From the NCBI GenBank assembly GCA_946480175.1, contig CAMLIK010000002.1:24304-88303 (forward strand): a stretch of 64,000 bases of DNA. Reading direction: 5' to 3'. The notes under the pieces were generated by a model. That model was not told where the DNA came from. It made no database searches and saw only the letters and a list, made by a program, of their open reading frames with translations. The stretch is from an uncultured Gilliamella sp. (GTDB taxonomy: Bacteria > Pseudomonadota > Gammaproteobacteria > Enterobacterales > Orbaceae). Of this stretch, positions 1 to 64,000 are shown piece after piece (position 1 is the stretch's first letter; every line of letters begins with the position of its first letter). The translations under genes were made by a program, and so were the position numbers.

Positions 1-226
1 TGGCAATTTAAAAGTGATTGGGGAGAAACAAATTGCAATAAATCAGGGAACCGAATTTATTCGATTTTCAGGCGTTGTTAACCCAAGAACAATCAGCGGT
101 AACAATACTGTTATATCAACCCAAGTTGCCGATGCGCGTATTGAATATGTAGGTAATGGTTACATTGATGAAGCGCAAACTATGGGGTGGTTACAACGTT
201 TATTTTTCAATCTTTCACCATTTTAA
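1..226 (+). CDS. flgH: Flagellar L-ring protein FlgH, C-terminal part (5' end outside window)
   Basis: ORF 14..226 reads ...[68 protein letters not shown], typical FlgH C-terminus, directly followed by flgI. Confidence 0.93.
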
Positions 227-1341
227 TGAGTTTGATTATGCTTAATAAATTACGTACTTTCATTGTGTTATTGATGATAATAGTTGTACCTTATAGCTAT
301 GCAGAGCGAATACGAGATTTAGTTACTATTCAAGGTGTTCGCGAAAACGCATTAGTTGGATACGGTATTGTTGTTGGTCTTGATGGTACAGGGGATCAAA
401 CCTCACAAACGCCTTTTACTATTCAAAGTATAACGAATATGCTATCACAATTAGGTATCACGGTTCCGACAGGTAGTAACATGCAATTAAAAAATGTTGC
501 TGCAGTAATGGTAACCGCAAAATTACCTTCCTATGCACGAATTGGACAGCAAGTTGATGTAGTTGTCTCTTCATTAGGTAACGCCAAAAGCTTACGTGGT
601 GGTACGTTAGTTATGACACCACTAAAAGGTGCAGACAACCAAGTCTATGCTATTGCACAAGGAAATCTCTTTGTTGGTGGAATGGGAGCCAGTAGTGGAG
701 GTAGCAGTGTAGCAGTAAACCAATTGGCAGGTGCTACCATTCCTAATGGCGCGACAATTGAACGAGAATTAGCTGTACGTTTAGATGAAAATAACGCTAT
801 TGACTTACACCTTAATCACTTTGATTTTACTTTAGCATCAAAAATAGCCGACACAATAAACAAAACCAAAAAAAATACAGCTATCGCCTTAGATGGCATG
901 ACCGTTAAATTAAACATGCCTAAAGATAGCCAAGCAAGAGTTCAATTATTATCTAAAATTCAAAATTTACAAATTAGTGCCACCCCAATTTCGGCGAAAG
1001 TCGTGATAAATACTCGCACAGGCGTCGTCGTTATGAACCAAAGGGTTCAGTTAGACAATTGTGCTGTTGCCCATGGTAATTTATCAGTTGTGGTAAATAA
1101 TAAATTAAACGTTAGTCAACCCGATACACCATTGGCGGGTGGCAACACTGTTGTCGTACCAGAAAATGAAGTTAGTATTGAACAAAATGGCGGCACACTA
1201 CATAATTTAGCTCAAGGTACTGATTTAAATCGAGTTATCAATTCACTTAACTTGTTAGGCGCAAATCCTACAGAATTAATGTCGATACTTGAAGCATTAA
1301 AAACTGCAGGTTGTCTACATGCCGCATTGGAAACTATCTAG
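226..1341 (+). CDS. flgI: Flagellar P-ring protein FlgI
   Basis: [33 protein letters not shown] motif; start reassigned to ATG 226 (TAATG overlap with flgH) with a signal peptide. Confidence 0.96.
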
Positions 1342-1356
1342 AGCAGAAATCATGAT

Positions 1357-2382
1357 ATGAAAAATCTAATAAACCAGTCTATTAATCGCTTTGCTTATGA
1401 TTTTTCAAGCATTAACCAATTAAGGCGCAATGCAATTAGTGGATCAACTGAAAGCATCAAACAAGTTGCTGACCAGTTTGAAACACTATTTGTCAATATG
1501 ATGATGCAATCGATGCGCAAAACCATTCCTAATGGCGGTTTATTTAATCAATCTGCAATGCAATTATTTACCTCAATGTTTGATCAGCAAATTGCTCAAC
1601 AAAGTGCTGGAAAAGGATTAGGGCTTGCCAATATTATTGCTAAGCAATTAAATAATCAGACTCATTCTTCAATGAATATTAATGCGCAATCTCAAATAAA
1701 TAATAGTCAAACAAACATAAAATTGGCAGAATCATTATTTAGTGATAACTCATCAAGTATATCACCAGCAGCATTAGGTCAAATGCTCTATCAACAACAT
1801 AAAGCAAATAATCTAACCAAAACTAATATCAATGAACTATCACAAAAAGCACTATTGAATAACATTGATAAAGATGATATCACGCAATTTATAAGTGAAT
1901 GGATTGAACCAGCTAAACAAGCCGCTAAAGTTTCCGGTATACCTTACGAAGTTATCATCGCTCAAGCCGCTTTGGAATCTGGTTGGGGTAAAAAGCAGAT
2001 AAAAACAGCCGACAATCAACCAAGTTATAACTATTTTGGTATAAAAGCCACATCATCATGGAATGGCAACGCTACTCGGTTGACTACTCAAGAATTTTTA
2101 AATAACAGAATGGTTAAAATTCAAGATCAATTTAGAGTTTATAACAGTAAGCAACACGCATTAGCTGATTATCTTAATTTACTAACCAAAAGTCCTCGCT
2201 ATCGTGCTGTTATCAATGCACCAGATGCAAGAACAGCCGCTAAGGCATTACAAGACGCGCAATATGCAACTGATCCTAATTATAGTGAAAAACTGATTCA
2301 AATTATAAGTCGCATCGAAGAAATTGCTAAAAATACACCGCAAAAAACAATATCAGGTTTTAGGCAAATTGCCTATAAATAA
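1357..2382 (+). CDS. flgJ: FlgJ, rod-binding protein plus glucosaminidase
   Basis: N-terminal rod-binding domain (VADQFETLFVNMMMQSMRKT) and C-terminal glucosaminidase (AQAALESGWGKKQI...NYFGIKA). Confidence 0.95.
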   Translation: MKNLINQSINRFAYDFSSINQLRRNAISGSTESIKQVADQFETLFVNMMMQSMRKTIPNGGLFNQSAMQLFTSMFDQQIAQQSAGKGLGLANIIAKQLNNQTHSSMNINAQSQINNSQTNIKLAESLFSDNSSSISPAALGQMLYQQHKANNLTKTNINELSQKALLNNIDKDDITQFISEWIEPAKQAAKVSGIPYEVIIAQAALESGWGKKQIKTADNQPSYNYFGIKATSSWNGNATRLTTQEFLNNRMVKIQDQFRVYNSKQHALADYLNLLTKSPRYRAVINAPDARTAAKALQDAQYATDPNYSEKLIQIISRIEEIAKNTPQKTISGFRQIAYK

Positions 2383-2412
2383 TATAATCGAACAAATTAC
2401 GAAATTGATTAA

Positions 2413-2446
2413 CAAAAAAGGGGGATTAACCCCCCTATATTTTTTA
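2413..2446. terminator. Bidirectional intrinsic terminator between convergent flgJ and flgL
   Basis: aaaaaaGGGGGattaaCCCCCCtatatttttt hairpin with A/T tracts on both sides. Confidence 0.8.
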
Positions 2447-2455
2447 AATGATAAA

Positions 2456-3382
2456 TTATTTCATTTGAAACAATGACATATTTTGCATACTCATAAAAGT
2501 ATATTGTGCAGCCTGCAAATTAGCCTGTAACATTACATAATTTGAAATAGCCTCGTACCAATCAACATCTTCGATTTGCCCAATTTGCGTTTCATATTCG
2601 ATGTCCAGTGTTTTACCGTGTGCAATTAGTCGTTCAACCTCATTTAATACATTGCCTCCAGTCGCTCTAACCGTCGATATGTTATCAAACGAATTATCAA
2701 CACCTTGACTAGCTTTAGATAAACCATCTCTAAATTGTTCAGTCGTAATAGGACTACTAGGAGCTAGTACTTCAATTGCATAATCAATACTAGCAAATAC
2801 ATCCGTTTCTGCATTTGTATTATAACCCGACAAAAAAACCTTATCACCAGTAAAACTTAATGCCACTTCACGTGTTTCATCAATAAAAACATTTATTGTT
2901 GTCGAACCGCCAACATAATTAACCTTACCGGTCGGATCAACAACAAACGGAGGCGTATCATTTTTATTACCAGCAAAAAGGTAATTACCATCAGTATCTT
3001 GCGCATTAGCTAAAGAGACTAACTGATCTTTTAATCCTTGCAAGGTATTGGCTAAATCTCGTCTATCTCCATCGCTTAACGTCTCATTACCCGCATAAAC
3101 TAATGTCTCTTTAATCGACTGCATAACCGTATTTGCTTCTTTAAGAACAGTATCTTGGCGACCTAATGATATATCAACACTTTCACGTGCAGCCTGGAAC
3201 TGATTATTTCTTGATTGAGTTTGTTTTAATATTAATGCTTGTGCTGTACCCATAGGATCATCAGAAGGCGATAGTATTCTCTTACCGGTAGCCAACTGTA
3301 ATCCTGATTTTTGCCATTTAGTATTGGTGTTTAAAATACTATTTAAATTTTTTTGATACATTGAATTAGTACTAAGACGCAT
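2456..3382 (-). CDS. flgL: Flagellar hook-associated protein 3 FlgL
   Basis: MRLSTNSMYQKNLNSILNTNTKWQKSGLQLATGKRILSPSDDPMGTAQAL; flagellin-like ends. Confidence 0.95.
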   Translation of the reverse strand: MRLSTNSMYQKNLNSILNTNTKWQKSGLQLATGKRILSPSDDPMGTAQALILKQTQSRNNQFQAARESVDISLGRQDTVLKEANTVMQSIKETLVYAGNETLSDGDRRDLANTLQGLKDQLVSLANAQDTDGNYLFAGNKNDTPPFVVDPTGKVNYVGGSTTINVFIDETREVALSFTGDKVFLSGYNTNAETDVFASIDYAIEVLAPSSPITTEQFRDGLSKASQGVDNSFDNISTVRATGGNVLNEVERLIAHGKTLDIEYETQIGQIEDVDWYEAISNYVMLQANLQAAQYTFMSMQNMSLFQMK

Positions 3383-3397
3383 ATTAAAATCCTTTTA

Positions 3398-5041
3398 TCA
3401 TTTGGCTAAACCTAAAATGGTATCGAATATTGTCGTTGCAACATCGATGATCTTTGCATTAGCTTGATAATACTGCATATAAACTTGCATAGAAATATAT
3501 TCTTCTTCAATATTAACACCCGATATCGATTGATTTTGATCATTGATTTCTTGAGTAATATTTTGACTAGACTGTGCTGAAATTTTCGCTGTTTGTGTTT
3601 CACCGCCGACATAACTAACTAATGCAGTATAGGCACTACTTAACGTTTTTGTACCATTAACCAATTTTTCATTTTGAATATCAAGCAATTTTGCGACATT
3701 GCGATTATCACCGTTACCATTTTCAGCATCATCGATACCTGTTGCTAATTTATTAACATCTTTAACTAATAATTGTAAAGATGAAGCAACATCAGCAACA
3801 GGCTTAAGTAAAATACTGTCACCAGCGGCGGGGGAACCGTTTATTTCAATAGATAACCCATCAAAAACTAGACTACCACCTATAACCTGTGGGGTAATTT
3901 CTTGATTATCAGACAATCTTGTTACCACCCAATCGCTACCATTAAACTCAATTTTATAATCAGACGCTTTCATGTCTGTCACAGATTGATAATTAATTGT
4001 AGCCGTTGCATCACCTCGATTTTTGGCATTAGCTATACTACTAGGATGATTGTAATCAAATAATGGTCCACCTACATCGCCGTTAATATCAATTCCTGAC
4101 ATATGGACTTCATTAAAGCGCTCTGCTAAATTTAGAGCAAGTAAACCTAATTGATTGCGCGCCTCAAGAAGAGGTCCTTCACGAAAAGTTAATAATCCAT
4201 TTAAACGACCTGATGCAATATTCTGGCTTGTCAATTCCTGAGTTGCGCCAGATGGATGTGTGTAAATAATGGTATTTAAAAATTGATCTTCTGTAGATGG
4301 TTGTACAGATAGTTGATTAGTAGACGTCCCTTGCACTAATGTCAAACCATTAGGGAGCGAAATATTATATTGTCCATTTTGCTCAGTAACAGTTATTCCA
4401 ATGATTTCACTTAATTCATTAACTAATTGATCTCGCTCGTCAAGTAGTGCATTAGGTTCTTGACCACCACTTACAGCCTGTAATCTTGAAATTTTTTGAT
4501 TAAGTTCAGCAATTTGTTTTGTATAAGAGTTGACCATACTAACATTGTCAACAATTTCAGTATTGATATTAGCCATCTGATTTTTCAGATTTAATTCCGT
4601 TTTATTGAATCGACTAACTAAAGCACTAAGATCATTAACAACATTTTGTTTTATCGCTGCATCACCAGCATTCGAACTAAGCTTATTTAAGCTGGCAAAC
4701 AGATTACTTAATTGTGAGGAAATACTACTCTCGTCTTCTGCTAATAAATTATCGACTTTCGACAGTTCATTATAATAAGTCTTTATCGATCCATTTTGTG
4801 ATTGTGCTTGGCGTAGTTGACCAACCACAAAATTATTATAAACTCGATTAACAGATGAAACTAATACACCGTTACCAACAAAACCAAAGTTATATTTAGT
4901 GCCATTTGCTTGACTCAAAATTTGCTGCTGACGATTATAACCAGCCGTATGTGCATTCGTTATATTATTGCTTATTACATTAAGCATATTTTGTGCTGCA
5001 TTTAATCCACTAATACCCGTATTCATCAATGAATTTGACAT
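3398..5041 (-). CDS. flgK: Flagellar hook-associated protein 1 FlgK
   Basis: MSNSLMNTGISGLNAAQNMLNVISNNITNAHTAGYNRQ. Confidence 0.96.
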   Translation of the reverse strand: MSNSLMNTGISGLNAAQNMLNVISNNITNAHTAGYNRQQQILSQANGTKYNFGFVGNGVLVSSVNRVYNNFVVGQLRQAQSQNGSIKTYYNELSKVDNLLAEDESSISSQLSNLFASLNKLSSNAGDAAIKQNVVNDLSALVSRFNKTELNLKNQMANINTEIVDNVSMVNSYTKQIAELNQKISRLQAVSGGQEPNALLDERDQLVNELSEIIGITVTEQNGQYNISLPNGLTLVQGTSTNQLSVQPSTEDQFLNTIIYTHPSGATQELTSQNIASGRLNGLLTFREGPLLEARNQLGLLALNLAERFNEVHMSGIDINGDVGGPLFDYNHPSSIANAKNRGDATATINYQSVTDMKASDYKIEFNGSDWVVTRLSDNQEITPQVIGGSLVFDGLSIEINGSPAAGDSILLKPVADVASSLQLLVKDVNKLATGIDDAENGNGDNRNVAKLLDIQNEKLVNGTKTLSSAYTALVSYVGGETQTAKISAQSSQNITQEINDQNQSISGVNIEEEYISMQVYMQYYQANAKIIDVATTIFDTILGLAK

Positions 5042-5104
5042 AAAAGCTCCTAATCCTAAATATAATTTCAGTCAATAATAATAAAATAAAAAAGTTATTC
5101 TTAT

Positions 5105-5131
5105 GTATCGACCAAAAAGTATGAAACTTTA
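5105..5131 (-). promoter_or_regulatory. Sigma-28 (FliA) promoter for flgKL
   Basis: Minus strand TAAAGTTT-N11-GTCGATAC; consensus TAAAGTTT-N11-GCCGATAA. Confidence 0.75.
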
Positions 5132-5197
5132 GTTTTTCTCAATAATAATTAAATTTTGTTAGTTTTAATTATTCCAATCAATTTATCTGTGCTGAAA

Positions 5198-6364
5198 TTA
5201 TTCTGACCCAGTAGATTGTTGTATTGTTTCTATTGTCTCTATTGTTTCTACCGGCTGTACTGCTGGCTGTTCAGGGCCCACAGGTTCTACTGGTTTTACT
5301 TCTTCTACTGATTTTACTTCTTCTGCTGGTTTTACTTCTTCTGCTGGTTTTACTTCATCTACTGATTTTACTTCTTCTACTGGTTTTACTTCTTCTACTG
5401 GTTTTACTTCTTCTACTGGTTTCACTTCTTCTACTGGTTTTATCGGCCCTACTGGTTCTGATTCTGCTGGTTCTAACTCAATTGATTGTAATTGTTTTAA
5501 AAATTCAGTTCCCGTCATCATATTTTCATTTTCAATATATTGTTGGGCTACTTTATTTAAGATTAAAATACTAATACGTCGATTGGCATCTTCAGAGTAA
5601 TTAGGATTATTTAAACCAACAGTATCAGCTAATCCAATAATTCGAATGATTTTGCTTGAATCTAATCCACCGGCAATAAGCTCTCGTCTTGACGAATTTG
5701 CTCGATCAGCAGACAATTCCCAATTACTATAACCGCGATCACCTGTTATATACTGACGCTCATCGGTATGGCCAGATAACGTCATTTTATTGGGTAATGA
5801 ATTGATAATTGGTGCTAACGCATATAAGATTTCTTGCATATTTGGATGAACTTTAGCGCTCCCTACATCAAACATTGGTTTATCATCAGTTGCTAAAATT
5901 TGAATTCTTAAACCCATCTCGGTAAGTTCAATAATAAGATTAGCCGCAAATTTCTTGAGTCTCGGATCAATCTCAAACATCTCTTTAATTTTACGTGCAG
6001 TCTCATTAAGTTGTGCTTTTTCAATTTCGTTAGGATCAGATTTTATCTGTATTTCATTTATTATCGTGTCTTTTTCTTCACCCTCGCTTTTACTAACATC
6101 ATCACCACCACCAGGTATAGCGCTGTTACTATCACTCAAATTATTGCCACCATTTAAACCCAATATCAAAGGTGTTCTAAAATATTCAGCAATGCTCTTT
6201 AATTCTTGTGGTGTTGATTTAGCAATCAACCACATAACTAGAAAAAGTGCCATCATTGCGGTCATGAAATCAGCATAAGCAATCTTCCATGAACCGCCAT
6301 GATGACCACCTCCATGCCCTGATTTTTTTTTGGAAACAATTATCCTTACTGACTTATCATTCAT
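5198..6364 (-). CDS. motB: Flagellar motor protein MotB with KPVEEV-repeat C-terminal extension
   Basis: SWKIAYADFMTAMMALFLVMWLIAKSTPQE TM segment, OmpA-like domain (LSGHTDE...NWELSADRANSSRR). Confidence 0.96.
   Translation of the reverse strand: MNDKSVRIIVSKKKSGHGGGHHGGSWKIAYADFMTAMMALFLVMWLIAKSTPQELKSIAEYFRTPLILGLNGGNNLSDSNSAIPGGGDDVSKSEGEEKDTIINEIQIKSDPNEIEKAQLNETARKIKEMFEIDPRLKKFAANLIIELTEMGLRIQILATDDKPMFDVGSAKVHPNMQEILYALAPIINSLPNKMTLSGHTDERQYITGDRGYSNWELSADRANSSRRELIAGGLDSSKIIRIIGLADTVGLNNPNYSEDANRRISILILNKVAQQYIENENMMTGTEFLKQLQSIELEPAESEPVGPIKPVEEVKPVEEVKPVEEVKPVEEVKSVDEVKPAEEVKPAEEVKSVEEVKPVEPVGPEQPAVQPVETIETIETIQQSTGSE
5287..5441 (-). repeat. 18-bp in-frame tandem repeat encoding (K[PS][VA][ED]EV)n in motB 3' end
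   Basis: Repeated TACTTCTTCTACTGGTTT units on + strand; roughly 8-9 copies. Confidence 0.9.
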
Positions 6365-6370
6365 TTTTTA

Positions 6371-7258
6371 TTATTCATTATTTTGTTTTGCATTAGCATT
6401 TTTATCTTTCACTTCTTGAATATATTTTTCTAATTCAAAGAAAGAAGGACGTTCATGTGAAAAAATCGTTTTTCGGCCAAATTCAATACAAATTTGTGGT
6501 GCATAACCATGCATACTTGCCACTAAAATGACCTTAGTACATTCTAGAATTTTTACTCTATCCGCATTTTTTTGTCTCAACAAAGCAGCCAGTGGCGAAA
6601 CGAAACCATAAGCCAGCAAAATTCCTAAAAATGTCCCAACCATAGCATGAGCAATAAGCTCACCCAATTCACTTGCTGGCCTATCTGCTTGCGCTAACGT
6701 ATTAATCACGCCCATAACCGCCGCTACGATCCCAAAAGCAGGTAGCCCATCACCAACATTTGAAACCGCATCAGCTGGCTTTTCCAGTTCATGAGTACAA
6801 GTTTCGATTTCTTCATCCATTAATGCCTCAATTTCGTACACTTCCATATTGCCACTAATGATCAAGCGTAAATAGTCAGTAATAAAATCACAGATTTGAG
6901 GATTGGCTAAAATGAGGGGGTATCGTTTGAATAATTCACTTTCTTTAGGATTATCAATATCTTCTTCGATAGATAATCCACCATTTTGGCGCACTTTAGT
7001 TAAAAGAGTAAACATTAAATTAATTAATGTTAGATAAAGGGTTTTGTTATATTTTGAGGTTTTAAATAAACCACCTAATGATTTAAGTGTTGATTTTATT
7101 GCTTTTTTTTCATTACTTACAATGAAAGCACCAATAGCTGTGCCACCAATGATAAGAAACTCTAACGGCTGAAAAAGTACTGCTAGAAATCCTCCACTTA
7201 ATACATAGCCCAATAAGGCAGAAGCGATAACCACAATATATCCTATAATTATTAACAT
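6371..7258 (-). CDS. motA: Flagellar motor protein MotA
   Basis: MLIIIGYIVVIASALLGYVLSGG...VGDGLPAFGIVAAVMGVINTLAQADRPASELGELIAHAMVGTFLGILLAYGFVSPLA. Confidence 0.96.
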   Translation of the reverse strand: MLIIIGYIVVIASALLGYVLSGGFLAVLFQPLEFLIIGGTAIGAFIVSNEKKAIKSTLKSLGGLFKTSKYNKTLYLTLINLMFTLLTKVRQNGGLSIEEDIDNPKESELFKRYPLILANPQICDFITDYLRLIISGNMEVYEIEALMDEEIETCTHELEKPADAVSNVGDGLPAFGIVAAVMGVINTLAQADRPASELGELIAHAMVGTFLGILLAYGFVSPLAALLRQKNADRVKILECTKVILVASMHGYAPQICIEFGRKTIFSHERPSFFELEKYIQEVKDKNANAKQNNE

Positions 7259-7314
7259 TGGCTTTCCTTTGTCTCCCTAAATATAATTAAAATTGTTCTT
7301 TTTTGTTACTATCA

Positions 7315-7929
7315 CTAAACCTTTAACTGATTTGCCGTAACTAAATTAAATGCACTAGGTATTGATAAAACTTGTAAGCATTTTGCTTGGCTATCTTTAT
7401 GCGTTTTATTATTTTTTTCTGCTCTTGAAGGCGGTTGGCATAAGCTGCAAACAAAGCTATTGTATGGTTGATAAGCATGGGTAATAAATCGACCTTTACA
7501 TACCTTACAGCACGATTGTTGCATAACCTTGCTTTCAACAAATTTGACTAAAATCCACGCGCGAGTCAACCCTAATACTGGTTCTTCATCTTTAGATAAA
7601 GAACATTGCTCTAAATAAAGTTGGTAAGCTTTTACAATGGCTTGAACACCAGATTTAGTACCATGTTTAACTAAATAATAGTAGGCATTATAAAATATAC
7701 TTGAATGGATATTGGGTTCCCAAGTCATAAACCACGTGGTTGAAAACGGCAGTAGACCTTTTGGGGGGGGACATCCTTGTATCTCTTTATATAATTTGAT
7801 TAACTTGCCCCGGCTTAGGTTGGTTTCACTTTCCAACATTTGAATTCTAGCACCGAGTTCAATTAATCGAATGGCTAACTGAACTTCTTTATACGTTTGA
7901 ATGATGCTTTCGCTACTCATTTTTATCAC
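7315..7929 (-). CDS. flhC: Flagellar master transcriptional regulator FlhC
   Basis: [31 protein letters not shown]-terminal CxxC pairs (CCKVCKGRF...CSLC). Confidence 0.95.
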
Positions 7930-7932
7930 TAC

Positions 7933-8274
7933 CTACTTATTGATTGAATCTAAAAGTAAACTTGATAAAAGGATCCCTGTATGCATCTGTTTTATATCAC
8001 TTACGCGAGACTCTTCAGTCAATTTTTCCATCATTGCCGAATTTTTAAAACGAAACTGAAACGTTAGTTGATTTGTTTCAGACAAAACTAACATTTGAGA
8101 AGCACTTAAATTACTCAAGATATCAGCTGTTTTTTCATCAATTCCCAATCGATACATTGCCATCACTTTATCTTTCTCAATCATTCGCTGGCTTAATAAA
8201 AGCGCTGAAAGATTTAAATGATGGATACACTTCAACATATCATCATCTTGTATATTTCCCAATTTAACCACCAC
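7933..8274 (-). CDS. flhD: Flagellar master transcriptional regulator FlhD
   Basis: YLNLSALLLSQRMIEKDKVMAMYRLGI-like FlhD sequence immediately upstream of flhC. Confidence 0.92.
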   Translation of the reverse strand: MVVKLGNIQDDDMLKCIHHLNLSALLLSQRMIEKDKVMAMYRLGIDEKTADILSNLSASQMLVLSETNQLTFQFRFKNSAMMEKLTEESRVSDIKQMHTGILLSSLLLDSINK

Positions 8275-8453
8275 TATCCATAATTTGCTTGCGATTGATA
8301 AATAAACGCAAATTTAATAAAAACCAGATTATGCTTACTTTTTTAATTAAAGTTACATTTTTAAAAGCTAAAGGTCAACTAAAAAATAATTTCTATTTAT
8401 TTTCAATTTATTTATATATAATTTACTGCTTTTGTTACTGCTTTTATTCTAAG

Positions 8454-9170
8454 TTATAGATCAATTTTACTTTGAATTCGTTTAATTGCTTGGCTATGTA
8501 ATTGACTAATTCGAGACTCACTGATGCCCATCACTTTTCCAATCTCTTTTAGATTTAACTCTTCTTGATAATAGAGGGTTAAAACCATTTTTTCTTTTTC
8601 TGGTAATTTACTAATTTGTTGAACAATAATATCGCGAGTTTCATCGTTAATAAGCGATGAAAATGGGTTATTGTCCGTATCAGAGTCGATCAACGCGTCC
8701 ACATTGTCGCCTAATTTGGTTTGTATCTCATCGAAAGAGCAGATTTGACCGTAATTAGAATCTAGCAACACTTTACGATACTCATCAAGTGATAAGTGCA
8801 AATGCGCAGCAATCTGATGATCATTAGGGGGAACGCCAAGATTTTGTTCTAATTCGTTAATAGCATTTGTCACATCTTTGATCTTTTTACGTGTTTGTCT
8901 TGGTAACCAATCTCGGCTACGCAGCTCATCTAACATTGCACCTTTTATGCGAGGAATGGCAAAGGTAGTGAACGTATAACCTTGTGAAGCATCATAACGT
9001 TTTATGGTGTCTAACAAACCAATGTAACCAACTTGTAACAAGTCATCTAATTGAACGGTAGTTGGTAAACGAACCGCCAATTTAAGCGCTTCATTACGAA
9101 CTAAATAGATATACTGTTGCCAATCAATTCGACTTACTACACCTTGAGCGTTATACAGGCTATCACTCAT
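8454..9170 (-). CDS. fliA: RNA polymerase sigma factor FliA (sigma-28)
   Basis: LPTTVQLDDLLQVGYIGLLDTIKRYD...FTTFAIPRIKGAMLDELRSRDWLPRQTR; sigma4 region. Confidence 0.96.
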   Translation of the reverse strand: MSDSLYNAQGVVSRIDWQQYIYLVRNEALKLAVRLPTTVQLDDLLQVGYIGLLDTIKRYDASQGYTFTTFAIPRIKGAMLDELRSRDWLPRQTRKKIKDVTNAINELEQNLGVPPNDHQIAAHLHLSLDEYRKVLLDSNYGQICSFDEIQTKLGDNVDALIDSDTDNNPFSSLINDETRDIIVQQISKLPEKEKMVLTLYYQEELNLKEIGKVMGISESRISQLHSQAIKRIQSKIDL

Positions 9171-9269
9171 TTCTGACCCGATGTTGAAAAAATGCTAGCG
9201 CATATTATTGCAATAATTACCTAAATTAATGGCAAGAATAAGGAACTAAAAAATAGGTAATTAATATAA

Positions 9270-9306
9270 TTAGCAATAACGGCATTAAAAACGCCATTAT
9301 TGCTAA
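9270..9306 (-). terminator. Hairpin terminator downstream of fliC
   Basis: TTAGCAATAACGGC-attaaaaac-GCCATTATTGCTAA, 14-bp stem with one mismatch, in the fliC-fliA gap. Confidence 0.7.
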
Positions 9307-9346
9307 AGAACAAAATTAGAGTGACCGAATAATCTAATTTATATAC

Positions 9347-10204
9347 TTATTGTAATAAAGATAAAACAGATTGTGGTACTTGGTTAGCCTGTGCTAATAC
9401 TGAATTACCTGCTTGTTGCAAGATTTGGCCACGAGTCATATTAGATACTTCTTCGGCATAATCCGCGTCTTCAATACGACTACGAGCTGCACTTAAGTTA
9501 TTTGAAGTGTTGTTAATATTATTAACAGTTGACTCAAAACGATTTTGTATCGCACCAAGGCTACTACGAAGACTATCAACCTTACCTAGCGCTTTGTCTA
9601 ATTTATCTAGTAGACCCGAATCCGTATTAGCACTAGTATCAATACCTTTAATAGCATCACCAAAGCCGTTTAAACCTAGCTTCATATCACTATCGTCCGC
9701 ACTAGCATCTAAAGTTATTCCCCTTAACTTAATCGAGATCATTTGATCGTCATTTGCACCAACTTGGATGTTAACATCCCTATCTCTTTCAAATACCTGA
9801 ACGCCATTAAACTTGGTCTGATCTACTATACGCTGAACCTCTTCTACACGTGCATCTACTTCATTTTTGATTGAAGTACGATCACTAATTGAGTTTGTAT
9901 CGTTCAGTGCTTGAACAGTTAGTTCACGAATACGTTGGATGTTAGTATTGATTTCGCTTAACGCACCTTCTGCTGTTTGAGCAATTGAAATTCCGTCATT
10001 AGCATTACGTGCAGCTTGGTTTAAACCACGAATTTGTGATGAAAAACGATTTGCAATTGCTTGACCAGCGGCATCATCTTTTGCGCTGTTAATACGCAAA
10101 CCTGATGATAAACGCTCAATTGCTGTACCAAGAACACCTTGTGATTTATTAAGATTGTTTCGTGTCACTAAAGACATAGTATTAGTATTAATAACTTGTG
10201 CCAT
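9347..10204 (-). CDS. fliC: Flagellin FliC (short form, 285 aa)
   Basis: MAQVINTNTMSLVTRNNLNKSQGVLGTAIERLSSGLRINSAKDDAAGQAIANRF ... conserved C-terminal SLLQ. Confidence 0.97.
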   Translation of the reverse strand: MAQVINTNTMSLVTRNNLNKSQGVLGTAIERLSSGLRINSAKDDAAGQAIANRFSSQIRGLNQAARNANDGISIAQTAEGALSEINTNIQRIRELTVQALNDTNSISDRTSIKNEVDARVEEVQRIVDQTKFNGVQVFERDRDVNIQVGANDDQMISIKLRGITLDASADDSDMKLGLNGFGDAIKGIDTSANTDSGLLDKLDKALGKVDSLRSSLGAIQNRFESTVNNINNTSNNLSAARSRIEDADYAEEVSNMTRGQILQQAGNSVLAQANQVPQSVLSLLQ

Positions 10205-10282
10205 TTTTATCTCCTTCTTTATATTATTAGCAACATCAGCCTGATATTGAAGATATATTCAATATTGTTGCTGATGGTCTAA

Positions 10283-10309
10283 TTATCGGAAGTAAAAACC
10301 GAAACTTTA
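10283..10309 (-). promoter_or_regulatory. Sigma-28 promoter for fliC
   Basis: Minus strand TAAAGTTT-N11-TCCGATAA, near-perfect match to the FliA consensus, ~80 bp upstream of fliC ATG. Confidence 0.88.
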
Positions 10310-10985
10310 ATTTTTTTTGAATTTTTATTTTATGTCGTTAAATTAAACCAAGTAGCTAAACTGTTTGATCAAAATGATTAAAGGCCATAATCCATATTTA
10401 TAGTTATTGATATATCGCTGAATCGAGCGGTTGGTAGCCTTATTTTAAATGGCGACAAGGGAGCTTGATTTTGCTCCTATTTAATTAAGAGATATTTCCT
10501 CATAAATCAATATTAGTGATATTGTTGATTATAAACTAGGCAAAAGGCAGCTATTATTATTAAAATAAGTAAGGCCTTGTGGTGGATTTGCATAAAACAA
10601 GTCAATAATGGCTGATGCTTGTAAAGATGATAGCCTTTATGGTTGAACGCATAAAAACAGATTATATAAGCAAAATAATAATGATTAACCGGCTCAAGAA
10701 TTTTATTAATTTTGTTAACGATCACTTTGATTGTGCTAATAAAAGCGCTTTATTTTCAATAATCCCTCATCTATTTAATATGAATGATTCTGTAGCTTGG
10801 TTATATCGTTACTGCCATTATCATAGCTCAAACGATTAATACGACGATTTATTGACTACATCATTTATCACAGGATAATTAACCTACTTTTTAAACTAAC
10901 TTACTTTTTAATAGATAAAATAGATGACGAAATTCTCATTGCCAAACCCCAATTATTTATAAACAGAGATTAAATTAAAAATACT

Positions 10986-11012
10986 TAAACTTTTTATTAA
11001 ATTGGTCGATAA
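10986..11012 (+). promoter_or_regulatory. Sigma-28 promoter for fliDST
   Basis: TAAACTTT-N11-GTCGATAA just upstream of fliD. Confidence 0.82.
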
Positions 11013-11049
11013 TACGATAGATGGATTAATTTATATTAGGATAACTATC

Positions 11050-12480
11050 ATGGGAATGAGTATATTAGGAATTGGTTCCGGTATTGATTTGAATGAAGTA
11101 TTAGATAATTTAGAAGCAGTTGAAAGAAATCGTCTTACGCCAATCAAAGCGCAACAAAAAGCCGTAAATGACAAAATAAGTGGTTTTGGTAAATTAAAGA
11201 GCGCGTTATCGACGTTTAATAGTGCAACAGCAAAGCTCCAAAAAAAAGAGATCTTCCAACCGCGCACGGTAGTAGGGAATGACAACTATTTTACCACAAA
11301 GGTAAGTAGTAATGCTCAATTGGGGAATTACACTATTAATGTTGAGCAACTAGCTACCGCTCATAGCGTTGCAACTAACAATTTTAACAAAACAACCGCA
11401 TTAGGTAATAGCAACGCAACTCGCACGCTTTCGATTGAACAAGCTAATGGGCAAAAGTTAGATGTCACTTTGTCACAAAACGAGACATCGTTGGAATCTA
11501 TCGCTAATGCAATAAATCAAGCTAAAATCACTAATCCAGATGGCTCAATCAGCGATTCAACCGTAAATGCGACTATTGTCCGTTCTGGAGCAGACAGCTA
11601 TCAATTAGTTATTACTTCAAAGGAAACGGGTGAACAACAAACCATTACGTCGATTTCATCCGATGATGATGCGTTAAATTCGTCCATTGGCTTTAATATT
11701 AATAACGCATCATCGCCAATGCATGAGGTAACCAGAGCACAAAGCGCGAAATTTACCTTTAATGGTATTGCCATCGAAAATGCATCGAACACAGTTAAGG
11801 ATATTATTCCGGGTGTAGATATTACTCTAAAAGCCGTTACGACTACGACACAGAATTTAACCATCGGTGCTGATAATGAAAAAACTCAAGAAGCACTTAA
11901 AGAATGGGTCGATGCATTTAATCAATTACAATCAACAATATCGGAATTAACCAAATACACGGCCAGTGATAGTAGTTCTAGTAGCTCAAATAATAGTAAT
12001 GGCCCACTAATTGGTAATTCGACACTGCGTAATGTCGATCAGAGCATTCGTTCTATTTTTGCTAAAGGTCAATCAGGAGAATTTTCCGTACTATCACAAA
12101 TCGGCATTAATATGAGTAAAGAAGGTACGTTAACGATTAATGAAAATGAGCTGAAAAAAGCGCTTAGCGAAAACAATGAAGCTGTCGCAGTCTTGTTTAC
12201 TGGGGATGGTGAAACGACCGGTATTGCTAACGAAGTATTTGCTAAAGTAAGTAGCTTTATTGATAGTAACGGTGCAATTGATACCGCAACAAAAGGTTTA
12301 AATACAACGTTAAGATCATTAGATAAGCGTTATGATCAAATTAGCGACTCTATTGAACAAACCATTGATCGTTATCGAGCACAATTTACTAGACTGGATA
12401 TATTAGTCAATGAATTAAATAGCACAAGCACTTACCTAACTACCCAATTTGAAATGATGGCAAATTTAAAGAAGAAATAA
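11050..12480 (+). CDS. fliD: Flagellar filament cap FliD
   Basis: MGMSILGIGSGIDLNEVLDNLEAVERNRLTPIKAQQKAVNDKISGFGKLKSAL; start moved from 11002 because the sigma-28 promoter overlaps the annotated N-terminus. Confidence 0.95.
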   Translation: MGMSILGIGSGIDLNEVLDNLEAVERNRLTPIKAQQKAVNDKISGFGKLKSALSTFNSATAKLQKKEIFQPRTVVGNDNYFTTKVSSNAQLGNYTINVEQLATAHSVATNNFNKTTALGNSNATRTLSIEQANGQKLDVTLSQNETSLESIANAINQAKITNPDGSISDSTVNATIVRSGADSYQLVITSKETGEQQTITSISSDDDALNSSIGFNINNASSPMHEVTRAQSAKFTFNGIAIENASNTVKDIIPGVDITLKAVTTTTQNLTIGADNEKTQEALKEWVDAFNQLQSTISELTKYTASDSSSSSSNNSNGPLIGNSTLRNVDQSIRSIFAKGQSGEFSVLSQIGINMSKEGTLTINENELKKALSENNEAVAVLFTGDGETTGIANEVFAKVSSFIDSNGAIDTATKGLNTTLRSLDKRYDQISDSIEQTIDRYRAQFTRLDILVNELNSTSTYLTTQFEMMANLKKK

Positions 12481-12489
12481 GGGACAGTT

Positions 12490-12870
12490 ATGTATAAAGT
12501 AGGTTCTAACGCTTATAAGCAAGTGAATTTAGAAACTAGTGTTAGTCAAGCATCGCCTCATCAATTAATTGTGTTATTATTCGATGGGGCGCTTAATGCT
12601 ATTCGTTTAGCTGATTTACATATGCAAAAAGGTAATATTCCTGATAAAGGTAAAGCGATTTCGAAAGCTATTAATATCATTGATAATGGACTTAAAAGCA
12701 GCCTTGATTTAAATCAAGGCGGTGAAATTGCCGAAAATCTGGATCAACTTTATCAATATATTAGCCAGCAACTTGTTTTGGCTAACTTGCATAATGATAG
12801 CAAAAAACTGCAAACTTGTTTTGATTTACTTGATAATATTGCCCAAGCATGGCGTGAAATAGCAGAATGA
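12490..12870 (+). CDS. fliS: Flagellar export chaperone FliS
   Basis: YKQVNLETSVSQASPHQLIVLLFDGALNAIRLADLHMQKG. Confidence 0.95.
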   Translation: MYKVGSNAYKQVNLETSVSQASPHQLIVLLFDGALNAIRLADLHMQKGNIPDKGKAISKAINIIDNGLKSSLDLNQGGEIAENLDQLYQYISQQLVLANLHNDSKKLQTCFDLLDNIAQAWREIAE

Positions 12871-12886
12871 TGGGGGAGTTTCAACT

Positions 12887-13237
12887 TTGAAAACGTCTTC
12901 GTTGTTAGGGCAATATGCACAACTTGATGAGGTTGTTAAACAAATGTTAGTTGATGCTCAACAAGGAAATTGGGAGTCATTAATCAGTTGGCAAGTTAAA
13001 TATCATCAATTAGCTGAAGATATTCGATTAACTGATGATATAACTACTGATATTGATGATATATCATTGCCACAACATGATACCATTCAAATGTATATCA
13101 ATAATATCCTTACTTATCAGCAACAATTACAACAATTGATTCGTACTCGGCATGTTGAACTGAGCAAAGTCATTGGCGAACAGGTGGATTATCAAACTAA
13201 AATTGCCAGCTATCATGAAATCGCGAATTTAATTTGA
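12887..13237 (+). CDS. fliT: FliT-like flagellar chaperone
   Basis: Small helical protein immediately downstream of fliS; assignment mainly positional. Confidence 0.65.
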   Translation: MKTSSLLGQYAQLDEVVKQMLVDAQQGNWESLISWQVKYHQLAEDIRLTDDITTDIDDISLPQHDTIQMYINNILTYQQQLQQLIRTRHVELSKVIGEQVDYQTKIASYHEIANLI

Positions 13238-13407
13238 ATAGAGAATTAAATGTCATTTAGCTTTCTTTGCTATCTAAAATCTAAACGACAATTAATTATA
13301 CTGCTAAGTTGTAGGGACCAATTAAGCTAATCTGCTGTAAATTAATCCCTAAAATACTGTGCTTTTTAACTAAAATAGTTAATTGATAAGTTAACTTTAA
13401 AAGCTGT

Positions 13408-13719
13408 TTAAATATTCATATTCATGATTTCTTGATACGCAGCCACTAATTTATTACGAAATTGAATACCAAATTGTAATGAAATAGATGACTTTTGCAT
13501 ATTCACCATCACTTCATTCAACGAGATGTTAGGTTCACCCATCTCGAAGGCTTGAGCCTGTTTGCTAGCCTGTAATTGAACTTGGTTGATTTTATCTAAT
13601 GCCATTTTAAATTCGGCTATAAAACTCGGTTCTTTGTTTATTGGTTGATTATTCAACTGCTGTTCTGGAAAGTCTAATTTAGCTAATGTTGCGCTACTAA
13701 AGGCATTAATGCTGTCCAT
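13408..13719 (-). CDS. fliE: Flagellar hook-basal body protein FliE
   Basis: SFIAEFKMALDKINQVQLQASKQAQAFEMGEPNISLNEVMVNMQKSSISLQFGIQFRNKLVAAYQEIMNMNI. Confidence 0.93.
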   Translation of the reverse strand: MDSINAFSSATLAKLDFPEQQLNNQPINKEPSFIAEFKMALDKINQVQLQASKQAQAFEMGEPNISLNEVMVNMQKSSISLQFGIQFRNKLVAAYQEIMNMNI

Positions 13720-13897
13720 AATAATAAAGGCCTATTTTCATCTTTTTAATTAAATTGAAAATTAAATTATCATAAAGATAATTATCTAAAAGCGATAACT
13801 AAAGGGTAAAGGGTGTGCTTTTTTAGCTATTGATTTTTTTAAATGGACAGATAATAGACTATAGAATTAATCTAGCCTGTTTAGAATTAGGATATAT

Positions 13898-15595
13898 ATG
13901 GATAGCCAAACTGCGGGTAACAACAAAGGCGAATCAGTATTAGATAAGTTACCTTTTATCAATCAATTAAAACAAAATCGTAAAATGCTGCTCCTTATTT
14001 TAGGAGTAATTATAATTGCTATTAGTAGTATTATCTATTTATGGATTAAAAATGATAATTACGGCGTACTATATAGTAATTTAAATGATAAAGATGGTGG
14101 TGAAATCATCAGCCAACTTGAAAAGATGAACATCCCTTATAAATTTTCTTCCGCTGGCACGACCATCTTGATTCCGGATGACAAAATTTATGATACTCGC
14201 TTGAAAATGGCCCAACAGGGTTTACCAAAAGGCGGATCTATTGGTTTTGAGTTGCTCGACAAAGAAAGTTTCGGTATGAGTCAATTCAATGAACAAATTA
14301 ACTATCAACGAGCTTTAGAAGGCGAATTATCGAGGACCATTTCGATTATTAGCAGTGTTGATGAAGCCCGAGTGCATTTAGCCATGCCTAAACCTTCTTT
14401 ATTTGTTAGAGAAAGAAAATTCCCTTCTGCATCTGTCGCATTAACGTTATTACCTGGTCGTAGTTTATCTCAAGGTCAAATTGACGCTATTATTCACTTA
14501 ATTTCAAGCAGTGTACCGGAATTACAAGCAGATAAAGTAACGATTATTGATCAAAAAGGTAATTTACTGACTGGTGAGCAATTCCGTGACAATAGCATTA
14601 ATATTGCCCAATTGGAGTATGGTGAACGAATAGAAAATTCAACGCGTGAACGCGTCGAAAGGATTATCATACCTATATTAGGTAAGCAAAATGTTAAAGT
14701 GCAAGTTAATGCAGACATTGACTTTAGTCGACAAGAATCAACAGCGGAAATCTATGATCCTAATAGTGATGTTGCCAATCAAACGATTCGTAGCAAACAA
14801 GAAGTTGATAATCGTCAATTAACATCAAGCGATACTAGTAGTGGTGTACCAGGTGCTTTAACGAATCAACCTGTTCCAACCCCTAGTGCACCAATTGATG
14901 GTGAAAATGAACCAAAAGATAACGATAAAGACGAACAGCAAAAAATGTATCATTTGCAATCGAATAGTACATTAAATTATGAAGTTAATCGTCAGGTAAT
15001 TCATAGCAAGATTCCAGAGGGACGCATCAAGCGCTTATCGGTGGCGATTTTAGTTAATTATAAATTTGTCTCAACCAATGAAACACAATCTTCAAATGAA
15101 GAAAGTTCAAATAATGAGGATAAAGATAATAACGCAACTGAAAAATGGGTAAAACTCGATCAAGAAGAACTTGCTAATATTGAAGCACTTGCGCGCCAAG
15201 CTATGGGATTTTCAGATGCACGAGGTGATTCTTTAACCGTAGCTAATTTGAAATTTACCGATCAAATTTTAGATGAAGGAAGTGACAAAATACTATTTTG
15301 GGAAAAACATGAATTATACGATATGGTAAAAACAGGTCTTAAATATTTAATTTACATTTTAGTAGCATGGTATGCATGGCGCAAAGTACTACGTCCATTG
15401 TGGATTAGATTAAAAGCTGAATATTTGAAGATTTTTGATAAAAAAGAACCTGATAGTAAGCCATCTGAGATTGTCTTAACCACTGAAGATAATGTACAAC
15501 AACAGCAACGTATCCGTGAAATTGTTGGAAAAGATCCTCGCGTAATGGCACTTATTATTCGTGGTTGGATGAGTAAAAAGGATAAGAAAAAATGA
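13898..15595 (+). CDS. fliF: Flagellar MS-ring protein FliF
   Basis: LYSNLNDKDGGEIISQLEKMNIPYKFSSAGTTILIPDDKIYDTRLKMAQQGLPKGGSIGFEL. Confidence 0.97.
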   Translation: MDSQTAGNNKGESVLDKLPFINQLKQNRKMLLLILGVIIIAISSIIYLWIKNDNYGVLYSNLNDKDGGEIISQLEKMNIPYKFSSAGTTILIPDDKIYDTRLKMAQQGLPKGGSIGFELLDKESFGMSQFNEQINYQRALEGELSRTISIISSVDEARVHLAMPKPSLFVRERKFPSASVALTLLPGRSLSQGQIDAIIHLISSSVPELQADKVTIIDQKGNLLTGEQFRDNSINIAQLEYGERIENSTRERVERIIIPILGKQNVKVQVNADIDFSRQESTAEIYDPNSDVANQTIRSKQEVDNRQLTSSDTSSGVPGALTNQPVPTPSAPIDGENEPKDNDKDEQQKMYHLQSNSTLNYEVNRQVIHSKIPEGRIKRLSVAILVNYKFVSTNETQSSNEESSNNEDKDNNATEKWVKLDQEELANIEALARQAMGFSDARGDSLTVANLKFTDQILDEGSDKILFWEKHELYDMVKTGLKYLIYILVAWYAWRKVLRPLWIRLKAEYLKIFDKKEPDSKPSEIVLTTEDNVQQQQRIREIVGKDPRVMALIIRGWMSKKDKKK

Positions 15596-16590
15596 ATTTT
15601 ACCGACGCACAAAAAGCAGCAACAATTATAATGGTCTTGGGCGAAGAGCTCGCAGCGCAAGTTATGCAATTATTAAATAGTAGAGAAGTTCAACAAATTA
15701 GTAGCGCCATGGTAGGGTTACCTCAGTTAACGCAAGAGGATCTTAGAAATGTTCTTGGTGAATGTAGAACAACGCTTGATCATTGTGCAGTATTAAACAC
15801 CGATACTAATAGTTATTTGCGATCCGTTCTAGAAAAGTCTATAGGTAGTGATAGAGCCACTCGCCTGCTTGATGAACTATTAGATACCTATGAAGAAGAT
15901 ACAACTGATGGTTTAAAAATGCTTAACTTTGTCGATGCGGCTCGAGCAGTTGATTTAATCAAAAAAGAGCATCCACAAATTATTGCCACCATATTAATTC
16001 ATTTAAATCGTGATTTAGCCGCCGAAATTTTAAATCTATTTGATGACGATTTACGTAATGATGTTACACTGCGTATTGCTACTTTCAAAGGAATAGAGCC
16101 TTCCGCGTTAGACGTCCTATCGACGTCGTTATCAACTTTATTGCATGGACAAAATATTAAACTTAATAATATGGGTGGTGTTCGTACCGCTGCAGAAATC
16201 ATTAATTTAATGAAATCACAACAAGAAGAGCTTGTTATCAATGCGTTACGAGATTATGACAACGATCTGGCACAAAAAATCATTGATGAAATGTTCTTAT
16301 TTGAAACACTTATTGAAGTGGATGACAGAAGTATTCAACGTCTTCTTAAAGAGATAGATAATGAAACCTTGATCATTGCGATGAAAGGTGCGTCAGAAGA
16401 ATTACGCGAGAAACTCTTGTCCAATATGTCACAACGTGCTGCTTCAATAATGCGTGAAGATTTACAAAATAGACCACCAGTGCGCATGTCGCAAGTCGAA
16501 ACCGAACAAAAGAAAATTGTGGTTATTGCACGACGTTTAGCCGAGGCAGGTGAGATAATCATAAATGGTGGTGATGATGAATATGTGTAA
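15592..16590 (+). CDS. fliG: Flagellar motor switch protein FliG
   Basis: KKEHPQIIATILIHLNRDLAAEIL; overlaps fliF stop. Confidence 0.95.
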   Translation: MNFTDAQKAATIIMVLGEELAAQVMQLLNSREVQQISSAMVGLPQLTQEDLRNVLGECRTTLDHCAVLNTDTNSYLRSVLEKSIGSDRATRLLDELLDTYEEDTTDGLKMLNFVDAARAVDLIKKEHPQIIATILIHLNRDLAAEILNLFDDDLRNDVTLRIATFKGIEPSALDVLSTSLSTLLHGQNIKLNNMGGVRTAAEIINLMKSQQEELVINALRDYDNDLAQKIIDEMFLFETLIEVDDRSIQRLLKEIDNETLIIAMKGASEELREKLLSNMSQRAASIMREDLQNRPPVRMSQVETEQKKIVVIARRLAEAGEIIINGGDDEYV

Positions 16591-17347
16591 TCAACCCCAT
16601 ACATTGGGTTGGAAACCATTACATTTTCAAGAATTGGCGCGGATGGAATTATCACCATTAGCAAGTCAATCTGAGTTGGAAGACTTGCAGGAAAATAAGC
16701 AGCAATCCGAGCAAGAAGAAGATAAGATTAGTATTAATACTGACGATCCTAAAATTGCTTTAGAACTCGAAAATATTAAACAACAAGCAAGAGAACAAGC
16801 CTACCAGGAAGGATTTAATCAGGGTAAAGAAGAAGGTTTTAATATTGGTAAACAAGCAGGTTATGAGGAAGGATTAGCAATAGGCAAGCAAGAAGGTCTT
16901 GAAAAAATAGAACAACAATTAAATGAAGAAAAGTTAAATAGTGCAAATTCAATCAAAAAGCTAGCAAATAGCTTTATGCAATCAGTTAATCAAATTAATG
17001 AAACTGTTACTCCAAAATTGTTCGATTTAGCTTTACTTGCTGCCGAAAAGACGGTTGGTTCACTACCGAATGTAAAACAAAAACAATTGATGCATACCAT
17101 TAAAGCAGTTATTGAACAAACGCTAATCGTCGATCCGCCAATGACGATTCGATTAAATCCAAATGACTTTGTATGGCTTGAACCACTGCTGAATGATGAA
17201 ATTGAGCGAAATGAGTGGCAGTTTATCGCCGATGCAAGTATTGAATTGGGTGGTTGCAAAATATTTACTCAAACTAATGAGATCGATGCAAGTGTCAATA
17301 ATCACTGGCAAATTATTTCAGATAGTGTGCATGGAGATGAGAGTTAA
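16577..17347 (+). CDS. fliH: Flagellar assembly protein FliH
   Basis: Repetitive EG(F/L)NxGK(E/Q)xG region typical of FliH between fliG and fliI; exact start uncertain (16565-16583). Confidence 0.88.
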
Positions 17348-18731
17348 GGTGGAATTTTGTAGGCAGTGGTCAACTAAAATAGATAATGCGATTCAAAAAT
17401 TACAACCAGTATCATTAATTCGTCAATATGGTCGATTGGTTAAAGCATCTGGACTAGTTTTAGAAGCCGTCGGTTTAAAACTGCCTTTAGGTTCTAATTG
17501 TTTTGTTGAACGGCAATTAGAAGGTAAAATCCAAGCCGTTGAGTGTGAGGTTATCGGTTTTAATGGAAAAACCTTATATCTAATGCCATTTGAATCCACT
17601 GATGGCATATTATTAGATGCTAGAGTGTATACATCACAGTATGATTTAACCCATTTTAGCCATAAAGTTCTACCCATTGGCATTGGTTTATTAGGTCGAG
17701 TTGTCGATGCAATGGGCAAACCTCTTGATGGTAAACCATTACCGGAACATATTGAATTTGAGGGATTAATCAATAAATCATTAAACCCTCTAGCTCGTAC
17801 TCCAATTCATCAAGTTTTAGATGTTGGTATTCGAGCCATTAATGCCTTATTAACTGTTGGTCAAGGTCAACGAATGGGGCTTTTTGCCGGCTCTGGAGTC
17901 GGTAAAAGTGTGTTATTAGGTATGATGGCTCGATATACCAAAGCCGATATTATCGTGGTTGGTTTAATCGGTGAACGAGGGCGGGAAGTAAAGGATTTTA
18001 TCGAAAATATTCTAGGTGAACAAGGCCTAGCTCGTTCGGTTGTCGTTGCCGCACCAGCGGATGTATCGCCATTATTGCGTCTGCAAGGCGCGGCATACGC
18101 AACTAAGATCGCCGAAAATTTTCGCGACCAAGGATTTAATGTGTTACTTATCATGGATTCATTAACGCGATACGCCATGGCACAACGTGAAATAGCTTTA
18201 GCAATTGGTGAACCGCCAGCCACTAAAGGATATCCACCCTCAGTATTTGCAAAATTACCCGCATTAGTTGAACGAGCAGGTAATGACGCAACAGGTAAAG
18301 GAGCAATTACCGCTTTTTATACCGTACTAACCGAAGGTGATGATCAACAAGATCCTATTGCTGATTCGGCAAGAGCGATTCTTGACGGTCATATTGTTTT
18401 ATCCCGTTCTCTTGCTGAATCGGGTCATTATCCCGCTATTGATATTGAAGCATCAATAAGTCGTGTAATGACAGATTTAACTAAACCTGAGGATGAAAAA
18501 AAATCACGATTATTTAAACAATTATTTTCAAGTTTCCAGCGAAATCGTGACTTGATTAATGTTGGTGCTTATGTAGCAGGAACCGATCCTTTATTAGATA
18601 AAGCGATATTACTTTTTCCTGCTATGCAGCAATTTTTACAACAAGGAATTAATGAGCATTGTAGTTATCAAGATGCTTATCAACAATTAGTTAATATTGT
18701 TGATCAAAACGGAGATGTTAGGAAAGAATAA
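17331..18731 (+). CDS. fliI: Flagellum-specific ATP synthase FliI
   Basis: [42 protein letters not shown]-terminal extension of ORF 17193 rejected. Confidence 0.96.
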
Positions 18732-19195
18732 TGGTTAATCAATATAATGGTAAATTAGCCTTTTTAACATTAAAAAAGCTAGCTGAAAAATCAGTCGATG
18801 ACAATTTGATTAAATTAAAACGTATGCATGATAATAAGCTTAATACGCAATCACAACTAGATGTTTTAAATAATTATTATAACGAATACCAGCAACGCCT
18901 AAATAATGCATTAACAAATGGCATTAAAGGATCTGAACTTAGTAATTTTAATGCCTTCATTAACGCCATAGAGCAAGGTATAGTACAACAGAAAAAGTTA
19001 TTATTAACTTTGGATATAAAACAAAAACAACTTACTAATGAGCTTAATCAATCACAAAAAAGTCTCAATACTTATACTACTTTGCTAGATAAACAACATA
19101 AAGCGCATTTAGTACAGCAAAATCGTTTACAACAAAAACTAACGGACGAGTTTGCTCAGCAGCAATTTGCAAGGAAAATACAGAATGAATATTAA
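18731..19195 (+). CDS. fliJ: Flagellar export protein FliJ
   Basis: Coiled-coil 154-aa protein between fliI and fliK. Confidence 0.85.
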   Translation: MVNQYNGKLAFLTLKKLAEKSVDDNLIKLKRMHDNKLNTQSQLDVLNNYYNEYQQRLNNALTNGIKGSELSNFNAFINAIEQGIVQQKKLLLTLDIKQKQLTNELNQSQKSLNTYTTLLDKQHKAHLVQQNRLQQKLTDEFAQQQFARKIQNEY

Positions 19196-20528
19196 TCAGT
19201 TTAGCATTACTCCATTGATATCATCTCAACTATTAGAATTAAACGATAATAATTTATCGGTTATTGAGAGTGACTTTTTTCAACAGTTATTACAATTCAA
19301 TGACAATGAAAAACCACAATTAGACAAGCACGATAATGAAGATGTAGCTGACTTACTCCCAACGTTTAAAGAGGAAAAATCCAATAAAGAAGATAAAAAC
19401 GATAGTGATGCATTAATTACGTTGTTTGTTCCACCATTGTTAAATTCACAACTTGAACAACCATCCACGTTGTTGATAGCAAAGGAGCAATTAACTGAGC
19501 AAACTGAGCAAATAGATAATAACAAACCTCTATTGGAAACTAATCTAAAAAAAATTGATAGACTATTAGAGGTCAATCCATCTGAGGTGGATAAGCAACT
19601 TATTGATATTGATCGCGATATTGCTCTTGATAACAAAGCCTCAGAAATTCTTACCTCAATTAACAATAGTGAACAATTAATCACCAAAACAAATGAACAT
19701 AACGACAATAATTTGCTACCGACTAAAAATATTCAACATCAAACGACCAAAAGTACAAACTTATTTGAAACGGTAAAAACTGAACAAATTTCGCAAGAAA
19801 GTCATCCTAAAAATATCGAGACAAGTGTTGTTAATACTGTTTTAGAACAGTCTATCACTGATAATCATTCTGATAGTAATATTACTAATTCTCATCAAGA
19901 ATCGACGTTATTAACAACCCCTAAAAATATCGAGACAAGTGTTGTTAATACAGTTTTAGAACAATCTATCAATGATAATCAATCTGATAGTAATATTACT
20001 AATTCTAATCAAGAATCGACGTTATTAACAACTGTAGTAAACAGCCAGGTTCCATCGCCCTCTTCACCATCAGTAGCTGTTGCTCAATTAAATATGACTT
20101 TACCAATGCCAATGGATATTGCTAAATGGCAAGCGTCATTAAATGAACAAATTAGTTTAATTACTCGGCAGGGTATTCAAAATGCGGAAATAAAATTACA
20201 CCCGGAAGAATTAGGCTCATTACATATTAAGTTAGCAATGATAGATGAGAAAATGGATCTTCATATGACCGTTGCTCATAATGTGGTTAAAAGCGTTTTA
20301 GAATTAGCTTTGCCACAATTAAGAACTTCACTTGAAGAACAGGGCATTACATTACAACAAACAAATATTAGTGATTCTTCAATGATGGATGATTCCAAAC
20401 AGTCGACATCTTATAGGCAAAAACAACAATTTGAACCTGAATTATTTTTAGATGACGAAAAACAAGCTAAACAAGAATCTAGCCATAATACAGATGTTAT
20501 TCAATCAGGATTAAGTATTTTTGCCTAA
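19185..20528 (+). CDS. fliK: Flagellar hook-length control protein FliK
   Basis: C-terminal LHPEELGSLHIKLAMIDEKMDLHMTVAHNVVKSVLELALPQLRTSLEEQGI; MNINQFSIT start. Confidence 0.93.
   Translation: MNINQFSITPLISSQLLELNDNNLSVIESDFFQQLLQFNDNEKPQLDKHDNEDVADLLPTFKEEKSNKEDKNDSDALITLFVPPLLNSQLEQPSTLLIAKEQLTEQTEQIDNNKPLLETNLKKIDRLLEVNPSEVDKQLIDIDRDIALDNKASEILTSINNSEQLITKTNEHNDNNLLPTKNIQHQTTKSTNLFETVKTEQISQESHPKNIETSVVNTVLEQSITDNHSDSNITNSHQESTLLTTPKNIETSVVNTVLEQSINDNQSDSNITNSNQESTLLTTVVNSQVPSPSSPSVAVAQLNMTLPMPMDIAKWQASLNEQISLITRQGIQNAEIKLHPEELGSLHIKLAMIDEKMDLHMTVAHNVVKSVLELALPQLRTSLEEQGITLQQTNISDSSMMDDSKQSTSYRQKQQFEPELFLDDEKQAKQESSHNTDVIQSGLSIFA
19806..20033 (+). repeat. Two-copy 114-bp (38-aa) tandem repeat inside fliK
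   Basis: PKNIETSVVNTVLEQSI(T/N)DN(H/Q)SDSNITNS(H/N)QESTLLTT twice, adjacent. Confidence 0.95.
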
Positions 20529-20709
20529 ATAATAGTTATGACAATGATGCGAAGGGTTAATAATTGAGAATTAAAAAGATTGAATAAGTACTGTTTTTAT
20601 TGCCTATTCATTGAATTAATTCTTAAACGATGATTTATCATTTTTACGTTTTTTGGCTATTCAGACAGCTATAGCCATTTCATTTAATTTCACTGAGACG
20701 ATAATAAAT

Positions 20710-21180
20710 ATGCCAACTAACAAAAAAAAAATAAGTATTTTAAATTTAATACTTATTCTAATTGCATTATTAGCAATCGGTTTCGCTGCTTATTTATGGT
20801 TTAACAAGCAACCTAACAAGACAGCAGAGATAAAAAAAGAGGAGCCGGAAGTGTTAGCTCCAGTCTTTTTAACATTAAAACCATTTACCCTTTCACTACC
20901 ACCTTCTGAAAATAATTTAGAGGCAAATAAAGTTCTATATATTGGTATGGTATTACGAATTGCAGACGAAGAACAAAAAAGCATATTGTTAGAATATCTG
21001 CCAGAAATAAGAAGTGATATATTGTTGTTAACATCAAAACAGTATATTAATAATTTAAAGACAGAGTCCGGCAAGCTTGAATTAAAAGAACAAATAAAAG
21101 CAGCATTATCTCGTCAATACGATGCAAAACATTCAATAAAAATTGATGAAGTGTTATTCACCGATTTCATTGTAAGGTAA
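20710..21180 (+). CDS. fliL: Flagellar basal body-associated protein FliL
   Basis: MPTNKKKISILNLILILIALLAIGFAAYLWF TM plus FliL domain; upstream of fliM. Confidence 0.9.
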   Translation: MPTNKKKISILNLILILIALLAIGFAAYLWFNKQPNKTAEIKKEEPEVLAPVFLTLKPFTLSLPPSENNLEANKVLYIGMVLRIADEEQKSILLEYLPEIRSDILLLTSKQYINNLKTESGKLELKEQIKAALSRQYDAKHSIKIDEVLFTDFIVR

Positions 21181-21185
21181 TTATT

Positions 21186-22259
21186 ATGTCAGATAAGCTT
21201 CAATCTAATACCGATACAAGTGATCCTCTAGTTAAGGATCCACTAGATGCTTCAGTCATAGATACGGATATTGAGATAGATACTAAATCTACTAATAATA
21301 CAGAGGAAGCAGAACAAAGTTATCAACCACCGTTAAATAAACGAACAGAAGTTAAACCTTATGATATATCAGTTAAACATAGCTTTATTCCTGAACGATT
21401 AACCGCTTTAGAGATTATTAACGAACGCTTTGCGCGTCAATTTAGAATTGGGTTATTTAACTTACTACGCCATAATACTGATATTATTACATCTGTCATT
21501 GAACCTAAAACGTTTAAAGAGTTTTCTCAAACTTCGATAAACAACCATTTAAATTTAGTCCATCTTAACCCTCTACGAGGTAGTTGTTTATTTTCATTTT
21601 CACCCGAACTAATATTTATTGTTGTTGATACTCTTTTTGGCGGCGATGGTCATACTATCAATGTTGGATCTGAAGGCCGAGAATTTACCCATACCGAACA
21701 AGAAATTATTAGACGTGTATTAAATATTGCCTTACACGCGTATCAAAATTCTTGGAATGATGTTTACAGTATTGAAACCGAATACGTTCGTTCTGAAGTA
21801 GAGAGCAAATTTACTAATATTACTAGTTCACCTGATGATGTTGTTTTAGTTTCATCATTTACGGTTGAAGTTGGTAACTTAAAAGCAAATTTTTCTATTT
21901 GCATTCCTTATACAATGGTTGAACCAATCAAAGAGCTATTAATTAAACCACCTATCGAAGCTCAATCTTATAAAGATGATAATGTCTGGATTAGTTCACT
22001 TACTAGTGGTATTAAACAATCAACCGTCGAATTAGTCGCTAATTTTGCTGACATTCAAACTACAGTTGCCAAATTATTAGCATTAAAAGTAAACGATATT
22101 TTGGATATCGAAAAACCCACCAGCATTGATGTTACCATTGGTGGTGTACCGGTGTTAAAAGGACGTTACGGTAGTATGAATAAACAATATGCAATTCAAG
22201 TAGAACAAATAAGTAGTCCTGTATTAGAACAATTGAATGAAGGGGAGTTCAATCAATGA
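21186..22259 (+). CDS. fliM: Flagellar motor switch protein FliM
   Basis: RLTALEIINERFARQFRIGLFNLLRH...LRGSCLFSFSPELIFIVVDTLFGGDG. Confidence 0.96.
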   Translation: MSDKLQSNTDTSDPLVKDPLDASVIDTDIEIDTKSTNNTEEAEQSYQPPLNKRTEVKPYDISVKHSFIPERLTALEIINERFARQFRIGLFNLLRHNTDIITSVIEPKTFKEFSQTSINNHLNLVHLNPLRGSCLFSFSPELIFIVVDTLFGGDGHTINVGSEGREFTHTEQEIIRRVLNIALHAYQNSWNDVYSIETEYVRSEVESKFTNITSSPDDVVLVSSFTVEVGNLKANFSICIPYTMVEPIKELLIKPPIEAQSYKDDNVWISSLTSGIKQSTVELVANFADIQTTVAKLLALKVNDILDIEKPTSIDVTIGGVPVLKGRYGSMNKQYAIQVEQISSPVLEQLNEGEFNQ

Positions 22260-22645
22260 GTGATAGCCTAAATAATAATGACGATAGCCAACCAAACGAT
22301 GTAGTCGTTGATGATGAATCTTTGACTAAAGAGGTTATTTTCGAAACCTTATCACCAGAATCAACTGATGTAAAAAAACAAGATATTAATCTTATTTTGG
22401 ATATTCCAGTTAATTTAAGCGTTGAACTTGGTCGAACCAAAATGGCCATTAAAGATCTCTTAAATTTAACTCAAGGATCAGTTATTTCCTTAGATGGTTT
22501 AGCTGGTGAGCCATTAGATATTCTCATTAATGGTTACTTAATTGCACAAGGTGAAATCGTTGTTGTTGGTGATAATTATGGCGTAAGAATTACCGATATT
22601 ATTACCCCTTCAGAACGTGTACGTAGATTAAGTCGTCAACTGTAA
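22256..22645 (+). CDS. fliN: Flagellar motor switch protein FliN
   Basis: ILDIPVNLSVELGRTKMAIKDLLNLTQGSVISLDGLAGEPLDILING. Confidence 0.96.
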   Translation: MSDSLNNNDDSQPNDVVVDDESLTKEVIFETLSPESTDVKKQDINLILDIPVNLSVELGRTKMAIKDLLNLTQGSVISLDGLAGEPLDILINGYLIAQGEIVVVGDNYGVRITDIITPSERVRRLSRQL

Positions 22646-22659
22646 TTAATGAGACAATA

Positions 22660-23061
22660 ATGACCGTTCCAACTATCACCGACAGTGTACAGACATTCTC
22701 GTCTAACTCAACATCTAGTATATATAGCCAACTTGGTATGGCATTTTTTAGTGTAATTGCTATTATTTTATGTTTAGGATGGATAATAAAACGGATAGGT
22801 TGGAAAAAATCTAGCAAACAATTTATTGAAATTAAAGCAATATATAACATAAGTGCCAAAGAACGTATTTTACTAGTTCATGTAGATAACCAATTATTGG
22901 TAGTTGGCGTTACCGCCCAACAAATGACGTTACTACATACTATAAGTGAACAAAAAACGGAAATGTTATTAAATGATCGAGTTGATGTTGAACAAATATC
23001 AAAAAATAATCTTTTTAAGCAGCTGTTGCAGTCTGTGTTAAATACCAACAAGAAGGAGTAA
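22660..23061 (+). CDS. fliO: Flagellar biosynthesis protein FliO
   Basis: Single TM, position between fliN and fliP, KERILLVHVDNQLLVVGVTAQQMTLLHTI. Confidence 0.9.
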   Translation: MTVPTITDSVQTFSSNSTSSIYSQLGMAFFSVIAIILCLGWIIKRIGWKKSSKQFIEIKAIYNISAKERILLVHVDNQLLVVGVTAQQMTLLHTISEQKTEMLLNDRVDVEQISKNNLFKQLLQSVLNTNKKE

Positions 23062-23067
23062 TTCATC

Positions 23068-23811
23068 ATGCTGCGGTTAAAACTCATTATATTACTAGGC
23101 CTCTTGTTTGTTGGCCAATATAGTTTTGCCGCATTATCACCGTTGACGGTTGTTACTCAAACACCTCTTGAAGATGGTCAAAGTTGGTCGTTACCTGTTG
23201 AAACTTTAGTTTTTTTAACTCTACTAACTTTTATCCCTATTATTTTATTATTAATGACGAGCTTTACTCGGATCATTATAGTATTAGGCTTATTGCGCAG
23301 CGCACTTGGCACTCAATCTGCACCACCGAACCAAGTCATATTAGGCATTGCATTATTTATGACGTTTTTCATTATGTCACCTACAATTGATAAAATATAT
23401 CAAGATGCTTATGTTCCTTATTCGCAAGAAAAAATTACTATGCAAGAGGGTTTAGATAATGCAACTAAACCGCTTCGTGAATTTATGTTAACTCAAACTC
23501 GAGAAAGCGATTTGGCATTATTTGTAAATATGTCACATACTGATGATATTCAAACTCGAGAAGAGATCCCTTTGCGAGTTTTAGTCCCTGCGTTTGTAGT
23601 TAGTGAACTAAAAACGGCTTTTCAAATTGGTTTTACGCTGTTTATTCCTTTTTTAGTCATTGATTTAGTTGTCGCTAGTACTTTAATGGCATTAGGGATG
23701 ATGATGGTACCCCCAGCAACAGTATCACTTCCATTTAAAATTATGTTATTTGTAATGGCTGATGGATGGCATTTATTGTTAGGCTCATTAGCGCAAAGCT
23801 TTTTTAGTTAA
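23068..23811 (+). CDS. fliP: Flagellar export protein FliP
   Basis: [45 protein letters not shown]. Confidence 0.97.
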
Positions 23812-23832
23812 CTTGAAAAGTTAAGGAATTAT

Positions 23833-24102
23833 ATGGAGTCAGAATATATTAGTCATTTCGCGATGCAAGCCATCAAAGTGGCGGCATCACTTGCTGGCCC
23901 TTTATTATTAGCAGCATTAGTGACCGGATTAATTATCAGTTTGCTACAAGCAGCAACACAGATTAATGAGATGACCTTATCTTTTATTCCGAAAATTTTA
24001 GCTGTTATTGTGGTATTAATTATTTTAGGTCCATCTATGCTTACAACAATGACCGACTATATACGTTTTGTCATTACCTCTATTCCAAACTTAACTAGTT
24101 AA
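23833..24102 (+). CDS. fliQ: Flagellar export protein FliQ
   Basis: 89 aa, TGLIISLLQAATQINEMTLSFIPKILAV. Confidence 0.96.
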   Translation: MESEYISHFAMQAIKVAASLAGPLLLAALVTGLIISLLQAATQINEMTLSFIPKILAVIVVLIILGPSMLTTMTDYIRFVITSIPNLTS

Positions 24103-24107
24103 CTTTA

Positions 24108-24911
24108 ATGGATTTAGCTATTCAAGAACTGTTTAATATTGATTTTTTTGCTTGGGTTCGATCAAGTTTCCTTCCTTTTGTTCGTATTTTTGCTCTAATT
24201 ATGGTCGCACCTATTACCGGCGAAAAAGAGGTCCCTAGCCGCATAAAAATAGGTTTAGCCATACTAATAGTCATAGTTTTACCTTTACCTCAGTTAGACA
24301 ATAATCTTACTATCTATTCGTTAATGGGCATTTGGATTATTGCTCAACAAATAATGATTGGTATCATAATTGGTTTTACCATACAACTTACATTTATGGC
24401 TGTTAGATTTTCTGGCGAGTTAATTGGTATGCAAATGGGATTAGGTATGGCTACTTTTTATGATCCTATTGGTGGACCGTCTACTTCGGTGTTATCGCGT
24501 TTAATAAATATTATCGCATTATTAATATTTCTCAGTTTAGATGGCCATTTATGGTTACTTTATGGTTTAGCTAACAGTTTTAATATTATCCCTATAGGTC
24601 TTTCTCCTTTAAGACAAAATGGCTATTTAGAATTAATTGAGATAAGTGGTTTACTGTTTACTAATGGTATTATGTTGGCATTACCATTAATGACACTATT
24701 GCTTATTATTAATCTATCGTTAGGCTTGTTAAACAGAATCACTCCACAACTCTCTATTTTCGTAGTCGGCTATCCACTTACATTGTTCTGTGGGTTAATA
24801 ATGTTAAGTTACTTAATCTCGTCTTTACCTTCGTTTATTGAATTTATTTTAGAGCAGATATTTTCATCTATTTCACAAATTTTACTCTATCTTGGTGATA
24901 CTTCTTCTTAG
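24108..24911 (+). CDS. fliR: Flagellar export protein FliR
   Basis: GELIGMQMGLGMATFYDPIGGPSTSVLSRL. Confidence 0.95.
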   Translation: MDLAIQELFNIDFFAWVRSSFLPFVRIFALIMVAPITGEKEVPSRIKIGLAILIVIVLPLPQLDNNLTIYSLMGIWIIAQQIMIGIIIGFTIQLTFMAVRFSGELIGMQMGLGMATFYDPIGGPSTSVLSRLINIIALLIFLSLDGHLWLLYGLANSFNIIPIGLSPLRQNGYLELIEISGLLFTNGIMLALPLMTLLLIINLSLGLLNRITPQLSIFVVGYPLTLFCGLIMLSYLISSLPSFIEFILEQIFSSISQILLYLGDTSS

Positions 24912-25030
24912 CAAAATAATTCTTAATGGCTATCTATAATTTTTAATAAAAAAGTTGAGGAATGGGGTTTTTTAACGCCTAAATTAACCTTAATTGACGC
25001 TTCATAGGTTTAAAATTTGCTTATAGCCAA

Positions 25031-25075
25031 TAAAAAAACCGCTGCGTAAACTAAAGTTACACAGCGGTTATTAAG
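25031..25075. terminator. Bidirectional terminator between fliR and dacA
   Basis: aaaaaAACCGCTGcGTAA-ctaaag-TTACaCAGCGGTT hairpin. Confidence 0.8.
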
Positions 25076-25081
25076 AAAAAG

Positions 25082-26263
25082 TTAATTAAATAATTTATGG
25101 AATTGTAAGCCTATCCAATCCCAAATTCCGCCGAAGAATCCTGTTTCTTCAACATTTTCAAGTGCTACTAAAGGTAGTTCATTGATAACTTTATCATCCA
25201 ATAAAAATTGGATTTTACCCACTGCAGTTCCTTTGGTAATTGGTGCATAAATATAATCATCAATGGTGTATTGTACTTTAACATCTGCTGAGCGACCTTT
25301 TGGTACTGTGATATATGCACCATTAATTGCACCTAACTTAACTTTATTTTCATCACCATACCAAATTGACTCAATAGCTAATGGATCATTTGGTTTAACA
25401 GGATTTGCCGTTTCAAAAAATCGGAATCCCCAAGTAAGTAATTTTTTACTCTCTTCTTCACGGCCTTTAAATGTTCGACCACCAAGCACGGCTGAAATTA
25501 AACGAGTATTACCATCAACCGCTGATGCAACAAGGTTATAACCAGCTGCATTAGTATGTCCGGTTTTGATGCCATCTACATTTAATGTAGTATCCCAAAG
25601 TAATCCATTACGGTTCATTTGTGGTTTAGAAAGATTGTAGGTAAATTCTTTTTCTTTATAAATCGCATATTCTTTTGGTAAGTCACGGACTAACGCTTGA
25701 CCTAATAATGCCATATCTTTAGCGGTGGTATACTGACCTGGTGCATCAAGCCCGTGTACGGTTTCAAAATGAGTGTGTTGTAATCCAATTTTTTTCGCAT
25801 ATTCATTCATCAAATTAACAAATGCACCTTGGCTACCAGCAACATGTTCGGCCATGGCAATACATGCATCATTACCCGATTGAATAATGATACCTTTATT
25901 TAAATCAGACACTGAAACAGTTTTACCTACTTCTAAAAACATTAATGACGAGCCTTTTAATACTGGGTTGCCTGTTGCCCAGGCATCTTTACTCACCAGT
26001 ACCATATCATCATTTTTAATACGGCCTGATGCTAATGCTTGACCAACAACATAACTTGTCATCATTTTTGTTAAACTTGCTGGATCACGTTGTTGTTCAG
26101 CATTATATTGCGCTAAAATTTCGCCAGATTTGGCATCAATTAAGATGTATGCTTCAGCATCTAATTGTGGGATAGCTGGAATAGGAAAAGCCATTTCCGC
26201 AGAGGCAGAAGAACATATTGCGAGCACCAACAAGCCAAAAGATAATTTAAATTTCTTTTTCAT
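25082..26263 (-). CDS. dacA: D-alanyl-D-alanine carboxypeptidase (PBP5/DacA family)
   Basis: [18 protein letters not shown] (SxxK), [12 protein letters not shown] (SxN), [19 protein letters not shown] (KTG). Confidence 0.94.
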
Positions 26264-26277
26264 TTATAAAAATTCCG

Positions 26278-27384
26278 TTAAATGTTTTTAGATAACATGT
26301 ATCGATGAGTGTGAATAGACATCATAATGCCAAAACTTGCCATTAAAACGACTAATGATGAGCCACCATAACTTATTAATGGTAATGGTACACCAACTAC
26401 TGGCAAGATTCCACTGACCATACCGATATTAATAAATACATAAACAAAAAAGACCAAAATCAAGCCTCCAGAAAGGATTCGACCAAAGGTCGTTTGTGCT
26501 TGGGAGGCAATAATCAAGCCACGAACAATTAAGCATAAGAATAAGACTAGTAAGATAATAGAGCCAATAAAACCAAACTCTTCAGCAATAACTGAAAAGA
26601 TGAAATCGGTATGCCGTTCAGGCAAAAATTCTAGCTGTGATTGAGTACCTTTAAGCCAGCCTTTGCCCCATATTCCACCCGATCCTATTGCGGTTTTAGA
26701 TTGGATAATATGATAGCCTGTACCATTAGGATCGCGTTCTGGATTAAATAAAGTTAATACTCGTTCACGCTGATAATCGTGCATTAGGTAAAACCACATA
26801 ATCGGTAAGAATATGGCCATCAATATCAACGCAACAACGATAAATCGCCAATTAATTCCAGCCAAGAAGATAATAAAAATACCTGACATAACAATTAAAA
26901 TAGCCGTACCCAAATCTGGTTGCATGGCCACCAATAGTGTTGGCACACCAATAATTGCTAATGTTTGCAAGGTGGTTTTTAGTGGTGGAGGACAGCCATC
27001 ACGATGAATAAATTTGGCTACCATTAGAGGAACGGCAATTTTAGCGATTTCGGACGGTTGAAAGCGAATAACACCTAAATCTAACCAGCGCTGAGCACCT
27101 TTACTGGTATAGCCAAAAATATCAACTAATAGCAATATAACAATGCAGACAATATAGAGTGAAGGAGCCCACTTTTCATAACTTCGTGGTGAAAATTGGG
27201 CAAAGACAATCATTACAAAAAAACCAAGTAATATTTGAATCACCCTTTTTTGCATCATATCAATATCTTGACCACTAGCACTCCATAAAATATAAAGACT
27301 ATAACCAAGGAGTAAGGTTATAAATAAGCAAAAAAGCGGATCAATATGTATCTTTTGCCAAAAAGATCTCTTAATATTATTCAT
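26278..27384 (-). CDS. mrdB: Rod shape-determining protein RodA (SEDS)
   Basis: [21 protein letters not shown] ... [16 protein letters not shown]. Confidence 0.95.
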
Positions 27385-27386
27385 AA

Positions 27387-29264
27387 TTAATCTTCATGTC
27401 CTGTATTGGATGATCCATCATCTAATTCTGTTGAGTTAATCCCTTCAAGATAATAATCAAGTATTTTACGTGCAACCGCACCACCGTTGGAACTTCCTCC
27501 ACCACCATTTTCAAGTACAATAGCTAAAGCTATTTTCGGTTTATCATAAGGTGCGTAAGCAATAAACAAAGCATGGTCACGTAGATGTTCTGGTATTCTA
27601 TGCGCGTTATAGGTTTCGTTTACTTTTAAACTATAAACTTGAGCGGTACCTGATTTACCGGCGGCTTGATATTTTGCCCCCGCAAAAACTTTACGAGCTG
27701 TACCTCGCGCACCAAACATTACTCGATGCATGCCTTCTTTTGCTAATGTCCAATAGACCGGATTAACATCGACTAAACTGTTTTTTTCAACATATTTAGA
27801 TGGATCAATCGTTGGTTGGTTTTGGTTGGTATTGATAATGTCGCTCTTTTTATATAATAAAAAATGTGGTGTAAAGGTTTTACCATTATTAATTAGTATC
27901 GTTAATGCTTTAACCATTTGCATCGGTGTTGCAGTCCAATAACCTTGACCAATACCAACCGGAATAGTGTCGCCTAGTAACCAAGATTTTTTATGGCGTT
28001 TCATTTTCCATTCACGACTAGGCATGACTGCTCGCGTTTCTTCACTTGGCGAAATATCAATGCCGGTTCGCTCACCATAGCCAAACTTGGTCATCCATGA
28101 ATTTAAGCGATCTATGCCCATATCATAAGCAACTTGGTAAAAATAGGTGTCGACCGATTCTTCAATCGCTCGTAATACATCTACATGGCCGTGCCCCCAT
28201 TTTAGCCAATCTCGATAACGTCTTTCTGTACCTGGCAGTTGCCACCAACCCGGATCATTAACTACGCTTTTCGGTGAAACAACGCCTTCACTTAATGCTG
28301 CTATCGAAATAAATGGTTTTACCGTTGAAGCAGGCGGGTAGGCACCGAGTAAGGCCCGGTTATAGAGAGGTTTACTTGGATCATTAAGTAATTCGCTATA
28401 TTTTTTACTGGAAATACCATCGACAAAATCGTTTGAATCATAACTTGGGCTTGATACCATTGCTAATATTTCACCATTATTAGGATCAATAGCAACGACT
28501 GATGCTTTACGTCCTGCAAGCAGAGATTCAATATAAAGTTGTAATTTAAGGTTAATAGATAAATAGATATCTTCACCTGCTTGAGGTGGGTGTTGTTCAA
28601 GTAAACGAACAATACGGCCTCGGCTATTTACTTCAACTTTTTCGTTACCCGCAGTACCATGTAATACATCTTCGTAATAACGCTCAATCCCCATTTTACC
28701 AATGTTAAATGTAGCCACGTAATCACTAGCTTTATTTTCTTCTTCTAGTCGTTGTTTATCTTGAGTATTTATTTTAGATATATAACCAAGAATATGGGTA
28801 AGCGACGCGCCATATGGGTAATATCGGTGTTGAATTTTAACAATTGATACAAACGGGAAGCGATGCTGATCAACAATAAAACGAGCGATCTGCTTTTCGG
28901 TCAAATTTTCTTTAAGAGGTACAGGACGATGAGCTCGATAATTACGGCGTTCCTTTTGGAAATTCTCAATATCTTCATCAGTTAAATCAACAATCGTTTT
29001 TAACTGTTCAAACTGTTCGTTAAGGTTTTTGGTTTTATCAGGAACAATATTTAATTGATAGGTAATATTATTTATCGCTAATGGTGTACCATTACGATCA
29101 TAAATCATTCCACGACTAGGCGGAATAGGGATAATTTCAATCCGATTGTTGTTTGATTTGGTACTATAATAACTAAAGTTTGATATTTGTAAATCAGCTA
29201 AATTGGCTATTAATACAAAGATTAATAAAATAATTACCACAAATGCAAACAGCGCTCTACGCAA
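27387..29264 (-). CDS. mrdA: Penicillin-binding protein 2
   Basis: [19 protein letters not shown] (SxxK), [11 protein letters not shown]; adjacent to rodA. Confidence 0.95.
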
Positions 29265-29347
29265 AAATAAGTTTGTTTCTGCCGAGTGATCGCGAATATT
29301 GCCTTTTTTTGTTTCACCTGAAATAGAGATAATCTAGCTCCTCTAAA

Positions 29348-30364
29348 TTATGGTTGCTTGTGTTCTTTATGTTCTTTTTGTTCCCATTTTTCATAAGCAT
29401 TAACAATTCTAGCCACGACAGGATGGCGAACCACATCTTCACTCTTGAAAAAATTAAAACTAATATCATCAACATCGCTTAATACTTCTATCGCGTGGCG
29501 TAACCCCGATTTTTGATGACGTGGTAAATCTATTTGGGTGATATCACCAGTTATGACAGCTTTAGAATTAAAACCAATGCGTGTTAAAAACATCTTCATC
29601 TGTTCTATTGTTGTGTTTTGGCTCTCATCTAGAATAATAAATGCATCATTAAGTGTACGCCCACGCATATAGGCTAACGGTGCAACTTCTATTACACTTT
29701 TTTCAATCAGTTTTTCAACTTTTTCAAAACCAAGCATTTCAAATAAAGCATCGTAAAGTGGACGTAAATAAGGATCGACCTTTTGACTTAAATCACCTGG
29801 TAAAAAACCCAGTTTTTCACCAGCTTCAACCGCTGGACGTGTTAGCACAATTCGTCGAACTTGCTGTTTTTCCAGTGCATCAACTGCTGCAGCTACCGCT
29901 AAATAGGTTTTCCCCGTACCAGCCGGACCAATACCAAATGAAATGTCATAATCTAATACATGGGCAATATATTGTGCTTGATTAGGCGTGCGTGGTTTTA
30001 TTACACCTCGCTTAGTCTTTATCATCACTTGTTTACTGCCATACAGATCAACATAGGAAGGTAAGTGCTCATTAGCTTTTTCTAGTACACCTGATTCTTT
30101 GATTGCTAAATGAATCTGTTCCGGCTCAATATCGACAATCTTATCTTTTACTTTAGTTTGCTTATAAAGCGATTGTAAAATTTCTGTTACCGCTTTGGCA
30201 CAAATTGCATCGCCAGTAATAGCAAATAGATTGCCACGATGGTTTATTTCAATACCCAATCGGCGTTCAAGTTGTTTGATATTGTCATCATAAGGACCAC
30301 AAAGACTATTAAGCCGCTGATTGTCTGCTGGTTCAAGCATTGTTTCATATGTCATAATATTCAA
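29348..30364 (-). CDS. PhoH-like ATPase (YbeZ/PhoL)
   Basis: GPAGTGKTYLAVAAAVDALEKQQVRRIVLTRPAVEAGEKLGFLPGDL. Confidence 0.93.
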   Translation of the reverse strand: MNIMTYETMLEPADNQRLNSLCGPYDDNIKQLERRLGIEINHRGNLFAITGDAICAKAVTEILQSLYKQTKVKDKIVDIEPEQIHLAIKESGVLEKANEHLPSYVDLYGSKQVMIKTKRGVIKPRTPNQAQYIAHVLDYDISFGIGPAGTGKTYLAVAAAVDALEKQQVRRIVLTRPAVEAGEKLGFLPGDLSQKVDPYLRPLYDALFEMLGFEKVEKLIEKSVIEVAPLAYMRGRTLNDAFIILDESQNTTIEQMKMFLTRIGFNSKAVITGDITQIDLPRHQKSGLRHAIEVLSDVDDISFNFFKSEDVVRHPVVARIVNAYEKWEQKEHKEHKQP

Positions 30365-30388
30365 AGATATGTCCTCAAATTGTTTATT

Positions 30389-30868
30389 TTAATTACCAAT
30401 ACGCCCTTCACATAAAGAACATTTTTCAACACCTTTTAGGAAATCCATATTGCAATTATGGCAAGTAACAATATTGCCACTAACGACATTATCCACCGCG
30501 CTAGTTGCTTGGTCGTTATCTAATCCTTGGCTTTTCAATTTATTTACTAGCATAGAAATCGGCGTCCCACTTTTTAACTCTTGTTCAATATAAGAGGCAA
30601 CTTGCTGTTCAAATGTTGGCGGGATATAATCTAAAACCTTTTCATTATAATCTGTATTACAATGTTGGCACTTAATATATCGACCTAAAGTTTTATAATC
30701 AAAAATAGGTATGAAAAATAGAGTAAAATATTTAGCTACTTTTATTTGCGTATATTGATGCTGCTTTTCATCACCCGTAATATTTTGCTGTGCACAACAG
30801 TTTGGACAATTAAATTGCCCTGTATTTTCAGTGACTTCACGTCCTTTGTTACCAAATATAATAAACAT
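30389..30868 (-). CDS. Zinc-ribbon domain protein of unknown function
   Basis: Three CxxC-type pairs: CPNCCAQQ, CQHCNTDY, CHNCNMDF...CSLCEG. Confidence 0.7.
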   Translation of the reverse strand: MFIIFGNKGREVTENTGQFNCPNCCAQQNITGDEKQHQYTQIKVAKYFTLFFIPIFDYKTLGRYIKCQHCNTDYNEKVLDYIPPTFEQQVASYIEQELKSGTPISMLVNKLKSQGLDNDQATSAVDNVVSGNIVTCHNCNMDFLKGVEKCSLCEGRIGN

Positions 30869-30932
30869 TTTCTTTTCCTTACTTATCCATTATCATCTTT
30901 TATTATTATTTTAATTACTCTACTTTTTATAA

Positions 30933-32363
30933 TTATGGTTGATAAATACCAACGCCTAAATTATTTTCTTTACGAGTACGTGATATAACCGATATTGGTG
31001 ATTCACTTATCCGTAAATCCATTTGATCTTCCGTTCTCACTACTTTACCACGCAACGAGTTAGGATAAACATCGGTAATTTCAACATCAACAAATTTACC
31101 AATCATATCTGGATAACCTTCAAAATTAACAATACGATTATTTTCTGTTCGACCAGTTAACTCCATAAGATCCTTTTTAGATGGGCCTTCAACTAAAATA
31201 CGTTGTACGGTATTTAACATACGACGACTAAATTGCATCGCTTGTTGATTGATTCGTTCTTGAAGAATGTAGAGTCTTTGTTTTTTCTCATCTTCAGAGA
31301 CATTATCTTCCATTTCAGCAGCTGGTGTACCTGGGCGAGCTGAATAGACAAAGCTATAACTTAAGTCAAAATTAACATCAGCGATTAATTTCATGGTTTG
31401 CTCAAAATCTTCTTGAGTTTCACCTGGGAATCCAACTATAAAATCTGAACTAATTTGAATGTCAGGGCGAACTTTACGTAATTTGCGAATAATTGATTTA
31501 TATTCAATTGCCGTATGAGTTCGTTTCATTAAATTTAAAACTCGATCAGAACCACTTTGTACCGGTAAATGTAAAAAGTTAACCAGTTCTGGCGTATCAC
31601 GATAAACATCGATAATGTCATCTGTAAATTCAATTGGATGGCTAGTGGTAAAACGAATACGATCAATACCATCAATAGCAGCAACTAAACGTAATAATTC
31701 AGCAAAAGAACAGATATCACCATCAAAGGTTGGTCCGCGATAGGCATTTACGTTTTGTCCTAATAAATTCACTTCACGAACACCTTGTTCAGCAAGTTGA
31801 GCTATTTCATAAATAACATCATCACAAGGTCGACTTACCTCCTCTCCTCGGGTATAAGGTACTACACAATAAGTACAGTATTTGTTACATCCTTCCATTA
31901 TGGATACAAATGCCGTTGGGCCTTCACTACGTGGTTCGGGTAGACGGTCAAATTTTTCAATTTCAGGAAAACTCACATCAACCACATGTTGGCCATTACC
32001 ACTGCGAATTTGTTCGATCATTTCTGGTAAGCGGTGAAAGGTTTGTGGTCCAAAAATAATATCAACAAAAGGCGCACGTTTACGAATATGGGCACCTTCT
32101 TGTGATGCCACACAACCACCAACACCAATAATAATATTAGGATTATGCTGTTTTAAATTCTTCCAACGGCCTAGTTGATGAAAAACTTTTTCTTGGGCTT
32201 TTTCTCGAATAGAGCAAGTATTTAAAAGTAAAATATCCGCTTCTTCAGCATTTTCTGTTAAGGTTAAACCATGAGTGGATTCAAGGAGATCTGCCATTTT
32301 GGTTGAATCATATTCGTTCATTTGGCAGCCCCAAGTTTTGATATGTAATTTTTTGCTCATCAA
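30933..32363 (-). CDS. miaB: tRNA-2-methylthio-N6-dimethylallyladenosine synthase MiaB
   Basis: [43 protein letters not shown] radical SAM. Confidence 0.97.
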
Positions 32364-32608
32364 TAACTCAGCTATATTTAATTGTTAAAATGAAAACGGG
32401 TTTAAATCCGCGATTTTAGCGAGCCATATTGTAATCCTTTGTGATTGTAGGGTCTATAATAAATATAAAAAACTATATTTATTACTTTATATATAAAAAA
32501 TAAACAATTAGTAATTTATTTATCGAAAAAACAACTGATTATAATAATCAATATTTTATGTTATTATTCTCGCCCTATTAATATTATTTACTATACAAGT
32601 ATTTAGGT

Positions 32609-33841
32609 ATGTCAAAAACATTTAGTCCAACAAAGCGCTTTTTAATTAAAGGCATTATTGCGACTTGTTTATTGTCTGTCACTCGAGTTGGCTTTGCTGC
32701 GGCAATGGCTCAGGTTATTGCTGTGCGTGTTTGGCCATCATCAACTTATACACGAATAACGTTAGAATCAAACGCTAAACTTAATTATAAACATGCAAAT
32801 TTGTACAACCCCGATCGTATTGTTATTGATATTGATAATCTCAATTTAAATCCAACTCTAAAAACGATTTCAACAAAAGTACTAAGCCGAGATCCTTTTA
32901 TTAAATCTATTCGTGCGTTGCAGTTAGATCCAAAAACTGTTCGTTTGATGATTGAATTAAAACAAGGTATTGATCCAAATACATTTACACTACCACCAAT
33001 TGCTGAATTCAAACATCGATTAGTCGTTGATCTTTATCCATCTAAACCAGCTATAACTGATGATGATCCCCTTTTAGCACTCTTAGAAGAGTATCAAAAA
33101 GGCGATCTCAATAAAAAACAATCTCAAATAAAATCACCATCCAATAAGAAGAAAAATTCACCCATTATTGTTATGCTTGATCCGGGTCATGGTGGTGAAG
33201 ATCCTGGCGCTATTGGTTATAAAAAGACTAGAGAAAAAGATATTGTGTTGCAAATTGCTCGACGCACTTACAATTTGCTAAAAAAAGAACCCAATATCAA
33301 AGTATATATGACTCGTAATGAAGATGTATTTATACCTTTAAAAGTTCGCGTAGCAAAAGCGCGATCTTTACATGCAGATCTATTTATTTCGATTCATGCA
33401 GATGCTTTTGCTAATCGCTCTGTTAAAGGCTCATCGGTATTTGCTTTATCAACCCGTGGTGCCAGTAGTTCAGCAGCCAGTTATTTAGCACAAACCCAAA
33501 ATGATGCCGACCAAATAGGTGGGGTGAGTAGAAGTGGTGATAAATATTTAGATAATACGATTTTAGATTTAGTCCAAAAGACCACGCTCTCTAATGGTGT
33601 ATTATTAGGTTCAGCTATTTTAAATCGAATGAAAAAGGTAAATAATTTGCATAAACCGTCGATTGAAAAAGCGGGTTTTGCAGTATTAAAAGCACCAGAT
33701 ATCCCATCAGTTTTAGTTGAAACAGCCTTCATTAGTAATATCAATGAAGAGCAAAAACTTAAGACTGCTTCCTTCCAAAATCAAGTATCTAAAGCAATAG
33801 TTGATGGTATTAAAGATTATTTAAAACGTCGTAAAAATTGA
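32609..33841 (+). CDS. amiC: N-acetylmuramoyl-L-alanine amidase AmiC-like (AMIN + Amidase_3)
   Basis: AQVIAVRVWPSSTYTRITLESN AMIN domain; VMLDPGHGGEDPGAIG catalytic motif. Confidence 0.92.
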   Translation: MSKTFSPTKRFLIKGIIATCLLSVTRVGFAAAMAQVIAVRVWPSSTYTRITLESNAKLNYKHANLYNPDRIVIDIDNLNLNPTLKTISTKVLSRDPFIKSIRALQLDPKTVRLMIELKQGIDPNTFTLPPIAEFKHRLVVDLYPSKPAITDDDPLLALLEEYQKGDLNKKQSQIKSPSNKKKNSPIIVMLDPGHGGEDPGAIGYKKTREKDIVLQIARRTYNLLKKEPNIKVYMTRNEDVFIPLKVRVAKARSLHADLFISIHADAFANRSVKGSSVFALSTRGASSSAASYLAQTQNDADQIGGVSRSGDKYLDNTILDLVQKTTLSNGVLLGSAILNRMKKVNNLHKPSIEKAGFAVLKAPDIPSVLVETAFISNINEEQKLKTASFQNQVSKAIVDGIKDYLKRRKN

Positions 33842-33868
33842 TCTAATAATTTTTTAGATCAATTTTAC
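33834..33868. terminator. Bidirectional terminator between amiC and rsmG
   Basis: AAATTGATCTAA-taatttt-TTAGATCAATTT perfect inverted repeat. Confidence 0.75.
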
Positions 33869-33870
33869 CT

Positions 33871-34470
33871 TTACTCAATGATCATTAATCGTCGTTCAGC
33901 ACTTAATCCTGGAATAGTCAGTTTAATATTTTGTTTAAGAGTAAACCCTGCAGGGATCGCATCAAGATCGCTACCTTTTAATGCGTAAAATGATCCTTGC
34001 TGGTTAGGAAGATGTTTACACCAAGTTAGCATATCTTGCAAAGAAGCAAATGCTCGGCTGATGACCCCATCAAATTTCTTCTCATCATATTCTTCTATAC
34101 GGCTTTGAATTGGTTGAATATTAGTTAATTTTAATTCAAATTGAACTTGTTTTAAAAAACGAATTCTTTTACCTAAACTATCCACCAGATCAAATTGTTT
34201 ATCTGGATTAATTATTGCTAAAGGGATCCCAGGTAATCCAGGGCCAGTTCCCACATCAATAAAAGTATTGCCAACTAAATAAGGTGAAACAACTAAACTA
34301 TCCATAATATGTTTAACTAACATTTCACTAGGATCGCGCACTGCGGTTAAATTGTAAGCCTTATTCCATTTATTAAGCATTTCAACATAATCGATCAACA
34401 GATCAATTTGCTGTGAAGTGATCGAAAGATCCGTTTGATCAATAAGATTAATGAGTTTCTTTTTTAACAT
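33871..34470 (-). CDS. rsmG: 16S rRNA (guanine-N7)-methyltransferase RsmG (GidB)
   Basis: [43 protein letters not shown]. Confidence 0.96.
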
Positions 34471-36340
34471 AGTTTTTCTTTTTTAAATAAACTAATAACA
34501 TTGAAATTGCCGCTGGCGTAATGCCAGAAATACGTGAAGCTTGGCCAATTGAAACAGGTTTATGCTGTTTTAATTTAGCAACGACTTCATTAGATAACCC
34601 TGATATTTCAGCATAATCAATGTGCTCAGGTATAAGGGTTTCTTCATTTCGTTTTTGTCTTTCAATTTCTTCAATCTGTAATTTTATATAACCATCATAT
34701 TTTACTTGTATCTCAACTTGTTCAGCGGCTTGAGTATCAGTTAAACCTGGTGCAAAAAGCGATAATGATTGTAGTGTTTTGTAGCTCATTTCAGGACGTT
34801 TAAGTAACTCTTCACCATTAGCTTCTTTGGTTAAATTAGCACTTAGTACCGCGTTAACTTCATCGATTGTTTCAATATGAGGGTGAACCCAAATATCACG
34901 AAGGCGGGCTCTTTCTTGTTCAATAGCTTCAAATTTTTCATTAAATCGTTGCCAACGATAATCATCAACCATGCCAAGTTGTCGGCCTATTTCAGTTAAA
35001 CGAATATCGGCATTATCTTCACGTAACATTAAGCGATATTCAGCACGCGAAGTAAACATACGGTAAGGTTCATTTGTGCCTAAAGTACAAAGATCATCAA
35101 CTAGCACCCCTAAATAAGCTTGATCGCGAGTAGGGAACCATTGATCTTGATCATATACAAATCTTGCCGCATTTAAACCTGCTAACATACCTTGAGCAGC
35201 AGCCTCTTCATAGCCGGTAGTGCCATTTATTTGACCCGCTAAAAATAAACCTTTGATCACTTTACTTTCTAAAGTTGGTTTAAGATCACGCGGATCAAAA
35301 TAATCATACTCAATAGCATAACCAGGTCTTACTATATTCGCATTTTCGAGTCCTTTCATGCTACGGACAAAGGCTAATTGCGTATCAAACGGTAAACTGG
35401 TCGAGATCCCATTTGGATAAATCTCATTACTATCTAACCCTTCTGGTTCTAAATAGATCTGATGAGAATTACGATCAGCAAAACGCATTATTTTATCTTC
35501 AATAGACGGACAATATCGAGGGCCAATACCTTCAATCACACCTGTGTACATAGGACTACGATCTAAGCTATTTCGAATGATCTCATGGGTTGTTTCATTA
35601 GTACTGGTTATATAACAAGGGATCTGTCTAGGATGCTGCTTAGCATCGCCTAAAAATGAAAATACTGGTACTGGATTATCACCATATTGAGTGCCTAATT
35701 TCGAAAAGTCTATTGTTCTGGCATCAATACGTGGTGGTGTTCCTGTCTTTAATCGTCCCATTCTAAATGGATATTGATGTAAAGATTTGGACAAACCGAT
35801 CGAAGCGGGATCGCCGGTTCTACCACCACTATAATTATCTAAACCTATATGGATCTTACCATCTAAAAAGGTACCTGTTGTAAGTACTACAGCTTTTGCT
35901 TTAAAAGAGACGCCCATTTGGGTAACAACACCGATGATCTGATCGTTTTCAATGATCAGATCTTCAACTGATTGTTGAAATAACATTAGGTTTTCTTGGT
36001 TTTCAAGTGCTGTTCTTATTACTTTACGATATAAAGATCGATCCGCTTGAGCACGAGTAGCTCTTACAGCTGGACCTTTACTGCTGTTTAAGATCCTAAA
36101 TTGGATCCCTGAAAGATCAATAGCATGAGCCATCAATCCACCCATAGCATCAATTTCTTTGACTAAATGTCCTTTACCTATCCCACCAATAGCAGGATTA
36201 CATGACATTTGTCCTAACGTATTGATATTATGAGTTAAAAGTAATGTTTTTCTGCCGATTCTAGCTGACGCCATTGCTGCTTCAGTTCCAGCATGACCGC
36301 CACCAACAACGATGACATCAAAAAGATCTGGGTAAAACAT
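34448..36340 (-). CDS. mnmG: tRNA uridine-5-carboxymethylaminomethyl modification enzyme MnmG (GidA)
   Basis: [53 protein letters not shown]. Confidence 0.97.
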
Positions 36341-36473
36341 ATAAAGCCTCGTTTTTCATTTTAGATGATCATTATTTTGATCAAGCGATTTAGTTCTATT
36401 TAGCGTAAGGAATTGTACTCATCTTTTTTATTACGTCAAATGATCTATTTTGATCACGATCTAAATAAAATAA

Positions 36474-36715
36474 GATCTTTTATATGATCTTTTTATTTTT
36501 ACTATTATTAGATCGGATCTTTTTTGTTGATAACCATTTTTTGTGATTATTTTATAGGATCTTATCGATCGTCTAATGCTGTTAATTGATCGGATCTTTT
36601 TTTGATTAAACTTGTTTATAACTATCTTATTTATCCACAGTACTCATTTCAATTAAGGTTATTAATGCGATCATAACAGCTTATGATCGTTGTTTATCAC
36701 AGAGTTATCCACAAA
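36474..36715. other. Chromosomal replication origin oriC (core)
   Basis: Adjacent to the 5' end of mnmG as in enterobacteria; 15 GATC sites in 36361-36690; 13-mer-like repeats GATCTTTTATATG (36474), GATCTTTTTATTT (36486), GATCTTTTTTGTT (36516), GATCTTTTTTTGA (36593); DnaA boxes TTATCCACA at 36631-36639 and 36705-36713, one-mismatch box TGTTGATAA at 36525-36533. Confidence 0.88.
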
Positions 36716-36879
36716 AAATAAGTTTGTTTGCCTAAATTTTTATCTTTTATTGTTTATAAATTAAGCATGCTTACTTGAGTTAATTAGAGGATCTTAGTTA
36801 TAAACAATTTATAATAGTAAAAGTTGTATAGATAGAAATATTGTTATGAGTATTAAATAGTTTTACAAAATTCAAAATA

Positions 36880-37652
36880 AGATAGTCGGTCGAACTTGGC
36901 GCCATAAACCAACTTATCCTGTTCTACCGAGTTGGGAGACTGAATTTGTCAGCACTAAGGGAATAATTGAGTGTATAGATTTAGAAGAATAGTATGATTA
37001 TTTTGAATTTGTTTCTCAAAGTGCAACTGAACATAGTATAATAGTATAATTAGTGCTCATACTCATGTTGTACATCATTATTCTAATTTTGAGGATTTAA
37101 AAAAACACGTCTTAGCAAAAGAAATTAATCCTTTTTTAATTAAGGCTAATTTTGTGAATGTTCAAATTGATGGTGTTATTTATCGAGGTTGGATAGATGA
37201 TTGCTCTTTTCAAGCGGGTGAAGAAGTCGCTGTTATAGCGCAGTGGCAAGAAGATCATTATGAACTTTATGCTTTAGCTAAACCTGACGAAAGGATTATT
37301 AGTATATGTCCTAATTGCAGTAAAGGGCGAATAGCTTATTTAATCCATCAAGCTAAATTGACATTATTTATTATCCTTTTTTTATGATTTTTTTAATATT
37401 CTTTATATGTTAGCTTGGGGCAGTGTCTATCAACTACTTCATTTAACAGCTAAATATATCTCTTTTAATGAAACCTATATTTTTTGGTAGTAGTATTTTT
37501 TGTTGTATTTGTATGATTATTGAATCTATACCTAATCTTAATAAAAAAGCAAAAATAGCCGAGAAAATTTTTAAGATTTTAAATCTGCCGAAAATAGCTA
37601 GAATGGATTTAAGACGTTTTACTAATAAAAAGTCGCTAAATTAAAACAAAAA
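36880..37652 (+). pseudogene. Decayed gene, possibly of the putative T6SS effector (ExIF-like) membrane protein family
   Basis: Frame reads KIVGRTWRHKPTYPVLPSWETEFVSTKGIIECIDLEE*(TAG 36990)YDYFEFVSQSATEHSII, then after removing one AGTATAAT copy ...SAHTHVVHHYSNFEDLKKHVLAKEINPFLIKANFVNVQIDGVIYRGWIDDCSFQAGEEVAVIAQWQEDHYELYALAKPDERIISICPNCSKGRIAY; more frame breaks downstream. Family call from recollection of (R/D)ER/T-I-PHCSKGR-type motif. Confidence 0.45.
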
Positions 37653-37937
37653 AAGCAGCATAATTGTATGAAACCTTCTAAAATGTTCTATTCTGGAAAA
37701 AATGAAAATAATTTATTTTATTATTAATGAATAATAATAAGTTAAAGTTTATAACTAAATAGCATTTTAGCTATGTTACTATTTTACTATTCGGTTTTTT
37801 GTAGGTTAACTAGTTTTTATATATCGATTTTTAATAGTTGCTTTTGCTAGCTTGTTTAGTTCTCTATAAAAGTGATTGATTTTTGTGAAAGCAAATTTAT
37901 ACTTAGTACGATTGTATTTTTATTGTGAGGTTATTTT

Positions 37938-38621
37938 ATTACTCTTTCACAGTTGCCCTTACCTTTTATATTACCTAATAACGAAACGTTTGATAGTTTC
38001 TATGTAGGTGATAATCAGCTATTGTTTGATTCTTTGCAAACCTTACTTGATAGGAAAGGTTTTAATGTCTTTTATATATGGTCAGCAAGTGCTGCTGGTC
38101 GTACGCATCTATTACATGCTTCAAGCCAAAATAAATTAGCCAGTTATATTCCTTTAAAACAACATTTTTTATTAGTACCTGAGATTTTACAAGGTTTAGA
38201 TAATTACGATTTGGTTTGTTTAGATGATATTGATGCAATAGCAGGTCATCGTGACTGGGAAGAAGCTATATTTGATCTATTTAATCGTTTAACTGAAAAG
38301 AGCGTTAGTAAATTATTGATAACTGCTAGTGCACCTCCGAAACAAATTCCTTTTATATTACCTGATTTAGCATCTAGATTAACGTGGGGACAAGTTTATC
38401 AGTTAAAAGAGTTAAACGATGAGGATAAGCTAAAAGCTTTACAACTTAGAGCAAAATTAAGTGGATTTGAGTTATCAACAGAAGTTGGTTTATTTTTGTT
38501 AAAACGTGTTAATCGTGATATGCGTACTTTGTTTTCTTTGATGGAAAAGTTTGAAGTTGCAACGTTAGCTCAACAACGTAAATTAACCATTCCTTTTATT
38601 AAACATATTTTGGATTTATGA
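37938..38621 (+). CDS. hda: DnaA regulatory inactivator Hda; proposed ATT start at 37938
   Basis: (I)TLSQLPLPFILPNNETFDSFYVGDN aligns with the Hda N-terminus including the clamp-binding QLxLP motif; AAA+ DLVCLDDIDAIAG; upstream TGA in frame at 37926. Confidence 0.92.
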   Translation: MTLSQLPLPFILPNNETFDSFYVGDNQLLFDSLQTLLDRKGFNVFYIWSASAAGRTHLLHASSQNKLASYIPLKQHFLLVPEILQGLDNYDLVCLDDIDAIAGHRDWEEAIFDLFNRLTEKSVSKLLITASAPPKQIPFILPDLASRLTWGQVYQLKELNDEDKLKALQLRAKLSGFELSTEVGLFLLKRVNRDMRTLFSLMEKFEVATLAQQRKLTIPFIKHILDL

Positions 38622-38622
38622 A

Positions 38623-39402
38623 ATGATAAAAAAACCTGAAGCTATCGTTTTTTTCGATTTAGATGGCACTTTATTCAATAAAGATGTAGATGTGTTACCT
38701 AGTTCTTATGATGCAATTAGAAAGCTGAAACAAAATAATATTATACCAATGATTGCAACAGGTAGGACACCACCTGAAGTTTTTGGTTTGATGAGAGATA
38801 CGGGTATAGATTCAATTATTGGTATGAATGGCCAAGTTGTTATTTATGAAAAGGAAGTCGTTTTTACTAATAATATAGATAAAAATGTTATTACTCGATT
38901 GTATGAATATTCAATAAGGGAAAATAATATTCCTCTGGCTTTTTATAATTATAAAATGATGCGAGTATCTGAAAATAGTCAACCAGCACAAAAATTTTAT
39001 CACCATTTAAAACAAGATGTTCCACCTGTTGATGATCAAATCTATTTAAAAGAACCTATTCAAATGTTGTTATTACTTTGTGAACAAGGCGAGTCATCTT
39101 ATCGCGATCTCTTTCCTGAACTAACCTTTATTCGAAATACGCCTTATTGTGTTGATGTGTTTAATCATGGTGGATCGAAAGGCAGGGGAATTAATGAGTT
39201 ATTAAAAACTAAAGGTTTTGAGGATGTACCTACTTATGCATTTGGTGATGGTATGAATGATTTTGAAATGTTCTTAACTGTTGATCATCCAATTGCTATG
39301 GATAATGCCGTTGATGCCTTAAAAAATGAAGCTGAATATGTCACTGATAACAATAATAATGATGGTATAGCTAAAGCATTAAAGAAATTTGGATTAATTT
39401 AA
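38623..39402 (+). CDS. Cof-type HAD-superfamily hydrolase
   Basis: IVFFDLDGTLFNKD, GRTPPEV, YAFGDGMNDFEMF. Confidence 0.88.
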   Translation: MIKKPEAIVFFDLDGTLFNKDVDVLPSSYDAIRKLKQNNIIPMIATGRTPPEVFGLMRDTGIDSIIGMNGQVVIYEKEVVFTNNIDKNVITRLYEYSIRENNIPLAFYNYKMMRVSENSQPAQKFYHHLKQDVPPVDDQIYLKEPIQMLLLLCEQGESSYRDLFPELTFIRNTPYCVDVFNHGGSKGRGINELLKTKGFEDVPTYAFGDGMNDFEMFLTVDHPIAMDNAVDALKNEAEYVTDNNNNDGIAKALKKFGLI

Positions 39403-39403
39403 A

Positions 39404-39446
39404 GATAAAAAAATCATCTAATTGTTTAGATTAGATGATTTTAAGT
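39404..39446. terminator. Terminator between HAD gene and GPH transporter
   Basis: AAATCATCTAAT-tgtttag-ATTAGATGATTT inverted repeat. Confidence 0.75.
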
Positions 39447-39465
39447 TTGATTATATTATTTTTAT

Positions 39466-40971
39466 TTAGTGGTGTTGTTTAAAACCAACATTGTTGTTAC
39501 CAAAGCAATTGTCATAGTCAAATCCAGTTAACTCTTTAACTAAACTTCTTATTTCTGGTGTTGCGTCTTCTTTTTTACCACCATTTTTTAATCTATCAAT
39601 TTCTTGAATAATAAGTGCATGAGTCGATTTGTCTAATTTCATTCGGTAAGTGAAGAAGATACCTAATAATGCCATTCCACATACACCAAAGACTAATACT
39701 AAGTTAATTGCAGTAACCGTACTTTCTGGTTGAACAGCATCTACGCCAGATACAAAACCAGAGTATTTCAATACAATACCTAAGACAAAGACGATAGTTG
39801 CACGCATTAGTTTACCAGCCATGGTCATGGCACCAGCATAGATACCTTCGCGACGTCTTCCTGTTAGTACCTCATCGATATCTGCTAAGAAGGTGTATAC
39901 GCTCCAAGGAATATAATAAACACCACCAGTTCCTAATCCGAACCAAATAGTAATACCAATAACAATCCAGGTAACATGTGGCATGTTAAAGTAGTAGACA
40001 CCGATATAGCCGATTACCGAGGATATTACGATTAATATTGCAATTACAAATGGTCTTTTGAATCCACGTTTTACACACCAAGCCATAAAGAAAGCAGTTG
40101 AAATTAATTGGCAGATACTACTTAAACTATTCATTTGTGAAACAAAGGTTTTTGGTTGTCCTAAATTAAATACCACGAAATAAGTAAATGTTGCCGCAAA
40201 TAACCATTCAGCACCAAAGCCAAATAGGTACATTCCTAAATGATTTCTAAATGTTTTTAAACGGAAAGTTGAAAAGACATCAGAGAATAATTTAACAATA
40301 CTTTCTAGAAGACCAGAGGTTGTTTCATCTTCAATTTCATCAACTGATTTTTCCCAACTATTTAAGTAAAGTAGAATCAATGCAATCGCCATGATAGATG
40401 CATAAGTAATACCTGTTAATAAGAATGGTAGTGGTGAGTCTTTACCATCAAATAGGTAGAAAAATACACCTGGGATAGCGGCAGCTAAGAAGTTAGCTAC
40501 TTTACCAAACATCGCTTTCGAACCCGCTAAATAAGTTCGTTGATCGAAGTTTTTGGTCATCTCTACCGGTAAAGTATTATATGGGATCATAATCATGGTA
40601 TAGATGAATTCAAATAAAATATAGGTAGTTAAGTAGTACCAAAAATTCATGCCATCTACCCAAAGTAATGGGTAAATAATCATACATGGGATAGCAAATA
40701 AGATGAAGAATCGACGGCGACCAAAACGACGTCCAAGTTTAGTATGGTTAAAGTTATCAGTAATAAAACCCATTAACGGATTTAAGATAACATCTAGATA
40801 AGTTGCAATAGAAAAAATTAATGTTGCTTGAAAAGCCGAAAGTCCACAAAAAGTTGTGTAAAAGTATAGTAACCAAGCAGCACTAATTGCCAGCGCACCA
40901 CTACCTATCAAATTACCACTACCATACGAAAATCGAGTTAGTGTGGTTATTTTTTTCTGATTATCAGCCAT
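39466..40971 (-). CDS. GPH-family (MFS) sugar transporter, likely oligogalacturonide uptake
   Basis: GPH features (GFITDN...GRRFGRRRFFILFAIP); island context; start moved to MADNQKK with SD AAGGAAA. Confidence 0.75.
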   Translation of the reverse strand: MADNQKKITTLTRFSYGSGNLIGSGALAISAAWLLYFYTTFCGLSAFQATLIFSIATYLDVILNPLMGFITDNFNHTKLGRRFGRRRFFILFAIPCMIIYPLLWVDGMNFWYYLTTYILFEFIYTMIMIPYNTLPVEMTKNFDQRTYLAGSKAMFGKVANFLAAAIPGVFFYLFDGKDSPLPFLLTGITYASIMAIALILLYLNSWEKSVDEIEDETTSGLLESIVKLFSDVFSTFRLKTFRNHLGMYLFGFGAEWLFAATFTYFVVFNLGQPKTFVSQMNSLSSICQLISTAFFMAWCVKRGFKRPFVIAILIVISSVIGYIGVYYFNMPHVTWIVIGITIWFGLGTGGVYYIPWSVYTFLADIDEVLTGRRREGIYAGAMTMAGKLMRATIVFVLGIVLKYSGFVSGVDAVQPESTVTAINLVLVFGVCGMALLGIFFTYRMKLDKSTHALIIQEIDRLKNGGKKEDATPEIRSLVKELTGFDYDNCFGNNNVGFKQHH

Positions 40972-40992
40972 AAATTTATTTCCTTTAATAAT

Positions 40993-41011
40993 TATGAAAT
41001 ACTGTTTTAAA
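40993..41011 (-). promoter_or_regulatory. Candidate KdgR operator upstream of GPH transporter
   Basis: TATGAAATACTGTTTTAAA vs recalled KdgR box AATGAAACANTGTTTCATT. Confidence 0.45.
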
Positions 41012-41068
41012 ATTATTATCGAAATAATACTAAATTTATACAAGTTAATTTTAATTTTTTTTTAGAAA

Positions 41069-41084
41069 TGTGACATTGATAACA
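41069..41084. promoter_or_regulatory. Candidate CRP site in porin/transporter divergent region
   Basis: TGTGA-CATTGA-TAACA, one mismatch to TGTGA-N6-TCACA. Confidence 0.4.
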
Positions 41085-41182
41085 AATTATTTTGTTTTAT
41101 AAGGCAAATCTATTAATATCATTTAATAAAAATATATAAATATCATAATGTTATCCTTTTATTTGAGATTATTTTCTGAATT

Positions 41183-41198
41183 TGTGATCTTATTAACA
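41183..41198. promoter_or_regulatory. Second candidate CRP site upstream of porin
   Basis: TGTGA-TCTTAT-TAACA, one mismatch. Confidence 0.4.
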
Positions 41199-41273
41199 GA
41201 AAAAAATAATAAAAAAATAAAAAATATAAAACATGATTTCAAAAAATAATTTTTAAAATTTAGGAAAACAATA

Positions 41274-42836
41274 ATGCGTCAATTTAAATTAAAAAAAATA
41301 CCGCTTTTAATGCTTCTGTCTAGCTTCCCTATTTATTCCTTTGCTGGTCAAACAACATTTCAGTATGAACATAACTGGAAATCAATGGATAGAATTCATG
41401 GTGATACTATTAAGTTAATTCATAAGACCGATGATAGTTGGCAATATGAATTCAAATTTGGTGTTACAGAAGGTGGTGGAAATAAACGTGATGTTTTGTA
41501 TGATGATATGCAAGGTGGTTCGGGCGGTGTTGTCGTTCAAAAAACGTTTACGCTTGAAGACGGCTGGGGTTCAATTATTCCATCATTAGAATTAGGATTT
41601 AGTAAAGATTCAACGCTTTATCAACCTGGATTAAAATATAGTTATAAAATTAATAATGATTGGTCGACAAGTTTACGTTATCGCTATGAATGGAAAAAAA
41701 TATCTCATGCTGAACGTTATAAAACAGCGAAAGTATCTGGTCAAAAAGTTAAATATGTTGCAAGTAGCAATACAGGAAGGAACCGTTTAGATTGGGCATT
41801 AATATATTCTGGCATTAAGGCATTTAACTTTAATTATACCTTTAATTATTATATTGGTGATTATACCAACAATTCTTATAAGGCCTTGAAGAAAGGTTTT
41901 TCTAAAAATGAATATAAAGCTTATAACAATAAAAAAACGGATTATGAGCAAGAATTTAAAATTACCTATAATTACTCCAAATTATTCCGTCCTTATTTTT
42001 CTATTTCTGATGTGTCAAAAAATAAAACCACAGATACAAGACAAGCTAAGTTTAAAGTCGGTTTCAATTATGCTTTTGGTCAATCAAATAGTAAAAATTC
42101 TGATTTTGCTTACAAAACCTATTTTAAATATGCGCATCATTATGGTTTAAGCTCGCATTATCATGGCGATAGCTTTGGTTTATATACTGATTTTGATAAA
42201 AAAGGTTATGTTGGTATTAGTGTAATTACCTATAACCAATTGAAAAATAGATTATTTTTTGATGATGTTGTTTCAAGCCATTATCAACTATATGGTGGTT
42301 ACAATTTTTATTTGGCTGATCAGTGGGTACTGACTCCAAATATGGAAGTTAGATTCTATTCTGGTGGTGGTTATAAAGCAAAAAGTGAAGAAAACTTACC
42401 TCATTATCAGTTGGGTGATGTGAGTGACTCACAACGTCCAGGTGTTCGTTATTCTCCAGCTTTAAAATTGACTTGGTTACAAAGTGATGATGTATCGTTT
42501 TATAGTCAATATCGGTTTGAATATCGCAAAGTTTCAAGAAGTAAACGTGAAGATAGTGTCCAAGGTTATGTTGATAACCGAGCGCGTAATCGTTTTGATA
42601 TAGGTACTGATATTAATTTATCTCCAGATTGGAATGTTGGCTATCGCTTCTCATATTTAAAAGGAAATTATGTATTACATAATGATAAAAAGCATGATTA
42701 TCAACAAGAATTAGATATAAATTGGCAAGCAACTAAAGCTTGGCAGGTTAACTTGGCTGCTGAGGATGTGGCGAAAAGTCTCCACTCTGACGCACGTGAA
42801 GCTAAGTTAGCACTAGGATTATCTTATCAATTTTAA
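41274..42836 (+). CDS. Double-length KdgM-type oligogalacturonate-specific porin with internal duplication
   Basis: Signal peptide; two halves ending KKTDYEQEFKITYNYSKLFRPYFSISDVSKNKTTDTRQAKFKVGFNYAF and KKHDYQQELDINWQATKAWQVNLAAEDVAKSLHSDAREAKLALGLSYQF; terminal F. Confidence 0.78.
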   Translation: MRQFKLKKIPLLMLLSSFPIYSFAGQTTFQYEHNWKSMDRIHGDTIKLIHKTDDSWQYEFKFGVTEGGGNKRDVLYDDMQGGSGGVVVQKTFTLEDGWGSIIPSLELGFSKDSTLYQPGLKYSYKINNDWSTSLRYRYEWKKISHAERYKTAKVSGQKVKYVASSNTGRNRLDWALIYSGIKAFNFNYTFNYYIGDYTNNSYKALKKGFSKNEYKAYNNKKTDYEQEFKITYNYSKLFRPYFSISDVSKNKTTDTRQAKFKVGFNYAFGQSNSKNSDFAYKTYFKYAHHYGLSSHYHGDSFGLYTDFDKKGYVGISVITYNQLKNRLFFDDVVSSHYQLYGGYNFYLADQWVLTPNMEVRFYSGGGYKAKSEENLPHYQLGDVSDSQRPGVRYSPALKLTWLQSDDVSFYSQYRFEYRKVSRSKREDSVQGYVDNRARNRFDIGTDINLSPDWNVGYRFSYLKGNYVLHNDKKHDYQQELDINWQATKAWQVNLAAEDVAKSLHSDAREAKLALGLSYQF

Positions 42837-42869
42837 TCAATAAAGAAAGATGTTAAAAGTGGTGGAAAC

Positions 42870-44441
42870 ATGTTAAAGAAAATAAAGAAAACTATTTTCG
42901 GACTTTTATTGGTTGTCTCGCCAACCAGTTTAGTAATGGCAAGTACGGTTATACAAGGTTATATTTATGTAAATAAACCTATTATTTCATCGGTAATAAT
43001 CCGTGATGCTAATAACAAATTTTTAAAAACTATAACCAATAGCGAAGGGTTTTATCAACAAGATGTTTCTGAACTGACTCCACCACTAATTGTTTTTAGT
43101 AATGAAAACTCACTAGTGCGAACAGGGGATAGCAACCAAACTTGTAACGGTAACTGTTTGGTTTCATATGTCCACAGTTTAGCAAAAGATCGGCAAAATA
43201 CCGTTAATATTAATCCATTAACTGATTTTTTAGCTAGTGAATTAGCTAAACAAGTAAATCTTTTAGGCCCAGAAGAGTTTGTTAATAATCAATTGCCTTT
43301 TTTAATAGATGATGCTGCATTAAGCAATGCTTATAAAAAATTTCATTTATTGTTTGATAATGCATTACCTCAAGTAGGCATTATCGCTAAATCGTTTGAT
43401 CCAGTTACCACAGTTAATCAAGATATCAACCAGCTACTTAATGTAATGCTCTTTAATCGAGGATACGATTCATCTACTGGTAAGGTGAGTGGAACCGTAT
43501 TGTTTGATATGCGTTTAATACCTATTAGCCAAGATTCGCCTTTTAATTATTCCCAAACGGTTAAGCAACAAGAAAAAAATATAAATGCTAAACAACGTAT
43601 TTTTATTTTAGGCGATTCGACTGCCTCTAATTATGATAAAAAAGTTTATCCAAGAATGGGATGGGGGCAAGTTTTTGATCGCTTTATTAATGATAAGGCT
43701 GATATCGTTGTCATTAATGGTGCGCAATCTGGCCGTTCAAGCCGTAGTTTCAAAACGGAAGGTTGGTTTCATTTGATGAAGCCTTTTATGAAAAAAGGCG
43801 ATTATATGATCATCGCTTTTGGGCATAATGATGAAAAATGTGATGGTAGCAATCCAAAACGCGGTAAAGTGGATGTGGCTAATTTATGTACCTATCCGAA
43901 TGATGATAATAATCAAAAACAATATCCATCAAAACAAGAAAATATGTCATTCCAATCTTCTCTAGAGAGTTATCTTGCAGTGGCAAAAGAGTTAGATATG
44001 ACACCCATTTTAATGACTCCTGTCACCCGTTATAAAGATTACAATAATAAAATAGCTTATCAAGATCAGAATAAAAACCCTGTTAGCCATCTCCATTACA
44101 CCACCAATAAACCCGGTTTTGCTTATTGGGGTGATTATTCCAATACCATCAAACATACCGCTAAAGTTAACCAAGTTGCTTTAATTGATTTGGAATCCTT
44201 GAGTATTGATTTTGCTAATCAACATAAAGATGACTGGCAGTCTTACTGGTTAGTTGTTGATCCTAATGATCCTAAATATCCCTATTATAAAAAGCAATCT
44301 TCCGGTGTGGTAGGCAATCCTGACGCAACGCATTTTCAAGAAAAAGGTGCACTAGCGATAGCTGAAATTATAGCCATAGCAATCAGCAATTATCCTGATA
44401 TAAAACAAGATATTGTTGATCTTAATAAAATTCGTCAATAA
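42870..44441 (+). CDS. SGNH/GDSL esterase, pectin/rhamnogalacturonan acetylesterase-like (CE12, PaeY-like)
   Basis: IFILGDSTASNYDKKVYPRMGWGQVF; AFGHND; DATHFQEKGA; signal peptide. Confidence 0.75.
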   Translation: MLKKIKKTIFGLLLVVSPTSLVMASTVIQGYIYVNKPIISSVIIRDANNKFLKTITNSEGFYQQDVSELTPPLIVFSNENSLVRTGDSNQTCNGNCLVSYVHSLAKDRQNTVNINPLTDFLASELAKQVNLLGPEEFVNNQLPFLIDDAALSNAYKKFHLLFDNALPQVGIIAKSFDPVTTVNQDINQLLNVMLFNRGYDSSTGKVSGTVLFDMRLIPISQDSPFNYSQTVKQQEKNINAKQRIFILGDSTASNYDKKVYPRMGWGQVFDRFINDKADIVVINGAQSGRSSRSFKTEGWFHLMKPFMKKGDYMIIAFGHNDEKCDGSNPKRGKVDVANLCTYPNDDNNQKQYPSKQENMSFQSSLESYLAVAKELDMTPILMTPVTRYKDYNNKIAYQDQNKNPVSHLHYTTNKPGFAYWGDYSNTIKHTAKVNQVALIDLESLSIDFANQHKDDWQSYWLVVDPNDPKYPYYKKQSSGVVGNPDATHFQEKGALAIAEIIAIAISNYPDIKQDIVDLNKIRQ

Positions 44442-44462
44442 AAAATTAAGGTATCAATTAAA

Positions 44463-45629
44463 ATGAAAAAACGACTAATAGCGCTGTTAATTCCATTAGC
44501 CATTAACTCATATAGTTTTACAAGCTATGCGTTATCACCAGCACCAATAAAAATAAAACAGGCACTTGATGTTGCGCCTGAAAATGGTTTTGCTGGTTTC
44601 AATTTAGCTACCAACAGTGGAACAACAGGTGGATCAAAAGCCAAAAAAGAGATGATCTTTTTAGTTAACAATAAGAAAGATCTTTTAGAAGCTATTAATA
44701 TAAATAAAGATCAACCTCGTATTATTCAAGTTTCAGGGGTGATTGATATAAGCGAAAACAAACCGTACCAAGACTTTAATGATCAAAAATCACGCTCGTT
44801 AATCAAAATTCCTAGTAATACTACATTGATCGGTGTTGGCGATAATGCTGGTTTTATCAATGGCTCAATAATGTTATCTAAAGTAAATAATGTCATTATT
44901 CGTAATTTAAAAATTGAAGCCCCAATTGATGTTGAACCAAAATTTGAAGAGGGTGATGGATGGAATGCTGAATGGGATGGTATCAACATTATTTCCTCAA
45001 CTTATGTTTGGGTTGATCACGTCACTTTAACTGATGGTGCATTTACCGACAATATGTATCATGAAAAAGATGGCTGGAAATATGTGCAACATGATGGTTT
45101 GTTAGATATTAAGCGCGGTAGTGATTTTATTACTATCTCTTATTGTCTATTTGAAAACCATGATAAGACAATGTTAATTGGTCACAGTGATAAAAATGCT
45201 GATCAGGATGAGAATAAATTAAATATTACCCTTCATCATAATGTCTTCACTGATATCACTCAACGCGCGCCAAGGGTAAGGTTTGGTAAAATCCACATGT
45301 ATAACAACCTTTTTAAAGGGACTGTAAATAAATCTAAAACAATATATCCATATCAATACTCTATTGGCTTAGGCTACAAGGGCAGCGTGCTTTCCGAAAA
45401 TAATCTATTTTTGATTGATGGTCTAAAAGATAATTGCAAAGTGACTAAACAATTTAAAGGTAATAATTTTTTAGATAAAAACTCTCTATTTAATCAATCT
45501 AAGTTGAAATTATCATCATGTAATTTAGATGATAACTTGAATTGGTCTGTCCCTTATCAATATAGGGTGGATGATATTAAACAATTTAGCAAAAGTTACA
45601 GCCGATTAGTTGGTAGTGGAAAACTTTAG
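44463..45629 (+). CDS. Pectate lyase, PL1 family
   Basis: VWVDHVTLTDG...DGLLDIKRGSDFITISYCLFENHDKTMLIG...HHNVFTDITQRAPRVRFGKIHMYNNLF; signal peptide. Confidence 0.9.
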   Translation: MKKRLIALLIPLAINSYSFTSYALSPAPIKIKQALDVAPENGFAGFNLATNSGTTGGSKAKKEMIFLVNNKKDLLEAININKDQPRIIQVSGVIDISENKPYQDFNDQKSRSLIKIPSNTTLIGVGDNAGFINGSIMLSKVNNVIIRNLKIEAPIDVEPKFEEGDGWNAEWDGINIISSTYVWVDHVTLTDGAFTDNMYHEKDGWKYVQHDGLLDIKRGSDFITISYCLFENHDKTMLIGHSDKNADQDENKLNITLHHNVFTDITQRAPRVRFGKIHMYNNLFKGTVNKSKTIYPYQYSIGLGYKGSVLSENNLFLIDGLKDNCKVTKQFKGNNFLDKNSLFNQSKLKLSSCNLDDNLNWSVPYQYRVDDIKQFSKSYSRLVGSGKL

Positions 45630-45661
45630 AATTATTGAAATAAACAAAAATGTTAGGGTCT

Positions 45662-47908
45662 ATAATGAAAAAAATATTAACTTCAATACTTTGTCTATCT
45701 ACGCTTTATGTTAGCGCAGCTTCCGCACAAGAGTGGAAAGCGATAGCATTTGGCCAATCGACAGACTTAAATTTTGCCTCACTTATCAAACCAGAAAAAG
45801 TGGGGACCAATAACGCATGGATTGCCGGTCAAAAAGATTTTTTAGTTCCAAATCAACCTTATCCATTACCATCAGATTTCTACCTAGAAAGTCGAGGTGG
45901 TAAAATTGCTAACTCGCATGATGGAATGGTGGTGCTTTATACCCAATTACCCGTTAATCAAACATTTACTTTAGAAAGTGATGTTACCTTAGAACAAATA
46001 GGGCCGGAAGTTGATGGTAAAACCCCTGCTGCTCAAGAAGCGGTTGGTTTATTTGCTCGTGATACTATTGGTGTTGCGCGAAGTGAACCACAACCTGCTG
46101 GTTATGAAGAATTTCCAAATGCTTCAAATGTTATTATGAATGCGTTAATTACGCAAAATCAGAAAAATGATAATTTAGTAAAAGTAACCGGCTTAGTGCG
46201 TGATGGGGTTAAAAAAGCATGGGGGAATGAAGGCATATCCATTGAGAAAGTTGCTTATGTTGAAAATGTTAATTATGTTGATGTAAAAAGTATGCATTTA
46301 ACAATGACTAGAACGGCAGATCAATTTATCTTATCGATGAAAAATAATGCCACAGGTGAAGAGAAACAGTGGGCAACTAATGATTATTCTGGATTTTTAA
46401 ATCAACAAGATAATCAAAATATTTATGTTGGCTTTTTTGCTTCGAGAAACGCGAAAGTTGAGTTTAAAAATTCTACCTTAACTCTCAAGGATGAAAAAGT
46501 TAATTATGATAAATTACCCGCTAAACCAGAAGTAATAGTGGATATTAAACCAACATTAATTTTGTCCTCACCGCAAAATGCCTATAGTAAAGACTATATA
46601 TTACAATTTTTCCCAAATACTTCTGGTACCGTATTGGTTAAGGAAATTAATAAAACGTTGAATGCCGAAGTTGGTAAATTATTACAGTTTCCAACTCAGT
46701 TAAAAGACGGAAGTAATACCTTTACTGTTGAGTTTAAAGATAAAGCAAATATTAGTACCCAAACTTTTACCGTTAATCTAAATAAATCATCGATTAAAAA
46801 TTTATCTAAAATTGTCGTTTCACCAGAAGGTAAAAAGGATAATAAAGGTACTCATCAATCACCGGTTGATTTTGAGACCGCGGTTAATAGTGTTGAGCCT
46901 GGTGGGGTTATTTATTTGATGGATGGTTATTATAATGGTGTTACTCTACCTGAGCAATTAAGTGGTTTACCGGGTAAATTAAAAACGATACAAGCCATTA
47001 ATAAGCATAAAGCAATTTTTATCAACACTACGTTTAATTTAAATAGCCATTATTGGTCTATTAAACACGTCATCTTTGATGGAAATATTGATAATAAAGA
47101 CAATAAGCCCGCTTATTTAAGAATTTCTGGTAGTCATAATATGATTGATCAAGTGATTACTCGTAATAATAGTGATACTGGACTGGCAATATCAGCAAAA
47201 AAGAAAAATCAAAATCGTATTTACTGGCCATCTTATAACTTAATTATTAATTCTGATTCATATAATAATATGGATAAATCAGGGAAAAATGCCGATGGTT
47301 TTGCTGCTAAGTTAGGGGTGGGTAAAGGAAATGTCTTTAGAGGATGTATTGCCCATAATAATACCGATGACGGTTTTGATCTTTATAACAAGATTGAAGA
47401 TGGCCCGAATGACCCAGTGTTAATTGATAGTTCCGTTACCTATTCCAACGGTTTTCCTTTCTCAAAACCAAATATTGCTAAAGGAAGTATCGGTAATGGC
47501 TTTAAATTAGGTGCTGAAGGTCAACCAGTAAATCATAAAATTATCAATTCGATTTCATTAAACAATAATATGGATGGATTTACTGATAACTTTAATACGG
47601 GTTCTTATATCATGAGCAATAATATTTCGATTAATAGTGCAAGATATAATTATATTTTACGAGCTAACCCCTATGAGTTTTTAAAACCAAAGGTTACTTT
47701 TGAACATAATTATTCTATTCGAGATAGTTGGGATTCAGCAATAGATGATTCATTTGGGCCACAAATTAAAAGTATAGATTTTAAATCAGTGACGAGTAAT
47801 AAATTATGGCAGGGCAATATTGACTTTAAAATCACTCGAGATAAAAACGGTAATATTGTGTTACCAAAAGAATTACAAACATTAATTGAAAAAAATAAAG
47901 TTAAATAA
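45662..47908 (+). CDS. PL9-family pectate lyase / exopolygalacturonate lyase (PelX-like)
   Basis: Signal peptide MKKILTSILCLSTLYVSAASA; parallel beta-helix NADGFAAKLGVGKGNVFRGCIAHNNTDDGFDLYNK, a typical PL9 segment. Confidence 0.82.
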   Translation: MMKKILTSILCLSTLYVSAASAQEWKAIAFGQSTDLNFASLIKPEKVGTNNAWIAGQKDFLVPNQPYPLPSDFYLESRGGKIANSHDGMVVLYTQLPVNQTFTLESDVTLEQIGPEVDGKTPAAQEAVGLFARDTIGVARSEPQPAGYEEFPNASNVIMNALITQNQKNDNLVKVTGLVRDGVKKAWGNEGISIEKVAYVENVNYVDVKSMHLTMTRTADQFILSMKNNATGEEKQWATNDYSGFLNQQDNQNIYVGFFASRNAKVEFKNSTLTLKDEKVNYDKLPAKPEVIVDIKPTLILSSPQNAYSKDYILQFFPNTSGTVLVKEINKTLNAEVGKLLQFPTQLKDGSNTFTVEFKDKANISTQTFTVNLNKSSIKNLSKIVVSPEGKKDNKGTHQSPVDFETAVNSVEPGGVIYLMDGYYNGVTLPEQLSGLPGKLKTIQAINKHKAIFINTTFNLNSHYWSIKHVIFDGNIDNKDNKPAYLRISGSHNMIDQVITRNNSDTGLAISAKKKNQNRIYWPSYNLIINSDSYNNMDKSGKNADGFAAKLGVGKGNVFRGCIAHNNTDDGFDLYNKIEDGPNDPVLIDSSVTYSNGFPFSKPNIAKGSIGNGFKLGAEGQPVNHKIINSISLNNNMDGFTDNFNTGSYIMSNNISINSARYNYILRANPYEFLKPKVTFEHNYSIRDSWDSAIDDSFGPQIKSIDFKSVTSNKLWQGNIDFKITRDKNGNIVLPKELQTLIEKNKVK

Positions 47909-47918
47909 TTAAATAATA

Positions 47919-47953
47919 ACGCGCTAAATCTTATTAGATTTAGCGCTTTTCAT
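47919..47953 (+). terminator. Intrinsic terminator after PL9 lyase
   Basis: GCGCTAAATC-ttatta-GATTTAGCGCTTTT. Confidence 0.85.
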
Positions 47954-48126
47954 CTTTACAACTCATCTTTGCAATTTATGTTTTCAACTCTTATTACTCA
48001 ATTTTGATTGCCAATACATTATTATGTTTGTTTAATAATATGTTGTTGAGAAATATATTACAGTTAAAAAATTATATTTAAAGATAACTTTTATTTATTG
48101 AATAGCAATTGTTAGAAGTAATGAAA

Positions 48127-48160
48127 TGTGTTATTTCATCAATTAAGCTGAAATAACACA
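48127..48160 (-). terminator. Hairpin downstream of DhuI-like gene
   Basis: TGTGTTATTTCA-tcaattaagc-TGAAATAACACA, perfect 12-bp stem. Confidence 0.6.
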
Positions 48161-48187
48161 AGTTTTGTTGAAGGTGTAGATACTAAA

Positions 48188-48823
48188 TTAAGCTAACAGA
48201 CTTTTGATATAAGCCGTGATTTCTGAGTCTTGGCTGTTTTCAAATAAACATTTTTGGAAACGTTCACCTCGGATCGCATCTTTAAGTAATGATTGATCTA
48301 TTGATTTTAGTGCTTCAATTAAACTCTTTCCTGCTGCGTTTTTCATATTATTTAATATTACCGCATTAGCATTTTGCGATTCACGACGCTCAGGTGGATA
48401 GCCTAATCCTTTTTCGCCATCAAATGCTTTTTCAAAAATATAACGCGCATTAAGTTCAGCGCCCCAACCAAAGCCTTTAGCAAAAGCAAGTGATAACGCA
48501 TTACCATTATTTACTTGTGCAAATAAATAAGCATCAGTAGGTTCGATACAATAACCACAGTTAACGCCCGGGAATGCGTTTAACGCCATTAAAGCGCCTT
48601 GGCCTGTTCCACAACCGGTGATAACAAAATCGACAGCTTTACTGTTTAATAAAATAGCGCTAATAATACCTAAATGAACATAAGTTAATTTTTTATCATT
48701 GTCGCCATCCATGCCGACGTTAAAAATAGTATGTCCATATTTCTCAGTTGCGTTTTTTAATTCATTTAAAATAATTGGATTTTTAGCTGCTTGGCTAAAT
48801 TCGTTCATTAGTGCTATTTTCAT
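48188..48823 (-). CDS. RpiB/LacA/LacB-family isomerase, DhuI-like (4-deoxy-L-threo-5-hexosulose-uronate ketol-isomerase)
   Basis: MKIALMNEFSQAAKN...VDFVITGCGTGQGALMALNAFPGVNCGYCIEPTDAYLFAQVNNGNALSLAFAKGFGWGAEL; strongly resembles streptococcal DhuI as I recall it. Confidence 0.78.
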   Translation of the reverse strand: MKIALMNEFSQAAKNPIILNELKNATEKYGHTIFNVGMDGDNDKKLTYVHLGIISAILLNSKAVDFVITGCGTGQGALMALNAFPGVNCGYCIEPTDAYLFAQVNNGNALSLAFAKGFGWGAELNARYIFEKAFDGEKGLGYPPERRESQNANAVILNNMKNAAGKSLIEALKSIDQSLLKDAIRGERFQKCLFENSQDSEITAYIKSLLA

Positions 48824-48937
48824 GATTTCCCTCTATTTTGTGTGAAATAATAACCAAACACATGATGGTTATTAATATCTGTTACATACATTATTCATTA
48901 TAAGCCCGCAAAAAAATATATCAATTTTTTTAACTAA

Positions 48938-48956
48938 AATAAAACGATGTTTTAAT
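48938..48956. promoter_or_regulatory. Candidate KdgR operator in dhuI-like/ogl divergent region
   Basis: AATAAAACGATGTTTTAAT vs recalled AATGAAACANTGTTTCATT (14 of 18 positions). Confidence 0.55.
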
Positions 48957-48969
48957 AAATTTGTTGCAA

Positions 48970-48985
48970 TGTGATGAAAGTCACA
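48970..48985. promoter_or_regulatory. CRP-binding site, perfect half-sites
   Basis: TGTGA-TGAAAG-TCACA. Confidence 0.72.
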
Positions 48986-49070
48986 AAATTGTCTTGGTTT
49001 TTATATTACTATATTTAATAAATTAACATCTTTTAAACATTTAATAATATTTATATGCAGGGAGTTTTAT

Positions 49071-50243
49071 ATGGCTAAGGGAAATATCGTAAAGCTATCT
49101 TATTCATCATTTACTGATGAAGATTCAAAAAATGAAATTATTCGGTTAACGCCAGAAGGTATTTTATGTCATCGTAATTATTTTTATCAAAAATGTTTTA
49201 CTAATGATGGTCAAAAGCTACTTTTTGCTGGTGAATTTGATACTAATCGCAACTATTATTTACTCGATATTGAAAAACAAACAGCAAAACAACTTACTGA
49301 AGGACCCGGTGATAATACTTTTGGTGGTTTTTTATCACCAGATGATAAATTTTTGTACTACGTTAAAAATGAACGCAACTTACAACAAGTTAATCTTGAA
49401 ACGTTAGATGAAAAAAATGTTTATACTGTTCCTGATGACTGGGTTGGTTATGGAACATGGGTTGCTAATAGTGATTGTAACGAAATTGTTGGTATCGAGA
49501 TTGATAAAAAAGATTGGACGCCACTTACTGATTGGACAATATTTAAAGCATTTTATGATAAAAACCCGCACTGTCGTTTAATCAAAATTGATATTGAAAC
49601 CGGCGTAGCTAAAACGGTTATTGATCAAAATGTATGGTTAGGTCACCCAATCTTTAGACCTTTTGATGATAATACTATCGCTTTTTGTCATGAAGGACCT
49701 CATGATTTAGTTGATGCCAGAATTTGGTTAGTCGATCGTGATGGTAAAAATGAGCGTAAAGCGCATGATAACTTACCTGGTGAAAGTTGTACTCATGAAT
49801 TTTGGGTACCAGATGGTTCAGGATTAGCTTATGTATCTTATATGAAAGGTCAACAAGAACGTTATATTCGCCTTTATAATCCAGTAACTAATGAAGATAA
49901 AGAGATCATGGAAATGCCAGCGTGCTCTCACTTAATGAGTAATTTTGATGGTACGCTCTATATTGGTGATGGGACAGGAAGCCCGGTTGACGTTATTGAT
50001 ACTAGTGGTTATAAAATAGAGAATGATCCATGGCTTTATATTTTAGCACCTAAGACCAAAACAGCGCATAAGCTGGTTAAGCATAATAGTACTTGGCGAG
50101 TTTTAGATGGTGATCGTCAAGTTACTCATCCTCATCCATCGTTTTCACCTGATAATAAATACGTTTTATACTCATGTGATGCACAAGATGAACCCGCACT
50201 TTATTTAACTAAAGTGCCAGCTAACATATTAGAAGAAATGTGA
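49071..50243 (+). CDS. ogl: Oligogalacturonate lyase (PL22)
   Basis: MAKGNIVKLSYSSFTDEDSKNEIIRLTPEGILCHRNYFYQKCFTNDGQKLLFAGEFD; WVLGHPIFRPFDDNTIAFCHEGPHDLVDARIWLV. Confidence 0.92.
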   Translation: MAKGNIVKLSYSSFTDEDSKNEIIRLTPEGILCHRNYFYQKCFTNDGQKLLFAGEFDTNRNYYLLDIEKQTAKQLTEGPGDNTFGGFLSPDDKFLYYVKNERNLQQVNLETLDEKNVYTVPDDWVGYGTWVANSDCNEIVGIEIDKKDWTPLTDWTIFKAFYDKNPHCRLIKIDIETGVAKTVIDQNVWLGHPIFRPFDDNTIAFCHEGPHDLVDARIWLVDRDGKNERKAHDNLPGESCTHEFWVPDGSGLAYVSYMKGQQERYIRLYNPVTNEDKEIMEMPACSHLMSNFDGTLYIGDGTGSPVDVIDTSGYKIENDPWLYILAPKTKTAHKLVKHNSTWRVLDGDRQVTHPHPSFSPDNKYVLYSCDAQDEPALYLTKVPANILEEM

Positions 50244-50286
50244 TAGACCCGTTTTGTCTATCATAACTAGAACGGAGAATATAATT

Positions 50287-51087
50287 ATGTCGATTTTAAA
50301 TAAATTTTCACTCAACAATAAAATAGCGCTGGTAACCGGCGCTTCTTATGGCATCGGCTTTGAAATAGCAAAATCGTTAGCTGGTGCAGGAGCGAAAATC
50401 GTATTTAATGATGTTGTGCCTGAAAATTTACAAAAAGGACTTGATGCTTATAAAGTCGCTGGCATTGATGCTCATGGCTATTTATTTGATATTACAGATG
50501 AAGCTACTGTTGAAAAATCCATTGCCCAAATTGAAAAAGAACATGGTGTAATTGATATTTTAGTTAACAATGCGGGTATTATTCAACGTAAATCAATGTT
50601 GGAGACCAGTGCTGCAGATTATCGAAAAATTATTGATATCGACCTTACAGGTCAATTTATTATGGCAAAAGCGGTGCTTCCTTCAATGCTCAAAAAAGGT
50701 AGCGGTAAAATTATTAACATTTGTTCAATGATGAGTGAGCTTGGTCGTGAAACTGTTGTTGGATACGCATCAGCTAAAGGCGGCTTAAAAATGTTAACCA
50801 AAAATATCTGTTCAGAATTTGGTCATGCCAATATTCAATGTAACGGTATTGGCCCAGGTTATATTGCCACACCGCAAACTGCCCCATTACGTGAAAAACA
50901 AGCAGATGGTTCTCGTCATCCATTTGATCAGTTCATTATTGCTAAAACACCGGCAGGACGTTGGGGTACACCTGATGATTTAGCGGGCGCAGCAGTATTT
51001 TTAGCATCGGAAGCTTCAAATTTTGTTAATGGCCATATTCTTTATGTTGATGGTGGTATTTTGGCTTATATTGGTAAACAACCTTAA
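50287..51087 (+). CDS. SDR oxidoreductase, KduD/DhuD-like (2-dehydro-3-deoxy-D-gluconate 5-dehydrogenase)
   Basis: NKIALVTGASYGIGFEIAKSLAGAG; ICSMMSELGRETVVGYASAKGGLKMLTKNICSEFG; CNGIGPGYIATPQTAPLREKQADGSRHPFDQFIIAKTPAGRWG. Confidence 0.85.
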   Translation: MSILNKFSLNNKIALVTGASYGIGFEIAKSLAGAGAKIVFNDVVPENLQKGLDAYKVAGIDAHGYLFDITDEATVEKSIAQIEKEHGVIDILVNNAGIIQRKSMLETSAADYRKIIDIDLTGQFIMAKAVLPSMLKKGSGKIINICSMMSELGRETVVGYASAKGGLKMLTKNICSEFGHANIQCNGIGPGYIATPQTAPLREKQADGSRHPFDQFIIAKTPAGRWGTPDDLAGAAVFLASEASNFVNGHILYVDGGILAYIGKQP

Positions 51088-51177
51088 TAAAATAAGATTA
51101 AAAATTATATGATTTAAGAGATAATAAAATAAAGGGATTTTTTTATTATCTTATTTTATAAATTTAGGAGTGATGTC

Positions 51178-51498
51178 ATGTTCTGTTTTAATTCAGATAT
51201 TGAATTAATTGATTTAGGGAATGGAGTTAAACGTAAAGTTTTAGCTCATGATGGTAATATGATGGCGGTTGAAGTTCATTTTGAAACTGGTGCTATTGGT
51301 ACAAAGCATCATCATCCACATGAACAACTTACTTATGTTTTATCTGGTGAATTTGAATTTACTATCGGTGACGAGACTAAAATTGTTCGCGCTGGTGATA
51401 CATTATATAAAAAACCTAATATTGAACATGGTTGTGTTTGTAAACAAGCTGGCGTTTTGCTTGATATGTTTACTCCGCAACGATTAGATTTTTTATAA
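51178..51498 (+). CDS. kdgF: Cupin pectin-degradation protein KdgF
   Basis: Small cupin: HHHPHEQLTYVLSGEFEFTIGDETKIVRAGDTLYKKPNIEHGC. Confidence 0.85.
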   Translation: MFCFNSDIELIDLGNGVKRKVLAHDGNMMAVEVHFETGAIGTKHHHPHEQLTYVLSGEFEFTIGDETKIVRAGDTLYKKPNIEHGCVCKQAGVLLDMFTPQRLDFL

Positions 51499-51609
51499 AA
51501 TAGCTAGTTCATTATTAATTATGATATACTTTCGATAGTTTTTATTTGTTCTAAGTGATCATTTAATAATAGAATAATGACTATTTTTTAGTAAGGAGAT
51601 GCGCTAATC

Positions 51610-52404
51610 ATGAATGATAGCTCACCAGAATCTGTCGCTTCGGTTTTAAAGGTTTTCGGAATTTTAGAAGCTTTATCTGAATCTAAAGACATTGCTATAT
51701 CAGAATTATCCCAAAAAGTAATGATGCCCAAAAGCACTGCCTATCGTTTTTTACAAACCATGAAATCATTAGGTTATGTCAATCAAGAAGAAGATTCAGA
51801 TAAATATTCTCTTAATTTAAAATTGCTTGATTTGGGCAACCGTGTGCTTTATCACCAAAATTTCTTAGCTATTGCTGATTTAGAAATGAGAAAGCTAAGA
51901 GATAAAACGAAAGAAACGATCCATTTAGCCGTTCGTGAAGGTGACCAAATTATCTATATTAATAAAGTGGCATCGGAACAGTATAGTCTTTGCTTAACCT
52001 CTAAAATCGGTAATCAAGCGACGGTACACGCGAGTGGATTAGGTAAGGTTTTATTGGCTTGGTTAGATGATGAAAGTCAAAAAAGCTTAGTAAACGGCAT
52101 TAATTTTGTTCGATACACACCTAAAACCATTACCAGTAAAGAAGCTTTTTTTGCTGAACTTGATGAAGTTAAACGTTTAGGTTATGGCAAAGATGATGAA
52201 GAATCAGAACTTGGTTTGCGTTGTTTTGCGGTACCAATTTATAATCGTTTAGGTAACATTATTGCAGCCTTAAGCTTATCAACCTCTATCTTTAGATGTA
52301 GTACAGCGGAAGATGAAGCTAAACTTGTGAGTGAAATTAGCCAAGCAGCCGCCAAAATATCTGAATTAATTGGTTATAATAATCATTCAAAATCATCAGA
52401 TTAA
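51610..52404 (+). CDS. kdgR: IclR-family regulator, KdgR-like
   Basis: HTH SVLKVFGILEALSESKDIAISELSQKVMMPKSTAYRFLQTMKSLGYV; located at the end of the pectin island. Confidence 0.83.
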   Translation: MNDSSPESVASVLKVFGILEALSESKDIAISELSQKVMMPKSTAYRFLQTMKSLGYVNQEEDSDKYSLNLKLLDLGNRVLYHQNFLAIADLEMRKLRDKTKETIHLAVREGDQIIYINKVASEQYSLCLTSKIGNQATVHASGLGKVLLAWLDDESQKSLVNGINFVRYTPKTITSKEAFFAELDEVKRLGYGKDDEESELGLRCFAVPIYNRLGNIIAALSLSTSIFRCSTAEDEAKLVSEISQAAAKISELIGYNNHSKSSD

Positions 52405-52410
52405 AGGTTA

Positions 52411-53517
52411 TTATTGATAAATAACCCCTAAGCTTACTGCTTGGTTTGCTCCAGTTACTTCTGGAATGTTGGATGGAATATTATTCATTCTACAATAAGC
52501 AAGCCAAGCAAAAGCAATCGCTTCCATATCATCACTGTTCACCCCTTTAACATCAGTCGTTAAAACTTGCCATTTGGGTAATAATACTGATAAGCGTTCC
52601 ATAATGAGTGGGTTTTTTGCGCCACCTCCACAGACTAACAATTGACATGGTAAATGCATTTTTATTGATAATTTATTAATCTCATGGGCAATTGTGGTAG
52701 CAGTAAATTCAACCAATGTTGCTTGAATATCTTCGGCACTTAAAGCAAAGTCAGTTAATTTTTGAGTTAACCAAGTTAAATTAAATAGTTCCCTACCGGT
52801 GCTTTTGGGCGCTGGTAGCTGGAAATAATCTTCATTACATAACGTACTTAATAAGGTTTGATTTACATTTCCTGACTTGGCCCATAAACCATCTTTATCG
52901 TAATTTTTTGCTAGATTTTTATTTATCCAACCATCAAGTAAAACATTACCAGGCCCTGTGTCATAACCAATCACCGGTTGATCAGGAATTAACACTGAAA
53001 TATTACTGATTCCGCCAATATTTAAAACAACACAGTTAATTGCTGGATTTAAAAATATTGCTTTATGAAAAGCGGGTACTAATGGTGCACCTTGACCTCC
53101 ATAAGCCATATCTTTACGACGAAAGTCGGCAATGGTTGTAATGCCTGTTTGAGCTGCAATAATATTGGCATCGCCAATTTGCATAGTAAAAGGATTATCA
53201 CCATTGGGTGAATGATAAATGGTTTGCCCATGGCAACCAATAGCGTTAATTTGTTTTTTATCAATATGATTTTGCTTTATAAACTGATTGATGCTTTTTG
53301 CATAAAGCATACCAAGTTGATGATCAAGCTCACCCAAATCTTGTAATGTAGTTTGTTTACTATTACAAAGCATTAATAATTGGGTTTTAATTTCGGTTGG
53401 CATTGGATAACAATCACTAGCAATTGAGGTAATGATTCCATCAGTGATATCAACTAATGCAATATCAACACCATCCATACTGGTACCTGACATTACGCCT
53501 ATATATAAATTTTGCAT
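52411..53517 (-). CDS. anmK: Anhydro-N-acetylmuramic acid kinase AnmK
   Basis: MQNLYIGVMSGTSMDGVDIALVD; ATP-binding and IGGISNIS motifs; start moved from 53598. Confidence 0.95.
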   Translation of the reverse strand: MQNLYIGVMSGTSMDGVDIALVDITDGIITSIASDCYPMPTEIKTQLLMLCNSKQTTLQDLGELDHQLGMLYAKSINQFIKQNHIDKKQINAIGCHGQTIYHSPNGDNPFTMQIGDANIIAAQTGITTIADFRRKDMAYGGQGAPLVPAFHKAIFLNPAINCVVLNIGGISNISVLIPDQPVIGYDTGPGNVLLDGWINKNLAKNYDKDGLWAKSGNVNQTLLSTLCNEDYFQLPAPKSTGRELFNLTWLTQKLTDFALSAEDIQATLVEFTATTIAHEINKLSIKMHLPCQLLVCGGGAKNPLIMERLSVLLPKWQVLTTDVKGVNSDDMEAIAFAWLAYCRMNNIPSNIPEVTGANQAVSLGVIYQ

Positions 53518-53521
53518 AATA

Positions 53522-54088
53522 TTATCCTTGCCGAATGATTGTACCAGTTTGGACATCGCGAATGATTGATGGTTGTAAGCGCTTTCCAGTTTTACCATCT
53601 AAAATTGGAAAACTCTTACCAAATTGGTTAGCTACTTCGATTGCTGTTTTACAAGATGGATGACCAGAAAGGTTTGCACTGGTCGAAACTAATGGTTTAC
53701 CAAATAAGTCACAAAGTTGACATACTAAGGGATGATCGGTAACTCTAACGGCAATCGAATGATGTTTTCCGCTCAAAAAATATGGGGTGTTAACATTTTT
53801 GGGAAAAACCCATGTGTTGGGTCCTGGCCAACTGTTAAAAGCCATTTGTATTTGTTCTTTCGTAATTACCGATCGATCAATATAAGGGATTAATTGTTGA
53901 TAATGACTGGCAATTAAAATTAAGCCTTTATCAACTGAACGTTGTTTTAGCTTTAATAGTTTATACACAGCTGATTCATTGTCAGGATCACAACCTAAAC
54001 CAAAAACGGCTTCAGTTGGATAAGCAACGACTTCACCTTTTTTTAATAATTGATTGATTTCTAATTGAGTTAATAAGTTTGCCATCAA
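53522..54088 (-). CDS. tsaC: Threonylcarbamoyl-AMP synthase TsaC (YrdC)
   Basis: [56 protein letters not shown]. Confidence 0.95.
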
Positions 54089-54201
54089 ATTTGTCTGTTC
54101 ACCAACTATTGTTAAAAATTATATTAAACTGAGGTCGGCCTATTTGCAAATTGACGATGATGAAAATGGTAATAGGTATTGGTTTGAGATAATCCGCCAA
54201 A

Positions 54202-54483
54202 TTACTCCCAATTCATTTGAGGAAAATAGTTAACGGTTAAATCAACAACCTGTCGCATATTAATAATCTTGACTCGTGAATCGATTAGTTCGCCTAAACC
54301 ACGAGCGTTAATATCATTATCAAGCACATAACAATTTTGCGAATTTTGCAAAATCGCATTTAATATAGGGTTATTTTGGCAGGCTATAATTACGCCATTT
54401 TGCCAAAATAGCACTGCGTCTTGTGCTGAAATAAGCTTTGGATCGATTGTTGATTGATTAGCTGTTGCGATGGTATGTAACAT
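54202..54483 (-). CDS. tusB: Sulfurtransferase complex subunit TusB (DsrH family)
   Basis: MLHTIATANQ...AQDAVLFWQNGVIIACQ...CYVLDNDINARGLGELI. Confidence 0.82.
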   Translation of the reverse strand: MLHTIATANQSTIDPKLISAQDAVLFWQNGVIIACQNNPILNAILQNSQNCYVLDNDINARGLGELIDSRVKIINMRQVVDLTVNYFPQMNWE

Positions 54484-54608
54484 TTTTCCCTTTTTACCCT
54501 TAAATTAACCCTCAAAAACACCGTTCCTCAACTTTTTTTGACAAAAATTCAAGTTAATCTTAGTTGGTACATCTTTAATGGTTATTAGTATATAATAAGG
54601 ACTATTTA

Positions 54609-55100
54609 TTGAGCAAAGAATTCATTATGAAACCAATTATTTTAGCCAATGAACAAGAGACAATTTTGTTTGGTAAACAATTGGCAACACAGTGTTTAAA
54701 TTATTTGTCAAATCATGATAATGCAATAGTCATTTATTTGATAGGTGATCTTGGTGCGGGTAAAACCACGTTTAGTCGTGGTTTTTTGCAACAATTAGGC
54801 CATGTTGGCAATGTTAAAAGTCCAACTTATACTTTAGTTGAACCTTATCAATTTGATACATTTTCCGTTTATCATTTTGATTTATATCGCCTTGGTTATC
54901 CAGAAGAGTTAGAATTTATGGGAATTCGTGAATATTTTTCTTCGAAATCAATTTGTTTGATTGAGTGGCCTATGCAGGCTAAAGGTATTTTGCCCACTGC
55001 CGATATTGAAATTCATTTGGCTTATTTAGCGCTTGAACGTACTGTTTGTGTGCAAGTAAATAGTGAAAAAGGGCAAGCTATTATTAACCAATTACAATAA
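54609..55100 (+). CDS. tsaE: tRNA threonylcarbamoyladenosine biosynthesis ATPase TsaE
   Basis: [44 protein letters not shown]. Confidence 0.95.
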
Positions 55101-55118
55101 AAAATTAGCAGAAAAACT

Positions 55119-55886
55119 ATGAAGAAAATACTTACTTTTTTTATATTATTAATGCTATGTAACTCAGTTTATGCATCGAAAGTTGTCATTGCCGTTGATG
55201 CCGGCCATGGCGGTAAGGATTCGGGTGCAGTTGGTAAAACTAAGTTATATGAAAAGAATGTCACTATTTCAATAGCGAAAAAGTTAACTAATTTATTAAA
55301 TAAAGATCCTAATTTTAAGGGAGTATTAACTCGTAGTACGGACAATTTTATTTCTGTTCATCAGCGCTCAGATATTGCTCGTAAAAATAAAGCAAACTTA
55401 CTAATTTCTATCCATGCTGATGCCGCACCTAATCGTAGTGCGTCCGGCGCATCAGTTTGGGTATTATCAACTAAGCGAGCCGATACAGAATTGGGTCGCT
55501 GGTTGGAACAAGATGAAAAGCAATCGCAATTATTAGGTGGTGCGGGTGATGCATTAAGTGATGATCATGATCAGAATTTGAGTCAGGCGGTTTTAGATTT
55601 ACAATTTTCTTATTCTCAGCGAGTTGGTTATGAATTAGCAACTCAGGTATTAAAAGAGATGAAAGGAGTTATTAAATTGCATAAGAATAGACCTGAACAT
55701 GCAAGTTTGGGTGTATTGCGCTCACCTGATATTCCTTCGATATTAATCGAAGTTGGATTTATTACTAATGAAACTGAAGAAAGTTTGTTAGCAAGTAATG
55801 CCCATCAAGATAAAATTGCTAAATTGATTTATCAAGGTATAAAAAATTATGTCAGACAGAATCCTAAATTTGGGGAGCATCATTAA
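55119..55886 (+). CDS. amiB: N-acetylmuramoyl-L-alanine amidase, AmiB locus (catalytic domain only)
   Basis: Signal peptide then [41 protein letters not shown]; between tsaE and mutL. Confidence 0.9.
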
Positions 55887-57745
55887 TGGCAATTCATATT
55901 CTATCACCTCAATTAGCTAACCAAATCGCTGCTGGCGAAGTGGTAGAACGGCCGGTTTCGGTGATCAAAGAGTTAGTTGAAAACAGTCTTGATGCTGGTA
56001 GTTCTCAAATTGATATTGATGTTGAACAAGGTGGTAGTAAATTAATCCGTATTCGCGATAATGGTAGTGGTATTGCTAAAGCTGAATTAGCATTAGCTTT
56101 AGCTCGCCATGCAACGAGCAAAATTAATACATTGGATGATTTAGATAGCATAATGAGCTTAGGTTTCCGTGGTGAAGCGCTAGCAAGTATTAGCTCTGTT
56201 GCTCGGTTAACGCTAACTTCTCGTACTGCCGATCAATCTGAAGCATGGCAAGTTTATGCTGAAGGTCGAGATATGAAACCAACGATTAAGCCAGCCGCGC
56301 ACCCAGTTGGAACGACCGTTGAAGTTCTTGATCTATTTTATAACACACCAGCTAGACGTCGCTTCCTCAAGACCGATAAAACAGAGTTTATGCATATTGA
56401 GGAGTTTGTTCGGCGTATTGCCCTTGCTCGCCCTGACGTCACTTTTAATTTGCAGCATAATGGCAAACTCGTCAAACAGTATCGCCAATCCCCACTTGAA
56501 AAACGGGTTGAATTAGTTTGTGGTCGTGCATTTGTTCAAAAAGCGATAAAATTAGATTGGCAGCATAATGATTTGCTAATCAAAGGGTGGGTTAGTAGTA
56601 GTGAAGTGAGTGAACTACAATATTTTTATGTTAATGGTCGAGTGATAAAAGATAAATTAATTAATCATGCTTTACGTCAAGCTTATAGCAGCCGAACCAA
56701 TGAACAACAGAGTTATGTGGTTTTTTTGCAGATTGATCCTAAACAAGTTGATGTAAATGTTCATCCTGCTAAGCATGAAGTGCGTTTTCATGAAGCAAGA
56801 TTAGTTCATGACTTTGTATATCAAGCCATTGTAATGGCTCTTGAATCTAGCCAACAACTTGCGGATGAAGAAAAAACGGTAATGATTCCTAATCGACAAG
56901 CTGCTGGTGAGAATATTTTTAATCAAAAAAAACACGCTGAGCATAAAATTTATTCACCAACTAGCGAATTACCTAAAAAACCAATTAACCATGTTAAAGA
57001 AAATGCACTTTATGGCAAGTTGGTTGATACAAAGCTAAGAGATTCAATCGAAAAAACGTTTTTAAAATCACTTGAATTAGCTGATGATGATAGTTTGATA
57101 ACTGCGCCACAACAGGCGGTTATTGAGGGGTTGTTTCCTAAACGAAGTGTACCATTGCAAACACTGCATCAGCAAGTTGATAGTTCGTCATTAGTACAAT
57201 TTGGTCGAGTATTAACGGTTATTCAACCTGATATAGCTTTACTTGAGAAGACTGAAAATAATCAACAACAGTTTATTTTGATGAAGTTGTCGGTTGCTCA
57301 ACAAAAAGTGAATGCCATTAAATTATTATCTCATGAGTCTGAAAAATTACTTATTCCTTTAACAATTTTAGTTAACAAGAAAGAACAAAAAGCATTAAAT
57401 GATTATCAAGAGCAATTGAAGTTTTTAGGTTTTGATTTTTATATTGATAAAGCCAAACTACATTTGCATAATGTACCGAAAATGTTACGAACCACAAATT
57501 GGCAAAAATTATTACCCATGTTAATTGCGTTGCTTTTATCATCAGGCAAAGATGTACTTGACCCGACACAAATCGCAACCTGGTTAGTTGAAAATGGTGA
57601 CGATAATTATGCTGAAAATTGGAGTATAGCCAAAACTATCGAGTTATTAGCGCAATTGGATCAGATAGATAATAATTTATTACAGCAAGATATTTTTTTA
57701 TATCCGATTGATCTTAAATCGTTTTCACAATCAATTTTATCATGA
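55886..57745 (+). CDS. mutL: DNA mismatch repair protein MutL
   Basis: [42 protein letters not shown]. Confidence 0.97.
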
Positions 57746-58653
57746 ATAAACCAAAAGTTATTTCGTTAATGGGGCCAACGGCATCGGGTAAAACCGCTTT
57801 TGCGATGGCCCTTTATGACAAATATCCAATTGATATTATCAGTGTTGATTCAGCACTTATTTATCGAGGTATGGATATTGGCAGTGCTAAGCCAACGAAA
57901 GAAGAACAACTGAAATACCCACATAAACTTATTGATATTTGTGATCCAGCGGAAAGTTATTCTGCTGCCAATTTTCGGCATGATGCCATTGTTGAAATAG
58001 AAAAATCATTAAGTAATGGTCGAACACCATTATTAGTTGGCGGAACAATGTTATATTTTAAAGCATTAATTGAGGGACTTTCGCCTTTGCCTGCTGCCAA
58101 TAGTGATATTCGCCAACAAATCGAGGAAAAAGCCAATAAATTAGGTTGGCCAGCAATTCATGAAGAGTTAAAAAAGGTTGATCCAGTGTCAGCTGAGCGA
58201 ATCCACCCTAATGATCCACAACGTCTTAATCGAGCATTAGAGGTTTATCTTATTTCTGGTAAAAGTTTAACCGAATTAACACAAGAAAGTGGTGAAGCAT
58301 TACCTTATGATATTATGCAATTAGCCATCATGCCGGAAGATCGAGCCGAATTACATCACCGCATTGAGCAACGTTTTTTACAAATGTTAGATCAAGGTTT
58401 TGAAGATGAAGTAAAAAAACTTATGCAGCGCGCCGATCTTCATTTGAATCTACCTTCAATGCGTTGTGTCGGGTATCGACAAATGTGGGAGTATCTAAAT
58501 GGCGATAGTAGTTATGATGAAATGGTTTTTAAAGGAATTTGTGCAACTCGCCAATTAGCAAAACGGCAAATTACTTGGCTTAGAGGTTGGAAACAATCGA
58601 TAACTTGGATAAATAATGATAATATGGAATCAGTTTTTGATCAGATTTTATAA
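57742..58653 (+). CDS. miaA: tRNA dimethylallyltransferase MiaA
   Basis: [36 protein letters not shown]. Confidence 0.97.
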
Positions 58654-58964
58654 GTTATAAATTGTAGTAATAGCTTTTGATATTTTTTCTATTGGTTATA
58701 ATAATAGACTAAAGTTTTTCATTCCTAAAATAACTTTCAGCTTATTTTAATGCTTAAGGTTGCTTGTTTGTATAAATTTCGTTAAATTATTAAATTTTTA
58801 GTTATTTGTGCATAAATTGCCGTTGATTAGTTTAAGAGCTGGGTTTTTTATGTTATTTTGATAAGCACTACATAAGTATTTTATGTTGCAATCAGCTAAA
58901 TTATTATGATGATTGCAAATTTATTTTATCTTTATATTTTTATTTCATCTTAAAGGATAAACTC

Positions 58965-59210
58965 ATGTCAAAAGGGCAGTCATTACAAGATCCTTATTTA
59001 AATTTGCTTCGTCGCGAGCATATTCCAGTATCAATCTATTTAGTTAATGGTATTAAATTACAAGGGCAAATTGAGTCATTTGATCAGTTTGTTATTTTAT
59101 TAAAAAATACTGTTAGCCAAATGGTATATAAGCATGCAATCTCAACAGTGGTACCTTCAAGACCAATTTCTGGATTGGTATCTCAATCTGAAGAGGAAAG
59201 CGAAAGCTAA
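58965..59210 (+). CDS. hfq: RNA chaperone Hfq (short, 81 aa)
   Basis: [48 protein letters not shown]...[15 protein letters not shown]. Confidence 0.98.
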
Positions 59211-59231
59211 TTAGATGAGTGGAGAATGTGA

Positions 59232-60533
59232 TTGTTTGAGCGATATAAAGGTGGCGAGGCTGCCTTATTAGTCCATGTATTCTTCCCTCAAGAAAGCGAT
59301 ATCGAGGATTTAAAAGAGTTTGAAGTACTTGTTTCTTCTGCTCAAATTGAAATTCTCGATGTTGTGACAACCTCAAGAAAGTCCCCGCAAGCTAAATATT
59401 TTATTGGTGAAGGAAAAGCGTTAGAAATTGCCGATAAAGTAAAAGAACTGAATGCTTCAGTTATTCTAGTCAATCATACCTTAACCCCAACTCAAGAACG
59501 AAATTTAGAACAACTATGTGAATGTCGTGTAGTGGATAGAACAGGATTGATTCTGGATATTTTTGCTCAACGTGCTCGAACCCATGAAGGTAAGTTGCAA
59601 GTTGAATTAGCGCAATTACAATATCTGTCAACACGTTTAGTTCGAGGTTGGACTCACTTAGAACGTCAAAAAGGTGGTATAGGCTTACGAGGTCCTGGGG
59701 AAACTCAGCTAGAAACCGATAGACGATTAATTCGTCATCGTATTCAGTTAATCTTATCAAGACTTACGAAAGTTGAAAAACAACGCAACCAAAATCGTCA
59801 ATCTAGACAAAAGGCAGATTTATCAACAGTATCGCTAGTTGGCTATACCAATGCGGGTAAATCGACACTATTTAATGCGCTAACTAATGCTGAAGTTTAT
59901 GCTGCAGATCAATTGTTCGCAACTCTTGATCCGACTTTAAGACGAATTAATGTTGAAGATGTTGGGGAAGTTGTTTTAGCAGATACCGTCGGATTTATTC
60001 GTCATTTACCTCATGATCTTATTGCTGCTTTTAAAGCCACTTTACTTGAAACACAAGAAGCATCGTTGCTATTACATGTCGTTGATGCTTCTGATCCTAA
60101 TTTATTAGATAATATTCAAGCTGTTGATGAAGTTTTACTGGAAATTGATGCACATAATATTCCTACTTTGTTAGTAATGAATAAAATTGATTTAATAGAA
60201 GGTAAGCAGCCAAGTATTGATCGGGATGAGAATGGAGTACCAATTCGGGTTTGGATTTCAGCTCAAGATAGTTTAGGATTAAACCTCTTATTTACCGCAT
60301 TAAAAGAGAGACTTGCAGGGCAAATTCAAGTTTGTCAATTAAACTTACCTCCCTATTTAGCTAAGCTGAGAGGCAGGTTATATAAATTAAATGCGGTGGA
60401 AAATGAAGTTATTGAAGAAGACGGAAGTTTTCTTCTAAATATAAGAATACCTCTAATTGAATGGAATCGCCTCTGTAAACAAGAGCCAGATCTGTTATAC
60501 TTAATCAATACGCGAATAACAACTAATTGTTAA
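59232..60533 (+). CDS. hflX: GTPase HflX (TTG start)
   Basis: [39 protein letters not shown]. Confidence 0.97.
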
Positions 60534-60549
60534 ATGGAGCATATAAAAT

Positions 60550-61767
60550 ATGGCGTGGAATCAGCCCGGAAATAACGGACAAGATAACGACCCATGGGGA
60601 AATAACAAAAAACCTTCCAATTCTTCGTCGGGAGGGTTACTCGATCAAATCAAGGATCTCTTAAAAAAAGGGAATTCAGGAAATAATCGAGGTTCTTCAG
60701 ATATTAAACTGCCGATGAGTTTCTCAAAAATCATTATGTCTATGATTTTTGTGCTTGTCCTAATTTGGGGAGTAAGTGGTTTTTATACCATTAACCAAAA
60801 TCAACGAGGTGTAATAACTCGTTTTGGGCAAGTCCAACCAGAAATTATCCAACCAGGCTTAAATTGGAATCCATCATTTATTGATACAGTTTATAAAGTC
60901 GATACTCAAGGTACTTATAATTTTAATGTGCATGGCGATATCATTACTACTAATGATAAAGGTGAAAACTTAGTTTTTGTTGAAATGAATGTACAATATC
61001 GAATCGGCGATCCTATCAAGTATTTATTTAATGTAACTAATGTTGAGGATAGTTTACGCCAAGCCGCAGATAGTGCGCTTAGAACATCTATTGGGAGTTC
61101 TAATATTGATGCAATTATTTCAGATGGACGTTCAGTTTTAGAGAACAGTACTAAAGAAGAACTTATCAATGTTATTTCTCATTATGATATGGGCATTACT
61201 ATTGTTGATCTTAACTTCCAAGTAGCTCGTCCTCCAGTGGAAGTACAAGATGCTTACGCTGATGCTATTCGAGCTCAAAATGATAGTGAACGAGAAATAA
61301 AACAAGCTAAAGCCGATAAAGTTCAGTTAGTTCAGCAAGCCGAAGGTCGTTCTGCCACTATTTTAGCTGATGCAAATGCTTATAAAGTCAAAGTTGAATT
61401 AGAGGCTGTTGGTGATGTTGCACGATTTGAAAAATTATTACCGCAATATAAAGCCGCACCTGAAATTACTAAAGATCGTTTATATATTGAAACGATGGAA
61501 AAAGTATTAACTAAAACCCAAAAAGTTATTGTTAATGATAAGAGTGGTAATTTATTGGTATTACCGTTAGAGCAATTAATGAAAAATAAAAGCGAACAAT
61601 CACCTGAATCAGCTAACGTCTCAAATTTAGATAGTGATTATATAACTCCACCAACCACTACACCAGAGGAAGTTGGTAGTGCATCTCAAAATAATAATGA
61701 AGCACAAAACCGACCAACTGATAATAACAGTTCTATTAAACGTAGTACACGAACTATGGGGCGATAA
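60550..61767 (+). CDS. hflK: FtsH protease modulator HflK
   Basis: MAWNQPGNNGQDNDPWGNN; band 7 domain NQRGVITRFGQVQPEIIQPGLNW. Confidence 0.97.
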   Translation: MAWNQPGNNGQDNDPWGNNKKPSNSSSGGLLDQIKDLLKKGNSGNNRGSSDIKLPMSFSKIIMSMIFVLVLIWGVSGFYTINQNQRGVITRFGQVQPEIIQPGLNWNPSFIDTVYKVDTQGTYNFNVHGDIITTNDKGENLVFVEMNVQYRIGDPIKYLFNVTNVEDSLRQAADSALRTSIGSSNIDAIISDGRSVLENSTKEELINVISHYDMGITIVDLNFQVARPPVEVQDAYADAIRAQNDSEREIKQAKADKVQLVQQAEGRSATILADANAYKVKVELEAVGDVARFEKLLPQYKAAPEITKDRLYIETMEKVLTKTQKVIVNDKSGNLLVLPLEQLMKNKSEQSPESANVSNLDSDYITPPTTTPEEVGSASQNNNEAQNRPTDNNSSIKRSTRTMGR

Positions 61768-61778
61768 GGAGAAAAAAG

Positions 61779-62741
61779 ATGCGAAAATTATTGATTCCTA
61801 TAGTTTTATTTTTAATTGTTGGGCTTTATTCAAGTGTTTATGTTATTGAGGAAGGCACGCGCGGCGTTGTTTTACGTTTTAATAAGATTATTGGGTTATC
61901 AGAACCTGGTTTGCATTTTAAAATGCCACTGGTTGATAGTATTAAAACCATTGACGCTAAAATACAAACTACTAATAGTTCAAATAATAATAATGAAAAG
62001 CGTTTTTTTAATGTTCAAAAGAAAGAGTTAATTGTTGACTATTTTGTGCAATGGAAAATTGTTGATTTTAATCGCTATTATGAAACTATTGCTGGTGGTA
62101 ATGATGTCAATGACTTAATCTTGGCTCGTTTAAATGGCCGTTTGCGTTCTGAAATTGGTAAATTAAGTAACCGAGATATCATTAATGATTCTAATGCTGA
62201 TACTAAATCAAGAAATTCATTGATGACAAGTGTTAAAGATGCATTAAATGGTTCACTTCAAGATGTTGACGAAAATTTACCTATTGATAAATTAGTCACT
62301 GATGCGAAAAAAGATCCTGAAAACAGTAAAACCAGTTTAAGGGCTTTCGGGGTAGTTGTGATTGATGTTCGAATCAAACAAATTAATTTCCCTGCTGAAG
62401 TATCAGAATCAATTTATGCTAACATGCGAGCTGAACGTGGTGTTATAGCTCGTGAAAAGCGTTATGAAGGCAAAAAAACGGCCGAAGAAATAAGAGCAGA
62501 AGCTACATTTGAGAAAACTAAAATTATATCAGAAGCAGAGCGCCAAGCCCGTTCTATTCGTGGTGAAGGTGATGCAAATGCAGCTAAACTTTATGCAGAT
62601 GCTTTTGGTAAAGATATTGAGTTTTTCAGCTTTATTCGCAGCTTAAAAGCTTATGAACAAAGCTTTACAGGTAATGATGTTATGGTCATTAGTCCTGATA
62701 GTGAATTTTTTCAATACATGAAACTAAAGTCTAACAAATAA
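61779..62741 (+). CDS. hflC: FtsH protease modulator HflC
   Basis: VIEEGTRGVVLRFNKI...EPGLHFKMPLVDSIKTIDAKIQT. Confidence 0.97.
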   Translation: MRKLLIPIVLFLIVGLYSSVYVIEEGTRGVVLRFNKIIGLSEPGLHFKMPLVDSIKTIDAKIQTTNSSNNNNEKRFFNVQKKELIVDYFVQWKIVDFNRYYETIAGGNDVNDLILARLNGRLRSEIGKLSNRDIINDSNADTKSRNSLMTSVKDALNGSLQDVDENLPIDKLVTDAKKDPENSKTSLRAFGVVVIDVRIKQINFPAEVSESIYANMRAERGVIAREKRYEGKKTAEEIRAEATFEKTKIISEAERQARSIRGEGDANAAKLYADAFGKDIEFFSFIRSLKAYEQSFTGNDVMVISPDSEFFQYMKLKSNK

Positions 62742-62757
62742 TACAATGAGTAAATAA

Positions 62758-64000
<1,243 letters not shown>

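Follow-up and report, generated by a model that had tools for sequence, protein, structure and literature searches.

Comparative evidence for an AUU initiation codon of hda in Gilliamella and related Orbaceae

Introduction

Hda is the protein that switches off the replication initiator DnaA, and in E. coli it is the principal brake on DnaA-ATP. In the window, as the whole 64,000-nucleotide stretch of Gilliamella DNA analysed here is called (contig CAMLIK010000002.1), the gene for this protein raises the question of where its translation begins. The first ATG, GTG or TTG of the hda frame is TTG 37953, which lies within the motif for binding of the beta clamp, and an earlier note on this DNA had proposed an AUU further upstream instead. 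The answer matters for annotation and for physiology. Open reading frame callers limited to ATG, GTG and TTG would truncate Hda, and probably also PBP2, across the whole genus, and in Hda such a truncated annotation would damage the clamp motif. Furthermore, if a start codon that is disfavoured by initiation factor IF3 limits Hda, the control of replication would be connected to the state of the translational apparatus.

Identity of the gene and its start site

The product passes two NCBIfam models, the curated Hda model NF005982 with 294 bits (cut-off 268) and TIGR03420 with 247 bits (cut-off 194.8), and it carries the N-terminal clamp motif QLxLP in the form QLPLP. By model match and clamp motif, the gene is identified as encoding the DnaA inactivator Hda. 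Relatives of this hda with 88–97% identity bear the name Gilliamella, in agreement with the origin of the window. The N-terminal clamp-binding site of Hda has been described (PMC5742627), and in the window it is whole only with a start upstream of 37953. The features of the start site are the following:

37926..37928, plus strand: in-frame stop codon TGA upstream of hda, overlapping the Shine-Dalgarno sequence; TGA in 30 of 32 aligned Gilliamella genes, CGA or GGA in the remaining two
37927..37930, plus strand: Shine-Dalgarno sequence GAGG of hda, 7 nt before ATT; invariant in 32 Gilliamella
37938..37940, plus strand: very probable hda initiation codon ATT (AUU); invariant in 32/32 aligned Gilliamella
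37938..38621, plus strand: hda coding sequence as predicted from ATT, 227 amino acids, (M)TLSQLPLPF..., NCBIfam NF005982/TIGR03420
37950..37964, plus strand: beta-clamp-binding motif QLPLP of Hda; its Gln would be lost if translation began at TTG 37953
37953..37955, plus strand: TTG picked by open reading frame callers for hda, not the start; codon not conserved

When the letters of the window were re-read, the codons after TGA 37926 were GGT TAT TTT ATT ACT CTT TCA CAG TTG, and the coordinates proposed earlier for the stop, the GAGG, the 7-nt spacing and the ATT proved exact to the base. None of the in-frame codons of the window between the upstream stop and QLPLP is ATG, GTG or TTG, which bears out a further statement of the earlier note. 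Its claim that the protein matches the length of E. coli Hda holds approximately (227 amino acids here versus 233 annotated in E. coli), and in Gilliamella Hda the clamp Gln is preceded by one residue fewer. The GAGG 7 nt upstream would place AUU 37938 in the ribosomal P site, where the initiator fMet-tRNA would read it with a mismatch in the third position, and initiation there would yield a 227-residue Hda with the clamp motif intact.

Conservation of the start codon within Gilliamella

Among 35 sampled Gilliamella genomes, hda was found in 34, the one lacking it being only 81% complete. The start codon is ATT in 33 of these 34 (window genome included) and ATC in one; of two divergent genomes, G011 has ATT and G004 has ATC. 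Codon statistics rest on 32 aligned Gilliamella hda genes, in which neither the ATT nor the GAGG varies at a mean third-position divergence between genomes of 0.31 (31%). Within the same alignment, codon invariance is seen in none of the eight internal columns that are Ile throughout and in only 18 of the 150 columns with an invariant amino acid. A codon-invariant ATT amid variable synonymous sites thus indicates conservation exceeding chance. A change from ATT to ATG needs a single base and was never seen in the 32 lineages. Two codons ahead of ATT, variation is non-synonymous (TAT, CAT, TCG, TTT, TAC, TTC, TCT), which fits non-coding sequence at this place.

These comparisons also bear on other ways of reading the locus. 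Initiation at TTG 37953 would give a 222-residue Hda, and its appeal is that this codon is the earliest ATG, GTG or TTG of the frame. Over the 32 Gilliamella genes, however, position 37953 is TTG in nine, CTA in 14, TTA in eight and CTG in one, so that 23 of 32 have no TTG there; in addition, the sequence upstream is conserved as protein and the Gln of the clamp motif would be lost, which leaves this start highly improbable. TTT 37935 was likewise considered as a start and is ruled out by a GAT in its place in G011. Still less likely is that translation begins upstream in another frame and then shifts into that of hda. A GTG at 37925 does overlap the TGA in most Gilliamella genomes and could serve such a purpose, but it is missing at three loci (L009, with TAACGAGG, L013 and L031), no slippery site was seen and the upstream sequence shows no conservation at the protein level; this reading was rejected on comparison of the Gilliamella genomes. 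A sequencing error concealing a canonical start, which the earlier note had named as a way in which its proposal could fail, is refuted by the 32 further Gilliamella genomes that carry ATT at this position, some of them complete and in a single contig.

With these alternatives set aside, hda of this Gilliamella very probably begins at AUU 37938, and the earlier proposal is strongly supported by the comparative data from Gilliamella and Orbaceae. The position of the codon, its conservation, its single origin (see below) and the absence of canonical starts are properties of the sequence; from them we infer actual initiation at AUU, which is almost certain and close to the limit of what sequence can establish.

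At locus L013 (genome G028), GGA replaces the in-frame stop upstream of hda, and an upstream TTG immediately precedes GGAGG. An N-terminal extension of Hda is possible in that genome only.

The hda start in Orbaceae and other Enterobacterales

hda was found in 43 of 44 Orbaceae genomes, the sample beyond Gilliamella covering four other genera. In two of these genera (six genomes), ATT stands at an equal distance from the clamp Gln, and in two further ones (three genomes) a CTG is found one codon farther from it on the upstream side, as it is in the E. coli gene. The GAGG is present upstream of hda in nearly all other Orbaceae, and in 41 of the 43 hda genes the 12 codons upstream of the clamp motif are free of ATG, GTG and TTG. 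The comparison of hda starts across Orbaceae, which had been suggested together with the AUU proposal, thus finds ATT, ATC or CTG and an avoidance of canonical starts. At locus L167 (genome G226), an ATG occurs two codons before the conserved ATT; this is the only Orbaceae genome with an ATG nearby.

In a tree of Hda, the genes with ATT and ATC form one clade (support 99/97) with CTG outside, which points to one change from CTG to ATT inside Orbaceae; start-codon changes on the tree number three in all, which is the minimum. The hda gene of G035 reads CTG ATC AGT, and the codon after CTG aligns with the ATT elsewhere. From this alignment, the start moved one codon downstream and did not mutate in place. 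AUU would accordingly have arisen once, in a sub-clade of Orbaceae, by a one-codon downstream shift from CUG.

Beyond Orbaceae, CTG occupies the hda start position in all ten sampled genomes of family f19, which was taken as Enterobacteriaceae as most of its Hda proteins are 74–93% identical to E. coli Hda; two of these genomes also have an ATG five codons further upstream, ahead of the Shine-Dalgarno sequence. CTG is also found at this position in f5, f11 and f23, and TTG in f10 and f2, while GTG probably serves as the start in f6 and f13. A frequent ATG is limited to families such as f7 (5/7), f8 (3/3) and f12. Judged from these start positions, a weak hda start is not universal in the order, given TTG, GTG and some ATG families. 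As a pattern, the earlier idea of a weak start reached by different codons agrees with CTG, ATT and ATC in Orbaceae, CTG in Enterobacteriaceae and TTG in f10, and a poor start on hda looks like a trait kept over long evolution.

A non-canonical hda start is already known in E. coli from annotation. RefSeq NP_416991.2 annotates the gene from CTG and the DNA agrees (GAGGTATCT-CTG-AAC), as the earlier note had stated. The E. coli gene shares with that of Gilliamella the GAGG Shine-Dalgarno sequence, an obligatory non-canonical start and a clamp motif a few codons in. It differs in its codon (CUG, not AUU), in its spacing (5 nt versus 7 nt in Gilliamella), in having one codon more before the clamp Gln and in adjoining uraA, not oriC. 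The part of the literature covered yielded no report that treats the start codon of hda in Gilliamella or the CUG of the E. coli gene. Nor did it yield a description of AUU or AUC as hda starts, of the single origin of these starts, of the avoidance of ATG, GTG and TTG throughout the family or of the mrdA case described below; at such partial coverage, this is weak evidence of novelty.

Other genes with non-canonical starts

The earlier note had cited infC and pcnB as AUU precedents from E. coli, and both genes begin at ATT in Gilliamella too. A further candidate lies in the window itself:

27387–29333, minus strand: mrdA (PBP2), probable start ATC/ATT after AGGAG at 7 nt spacing

Of 30 Gilliamella genomes, 27 lack an ATG, GTG or TTG ahead of the conserved N-terminus of mrdA and show ATC or ATT instead; two genomes carry an ATG two codons upstream, and in these ACC replaces the ATC. 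mrdA is probably a second gene of the window with a non-canonical start. A background scan compared about 326 unshadowed open frames, some of them spurious, between the window and stretches of 390 kb from three relatives. Among frames resembling real genes, hda, mrdA and prfB were those in which conserved coding sequence extended beyond the first canonical start shared by the genomes, prfB being a known frameshift gene that served as positive control. Several further flagged frames were set aside on inspection alone, as resembling antisense, rRNA or rearranged sequence, and the scan overlooks genes with fewer than five such upstream codons. By sequence comparison, Gilliamella would have at least four genes with non-canonical starts (hda, infC, pcnB and mrdA). 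The genus may tolerate AUU and AUC starts in general, which would dilute a regulatory reading specific to hda and might explain part of its AUU.

A possible throttle on Hda synthesis

IF3 is known to repress non-canonical starts and to autoregulate infC through its ATT (PMC5472188). infC resembles hda in its AUU with Shine-Dalgarno sequence and in the conservation of this codon, but it encodes the discriminating factor IF3 itself, whereas control of hda by IF3 is a proposal. The AUU start of pcnB has been reported to be inefficient and to limit translation (Binns and Masters 2002, cited in PMC13009471); pcnB, with an ATT conserved in Gilliamella, differs from hda in belonging to the RNA polyadenylation pathway. 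In Streptomyces, the GTC start of sigR is repressed by IF3 (PMC5472188). Like hda, sigR encodes a regulator and has a non-canonical start that annotation overlooked, whereas its codon is GTC, its host is an actinobacterium and the IF3 effect was demonstrated there.

By analogy, a poor AUU discriminated against by IF3 would keep Hda synthesis low, and this would be the likely reason for its retention. IF3 would destabilise initiation complexes on AUU and tie Hda synthesis to the supply of initiation factor, as for infC, so that Hda synthesis would rise when IF3 is short. Such a throttle on Hda through an IF3-sensitive start is plausible and fits the codon pattern. Weakness and IF3 sensitivity of the hda AUU are extrapolated from E. 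coli and Streptomyces, and a low output of the gene and selection for little Hda are likewise inferred. Selection for reduced Hda output has about an even chance of being correct, and IF3-mediated regulation of hda is tentative and rather unlikely.

The AUU might also be merely tolerated, having originated by drift, with enough Hda being made through the Shine-Dalgarno sequence and the context and no regulation involved. This explanation competes with the throttle and leaves the AUU start itself untouched, and its chances are a little short of even. It is favoured by mrdA of the same genus, which likewise has ATC or ATT, by the hda AUU having only one origin inside Orbaceae, and by an unremarkable RNA fold around the start (z 0.46). 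Against it speaks that ATG never arose in 32 lineages in which all internal Ile codons vary, and that relatives with another start codon also avoid ATG, GTG and TTG. A 6-bp stem (UUGUGA/UCACAG) over the Shine-Dalgarno sequence of hda can form in 26 of 32 Gilliamella and is weakened in the other six. A special RNA hairpin over this site was considered and discarded, the fold being no better than that of shuffled sequences.

Position of hda next to the probable replication origin

A probable origin of replication lies close to hda:

36341..36860, no strand assigned: probable oriC between mnmG and hda, with two TTATCCACA DnaA boxes (36631 and 36705) and dense GATC

GATC occurs 22 times in 36000–37000 versus once in the next kilobase. 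hda is located about 1.2 kb from the probable oriC as the first intact-looking gene beside it. In four single-contig genomes hda lies at base 297–946, with mnmG at the other end of the contig in the three looked at, an arrangement that would follow from opening the record at the origin. hda is the origin-flanking gene in the Gilliamella genomes examined; in nearly all genomes of the other Orbaceae genera, mnmG and hda remain neighbours with uraA between them.

An early doubling of hda once replication has been initiated could compensate for its weak translation. In its widest form, the throttle would make the non-canonical hda start a conserved regulatory device across Enterobacteriaceae and Orbaceae, with the ratio of IF3 supply to ribosomes determining how much Hda is synthesised and thereby linking the initiation of replication to the capacity for translation; in Gilliamella it would be combined with the location of hda beside oriC and a doubling of its dosage just after initiation. 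This extended proposal is speculative, with chances of roughly three to one against it.

Between oriC and hda, the region 36855–37640 contains broken open frames (for example 37154–37387, 77 amino acids) that have the look of a decayed gene.
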